From IMG/VR virus record IMGVR_UViG_3300001589_000152, positions 1,170-23,610 of that record: 22,441 nucleotides of DNA; one strand, given 5' to 3'. The stretch comes from a virus. Shown here in pieces: positions 1-22,441 of this stretch. Each line of letters begins with the position of its first letter. Positions within the stretch are counted from its first letter, which is position 1. The notes below the pieces were generated by a model. The model had not been told where the DNA came from. It did not search any database and worked only from the letters and a program-made list of their open reading frames with translations. Position numbers and translations under genes: made by a program.

Positions 1-174
1 CTTATTAAAAGACAATGGGGTGCAAATCTTATTAAGTTTGAAGGCATGCAACTACCGGGTGGAGTTATCCTTAATGGTAGACAGATATATGAAGATGCTA
101 CAGTAGATATAGAAAAACTGGAAGAAAGAATTAGATTAGAGCAAGAATTGCCCGTAGATTTTTTCGTGGGATAA
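1..174 (+). CDS. 13: Neck protein gp13, C-terminal fragment
   Basis: Frame 1 is open from the first base to a TAA at 172-174, so this is the last 57 codons of a gene that begins outside the window. The tail contains an LPGGVILNGRQIYEDA stretch and ends LPVDFFVG, which I recognise as the style of gp13 C-termini in T4-like phages. In T4, gp13 and gp14 form the neck that closes the filled head and joins it to the tail. The position directly before gp14, four bases upstream of its ATG, is the T4 gene order and supports the call. The catalogue of conserved residues is too short for certainty; the order of genes carries much of the weight. Confidence 0.75.
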   Translation, partial: LIKRQWGANLIKFEGMQLPGGVILNGRQIYEDATVDIEKLEERIRLEQELPVDFFVG

Positions 175-178
175 GTAA

Positions 179-781
179 ATGGCAACTAATATATACTTTT
201 CGCAAAAACACACTAACGAACAAAATCTGCACGAGGACATAATTATTGAGTCCTTAAAACTGTATGGGCAAGATGTATATTATCTTCCTAGGACTATAGT
301 GAATGAAAATAAAGTTTTTGGTGAAGATATACCATCAATATTTAATTCATCCTATAAGATTGAAATGTACATTGAAAACGCAGAAGGCTTTGATGGCGAA
401 GGCGATCTTTTTACAAAATTTGGAGTTGAAATTCGTGATGCAGCAACTTTCATTGTAGCAAGGCGAAGATGGAGTGGCATCATTGGCCAAGGATCAAACG
501 ATATAGAAACTGAAAGACCCGTTGAAGGTGATCTTATCTGGTTACCCCTTTCAAATTCTATGTTTGAGATTATGCATGTTGAACACGAATCTCCATTTTA
601 TCAGTTAAGTAATTTACCAACATATAAAATGAGATGTGAATTGTTTGAATACAACGGAGAAGATTTCAACACTTCATTAGAATCTCTAAATTCTATAGAA
701 ACTGAAGGATCTTATACTTATGAGTTGACTCTTAATCAACCAACAACAGCAACAGCAACAGCGGTGGTAGGTTCAGTATGA
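179..781 (+). CDS. 14: Neck protein gp14, N-terminal part (split gene)
   Basis: 200 aa. Residues 1-100 match the gp14 family closely: start MATNIYF, then YGQDVYYLPRTIVN, a YIENAEGF motif and KFGVEIRDAATFIVARR. In T4, gp14 (256 aa) is a neck protein needed for head completion and head-tail joining. The usual C-terminus (an LDFSE.NPFGDP-like end) is absent here and sits instead at the end of the next frame. The last residues, PTTATATAVVGSV, look like the start of the repeat unit that fills that next frame, so this reading frame stops in the middle of a repeat. The stop TGA overlaps the next ATG as ATGA. It is either a genuinely split gene with coupled translation, a frameshifted gene, or a sequence error. 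Confidence 0.9.
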   Translation: MATNIYFSQKHTNEQNLHEDIIIESLKLYGQDVYYLPRTIVNENKVFGEDIPSIFNSSYKIEMYIENAEGFDGEGDLFTKFGVEIRDAATFIVARRRWSGIIGQGSNDIETERPVEGDLIWLPLSNSMFEIMHVEHESPFYQLSNLPTYKMRCELFEYNGEDFNTSLESLNSIETEGSYTYELTLNQPTTATATAVVGSV

Positions 782-1869
782 GTAGTATTATTTCATTAAA
801 TTTAACTAACACAGGTAGTAGATATGATAGTGCGCCTTCTGTCATTATATCTCTGCCACAAGGAACTCCAACACATGCAACAGCAACCGCAGCAGTGGAC
901 GGACTGGGAAAAGTTAGCGGTGCAGTAGTAACAAATCCAGGCAGTTATTATATAACTCAACCTCAAGTTACTATAGATGTTCCGACGGATTCTAGTAACA
1001 AAAATGCTATCGCGTCTTTGGTGTGGGATAATTTAAATAAGAACGTGTATTCGGTAGCAATAGACGATTCCGGAAAATTCTATACAAGTGCGCCTACTGT
1101 GACGTTTTCTGATCCTGACTCTTTACCCGGAACTTTAGCAACCGCAACAGCAACTATAGCAAACGATAGAGTTTCGACATTAACATTAAGTAATGTTGGA
1201 GCGGGCTATACTAGTGCTCCGACAGTAACTATAGCGCCACCAACCGGAACTCCTAATAATTTTAGAGCGCAAGCTGCGGTTATAATGAAAAGCGAAGATA
1301 GCAATAATAGCATATTTTCTGTAAGTATTTTAGATTCTGGTAATTTTTACACAGGTATTCCGAATATAACAATAGACTCTGCGACTGGCACAAATCAACT
1401 TTTTAGAGCGCAGGCTGCTGCGATATTTGATTTTGATAATAAGAGATTGTTAAGATTAGATATAATACATAAAGGTAAGTATTACGATTCGAGTAACCCT
1501 CCTTTAGTCACTATTGCAGAGCCTCCGGCATTGACACGATTAGGTTTTAATATAGGAGAAAAAATAACTCATTCTGTTGGTGGTACTATACTAAGAGGCG
1601 AAGTATCTGCATATAGTAAAAAGAATGCCACAATGTCGCTAATTCATGTAGGCGCAGATGATGGTAATTATCATTCTCCTGCTGCATCCACAGATTCAGA
1701 TATTGTAGGTGCAAACGGCTCTAAAGTTGGAATAGCAACAGTGACAGATAATAATAAAATTCAAACAAACTCGCAAAATGATATATTCGATGCTACGGCG
1801 TCTAATGTTTTGCTTGATTTTCTAGACTTCTCCGAGACTAATCCCTTTGGCGATCCAGGAGACACATAA
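778..1869 (+). CDS. Repeat-rich protein carrying the gp14 C-terminus
   Basis: 363 aa. Residues about 13-250 hold six repeats with a period near 43 aa, centred on G..Y.SAP.VTI motifs starting near residues 13, 55, 98, 141, 187 and 233, with ATATA stretches between some of them. These look like short beta-rich adhesive or decoration repeats. Residues about 252-363 are different, and end LLDFLDFSETNPFGDPGDT, which I recognise as a gp14-type C-terminus. With the upstream frame this would make a roughly 560-aa gp14. The ATG overlaps the gp14 stop as ATGA; a GGTGGTAGG purine-rich stretch at 763-771 could serve as ribosome binding site. No slippery heptamer is visible in the shared open stretch 736-781. 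Its stop overlaps the gp15 start (TAATG). Confidence 0.75.
   Translation: MSSIISLNLTNTGSRYDSAPSVIISLPQGTPTHATATAAVDGLGKVSGAVVTNPGSYYITQPQVTIDVPTDSSNKNAIASLVWDNLNKNVYSVAIDDSGKFYTSAPTVTFSDPDSLPGTLATATATIANDRVSTLTLSNVGAGYTSAPTVTIAPPTGTPNNFRAQAAVIMKSEDSNNSIFSVSILDSGNFYTGIPNITIDSATGTNQLFRAQAAAIFDFDNKRLLRLDIIHKGKYYDSSNPPLVTIAEPPALTRLGFNIGEKITHSVGGTILRGEVSAYSKKNATMSLIHVGADDGNYHSPAASTDSDIVGANGSKVGIATVTDNNKIQTNSQNDIFDATASNVLLDFLDFSETNPFGDPGDT
814..1528 (+). repeat. Six tandem ~43-codon repeats inside the gp14 region
   Basis: Protein-level repeats: GSRYDSAPSVII, GSYYITQPQVTI, GKFYTSAPTVTF, GAGYTSAPTVTI, GNFYTGIPNITI and GKYYDSSNPPLVTI. Distances between them are 42, 43, 43, 46 and 46 aa. The DNA copies have diverged, so the array is old or under selection rather than a recent duplication. 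A seventh, partial unit is suggested by the ATATAVVGSV tail of the upstream frame. Confidence 0.8.
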
Positions 1870-2654
1870 TGTTAACATATTTTTACCACGAGAGAATTAG
1901 AAAATCTGTTGCAATCTTTGGAACGATGTTTAATAACATTTATGTTTTGAGAAAAGATTCATCAGGAAAAGTAAGAAGTCAGGTTAAAGTTCCTCTGTCA
2001 TATGCGCCTAAAGCTAAATATCTTGACAGAATTAGAGAAAATCCAGATTTAGACACTGATACCAAAGTTGCAATAAAACTTCCTAGGATGTCGTTCGAAA
2101 TTGTTGGCATGACGTATAATTCAGAACGAAAGCTGCCTAAGATGAATACGTTTAATAAAACGCTTTCAACTACACAGAAAAATAAATTCTATAGTCCCGC
2201 ACCGTACGATATTATCTTTCAATTAAATATTTACGCTAAAACACAAGATGATGCTCTACAAATGGTAGAGCAAATAATACCTTATTTTAATCCGCACTAT
2301 ACAATTACTATGAAGCCTTTTGCTACCCTAGCGTCTGATATTAGGGAAGATATTCCTATCACTTTAAACGGTGTTACGTTTTCGGATGATTTTGAAGGAT
2401 CTCTGGAACAAAGAAGGACTATAATATATACTTTAGACTTCACAATGTTAGCAAACTTCTATGGACCTATAACGTCTGGAAATGTCATAAGAAAAACAAT
2501 TACAGACGTACACAGTCAAATTTTGGGAGATTCTAGTGATCCGCAGTTCGCGCAATATGTGATAGAGCCTAATCCACTAGGTCTCACGCCACCTCTAGGA
2601 GATAGTGATTTCGGATTTTCGATAATTACTAATGAAACTTTTGATTCCGCATAA
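1869..2654 (+). CDS. 15: Tail sheath stabiliser/tail terminator gp15
   Basis: 261 aa against 272 in T4. The N-terminus (YFYHERIRKSVAIFGTMFNNI), a LPRMSFEIVGMTYN segment at about residues 76-90, YSPAPYDIIFQLNIYAKTQDD and VEQIIPYFNPHYTITM at about 134-150 follow the gp15 pattern (T4: VEQILPYFQPHFNTTM). In T4, gp15 is a hexameric ring capping the completed tail that binds the neck. The ATG overlaps the preceding stop by one base (TAATG), implying coupled translation. Lies between the gp14 region and gp16, the T4 order. Confidence 0.95.
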   Translation: MLTYFYHERIRKSVAIFGTMFNNIYVLRKDSSGKVRSQVKVPLSYAPKAKYLDRIRENPDLDTDTKVAIKLPRMSFEIVGMTYNSERKLPKMNTFNKTLSTTQKNKFYSPAPYDIIFQLNIYAKTQDDALQMVEQIIPYFNPHYTITMKPFATLASDIREDIPITLNGVTFSDDFEGSLEQRRTIIYTLDFTMLANFYGPITSGNVIRKTITDVHSQILGDSSDPQFAQYVIEPNPLGLTPPLGDSDFGFSIITNETFDSA

Positions 2655-2663
2655 GGAAATATA

Positions 2664-3020
2664 ATGAACGATTCAGATAATGCAATAAACGATATCGAGT
2701 TTACGCGACAGACATATTATGATTTGATTAATAAAGGGCAAAATGCTTTAGATGAAATGACTTCTATTGCAAGTGCTTTAGAGCATCCAAGAGCGTTTGA
2801 GGTGGTCGCGGGTCTTATCAAAACAGTTTCAGATACTAACGATAAATTATTGGACCTTCATAAAAAGAAGTTAGAACTTTCTCAAGCTAATAAACATAAG
2901 CAAATTGAAGGTAGCACAACAAATAATTTGTTTGTAGGCTCTACTGTTGAACTGCAAAGGATGCTTTTAGACATAGATAAAAATGATAATATGATTGATG
3001 TTACAGATGATACTAAATGA
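2664..3020 (+). CDS. 16: Small terminase subunit gp16
   Basis: 118 aa, shorter than T4 gp16 (164 aa). The central part, ALEHPRAFEVVAGLI followed by DTNDKLLDLHKKK (about residues 39-70), parallels the T4 segment around SPRHMEVFATL and TNREILKLHK, and NLFVGSTVELQRML near residues 88-101 parallels the T4 VFMGSPTEL motif. The protein recognises or regulates DNA for packaging and stimulates the gp17 motor. The missing residues relative to T4 are mostly at the N-terminus. AAGGAAA upstream of the ATG is a plausible ribosome binding site. The 3' end overlaps the start of gp17. Confidence 0.92.
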   Translation: MNDSDNAINDIEFTRQTYYDLINKGQNALDEMTSIASALEHPRAFEVVAGLIKTVSDTNDKLLDLHKKKLELSQANKHKQIEGSTTNNLFVGSTVELQRMLLDIDKNDNMIDVTDDTK

Positions 3021-4614
3021 AAAAGAGAGCTATCTTGGTAATCCTCAAGTAAAGAAGGATGGCGTTATTCAGCAGTGGACAAACGCTGAGGTACAAGAGT
3101 ACGCAAAATGTATGCACAACCCTGCGTATTTTGCCAAAACCTATTGTAAAATTATATCTTTGGATCGCGGTCTGGTTCCATTTGAATTATACGCATATCA
3201 AGAGGAAATGTTTAAATCGTTTAATGAGAATAGATTTTCAATCGTTTTGGCATGTAGGCAGTCTGGAAAATCTATATCATCATGTGCATATCTGCTCTGG
3301 TATGCACTATTCCATTCCGAACAAACTATTGCAGTCATGGCAAACAAAGGCGCTACAGCAAGAGAAATGATTGGTCGCGTTACACTCATGTTAGAAGGCT
3401 TGCCGTTCTTTCTTCAGCCTGGATGTAAAGCATTAAACAAAGGCTCTATAGAGTTTAGTAATAATTCTAAGATTGTGGCTGCGGCTACTTCAGGATCATC
3501 TATTCGTGGTATGTCTGTGAATTTACTATATCTTGACGAATTTGCATTTGTTGAAAATGCAGCAACATTCTATACATCAACATATCCTGTTGTGTCAAGT
3601 GGCGAATCTACAAAAGTTATTATTACTTCAACAGCTAATGGTGTCGGCAACGTCTTTCATAAGATTTGGGAAGGCGCAATGCAGAACACTAACGAATATA
3701 AACCATTTCGTGTTGATTGGTATGATGTTCCTGGGCGTGATGAGGCTTGGAAAGCTTCAACTATCGCTAACACTTCACAGCTACAATTTGATCAAGAATT
3801 TGGCAATACATTTATGGGCACAGGAAATACACTGATAGCTGCGGAATGTTTGTTGGCATTAAAAGCAAAAGAGCCGTTAAAACGTATTGACAGAGACTCA
3901 GTTTTAGTGTATAAAGAACCTGTAAAGAAACACAATTATGTTTGTATGGTAGACGTTGCTCGTGGAAGAGGTCAAGATTATTCAACATTTAATATAATAG
4001 ATGTAACAGAAGGTGAGCCTATTGAGCAAGTCGCAGTTTATCGAAATAATTTAATATCTCCTTTATTGTTTCCTAATATTATTGTAAAATATGCAGCAAC
4101 ATATAATGAAGCCACTATTGTGGTCGAATCTAATGATGCAGGTCAAGTAGTATGTAACGGTCTATACCACGATTTAGAGTATGAGAACATGTTTGTTGAG
4201 TCTGTAGTACATGCAGACAAAATTGGCATCAATATGACGAAAAAAGTAAAACGTATAGGATGCTCTGCTATAAAAGATTTATTAGAAACAGGCAAGCTAA
4301 TAATACACGATGAGGAAACTATTTTAGAAATATCAACATTTGAAGCCAGGGGCAATTCATTCGAAGCTAGTAATGGAAACCATGACGATTTAATGATGAA
4401 CTTTGTTCTTTTCGGATACTATACAGGTACATCGGACTTTCAAGAATTGAGTGATATAAATGTTAAAGACCTTATGTTCTCACAAAGAATGCACGAAATT
4501 GAAAACGACATGTTACCATTCGGGTTCATTGACGATGGTAGGGATGAACCTCTAGTTCAACCAGATGATCCTTGGGGAGTAATTCAACCAGAAGTTTGGC
4601 ACGATTATCGCTAA
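2998..4614 (+). CDS. 17: Large terminase subunit gp17 (packaging ATPase-nuclease)
   Basis: About 538 aa. It is the DNA-packaging motor that docks on the portal. ATPase domain: Walker A CRQSGKS at residues 86-92, Walker B LLYLDE at 176-181, coupling motif TSTAN at about 210-214. Nuclease domain: acidic residues at D319 (MVDVARGRGQD), E377 (VVESND) and D463/D464 (NHDDLMMN), fitting the RNase H-like terminase nuclease. T4 gp17 is 610 aa. Start is uncertain: in-frame TTG at 2995, ATG at 2998 and ATG at 3007 are all inside the end of gp16 and none has a clear Shine-Dalgarno; translation is probably coupled to gp16. All catalytic residues are present. Confidence 0.97.
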   Translation: MLQMILNEKESYLGNPQVKKDGVIQQWTNAEVQEYAKCMHNPAYFAKTYCKIISLDRGLVPFELYAYQEEMFKSFNENRFSIVLACRQSGKSISSCAYLLWYALFHSEQTIAVMANKGATAREMIGRVTLMLEGLPFFLQPGCKALNKGSIEFSNNSKIVAAATSGSSIRGMSVNLLYLDEFAFVENAATFYTSTYPVVSSGESTKVIITSTANGVGNVFHKIWEGAMQNTNEYKPFRVDWYDVPGRDEAWKASTIANTSQLQFDQEFGNTFMGTGNTLIAAECLLALKAKEPLKRIDRDSVLVYKEPVKKHNYVCMVDVARGRGQDYSTFNIIDVTEGEPIEQVAVYRNNLISPLLFPNIIVKYAATYNEATIVVESNDAGQVVCNGLYHDLEYENMFVESVVHADKIGINMTKKVKRIGCSAIKDLLETGKLIIHDEETILEISTFEARGNSFEASNGNHDDLMMNFVLFGYYTGTSDFQELSDINVKDLMFSQRMHEIENDMLPFGFIDDGRDEPLVQPDDPWGVIQPEVWHDYR

Positions 4615-4625
4615 AATAGATATTA

Positions 4626-4633
4626 TATAAATA
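4626..4633 (+). promoter_or_regulatory. T4-type late promoter for gp18
   Basis: TATAAATA in the 83-base gap between gp17 and gp18, followed by ACAGTAA. In T4, this octamer is the sole -10 element read by the late sigma gp55 with the sliding clamp. The leader to the gp18 ATG would be about 60 bases. Confidence 0.85.
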
Positions 4634-4697
4634 ACAGTAATTGAACATAATCGTATTATGAAAACTTATAATTCTATACTTGGAAAAGGAAATAGAC

Positions 4698-6446
4698 ATG
4701 GCGTTATTCTCACCATCAGAGTCTCCTGCTGTCGTTGTAAAAGAAATAGACCTCACTAATGGCGTTGCCAACGTGCCCACATCTACGGGCGCATTTGTTG
4801 GTAACTTTAATTGGGGTCCTTGCGACGAACCGACTCTCGTAAATAATGAAGCGAAACTGGCAAATGTATTTGGCTCACCAGATACCACAAATACAGTAGA
4901 CTTTCACTCAGCAGCATATTATCTAAGATATTCCGACGATCTTTACATTGTTCGGGAATATACAGCAACAGCAAAAAATGCATATGATCCAGATGTAGAT
5001 TCAGCCAATGTACCGCTAATAACAAATTCTGACAATTTTGATGGTCAAGTGGCGGCACGGGAATCTGATTCTCACACATTTATCGCAAGATATCCAGGTG
5101 AACTAGGAAATTCTTTGAAAATTTCTGTTACGGGTGCTGGCGATACTGATTATGATAGTTGGCAATATAAAGCAAATTTTGACGCGCAGCCAGAAACATC
5201 GTCTTGGTGTGTAGGAATTGATTCAGCGGGTGCTACTCAATCCAACAGTACTATCAAAGATGAGGCACACGTTGTCGTTATTGACGAGGGTGGCAAAATT
5301 ACGGGTACGCAAGGAACAATACTCGAAACTTTCCCATTCGTTTCTATGGCACTTGGCGCTAAAACTTCGGACGGCACTTCAAGCTACATTAAAAACGTAA
5401 TTAACACACAGTCCAAATACGTTTGGATGGCAGGCTTCAACAATAAATACGGCACTAACGCTGGTACATCAGCAACTACAAGCAGCAACTATACGACTGG
5501 ATTTGCTGCAAAGGTAGAAACCTCACTTAGCCGGGGCGTAAACTCAGAATTACTTACAACAACGGAGTATGCTAGTGGATTTGATAAGTTTGAAGATCCA
5601 AACGCATTAGCAATCGACTTCTTAATTGCTCCTAGCGTTGCATCTTCGGACGATCAGACAACTATTGTTAATGATCTTGTAGGAATCGCACAAAGTATCA
5701 GAAAAGATTGTATGGTTGTTACTTCGCCAAATAGAGCCGCTGTAGTTGGGGCTGCAACTCCTGTTGCAACAACACTCACAAGTGTTGCATTATTCACGCG
5801 CAGTTCATATCTTGCTGTAGACAATCAATTCTTGAAAGTCTACGATAAGTATAATGATAACTATATCAATATTCCTGCGGCTTCATCGACTGCCGGACTC
5901 ATGGCAGCAACAGATAACAACTTTGCACCTTGGTTCTCACCTGCGGGAACACGTAGAGGTCAATATTTTGGTGTCACAAGTTTGGCATATTCTCCAAACA
6001 AATCTGAAAGAGATCAGCTATATCAAGCTGGGATCAATCCTATTGCAAACATCCCAGGTCAAGGCATTTTGTTATATGGTGATAAAACTCACCTTGCAAG
6101 ACCATCTGCATTTGATCGAATCAATGTTCGTAGATTGTTCCTTGTACTTGAAAGAGCAATTTCGGCGGCAGCACAAAACATTCTGTTTGAATTTAACGAT
6201 GAATTTACCAGAGCAGAATTTGTGAATATCATCGAACCACTTCTCCGAGACGTGAAGGGTAGACGTGGTATCACAGATTTCAAAATGGTTTGCGATGAAA
6301 CAAACAACACACCGTTGGTTGTAGACACAAATCAATTTGTAGCTAGCCTATTCATTAAACCAGCAAGATCAATCAATTTCATCACACTTAACTTTGTTGC
6401 AGTACGCACCGGCGTTTCGTTTGAAGAAGTTGTTGGCACTGTATAA
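4698..6446 (+). CDS. 18: Contractile tail sheath protein gp18
   Basis: 582 aa against 659 in T4. N-terminus MALFSPSESPAVVVKEIDLT, then a TGAFVGNFNWGPCDEP segment typical of sheath proteins, and a C-terminal domain with GQGILLYGDKTH, NVRRLFLVLERAI, FVNIIEPLLRDVKGRRGI and PARSINFITLNFVAV, the strongly conserved handshake part of T4-like sheaths. The frame is open further up to a TTG at 4680, but ATG 4698 has an AAAGGAAA ribosome site and gives the familiar start, so I chose it. It forms the contractile outer tube around gp19. The variable surface part in the middle is shorter than in T4. Confidence 0.96.
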   Translation: MALFSPSESPAVVVKEIDLTNGVANVPTSTGAFVGNFNWGPCDEPTLVNNEAKLANVFGSPDTTNTVDFHSAAYYLRYSDDLYIVREYTATAKNAYDPDVDSANVPLITNSDNFDGQVAARESDSHTFIARYPGELGNSLKISVTGAGDTDYDSWQYKANFDAQPETSSWCVGIDSAGATQSNSTIKDEAHVVVIDEGGKITGTQGTILETFPFVSMALGAKTSDGTSSYIKNVINTQSKYVWMAGFNNKYGTNAGTSATTSSNYTTGFAAKVETSLSRGVNSELLTTTEYASGFDKFEDPNALAIDFLIAPSVASSDDQTTIVNDLVGIAQSIRKDCMVVTSPNRAAVVGAATPVATTLTSVALFTRSSYLAVDNQFLKVYDKYNDNYINIPAASSTAGLMAATDNNFAPWFSPAGTRRGQYFGVTSLAYSPNKSERDQLYQAGINPIANIPGQGILLYGDKTHLARPSAFDRINVRRLFLVLERAISAAAQNILFEFNDEFTRAEFVNIIEPLLRDVKGRRGITDFKMVCDETNNTPLVVDTNQFVASLFIKPARSINFITLNFVAVRTGVSFEEVVGTV

Positions 6447-6465
6447 GAAAGTATAGGAGAAAAAA

Positions 6466-6993
6466 ATGGCTATCTTAGGTGTAGACGATTTCAAAGCAAA
6501 ACTAAGAGGTGGGGGCGCCCGCTCAAATCTCTTTAAAGCAACAATTAACTTTCCAGGTTATGCTGCGGGTGACGTTGAATTAACATCATTCATGTGTAAA
6601 GGAGCCGCGCTTCCAGCATCGGAAATCTCGACAGTTCCAGTACCATTTCGTGGCAGAACCCTGCAAATTGCGGGTGATCGTACATTCCAGCCCTGGCAGG
6701 TAACGATCTATAATGACACAGATTTTGGTACAAGAAATGCGTTAGAACGCTGGATGAATGGCATGAATGCACATTCAACAAATACTGGCGTGACTGATCC
6801 AACAGCATATCAAGCGGACTTGCTAGTGGATCAATTGGACAAAGATGAGAGCGTACTAAAGCGGTATGTCTTTCGTGGATGTTTTCCAACTAATATTTCG
6901 ACTATTGAGTTGTCATATGACGAAGCCGCTGCAATCGAAGAATTTACTTGTGAATTCCAGATCCAGTATTGGGAAAGTAATACGACCTCATAA
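6466..6993 (+). CDS. 19: Tail tube protein gp19
   Basis: 175 aa against 163 in T4. Pattern of the tube fold: GGARSNLFKATINFP at about 15-30, FMCKGAALPASEISTVPVPFRGR, LQIAGDRTFQPWQVTIYND at about 66-84 and ALERWMNGMN. It polymerises into the inner tube through which DNA and the tape measure exit. AGGAGAAAAAA directly upstream of the ATG is a strong ribosome binding site, as expected for a highly expressed protein. It follows gp18 by 19 bases and shares its late promoter at 4626. Confidence 0.96.
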   Translation: MAILGVDDFKAKLRGGGARSNLFKATINFPGYAAGDVELTSFMCKGAALPASEISTVPVPFRGRTLQIAGDRTFQPWQVTIYNDTDFGTRNALERWMNGMNAHSTNTGVTDPTAYQADLLVDQLDKDESVLKRYVFRGCFPTNISTIELSYDEAAAIEEFTCEFQIQYWESNTTS

Positions 6994-6998
6994 AGTTG

Positions 6999-7006
6999 TA
7001 TAAATA
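6999..7006 (+). promoter_or_regulatory. T4-type late promoter for gp20
   Basis: TATAAATA in the gap between gp19 and gp20, followed by AGAGTGA. Transcription would start a few bases downstream, at or just before the hairpin at 7016-7037. No other late promoter is seen before 15201, so this one may also drive the two adhesion genes after gp20. Confidence 0.85.
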
Positions 7007-7015
7007 AGAGTGACA

Positions 7016-7037
7016 GTGGGGAGATTCGTCTCCCCAC
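7016..7037 (+). other. Perfect leader hairpin with TTCG loop
   Basis: GTGGGGAGA, loop TTCG, TCTCCCCAC: nine uninterrupted base pairs closing a TTCG tetraloop. No T-run follows (the next bases are CATAATTACATT), so it is a poor intrinsic terminator. It lies about ten bases after the TATAAATA box and would sit at or very near the 5' end of the gp20 transcript, about 30 bases before the gp20 ATG. It may protect the mRNA 5' end; it could also mark the 3' end of gp19 read-through transcripts. Confidence 0.75.
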
Positions 7038-7069
7038 CATAATTACATTATAACTATTAGGAAAATTAC

Positions 7070-8608
7070 ATGGCTGATAATAGCATTAGACTTTTTGGTT
7101 TTGAATTAAAGAGAACTAAAAAAGAAGATAATATAGAGAAACTAAAATCTGTTGTCGCTCCACAGAGTGACGATGGTGCAGGTTATGTTACCGCTTCAGG
7201 CAGTCATTTCGGACAATATGTTGACATTGATGGCGATAATGCCAAAGATATGTTTGCACTCATCAACAAATATAGAGGCATTGCCGTACACCCAGAAGTC
7301 GATATGGCTATTGAGGATATCGTAAATGAAGCGATTGTAAATAACGGTGATGAGGACGCACTTAGCTTAAACTTAGATAACGTAGAAGCGCCAGACAATA
7401 TCAAGAAATCTATGGAAGAAGAATTTAATAATGTTCTTTCGATGTTCGATGCTACAGAACACGCACACGATTTGTTTAAGAGGTGGTATATCGACGGTAG
7501 AATTTATCATCATGTTTTGGTTGACGAAAAGAACGAAAAGCAAGGTATTCAGGAAGTACGTTTTATTGATGCCACAAAAATTAGAAAAGTTAAAGAAGTT
7601 AAGACTAAAAAAGATCCAGTCACAAATGCAGATATTATTGATTCTATAAACGAATATTATGTATATCACGACAAAAATGGAACAAAATCTTTTGGCCAAA
7701 CGCATAATAAGGGCATAAAATTTACGGCAGATTCTATTAATTATGTGACAAGTGGTTTGCTAGATGAGTCTAGAAAAAAAGTTGTATCTCATTTACATAA
7801 ATGCATCAAACCTGTCAACCAATTAAGAATGATGGAAGACTCTCTGGTAATTTATAGATTGAGTCGTGCACCCGAGCGTAGGATTTTTTATGTTGACGTG
7901 GGCAACTTACCCAAAGGTAAAGCCGAAGAATACATGCGAAATATTATGTCCAAGTATAGAAATAAACTTGTATATGACGCAAGCACTGGTGAAATGCGCG
8001 ATGATAGAAAGCACATGTCAATGCTAGAAGATTTTTGGTTACCTAGACGCGAAGGCGGCAGAGGAACTGAAGTCACAACACTTCCTGGTGGCGACAATCT
8101 TGGTCAGATTGATGACATTATTTATTTTCAAAAAAGAGTTTACAGAGCATTAAACGTGCCAATGAATAGACTTGAGCAAGAGGCACAATTTTCTCTGGGT
8201 CGTGGAAATGAAGTGAGCCGCGAAGAAATTAAATTCCAAAAATTCATCGACAGACTGCGTAAGAAATTTGGAATGATTTTCTTAAATGTATTGAGAAAAC
8301 AACTCATATTAAAAAGAATTTGCACAGATGCAGATTGGGAAGAATGGAAAACGCATATTAGCGTAGATTATGCAAGAGATAATTACTTTGCAGAACTAAA
8401 AGAGTCTGAGGTACTACGTGAAAGATTACAAACACTAGATCAAATGACCCAGTATGTAGGAGATTATTTCTCTAAAGCTTGGGTTCTTAAAAATGTTTTG
8501 CGATATGACGATAAGGATGTTAAGGACATGAAAAATGAAATTGCCAGTGAAATAAAAGCAGGTGATATTGATGATCCGAGGGCAGAAGATAACGACGATC
8601 GGCGATAA
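7070..8608 (+). CDS. 20: Portal vertex protein gp20
   Basis: 512 aa against 524 in T4. Conserved portal stretches: HPEVDMAIEDIVNEAIV near residues 74-90, KPVNQLRMMEDSLVIYRLSR then APERRIFYVDVGNLP (about 245-280), EDFWLPRREGGRGTEV and TLPGGDNLGQIDDI (about 319-350) and FQKRVYRALNVPMNRLE. Twelve copies form the ring at one capsid vertex that initiates prohead assembly and through which gp17 pumps DNA. TTAGGAAAA precedes the ATG as ribosome site. The C-terminal acidic tail (DDPRAEDNDDRR) is not conserved. The fibre gene starts three bases after its stop. Confidence 0.97.
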   Translation: MADNSIRLFGFELKRTKKEDNIEKLKSVVAPQSDDGAGYVTASGSHFGQYVDIDGDNAKDMFALINKYRGIAVHPEVDMAIEDIVNEAIVNNGDEDALSLNLDNVEAPDNIKKSMEEEFNNVLSMFDATEHAHDLFKRWYIDGRIYHHVLVDEKNEKQGIQEVRFIDATKIRKVKEVKTKKDPVTNADIIDSINEYYVYHDKNGTKSFGQTHNKGIKFTADSINYVTSGLLDESRKKVVSHLHKCIKPVNQLRMMEDSLVIYRLSRAPERRIFYVDVGNLPKGKAEEYMRNIMSKYRNKLVYDASTGEMRDDRKHMSMLEDFWLPRREGGRGTEVTTLPGGDNLGQIDDIIYFQKRVYRALNVPMNRLEQEAQFSLGRGNEVSREEIKFQKFIDRLRKKFGMIFLNVLRKQLILKRICTDADWEEWKTHISVDYARDNYFAELKESEVLRERLQTLDQMTQYVGDYFSKAWVLKNVLRYDDKDVKDMKNEIASEIKAGDIDDPRAEDNDDRR

Positions 8609-8611
8609 AAT

Positions 8612-11600
8612 ATGGCGGATATTATTAAGTGGGCTGCACAACCTAGCGGTATAGAAGGCAGAACGGAATTAAGAAACGACATTGAAATAAAATTGCCTCA
8701 TGGAACAACTGCTGTTTTCGTGGGCGTTGTACTTGATCCGTTATTTAATAAAGTGTCAGGTTCGAAAAGACCTACAGTCTGGAAACCAAGACAAACAGGC
8801 GGCGTAAACTTAACATTTACTCATCCTGAAGATGGATATGGCTCCGATGTTTCATCATTTTATTTAATTGGAATACCAATATCTCCTCTGAATAGCGTAT
8901 TTGCAATAGATACTTTTTCTTCTACAGACGGAGAATCTAGATACGAATCTTTGTGGTCGGAAGAAACTACTTATACCAACATATTTTTTACAGTTACACT
9001 ACCAGACATTATAGATGATCCTCTTTTTGATATAAATGCAGGATTAGGCGTGGCTGAGGATGATGTTATAGCTATCGGAGATTCATCTATTTCAGGTACA
9101 GTTTTTCCGCCTGGTCCAGGCGTTTTTACCGGAATAGAAGCAGATAGCATAAGAGCCGATCTTGGTGTTTTTGGTAGAATAGAAGCAGATAGCGCATATT
9201 TTATTGGTTTACGCGCAGACAGTTCTAGAATGAGATTTCTCTATTCTGATAGCATACAATCCTTATACTCATATTCAACTATAGGTGAAGCATTTTCACT
9301 AATAAGTGATTCCGCTACAATAAATAATGTCAACGCTGTAGATACAGTCACAGTAAATTTGACTGCAAGAGACGGAGTCATTACGACAGCACAAATAAAC
9401 AGAACTAACGGCGGCAGCGTTTATATGGACAGCTTTGTTCGCGCTGGAAGATATATGGTTGACGGTGGTATATATGACCGTAATGATTGGTTTAGCGATA
9501 TTAAGGCACTGGAAGAAGATAATTTTGGAGGTTTTTATTATATAAAAGAAAATCTCGCTGGTGTTGAAGAAAAAGTAGCGTCTTTAAAATACAATGAAAT
9601 TGATAAAATCTGGCAATTTAATCCTCCATTAAAGACACCAGCATCTGGTACTGATGGTACTGATTCAAGTATGCATCATGGCACAGGATTGCCAGGTCAA
9701 TTACTAACATATAGTAAATACGATAGTGCATATGTCTGGGATTATCCTATGGTCGTGGCAAGGTTTGCGTATGATAGTGAGGAAGTTACTAGACTTTTGA
9801 ATGATTTTCCTACTGGACTCTCAGACACAGATTCATCAAAGAGTGAGTGGGAAAAGTTTCAGATATATCGCAATGAAGATAGCATTGGCATCTTTCCAGG
9901 CAAAGAACGCATAAATCAATTAGATTTCGATTCTATCAATGTTACATTCGGCACTAAGAGTCGCGTGTCGGGTGTGACAAATATTAATAGAGGATACGAA
10001 TTTGACAGTATAACTGGTCAAGATATTGACTTTTCGGGTAATCCATTAGCTGGAGGCTCTGGCATATTCAATCCTAGAAACGAGATTCAAGGATATTACT
10101 CTCCTGATCCAGTTGCAAAATATAACTTACAAGTAACAATGTCTGCGCCAAGCGAAACTGTGCCACAAGCTGGCGCCATAGGTATTCTTGTAGGGTTAGT
10201 TAAGAGCGCAAATGAAGAAAAAACATTAACTCTATTTAGAAGTACTGTAGACTTAGGAAGAGATGGTGCAGCAGGACCATACGCATATACTTTTAACCAA
10301 CCACCTGGCTGGACTTCATATCATAAACATACAGTAATGAACTATTCCTTAGTATATAATGCGTTCAAACCAGACTCAAAAATTATATATAGTGAAGCAT
10401 CGGATGCTCCAACGCCGAGTGCAAATATGTCTTGGGCTACAGCAGGCAGCACAATAGTTAAAATCGAGAAAAATGAATCTGGTCTTAAAATTGATACTAC
10501 GCCGTTCGGCAGTTCAACATTTATTGCTAATCAAATAAACATCGATTTAAATCAAATAGATTACAGAAGTGGCGTGGACTTGTCAATATTTGCGGAGGAT
10601 GTTCACTGGGGATTTGCGTTTCATAATATAAATCAAGCATTAATATCAAACATAACATTTTCAACTTTAGATACTGGAAAATTTAATTGGGATGAGACTA
10701 CTGTTGTTGATTTAAAAAATAGAGATACTTATTTATTTTATGACGCTAGTAAGGCAGCCGAGTATGGTGAGACTGTAGGCTATAAAAAAATTAATACAGA
10801 CAGTAACGGAAATGATATTCTTGGTGGTGATTTACAAACAGGAAGATTTTATCATAATCCAGAAACACTAAAGACTTGGTATCAAGATCCTTGGCGAACT
10901 ATTCTAGTAGGTCAAATCTTACAAGACGATGAAAATCCTGCTTTATTGATACCTGAAGGCAAATTAGACATTCGAGCTACCGGGGTTGTTGGAGACGTTA
11001 GATATTTTATTTTTAACGGCAGGTCTCTGGATCGAATTAGAAAAACTGGTCCATTGGATCCAAGTGCAGCATATTATGACTATGCGTCTGATTTTGTGGG
11101 TCTAACATTTGCAAAATTAAGTAAATTTGGCATAATTGAAAATGTAGTAAACTTAGGTCCTAGTGAATATGGCGATCTAGCAGCTTTGATTTCGGCAATG
11201 GACGACGGCGACATGGGAATTATACATTCCGGAGGCGTGTGGTCACCATCATCTATACCTGCAGGATTCGAAGCTGCATGTTTATCAGTAAATCTAGCTA
11301 GATTGGCAAGTACACCTTCAACTGCTGACGGACATTATGTTTCGGGACTTTCTTATGCTGGTATATTTCAAGTAGGCGGGGCATCATATGAAGCTGCCGC
11401 GCAGCCATCTTCAGTAGCAAATGGTTTAGATAATCATGTGGATATGGTTGTGCAGTTCCTATCAAATACTTTTATTGTTCAAGATGCACAGCAAAGTCCT
11501 TCAGCTTTAACAAATTGGCAAGGCGATATTGCAGCTAGAATAACTAATAAAGGACATTTATTTACAGATACGGTAGAACTTACTGGACAAATACTTGGAC

Positions 11601-13378
11601 CATCAAATCTTATTATTGATCCTGCTACACATGGCGATAGCACTGGGTTAGTGACCATTAAAGGCAATTTGACTGTTAATGGTACAACTACAACAGTAAA
11701 TTCAACAGAAGTCACCATTGCAGATAAAAATATTATATTAGCATCTGGCGCAACAGATGCAGCTTCGGCAGACGGCGCTGGCATAGATATTGATGGTCCA
11801 CCCGCATATATCAGATGGATGGATGATAGTACTGGTATTTGGACTTTCAGCCATCCATTTGCTACTTCTCCAAATGTGCTTAACAACTATACTACAGATT
11901 TGGTACAAGAAGGCGACATAAACGAATATCACACCAACGAGAGGGTTAGAGAATTATTTTCTGCGGCAAATACTGGCGCAGGCACATACGCTCAATTATC
12001 ATATACTGAGGCAACAGGAGTTTACACTTTAAACGTAGATTCCATAGAAACTGCCGAGCTACCAGAACTAGATATAACAACAGCAAATACTGGAACTGGA
12101 ACATATGCTCAACTATTAGCATACAATGCAGCAACAGGAACTATAACTTTAAAGGTAGACGCACTAGATGCTAATGAAATACCACTTTTGCCTGCATCTA
12201 AACTTGATTCCGCAGCGGGACCGATACCTCCGGCCTTGATGCCTGTTATTCCAGAGTCTGCCATCACACCGCACGCAGAAGCTATTACAGCAGCACAAAA
12301 TTCTGATGGATCGTATTCAGACTTTACTATAGTTAAAGATAATCCGACAAACGAAGGTTCACTTGCTTATGCAGAAGCTACAGGACAATTTAACATTACT
12401 TTTCCTCATAGTTTTTCAAGGTTTTGGATAAAGAGTTATAACGCTAACAATTCGCCATATACCCAAGAGATATTTTCATCTAGTGATCCAGTATCGGGAT
12501 CTGGTAGAGATGGCTTTTATTGGAATGGTGGTACTGGTATTCGTTTAATGCCAACAATGTCTACAGATTGGGCAGAAGATAGTGTTTCTGTCACATTATA
12601 CGCTTGGCTTGATTCATTGCAAGATGTAACGATTACGAACCCACAGCAATATGATAAATTAGAGTACAACGGCGATAGTTGGACTAACGTATCTCGACCG
12701 CCTTTAACTATAGGTCCTAATGCTGTGGCAGATTCCGTAGACGGTGCTTTATTTTATGATTCCGCAACAGGAATACTTCAATTTAAACCTCCATTCTTTA
12801 TAGGTAAAATAACTGGAGCCGACGCTAGTACAACTACATTGACGGCAGATAAACAAAATGTTACGTTTGCTTCCTCAAATGCAGCACTTTCTATTACAGC
12901 ATTGAATCAAACAGTCACGTTTGATATTGATGATGATGCTTTAGGCGGCGGCACAACATATACGGCAGTAGCAAATAAGGGTATAACGGTAGACGCTACA
13001 AATGAAACCTTAGCTATGAGTGGTGATTATACTGGCGATTTTGCTGTAACAGGAGAAATTACAGCTACAGGAAATGTAACAGCTTCGCACTCGTCAGATT
13101 CTAGATTGAAAGAAAATATAGAGAAAATAAACAATTCTTTAGATAAAGTTTCTTCATTGGGCGGATATACTTTTAACTGGAACAAAAAAGCTGAAGGTAA
13201 AAATACAGATTTAAAAGATGTTGGTGTTATCGCGCAGGAAGTTGAGGCAGTGATGCCAGAAATTGTTATAGATAGAATAGATGGTTATAAGGCAGTATAC
13301 TACGAAAAACTTATACCATTATTGATAGAATCAATAAAAGAATTAAAAGAACGTATTGAAAAATTGGAAAATAAATAA
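8612..13378 (+). CDS. Large tail fibre-like protein with S74 chaperone domain
   Basis: 1588 aa. The N-terminal 150 residues are not recognised. Residues about 170-240 repeat an (A/E)ADS motif (GIEADSIRADL, GRIEADSAYFI, GLRADSSRMRFL), suggesting a beta-helical shaft. Near 1015-1050 is a GNLTVNGTTTTVNSTEVTIA segment followed by ADKNIILASGA, a module I know from marine phage fibres. A 39-aa tandem repeat follows at about 1120-1197. The last 94 residues are a peptidase S74 intramolecular chaperone: SDSRLKENI, VGVIAQEVEAVMPEIV, a YEKLIPLLIESIKEL helix and a coiled-coil end. This family trimerises fibres and cuts itself off, here expected near residue 1494-1495. No clear ribosome site; the ATG is three bases after the gp20 stop, so coupling is likely. 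Could be a long tail fibre or a tailspike. Confidence 0.88.
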   Translation: MADIIKWAAQPSGIEGRTELRNDIEIKLPHGTTAVFVGVVLDPLFNKVSGSKRPTVWKPRQTGGVNLTFTHPEDGYGSDVSSFYLIGIPISPLNSVFAIDTFSSTDGESRYESLWSEETTYTNIFFTVTLPDIIDDPLFDINAGLGVAEDDVIAIGDSSISGTVFPPGPGVFTGIEADSIRADLGVFGRIEADSAYFIGLRADSSRMRFLYSDSIQSLYSYSTIGEAFSLISDSATINNVNAVDTVTVNLTARDGVITTAQINRTNGGSVYMDSFVRAGRYMVDGGIYDRNDWFSDIKALEEDNFGGFYYIKENLAGVEEKVASLKYNEIDKIWQFNPPLKTPASGTDGTDSSMHHGTGLPGQLLTYSKYDSAYVWDYPMVVARFAYDSEEVTRLLNDFPTGLSDTDSSKSEWEKFQIYRNEDSIGIFPGKERINQLDFDSINVTFGTKSRVSGVTNINRGYEFDSITGQDIDFSGNPLAGGSGIFNPRNEIQGYYSPDPVAKYNLQVTMSAPSETVPQAGAIGILVGLVKSANEEKTLTLFRSTVDLGRDGAAGPYAYTFNQPPGWTSYHKHTVMNYSLVYNAFKPDSKIIYSEASDAPTPSANMSWATAGSTIVKIEKNESGLKIDTTPFGSSTFIANQINIDLNQIDYRSGVDLSIFAEDVHWGFAFHNINQALISNITFSTLDTGKFNWDETTVVDLKNRDTYLFYDASKAAEYGETVGYKKINTDSNGNDILGGDLQTGRFYHNPETLKTWYQDPWRTILVGQILQDDENPALLIPEGKLDIRATGVVGDVRYFIFNGRSLDRIRKTGPLDPSAAYYDYASDFVGLTFAKLSKFGIIENVVNLGPSEYGDLAALISAMDDGDMGIIHSGGVWSPSSIPAGFEAACLSVNLARLASTPSTADGHYVSGLSYAGIFQVGGASYEAAAQPSSVANGLDNHVDMVVQFLSNTFIVQDAQQSPSALTNWQGDIAARITNKGHLFTDTVELTGQILGPSNLIIDPATHGDSTGLVTIKGNLTVNGTTTTVNSTEVTIADKNIILASGATDAASADGAGIDIDGPPAYIRWMDDSTGIWTFSHPFATSPNVLNNYTTDLVQEGDINEYHTNERVRELFSAANTGAGTYAQLSYTEATGVYTLNVDSIETAELPELDITTANTGTGTYAQLLAYNAATGTITLKVDALDANEIPLLPASKLDSAAGPIPPALMPVIPESAITPHAEAITAAQNSDGSYSDFTIVKDNPTNEGSLAYAEATGQFNITFPHSFSRFWIKSYNANNSPYTQEIFSSSDPVSGSGRDGFYWNGGTGIRLMPTMSTDWAEDSVSVTLYAWLDSLQDVTITNPQQYDKLEYNGDSWTNVSRPPLTIGPNAVADSVDGALFYDSATGILQFKPPFFIGKITGADASTTTLTADKQNVTFASSNAALSITALNQTVTFDIDDDALGGGTTYTAVANKGITVDATNETLAMSGDYTGDFAVTGEITATGNVTASHSSDSRLKENIEKINNSLDKVSSLGGYTFNWNKKAEGKNTDLKDVGVIAQEVEAVMPEIVIDRIDGYKAVYYEKLIPLLIESIKELKERIEKLENK
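11969..12202 (+). repeat. Two tandem 39-codon repeats in the fibre gene
   Basis: Units start at 11969 and 12086, exactly 117 bases apart. Both begin NTG(A/T)GTYAQL and continue with Y.(E/A)ATG...L.VD. The copies are diverged at the DNA level. A related EATGQFN pattern occurs later near 12380, so the unit may belong to a wider repeat family in the shaft. Confidence 0.75.
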
Positions 13379-15180
13379 TGGCTTTACCTTTTAATGGTCC
13401 TATATCATTAATAGATATACAGACTGAATTTGGTGGCAGTTCTCCTCAAGAATTACACGAATATTATCGGGCTGGAACACATGTTCCATCTAATCCAACA
13501 ACAATGCATATACCAACTGGTAGTGCTGGTACTACTATTAGTTTGTTTGATTTTTACGGATCATCAAATAATGCTACAGGAAATCCAATTCCTGCAACCA
13601 TTTATATGACAGGTACTAGGTCTGTTAGATCCCTAACAAGTGAATCTAAAGGTGCAACAAAAACTTATTACTTTGGAAATGGCCTTGGCAGTGGCGTAAT
13701 TCCTTGGAACTCAATCAATAACTCAGTGATGGATGTATATGATGGATGTACATGGGGATTTTATGCGTTAAGTGCAGGCGGCGGCGGTAGTTTAAGTAGT
13801 AGAACTACGGATGCCAATGGTACAACATACCTCATGGGCGGTAGTGGCGGCGGCGGAGGCTCATGTTTGTTGGTTACTCACGGCGTACCTTTTGATAAAA
13901 ATAGACAATATAAGATTGAAATTGGATCAGCAGGTTATAGCGGCGGTTCTTACCACAATGGTGCCACCACGACGAATGGTGGTGCTGGTGGACCCATTAT
14001 AATTAGTAGTTCTTCTGGCGTAACTGGAGACGATCATGTAGACAATATTATAGCTAAAGTAAACGGCGGCGGCGGAGGATATTCAAATTTCTATTATGCC
14101 TCGCCCGGTGCAGCGATGCAGACGCAAATTTTTGGCGGCGCGGGGGCGGGTGTCGCTGTTCGACCAAACGACTCATTTATTGGAATAGGTGGCACTGGTG
14201 GAGCAGCTACATATGTAACCAGACCTACTACAGCGGCAGCTTTCGGCGGCGGTGGTGGCGGCGCTGGTGGCTTTGACGCTACAATAGTAAATTCAGTAAT
14301 AAATCAAGCAGATGGAGGTGACGGCGGTACAAATGGTGGCTCTGGAAGCCAAGGCAGCTTTGGCGGCGCTGGTGGTGGTGCATCTGACGCAACATTTAAT
14401 ACATATAACGGTGCATACACGTGGTACGCTGTATCCAACAGCGGATCACCTGCATTTGATGCGGCTGGCGGATATAATAGTGGTGGAAGTAGTATTTTAC
14501 CATTACTATCTGGCGATGGCTATGCGAGCCGACGAGTCATATATGATGGAACCAATCCTCCATATGTAGACCCATATCCACCTTTTGGCTATTCCGTTAA
14601 CAACGCTTTTTGGAGCCAAGCATCTAGCAGTGGAGCAGTTACATCTTTTCCATCGGGCCCAAACAACTCTGCCCCCCCAACTTATTCTTCAAGTAATGCT
14701 GCGTTAAAGTTTGAAAATAGTGCTAAATACAGACACTACCAAAAAAACGCAATTAACAGAAATTATCCCCAAAATTGGTTTAGTAAATTTTTTCTAACTG
14801 GACAGTATGGTAACAACAATCTAAGTCCACTGACTAATGGTAGAGATTCTAGAGGTGCTGCGGGCACAAACACAAGCAATGTCGCTATGGGCGGTGGTGG
14901 AGTGTATGGAGGATTTTCTGGAGCAGATCATAGAAGTTACTTAAATAGTATCACAGCGGATACTAGCGGCAACCGTTTTAATGCATTTGGCTGTGGTGGT
15001 GGTGCGGCAAGTAACTATTTTTTATATGGCGGCGGCAGATTTAGTAGTGGCACCAATATAGGAACAGAACAGCCGGGTATGCCCGGAGGTCCAGGAATGG
15101 TTGTAATATGGTTTCAAACAAATGGAACTGGCACAGGCGGTTTCAAGAAATTACCATATAATGAAGGTACACCAATATAA
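13378..15180 (+). CDS. Glycine-rich tail adhesin-like protein
   Basis: 600 aa. Residues 1-62 form a module frequent in phage tail proteins: PFNGPISLIDIQTEFGG, then HEYYRAGTHVP and TTISLFDFYGS. After a spacer, residues about 130-340 contain many glycine-rich blocks (GGGGS, GGSGGGGGSC, NGGGGGY, FGGGGGGAGGF, FGGAGGGAS), with more near 500-560 (MGGGGVYGG, CGGGAAS, YGGGR) and an end GPGMVVIWF typical of glycine-rich phage tail domains. Glycine-rich loops and polyglycine helices are the receptor-binding elements of the gp38 adhesins of T4 relatives; similarity here is of composition and context, not proven homology. The ATG overlaps the fibre stop (TAATG), so the two are co-translated, as a fibre and its tip adhesin would be. 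Local GC is raised by GGC/GGT codon runs. Confidence 0.8.
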   Translation: MALPFNGPISLIDIQTEFGGSSPQELHEYYRAGTHVPSNPTTMHIPTGSAGTTISLFDFYGSSNNATGNPIPATIYMTGTRSVRSLTSESKGATKTYYFGNGLGSGVIPWNSINNSVMDVYDGCTWGFYALSAGGGGSLSSRTTDANGTTYLMGGSGGGGGSCLLVTHGVPFDKNRQYKIEIGSAGYSGGSYHNGATTTNGGAGGPIIISSSSGVTGDDHVDNIIAKVNGGGGGYSNFYYASPGAAMQTQIFGGAGAGVAVRPNDSFIGIGGTGGAATYVTRPTTAAAFGGGGGGAGGFDATIVNSVINQADGGDGGTNGGSGSQGSFGGAGGGASDATFNTYNGAYTWYAVSNSGSPAFDAAGGYNSGGSSILPLLSGDGYASRRVIYDGTNPPYVDPYPPFGYSVNNAFWSQASSSGAVTSFPSGPNNSAPPTYSSSNAALKFENSAKYRHYQKNAINRNYPQNWFSKFFLTGQYGNNNLSPLTNGRDSRGAAGTNTSNVAMGGGGVYGGFSGADHRSYLNSITADTSGNRFNAFGCGGGAASNYFLYGGGRFSSGTNIGTEQPGMPGGPGMVVIWFQTNGTGTGGFKKLPYNEGTPI

Positions 15181-15200
15181 AAAGTCAAAAAATAACTTTG

Positions 15201-15208
15201 TATAAATA
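15201..15208 (+). promoter_or_regulatory. T4-type late promoter for the prohead genes
   Basis: TATAAATA followed by ACAGTGTAA, 27 bases before the first prohead gene. No terminator is visible after the adhesin gene. It is positioned to transcribe gp67-like through gp23, ending at the twin terminators at 18866-18934. Confidence 0.88.
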
Positions 15209-15234
15209 ACAGTGTAACAAGGAGAAGAATTGAA

Positions 15235-15516
15235 ATGGATGATGAACTAGATTTTGATGTAGATGATATTGACATTGATGTAGACGATATTGATGTAGAA
15301 GATATAGAGATGGAAGATATTAGTGACGAGGATTTGATGGACGATGATGAGCCTACGAATCCTGTAGAAGATATGATTGATGCAATTGCAAGTGATGAAT
15401 TTAATTCTGCTGAGACATTATTCCAAGATGTATTAGGTAGTAAACTTAGCGATGAATTAGAAATGCAAAGAATTAATATCGGCAGTAATATGTTTGCTAC
15501 TGCCGAAGCAGAATGA
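15235..15516 (+). CDS. 67: Prohead core protein gp67-like, acidic
   Basis: 93 aa. Residues 1-45 are almost all D, E, I and V (DDIDIDVDDIDVEDIEMED). Residues about 47-85, VEDMIDAIASDEFNSAETLFQDVL then KLSDELEMQRINIG, match the helical core of T4 gp67 (LIEAIKSNDLVAARKLFAEAM). As I recall, in T4 the acidic stretch follows this core; here it comes first. gp67 is a minor prohead core component cleaved during maturation. AAGGAGAAG before the ATG is a strong ribosome site. First gene after the late promoter and directly upstream of the gp68 position, protease and scaffold, as in T4. Confidence 0.85.
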   Translation: MDDELDFDVDDIDIDVDDIDVEDIEMEDISDEDLMDDDEPTNPVEDMIDAIASDEFNSAETLFQDVLGSKLSDELEMQRINIGSNMFATAEAE

Positions 15517-15526
15517 AAGAATACAA

Positions 15527-15730
15527 ATGAAAACTTTTAATGAACTAAAAGAATCGTTGTTGACTGAGAAAAAAGTCAAAGTTGGAGATCAAACGATTGT
15601 TGTCACTAAAGCTGGTGACCAATTTAAAGTTACTATCGACGGCGAACATTTAGACAATTACAATTCTGAAAAAGATGCTATTAAAATGGCGAAAGAGTTT
15701 ATTAAACAATTTTCTAAAGGTAAAGGATAA
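15527..15730 (+). CDS. Small prohead protein at the gp68 position, capsid-targeting-like N-terminus
   Basis: 67 aa from ATG 15527; the frame is open upstream to a TTG at 15494 inside the previous gene, which is unlikely to be used. N-terminus MKTFNELKESLLTE resembles the capsid-targeting peptides of T4 internal proteins (MKTYQEFIAE), and LTE followed by K fits the gp21 protease rule (L/I-x-E, cut after E). The remaining 53 residues (KKVKVGDQTIVVTKAGDQFKV and so on) are small, basic and predicted beta-alpha. It sits where T4 has gp68 (141 aa), but I see no clear gp68 homology. It is either a minimal core protein or an internal protein packaged in the head. Confidence 0.7.
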   Translation: MKTFNELKESLLTEKKVKVGDQTIVVTKAGDQFKVTIDGEHLDNYNSEKDAIKMAKEFIKQFSKGKG

Positions 15731-15733
15731 GAC

Positions 15734-16381
15734 ATGAAACTAATCGCAGAATATTGTGACCACGATTTATCACTGGTCACTGAAGGTAAAGGCGAAGCTA
15801 AGTCTTATCAAATCGAAGGTGTATTTGCACAAGCTGACCAAAAAAATCGTAACGGTAGAAATTATCCGAAAGCGATTATGGAAAAAGCTGTAGGTAAATA
15901 TGTTACAGAACAAGTTTCCAAAGGTCGTGCTGTTGGTGAGTTAAATCACCCCGAAGGCCCGACTATTAATTTGGATAAAGTATCCCATCGTATTACGGAC
16001 CTCAACTTTGAGGGAAACAATGTGATGGGTAAAGCACTTATATTAGATACTCCTATGGGTAAGATTGTTAAAGGTCTGCTAGATGGTGGTGTTCAACTAG
16101 GTGTTTCGACTCGTGGTATGGGAAGTCTGGAAAACCGTAACGGCGTGATGGAAGTTAAAGACGATTTCGTCCTTAGCACTATCGACATTGTCCAAGATCC
16201 ATCTGCACCTAATGCTTTTGTTAATGGAATTATGGAAGGTGTAGAGTGGGTTTGGAATAATGGTCTTATCGAGGCTCAAGACATTGAAAAAATAGAGACT
16301 GAAATAAAAAGAGCACCATCAAGAGCATTGCAGGAAGCGCAAGTTCGTGGGTTTGAAAATTTCCTCTCGTTATTGAAATAA
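15734..16381 (+). CDS. 21: Prohead maturation protease gp21
   Basis: 215 aa against 212 in T4. Features of the herpes-assemblin-like serine protease fold: NRNGRNYPKAIMEKA at about 38-52, catalytic His72 in GELNHPEGP, catalytic Ser125 in GVSTRGMGS, and a likely third residue Asp in STIDIVQDPSAPNAF (D151 or D155). It degrades the scaffold and trims gp23 and core proteins after (L/I)-x-E. The C-terminal helical tail is probably removed on activation. Starts three bases after the small protein; scaffold gp22 follows after an AAGGAG site. Confidence 0.97.
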   Translation: MKLIAEYCDHDLSLVTEGKGEAKSYQIEGVFAQADQKNRNGRNYPKAIMEKAVGKYVTEQVSKGRAVGELNHPEGPTINLDKVSHRITDLNFEGNNVMGKALILDTPMGKIVKGLLDGGVQLGVSTRGMGSLENRNGVMEVKDDFVLSTIDIVQDPSAPNAFVNGIMEGVEWVWNNGLIEAQDIEKIETEIKRAPSRALQEAQVRGFENFLSLLK

Positions 16382-16395
16382 AAAAGGAGTCAAGT

Positions 16396-17496
16396 ATGAC
16401 TGATCAAGATCAAGAATACGTTGAAATCCATGATGAGGAAATTGTGGAATCTAACGAAGAATCAGATGTATCGGAGAGCAGCATGGAGCTGCCAGCCGGT
16501 GGATCTGAAGATGCTGGTACCGGAGGCCCTGCTGATCCAGCAAAAGCCGCTGGTGATACTAGCAATGTAAAAAAAGCATCAGCCCCGAAAACTAAAGCGG
16601 GTATGATCAATGCAATGAGCCAAAAAATGTCAGAGCTTAACAAAGTTAAGTTGATGGCAGCTTATTCAAGCATGATGGGCGAAGAAATTGAAGTAAGTGA
16701 CGAGGAAGAAGTGATGGTAGAAGATACTACCGAAGCTGATTTGGAAGCACTGATTTCAAGTGATGAGTCACTATCAGAAGATTTTAAAGATAAAGCTGGC
16801 ACTATTTTTGAAGCAGCATTGAACCTTCGGGTTGAATCAAAAGTTCAAGAATTGGAAGAAGCATTTAGCAATAGAATCGAAAGCCTCGAAGAGCAATACG
16901 CCGACGAGACTTCAGAAGCAATTGTAGAAGCCAAAAGCGAATTGGTAGACAAAATTGATTCTTATCTTAACTATGTAGTCGAACAATGGGTAGAAGAAAA
17001 CCGTCTCGCTGTTGAGACTGGTATTCGGAATGAAATTTCAGAAGGATTTATGAGCAAGTTGAAAGACCTGTTTACTGAGTCGTATATCGAAGTTCCAGAA
17101 TCCAAAGTTGATCTAGTTGACCAGCTTGCAGAGGAAGTCCAAGAACTTGAGACTCGCCTAAACAAGCAAACAGCTACTAATATGGAAATGAATGAGCATG
17201 TAAAAGACCTACAACGCCTCGCGATCATTCGTGAAGCTTCTAAGGATCTTGCAGATACTCAAGCAACCAAATTAGAAAAACTAGCAGAAGGTGTCGAATT
17301 TGAGGACGTTGAGTCGTTTCTCTTTAAAGTCGAAACCATCAAGGAATCATATTTTTCAAATAAATCAGATGTAGAAACACATGCTGATCTAGTTGAAGAA
17401 ACAATGATTACTGAAGAAAGTGAAGAAACAGAAGCGCCTGTTGATGTTTCCTCTAGCATGGCACATTATGTTGCCGCACTTAAAAATAATACCTAG
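16396..17496 (+). CDS. 22: Prohead scaffold protein gp22
   Basis: 366 aa, clearly longer than T4 gp22 (269 aa). N-terminal 60 residues are acidic then low complexity (GGSEDAGTGGPADPAKAAG); residues about 130-310 are strongly helical and coiled-coil-like (VESKVQELEEAFSNRIESLEEQYADE), with the segment VDKIDSYLNYVVEQWVEENRL near 184-206 that is the best-conserved part of the family. It forms the core on which gp23 assembles and is destroyed by gp21. AAAAAGGAGTCAAGT before the ATG is a strong ribosome site. The extra length lies mostly in the N-terminal acidic and linker region. Confidence 0.95.
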   Translation: MTDQDQEYVEIHDEEIVESNEESDVSESSMELPAGGSEDAGTGGPADPAKAAGDTSNVKKASAPKTKAGMINAMSQKMSELNKVKLMAAYSSMMGEEIEVSDEEEVMVEDTTEADLEALISSDESLSEDFKDKAGTIFEAALNLRVESKVQELEEAFSNRIESLEEQYADETSEAIVEAKSELVDKIDSYLNYVVEQWVEENRLAVETGIRNEISEGFMSKLKDLFTESYIEVPESKVDLVDQLAEEVQELETRLNKQTATNMEMNEHVKDLQRLAIIREASKDLADTQATKLEKLAEGVEFEDVESFLFKVETIKESYFSNKSDVETHADLVEETMITEESEETEAPVDVSSSMAHYVAALKNNT

Positions 17497-17507
17497 GAGT
17501 TATTAAA

Positions 17508-18857
17508 ATGCAAACAACTAACTACAATACACTTATTGAAAAGTGGGCACCAGTTCTGAATGAAGAATCTGCTGGCGCAATTCAAGACAAGCACCGCAAG
17601 TCGGTAACTGCTGTTGTTCTTGAGAACCAAGAAAAAGCTCTCATGGAGCAGCGCACACAATACCAAGGTTTTGGTGGACTGACTGAAGCAGCTCCAGCAA
17701 ACAACACTGGTAACGTACAAAATTGGGACCCAGTTCTGATTTCGTTGGTTCGTCGTGCTATGCCTAACATGATGGCATATGACGTATGTGGCGTTCAGCC
17801 AATGACTGGTCCAACTGGACTGATCTTTGCAATGAAATCTACATATAAAACCACTCGCGCTGGTGCAACTAGCGGCAATGAAGCCCTGCATCTCGAAGCT
17901 GTCACTGGCTTCTCAGGCGATTCCGCTACAACTAACATTGCCGATGGTTCTGGTCTTGCTGGTGTTACTGATACTAACACTGACTCAACTATTGACGATC
18001 AGCGTAATAGTGCAGCTCCTGCAGGCGGCATGACTAAAGCTGAAGGCGAAGCACTGGGCACATCTGGCGCAAGCGCATGGGCAGAAATGGGTTTCACCAT
18101 TGATCGTGCAGACGTATCAGCCAAAACACGCGCATTGAAAGCAGAATATTCGCTTGAACTCGCACAAGACTTGAAAGCTATCCACGGTCTGGACGCTGAA
18201 AGTGAACTGGCTAACATTCTTTCGACTGAAATCCTCGCGGAAATCAATCGTGAAGTTATCCGCACAATCAACAGCCAAGCTAAAACTGGCGCAAGTCAAG
18301 CTAACACCCTTCTTAACGGTGTGTTTGATCTGCAAACAGATGCAGACGGTCGTTGGAGTGTTGAAAAGTTCAAAGGTCTGATGGTACAAATCGAGCGTGA
18401 AGCAAATGCAATCGCAAAAGAAACTCGCCGTGGTCGTGGTAACTTTATCATCACTTCTTCGGACGTTGCCTCTTGCTTGGCTGCAACCGGAATGCTAGAC
18501 TATGCTCCAGCAATCTCTGCCAACTTGAACGTAGATGATACAGGAAACACTTTTGCCGGTGTTCTTAATGGTCGTACAAAAGTATATGTTGATCCATATG
18601 CAACTGTTGACTATATCACATGTGGCTATAAAGGCACCAACGCATATGACGCTGGTATCTTCTATTGCCCATACGTACCTCTCACAATGGTTCGCGCTGT
18701 TGCTGAGGATAGCTTTCAACCAAAAATCGGCTTTAAGACCCGCTACGGCATGGTTTCGAATCCTTTTGTTGGTGCAACAGCTTCTGACGGTCTTGCAACT
18801 GCTAAGACTAATCAGTATTACAGAATCTTCAGAGTCGATAACATTCTGGGTGCATAA
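17508..18857 (+). CDS. 23: Major capsid protein gp23
   Basis: 449 aa against 521 in T4, the shorter size usual for marine relatives. Residues 1-60 form the helical delta domain; GGLTE60 followed by AAPANNTG fits the gp21 cut site, giving a mature protein of about 389 aa. Then NWDPVLISLVRRAMPNMMAYDVCGVQPMTGPTGLIF (in pieces: LVRRAMPNM, GVQPMTGPTG) and near the C-terminus YCPYVPLTMVRA, EDSFQPKIGFKTRYGM and SNPFV are hallmarks of gp23. Shell hexamers are built from it. TAGGAGTTATTAAA upstream of the ATG is a strong ribosome site, and codon use shifts to C-ending codons compared with neighbours, consistent with very high expression. Confidence 0.98.
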   Translation: MQTTNYNTLIEKWAPVLNEESAGAIQDKHRKSVTAVVLENQEKALMEQRTQYQGFGGLTEAAPANNTGNVQNWDPVLISLVRRAMPNMMAYDVCGVQPMTGPTGLIFAMKSTYKTTRAGATSGNEALHLEAVTGFSGDSATTNIADGSGLAGVTDTNTDSTIDDQRNSAAPAGGMTKAEGEALGTSGASAWAEMGFTIDRADVSAKTRALKAEYSLELAQDLKAIHGLDAESELANILSTEILAEINREVIRTINSQAKTGASQANTLLNGVFDLQTDADGRWSVEKFKGLMVQIEREANAIAKETRRGRGNFIITSSDVASCLAATGMLDYAPAISANLNVDDTGNTFAGVLNGRTKVYVDPYATVDYITCGYKGTNAYDAGIFYCPYVPLTMVRAVAEDSFQPKIGFKTRYGMVSNPFVGATASDGLATAKTNQYYRIFRVDNILGA

Positions 18858-18865
18858 GCACAAAA

Positions 18866-18898
18866 AAAGAGCGCCACGGAGAGGGCGCTCTTTATTAC
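18866..18898. terminator. Hairpin terminator 1, bidirectional
   Basis: AAAGAGCGCC (18866-18875), eight-base loop, GGCGCTCTTT (18884-18893). On the minus strand the stem is followed by a longer T-run (from the A-run at 18862-18868) than on the plus strand (TTTATTA), so it may mainly stop the minus-strand genes while helping to end gp23 transcripts. Confidence 0.9.
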
Positions 18899-18903
18899 TA
18901 CTC

Positions 18904-18934
18904 AAAGACAGTGTTTCGGCACTGTCTTTTTTTT
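18904..18934 (+). terminator. Hairpin terminator 2 after gp23
   Basis: AAAGACAGTG (18904-18913), loop TTTCGG, CACTGTCTTT (18920-18929), followed by a run of T to 18934. Textbook intrinsic terminator on the plus strand with a TTCG-type loop. Its T-run abuts the stop codon of the convergent minus-strand gene. Confidence 0.93.
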
Positions 18935-19142
18935 AATCTAAAATGCAATTCCAATTTTCGTGAAGATAGAACGCTTCTAATGTATTATCTTTACCGAATG
19001 GCGAGATAATTTTACATACTGGAAGATTAGTATCATCTTCCCGCACATCATATCGCATACTCATAGAACCTTCTACAATTTCACAATCATGATGTGAAGG
19101 TTGAACCATTGATCCCACAAATCTAACTGTTACGACTTGCAT
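18933..19142 (-). CDS. Small hypothetical protein (second gene of the minus-strand pair)
   Basis: 69 aa from ATG at 19142-19140; the frame extends further upstream but this ATG has GAGGAG eight bases before it and overlaps the stop of the upstream minus gene as TAATG, so I chose it. Sequence begins MQVVTVRFVGSMVQPSHHDCEI and is mixed, with three cysteines and no recognised motif, signal or membrane segment. Paired with the 119-aa gene and probably early expressed. Function unknown. Confidence 0.75.
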   Translation of the reverse strand: MQVVTVRFVGSMVQPSHHDCEIVEGSMSMRYDVREDDTNLPVCKIISPFGKDNTLEAFYLHENWNCILD

Positions 19143-19501
19143 TATAAAACTCCTCTTTTCATTTTCCAGTTTTGGATTGTTTTGTTGTACCAATCTTCAT
19201 TTTTATTACGAAGAATATCAAGAGGTGAATGGCTTACTTCTAAACCTTCAGCATTTCTTGCTTCTACATATTCCTCAACAGTAAAAGACTTTACCAGTTC
19301 TGCAACGAATTTTGCTTTTGTGAATGGACCACCATACTTAAATCGGGCTATAAAAAGGTCTTTGCCTTTGCCAACAAGTGATGGGTGAACATTTAAGCCA
19401 TTTCTTGAAACTGTTGGCCAAACTGGACGATCTGTATAATCTCCAGTGTAGTGCAAATAACCACCGTGGTATGTGAAGTCTTTTTTGTTGAACTTAGTCA
19501 T
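19142..19501 (-). CDS. Hypothetical protein, first gene of the minus-strand pair
   Basis: 119 aa. Contains YHGGYLHYTGDYTDRP at about 11-26, a DLFIARFKYGGPFTKAKFVAEL segment (about 48-69, split here as FIARFKYGG and FTKAKFVAEL) and SFTVEEYVEA, then PLDILRNKNEDWYN. I have an impression of similar small phage proteins with FIARFKY and FTVEEY motifs, but no function is known to me. GAAAGGG lies about seven bases before the ATG. Upstream is a good sigma70-type promoter. No signal peptide or membrane segment. Likely early host-directed or regulatory protein, by position and promoter only. Confidence 0.8.
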   Translation of the reverse strand: MTKFNKKDFTYHGGYLHYTGDYTDRPVWPTVSRNGLNVHPSLVGKGKDLFIARFKYGGPFTKAKFVAELVKSFTVEEYVEARNAEGLEVSHSPLDILRNKNEDWYNKTIQNWKMKRGVL

Positions 19502-19537
19502 TTGTGAACCCTTTCAAGTGATTCTGTTTCTATAACT

Positions 19538-19566
19538 AATGTAACATAATAACTTTGTAATGTCAA
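19538..19566 (-). promoter_or_regulatory. Sigma70-type (early) promoter for the minus-strand pair
   Basis: On the minus strand, TTGACA (perfect -35, plus coordinates 19561-19566), spacer of 17 bases, TACATT (-10, four of six consensus, 19538-19543). The leader to the ATG at 19501 is about 30 bases. Host RNA polymerase should read this unaided, unlike the late promoters around it. Confidence 0.75.
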
Positions 19567-19578
19567 GCTTTATTTTTA

Positions 19579-19586
19579 TATAAATA
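19579..19586 (+). promoter_or_regulatory. T4-type late promoter for the tail-tube-fold gene
   Basis: TATAAATA followed by GAGATATAA, 33 bases before the chosen ATG at 19619. It lies back to back with the minus-strand early promoter. Confidence 0.8.
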
Positions 19587-19618
19587 GAGATATAATTAGA
19601 TTGAATCGGATATATCTT

Positions 19619-20116
19619 ATGTCAGCATTAACACAAAATATGAACTATCTTCAACCCACAAACTTTAAGGTTGTGATAGATCACTCTAAATTCGGTAACT
19701 TAGAATTTTTTGCACAAAGATTAATTCATCCTGGAGTTACTATAAATTCCCCATCCGTTCCATTTAAGAGAATACAAACGATAACTTTACCTGGTGATAC
19801 TCTTACATTCGAAGATTTGTCAATGGATATTTTGGTAGATGAAAATCTGAATACTTATATTGAAGTCTTTAATCTGATTCAAAATATGGTTACAGAAAAT
19901 TACGAAAGTCCTATGGTAAAAAATTCTAAGACTGGTTCAGCCATGGATATTACAGTGACGATTACTAGCAGCCATAACAATGTGGTAAAAACAATTCGAT
20001 ATATTGATTGTGTCGCTACATCAATAGGAACAATCTTGTTAGAAGCTACGTCCGAAACATCACCTGTTATCACATTTCCTGTTACGTTTAGAGTCGGCTA
20101 CTATGAGATAAAATAG
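19619..20116 (+). CDS. Tail tube-fold structural protein, gp3 candidate
   Basis: 165 aa from ATG 19619 (MSALTQNMNYLQPTNFKVVI); an in-frame TTG at 19601 would leave almost no leader after the late promoter. The layout parallels gp19 in this window: a FKVVID strand, FFAQRLIHPGVTINSPSVPF, then DTLTFEDLSMDILVDENLN and a helix IEVFNLIQNM, matching the RTFQPWQVTIYND and ALERWMNGM elements of the tube. The end, IRYIDCVATSIGTILL and FPVTFRVGYYEI, is also tube-like. In marine T4 relatives, the gene between gp23 and uvsY is, as I recall, called gp3 (tail tube terminator). A structural role is well supported; the gp3 name rests on memory and position. No strong ribosome site. Confidence 0.75.
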   Translation: MSALTQNMNYLQPTNFKVVIDHSKFGNLEFFAQRLIHPGVTINSPSVPFKRIQTITLPGDTLTFEDLSMDILVDENLNTYIEVFNLIQNMVTENYESPMVKNSKTGSAMDITVTITSSHNNVVKTIRYIDCVATSIGTILLEATSETSPVITFPVTFRVGYYEIK

Positions 20117-20143
20117 CACTATATATATTATGAATTTGATTAT

Positions 20144-20147
20144 GGAG
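20144..20147 (+). promoter_or_regulatory. Shine-Dalgarno supporting a TTG start for uvsY
   Basis: GGAG seven bases before TTG 20155. The first in-frame ATG would be within the protein at about residue 52, well past the conserved N-terminus, so TTG is the only sensible start. Confidence 0.7.
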
Positions 20148-20154
20148 ACTTGAA

Positions 20155-20601
20155 TTGCTTACACTTGAGACTACACTAGAAGAATGGCAGAAAGACTGTC
20201 AGATAGATGAAACCAATTTAGTTAGAGCGACAGTGGATATTGCTAAACTGCACTCTAAATATTTGCAGGTTCTCGCCATAAATAAACTTCAACTCAAAAA
20301 ATCTAAGATGAAACAGAATATTCTTTTAAAAGAGAAATGGCTGTACTACAATGGTAAGATGGACCAAGATGCTATCGAGGCTCATGGTTGGGATTATGAT
20401 CCGTTTAATGGAGTTAAGGTAATGAAAGGCGATATGAACAAATGGTACGATTCAGATGTAGATATTCAGCGCAGTGAAGAAAAAATAGAATATTACAAAA
20501 CTTTTGTTGAAACACTAACAGAGATTGTCGAAAATTTAAAATGGAAACATCAAAGTATCGGCAACATTATTAAATGGAAACAGTTTGAAGCGGGAGGCTA
20601 A
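20155..20601 (+). CDS. uvsY: Recombination mediator UvsY
   Basis: 148 aa against 137 in T4. Pattern follows UvsY: LEEWQKDCQIDETNL at the N-terminus, a helix with SKYLQVL, a LLKEKWLYYNGKMDQD segment (T4: ALKARLDYYSGRGDG) and the C-terminal IKWKQFEAGG (T4: MRAFEAGK). UvsY loads the UvsX recombinase onto single-stranded DNA coated with gp32. Starts with TTG. No MotA-type middle promoter box is visible upstream, so it may be read from 19579 or from a promoter I cannot recognise. UvsX and gp32 are not in the window. Confidence 0.93.
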   Translation: MLTLETTLEEWQKDCQIDETNLVRATVDIAKLHSKYLQVLAINKLQLKKSKMKQNILLKEKWLYYNGKMDQDAIEAHGWDYDPFNGVKVMKGDMNKWYDSDVDIQRSEEKIEYYKTFVETLTEIVENLKWKHQSIGNIIKWKQFEAGG

Positions 20602-20603
20602 AA

Positions 20604-20831
20604 ATGGGCAGCAAACATCCTAAAGTTCCTACTTTCAGTGTTAGAGCAAGGCTTGACGTTGAACTTTTATCAGAAGTTGACTCTTATATCACTAGATATA
20701 GGACTAGAACACAAATTATCGAAGAAGCTTTGAGATTATATTTGCCTGTTCTCGCACAGACAGATAAGAGAAAGAAAATCGAACAAAACGCAAATTCATC
20801 AAGTTGGAGAGACGGACTATTAGATGATTGA
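20604..20831 (+). CDS. Ribbon-helix-helix (CopG/Arc-like) DNA-binding protein
   Basis: 75 aa. TFSVRARLDVELLSEVDSYI (about 10-29) gives a short beta strand and first helix; RTRTQIIEEALRLYLPVL (about 33-50) gives the second helix, with the strand residues alternating as in ribbon-helix-helix repressors. The C-terminal 25 residues are charged. Such proteins bind DNA as dimers, often to their own promoter. A GGAGG site precedes the ATG by about five bases, and the last codons overlap the uvsW ATG. Candidate regulator of the recombination genes, or an accessory DNA-binding factor; the target is unknown. Confidence 0.8.
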   Translation: MGSKHPKVPTFSVRARLDVELLSEVDSYITRYRTRTQIIEEALRLYLPVLAQTDKRKKIEQNANSSSWRDGLLDD

Positions 20832-22332
20832 AAAAATTACTGTAATGAAGAAAAACGAAAGTCAGCTACTAGTTGACTGCGACAGCGGCATTCTTATGGA
20901 ACTAAACGAATACTTTAGCTTCTTTGTAGATGGATATAAATTTATGCCTCTATATAAAAACAAAGTTTGGGATGGCAAAATTCGCATATTTAACGGAATG
21001 ACGCAAGAATTGCCCGCAGGTCTATTGCATCAATTAAAAGCTTTTGCAAAACAGCGCGGATATGAACTTGATTATGAGGACGGTGAGTATGGTTCGCCAG
21101 AACAGTACAATCAAGTTGATCCAGATCACATTATGCAATTTATCGAAACTCTAAATTTAAGAAGTCGCGGTAATCCCATTACAGTAAGAGACTACCAATT
21201 CGATGCTATATGCACAGCAATTAAAAATAAAAGATCAATCCTACTGTCTCCAACAGGCTCAGGTAAATCTTTAATTATCTATGTACTCATGCGTTGGTAC
21301 ATGGAAAATCACGACGATAAAGTTTTAGTTATTGTTCCTACAACTTCTTTAGTGCAGCAAATGTTTGCAGATTTTGGCGACTACTCAACACACGACAGTT
21401 CGTTTGATATAGAAAAAGAAGCACACGTTATATATTCAGGAAAAGCAAAGCATGATCTTGAGGAACGTATTGTTATCAGCACATGGCAATCTATCTACAA
21501 ACTACAGCCTAATTGGTTTGCAGAATTTGGCGTAACATTTGGAGATGAGTGTCACGGATTCAAATCGAAATCATTATCATCAATTATGAATAAATGTGTT
21601 AATACTGCATATCGTTTCGGCACTACAGGCACACTAGATGGTACGCAGACACACAAACTTGTATTAGAAGGTTTGTTCGGTAAAGTAAGAAAAGTAACTA
21701 CAACAAAGAAACTACAAGACGATGATACCTTAGCTGCATTGAATATCTTTATGTTAACCCTAGAATATAACGACGAAGATAAGATAGAAAATGTAGGAAA
21801 AACTTATGCACAAGAAATAAACTGGATAGTACTAAACGAATCGAGAAATAATTTTATACGAAATTTAGCTATTGACGCTAAAGGAAATACTCTTGTTTTA
21901 TTTCAATTTGTCGAAAAGCATGGCAAAGTGTTGTATGATATTATATCAGAAAAGGCGGAAGAAAATAGAAAGGTATTCTATGTATCAGGTCAAACAGAAG
22001 CAACAGATAGAGAGGCAATCAGAAAAATCGTTGAAACTCAGGAAAATTCTATAATTGTAGCGTCACTAGGAACATTTAGTACTGGTATAAATATAAAGAA
22101 TCTGCACAACATCGTATTTGCTTCACCTAGTAAATCCCAGATTAGAGTTTTACAGAGTATCGGAAGAAGTTTGAGAAAAAGTGATGATGGGAGAGTTAGT
22201 AAGTTATACGATTTAGTGGACGACCTACAGCACAAATCAAGAAAAAATTACGCACTTCTCCACGGCGAAGAAAGATTAAAGATATATACTAAAGAGCAAT
22301 TCGATTATAAAGAGTATAGGATTAAGTTATGA
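20824..22332 (+). CDS. uvsW: RNA-DNA and DNA-DNA helicase UvsW
   Basis: 502 aa, as T4 UvsW (503). N-terminal domain residues 1-95 include YFSFFVDGYKFMPLYKNKVWDG, the UvsW-specific substrate-binding region. Helicase superfamily 2 motifs: RDYQ at 122-125, SPTGSGKS (Walker A) 142-149, IVPTTSLVQQM, GDECHGF (DECH box 241-244), GTTGT 266-270, FSTGINIKNLHNIVFA, and LQSIGRSLRK (motif VI) near 442-451. It unwinds R-loops and branched recombination intermediates, shutting off origin replication late in infection. ATG lies inside the previous gene (8-base overlap); stop overlaps the next ATG. Complete, no missing motif. Confidence 0.97.
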   Translation: MIEKITVMKKNESQLLVDCDSGILMELNEYFSFFVDGYKFMPLYKNKVWDGKIRIFNGMTQELPAGLLHQLKAFAKQRGYELDYEDGEYGSPEQYNQVDPDHIMQFIETLNLRSRGNPITVRDYQFDAICTAIKNKRSILLSPTGSGKSLIIYVLMRWYMENHDDKVLVIVPTTSLVQQMFADFGDYSTHDSSFDIEKEAHVIYSGKAKHDLEERIVISTWQSIYKLQPNWFAEFGVTFGDECHGFKSKSLSSIMNKCVNTAYRFGTTGTLDGTQTHKLVLEGLFGKVRKVTTTKKLQDDDTLAALNIFMLTLEYNDEDKIENVGKTYAQEINWIVLNESRNNFIRNLAIDAKGNTLVLFQFVEKHGKVLYDIISEKAEENRKVFYVSGQTEATDREAIRKIVETQENSIIVASLGTFSTGINIKNLHNIVFASPSKSQIRVLQSIGRSLRKSDDGRVSKLYDLVDDLQHKSRKNYALLHGEERLKIYTKEQFDYKEYRIKL

Positions 22333-22441
22333 AAAATAGTAACATTTTACAAATTAAACTTTCAAACGGCGATGAATTATTATGTGATATGATTGAATTA
22401 CCTGAAGAAGAATATGAAGATGAATTTGAAGTTATTGTTAA
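22329..22441 (+). CDS. Partial gene after uvsW, unrecognised small protein
   Basis: 37 codons before the window ends. ATG overlaps the uvsW stop as ATGA. Sequence begins MKNSNILQIKLSNGDELLCDMIE, followed by an acidic stretch (PEEEYEDEFE). The pattern KL.NGDELLC resembles the first strands of small Sm-like or SH3-like barrel proteins common in marine T4 relatives, but this is only an impression. Too short to name. Confidence 0.6.
   Translation, partial: MKNSNILQIKLSNGDELLCDMIELPEEEYEDEFEVIV

Follow-up and report, generated by a model that had tools for sequence, protein, structure and literature searches.

Sequence comparison indicates that one group of marine T4-like phages, all uncultured, genuinely encodes the neck protein gp14 in two overlapping genes, the first specifying the core domain and the second a repeat-bearing C-terminal arm. 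The division was recognized in a 22,441-nucleotide stretch (here called the window) of the 25,462-base IMG/VR virus record IMGVR_UViG_3300001589_000152. It recurs at the same place in other, divergent assemblies, and the second chain very probably starts at an ordinary ribosome-binding site lying within the first gene.

Organization of gp14 in the window

The window belongs to a T4-like phage and covers its head-neck-tail block, in which the last part of gp13 (61% identical across 57 aa to the C48C1 phage protein) is followed by gp14, gp15 (PF16724, E 1.8e-72), the small and large terminase subunits, sheath, tube and portal, and then by protease, scaffold, major head protein, UvsY and helicase. 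The order gp13-gp14-gp15 is that of T4. Between the portal and head protease genes lies a large structural protein of 1588 aa (positions 8612 to 13378) with a C-terminal Peptidase_S74 chaperone domain (PF13884, E 5.9e-18), and a 600-aa open reading frame (ORF; 13378 to 15180), for which a PHROG search at E 1e-4 gave no match, starts in a TAATG overlap with it.

The first gp14 frame (179 to 781, plus strand, as are all features described here) encodes the 200-aa core (head closure protein, Hc2), which ends in ATATAVVGSV ahead of the stop codon TGA (779 to 781). Its product matches the Pfam T4_neck-protein family PF11649 above the cut-off (E 1.3e-36, profile positions 33 to 199 of 278), covers positions 14 to 209 of 385 in phrog_460, and over residues 6 to 174 resembles the core domain of T4 gp14 in PDB 9mkb (phmmer E 7.8e-27). 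The second frame (778 to 1869, ATG at 778 to 780) encodes a 363-aa arm protein comprising half a repeat, five repeats, the gp14 C-terminal domain and a tail; its best stretch in phrog_460 is positions 225 to 379 of 385 (E 4.4e-28), and its repeats also match other cyanophage structural families. Since the two products match successive parts of phrog_460, they jointly cover one head-closure family. The original prediction, made from the letters of the window, that gp14 lies across two overlapping frames with its C terminus in the second, is thereby borne out. The stop and start codons share the 4-nt overlap ATGA (778 to 781), and positions 736 to 781 (46 nt) are open in both frames and contain no slippery heptamer, as had also been stated.

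Within the arm, five three-strand repeats (880 to 1515, model residues 35 to 246) and the C-terminal beta domain (1561 to 1710, model residues 262 to 311, from alignment and model) precede the conserved tail FLDFSETNPFGDP (1819 to 1857), in which residues 348, 351, 353 and 355 to 360 (F, F, E, N, P, F, G, D and P) are invariant among 26 aligned arm proteins. The junction with gp15 follows directly (1857 to 1871): AGGAG, 7 nt and an ATG in a TAATG overlap. The TAATG build is also that of most split junctions within gp14.

In T4, gp14 is a single 256-aa chain, whereas the window has the core and the repeat-bearing arm as two genes. The PF11649 core of Hc2 proteins is present, but the core and C-terminal region, which share a chain in T4, occupy two ORFs in 33 loci. 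Profile alignment (hhalign) of T4 gp14 with the marine family extends over T4 residues 37 to 183 only, leaving the T4 C-terminal arm unaligned with the marine arm.

Two-gene gp14 in related phages

IMG/VR was searched with three split-form queries, and the best 80 loci for each were retained, giving 231 loci; these, the window, the record it comes from and phage C48C1 jointly represent 179 distinct core DNAs. The original prediction had pointed to gp14 relatives as a means of recognizing a one-frame state, and both states were found: 142 of the 179 are one frame ending in NPFG and 33 are split, a proportion that is no measure of natural frequency because the loci are the best 80 per query and all queries were split forms. 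The remainder are two one-frame genes that run off their contigs, one gene with a stop in the tail (L028) and one broken gene (L124). Three of the 33 (L053, L147 and L175) are truncated by a contig end and were included because the split junction is present, whereas L124 was scored as split automatically and was excluded as a broken gene: near position 2500 its gp14 degenerates after about 200 aa into a non-family peptide and looks damaged or misassembled. In L028, a single contig, the stop of the one-chain gene (3859 to 3861) lies just 5' of the NPFGD tail.

In all 33 split loci, window included and drawn from the best 80 matches per query, the core ORF ends at residue 196 to 201 and an ATG stands at the junction. 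The arrangement is ATGA in three, TAATG in 29 and a 12-base spacer in one (L008), in which AGGAG lies across the stop codon and the arm frame is in phase 0. The split loci from the first search have cores between 100% and about 64% identical to the window protein. Two loci on other contigs, L001 and L002, have core proteins 100% and 97.5% identical to that of the window and keep the junction with its ATG. In six split records (four of 57 to 91 kb), the search for a gp14 core gave a single match per record, above the cut-off, although these records may be fragments. The shortest complete arm protein has 272 aa and the longest 801 aa; the latter belongs to L034 (1409 to 3811), and the core on this contig is nested within a set of short one-chain gp14 relatives, which may reflect module exchange.

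The named phages inspected present the one-chain form. The core matched 2,360 named phage records, and gp14 was annotated as a single gene in all 14 inspected, 13 of which were also translated. The arm protein of another lineage (L166) had only three phage-record matches, each within an annotated gp14. No report of a split gp14 was found in the titles and abstract openings of open-licence PubMed Central literature on gp14 or neck proteins.

Position of the split within the repeat

Among the 142 one-chain genes, the repeat pattern was found in none of the 102 whose products have at most 347 aa but in 34 of the 40 with products of 371 to 420 aa, where the repeats come directly after the core. 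One-chain marine gp14 proteins with repeats (S-CAM9, 657 aa; S-SKS1, 491 aa; L122, 372 aa) share the core, repeat type, C-terminal domain and NPFG tail of the two-gene form; they differ in having a single frame and a hairpin turn that is intact or longer.

In the AlphaFold model of L122, strands are predicted at residues 193 to 199 and 202 to 210 with a two-residue turn between them (pLDDT 78 to 93 for residues 181 to 340; the core is poorly modeled, at 27 to 49). The split position corresponds to this turn, so that strand A of the first predicted beta-hairpin ends the core protein and strand B begins the arm. In the window, the strand-A codons (ATATAVV, 749 to 769) are on the core and the strand-B codons (SIISLNLT, 784 to 807) on the arm. 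The original reading of a junction in mid-repeat therefore stands: the second frame begins with the second strand of a repeat, and ATATAVV fits as the first strand of that repeat. The same arrangement is seen across the 28 distinct split pairs, with patterns fitted after inspection: an A-rich strand-A peptide ends the core in all 28, and the first strand-C motif lies at arm residue 18 to 22 in 27, placing the start of the arm just 5' of strand B. Extra residues at the hairpin turn were noted by eye in eight of the 11 one-chain loci inspected from the L069 clade.

The model of the window arm has strands A, B and C in each of its five later repeats; the first repeat lacks strand A, and strand B is unformed (mean pLDDT 60 for residues 1 to 10 and 57 for residues 11 to 20). 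This model is weak (mean pLDDT 71; pTM 0.36; two of the five models at about 48), so the first strand may be missing because it lies at the chain end. The best Foldseek hits of the one-chain L122 model in the PDB were T4 gp14 chains (E 2.6e-5, low TM). Neither the arm profile (best E 0.14) nor the C-terminal 192 residues of L122 (best E 0.10) had a significant match in the PDB, and a VIA-align comparison of L122 residues 177 to 339 was middling (best Z 6.0, rmsd 2.9, 64 residues) and was set aside. A BFVD search with the arm model gave 39 hits with E values up to 0.001. TM was low, and most hits were to phage proteins that are unnamed or structural, one of them a neck protein of a cyanophage.

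These data bear on a reading of the arm as a separate virion protein, a neck fibre or decoration, that has kept the gp14 tail for docking and re-forms no repeat. Other structural, baseplate and fibre families of phages match its type of repeat, and its length is variable, as might be expected of such a protein, but the core of every distinct pair retains the strand-A peptide and almost every arm begins just before strand B, and we regard this reading as rather unlikely. The alternative that we prefer is that core and arm are two halves of one gp14 and that their chains, on balance, rejoin in the neck through predicted pairing of the ATATA strand of the core with the first strand of the arm.

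Translation of and selection on the second frame

Shine-Dalgarno-like bases (at least three of AGGAGG in the 14 nt scanned) precede the junction ATG in 31 of 33 loci and in 21 of 23 distinct junctions, compared with 31% of 18,369 14-base stretches from the same genes and 38% of one-chain genes at the equivalent place. At least four such bases occur in seven of 33 loci versus 8% in the control. The scan of the 33 junctions found no match in L004 and L053, and L034 has GGA only. In the window, the bases are AGG (769 to 771), 6 nt 5' of the ATG at 778 and within the upstream frame. Many lineages share the nucleotide pattern GAG, about 7 to 9 A/T-rich bases and ATG, the reading frame of which differs by lineage. 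Furthermore, in the group with 198-residue cores, codons 195 (GCG) and 196 (AGT) are invariant in those 14 of 16 rows that retain the residue; codon fixation of this kind occurs in only five of 118 conserved columns, and conserved columns of four- or six-codon residues average 0.56, all from rows that are related.

Arm-frame dN/dS values were 0.05 to 0.34 in nine pairs, with synonymous sites near saturation in some. For the window arm they were 0.24 against L002 and 0.33 against L004, for the first 60 arm codons they were 0 to 0.33, and the single usable pair for the core frame gave 0.11. By these ratios the second frame is shown to be under purifying selection.

The junctions resemble termination-reinitiation gene pairs (-4 or -1 nt) in their ATGA or TAATG overlap and in having Shine-Dalgarno-like bases in the upstream gene. 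The short stop/start overlap is present in 32 of 33 loci, the 12-nt gap of L008 being just beyond about 10 nt, and the upstream-frame ribosome-binding site in 31 of 33, the exceptions again being the two loci that lack a match. One study (PMC10666635) describes gene pairs spaced -8 to +10 nt as enriched for subunits of one complex, and the products of a two-gene gp14 are likewise probably in one complex. Here the two genes differ from such pairs in being halves of one ancestral protein, cut within one repeat. From these sequence features we consider it very probable that ribosomes begin the second chain at an ordinary binding site within the first frame, coupled to termination of that frame, which would give two proteins in related amounts. 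A real split with ATGA coupling was one of three readings that the original prediction had left unranked, and it is the one that the other loci favor; recoding and sequence error fared poorly.

Programmed -1 frameshifting would fuse the two frames into full-length gp14, and the short form would come from ribosomes that do not shift. The second frame is indeed in the -1 phase in 32 of 33 loci (not in L008), with overlaps open over 4 to 58 nt, but this phase is expected regardless because ATGA and TAATG overlaps produce it. None of the 33 junctions has an in-phase slippery X_XXY_YYZ sequence or a homopolymer of 6 or more, and the overlap open in the -1 frame is 4 to 16 nt in six loci. The -1 peptide 5' of the ATG varies by lineage while frame 0 retains the A-rich peptide (23 loci), and in L008 the phase-0 arm frame lies behind a stop and spacer, with no overlap. 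Pseudoknot-free RNA folding at the window junction (731 to 860, window only) was ordinary, with z -0.47 and 73 of 200 shuffles equally good. A slippery site (33 junctions), downstream RNA structure (window only) and a conserved -1 overlap frame were thus sought and not found, and recoding of gp14 is very unlikely. Errors that split a one-frame gene are possible in metagenome contigs, and L124 and L028 could be examples, but the junction with its ATG is common to L001, L002 and 30 further loci, to about 64% identity among those compared, so that an error in the record of the window is hardly credible unless one error is common to all assemblies.

Relationship between one-chain and two-chain forms

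The core-domain tree comprised 111 rows, with the long-branch P-HM1, S-SKS1, S-CAM9, Mosig and HTVC008M sequences left out; L028 (stop in tail) and L112 and L125 (both running off contigs) were treated as one-frame rows in the trees. On this tree the split label requires 10 changes, at least five of them forced by well-supported branches, and three-state changes number 14. A single clade of the 19 nonredundant split rows, as a single origin of the split would give, was rejected (p-AU 2.5e-6). On the C-domain tree, the split label requires eight changes, at least three of them forced, and a single clade of the 16 usable split rows was also rejected (p-AU 0.007), from few columns and with the bootstrap not settled. 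Rejection of a single split clade implies that the state switched repeatedly or was moved by recombination; the tree pattern may reflect repeated fission, fusion or recombination. A study of pelagimyophages (PMC7029224) describes a variable island that adjoins gp14.

One-chain relatives with the identical repeat type are present in the same clade as split forms, indicating that the function does not need the arm in trans.

Proposed neck architecture and implications

Taken with the translational signals, the position of the cut points to what is probably a translation-coupled fission of gp14, with its chains rejoined by strand pairing and a tail-docking arm supplied in trans. Fission would have turned gp14 into two frames, the second having its own start overlapping or close to the stop of the first. 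Termination of the first frame would lead to coupled initiation of the arm from the internal ribosome-binding site. The ATATA strand, the last of the core, would then pair with the first strand of the arm, closing the repeat that is cut at the hairpin turn.

A preprint (PMC12270204) describes T4 gp14 as a hexameric ring on the gp13 dodecamer with stopper loops in the core; residues 178 to 256 are described there as disordered before tail joining and bound to gp15 afterwards. By analogy with T4, we infer that the marine core forms the gp13-bound stopper ring and that the arm, with its invariant tail, docks on gp15 at tail joining. Because the T4 arm has no sequence alignment to the marine arm, the gp15-docking role is argued from position only.

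A more speculative extension, which we put forward as doubtful, is fragment complementation. The arm would be tail borne, with its NPFG tail attached to gp15, and its orphan strand B would pair with the exposed ATATA of the head ring, so that joining completes the cut hairpin. The DNA-sealing core could then stay as it is while the arm is swapped or lengthened, with repeated switching between one and two chains at the turn.

The second gene calls for caution in annotation, as it resembles an anonymous repeat protein unless it is taken together with the first. The packaged DNA is sealed in by gp14, which also receives the tail, and a natural two-chain form marks where the core and the docking arm are separable. 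Two-chain gp14 thus offers a chance to test the action of the arm in trans.
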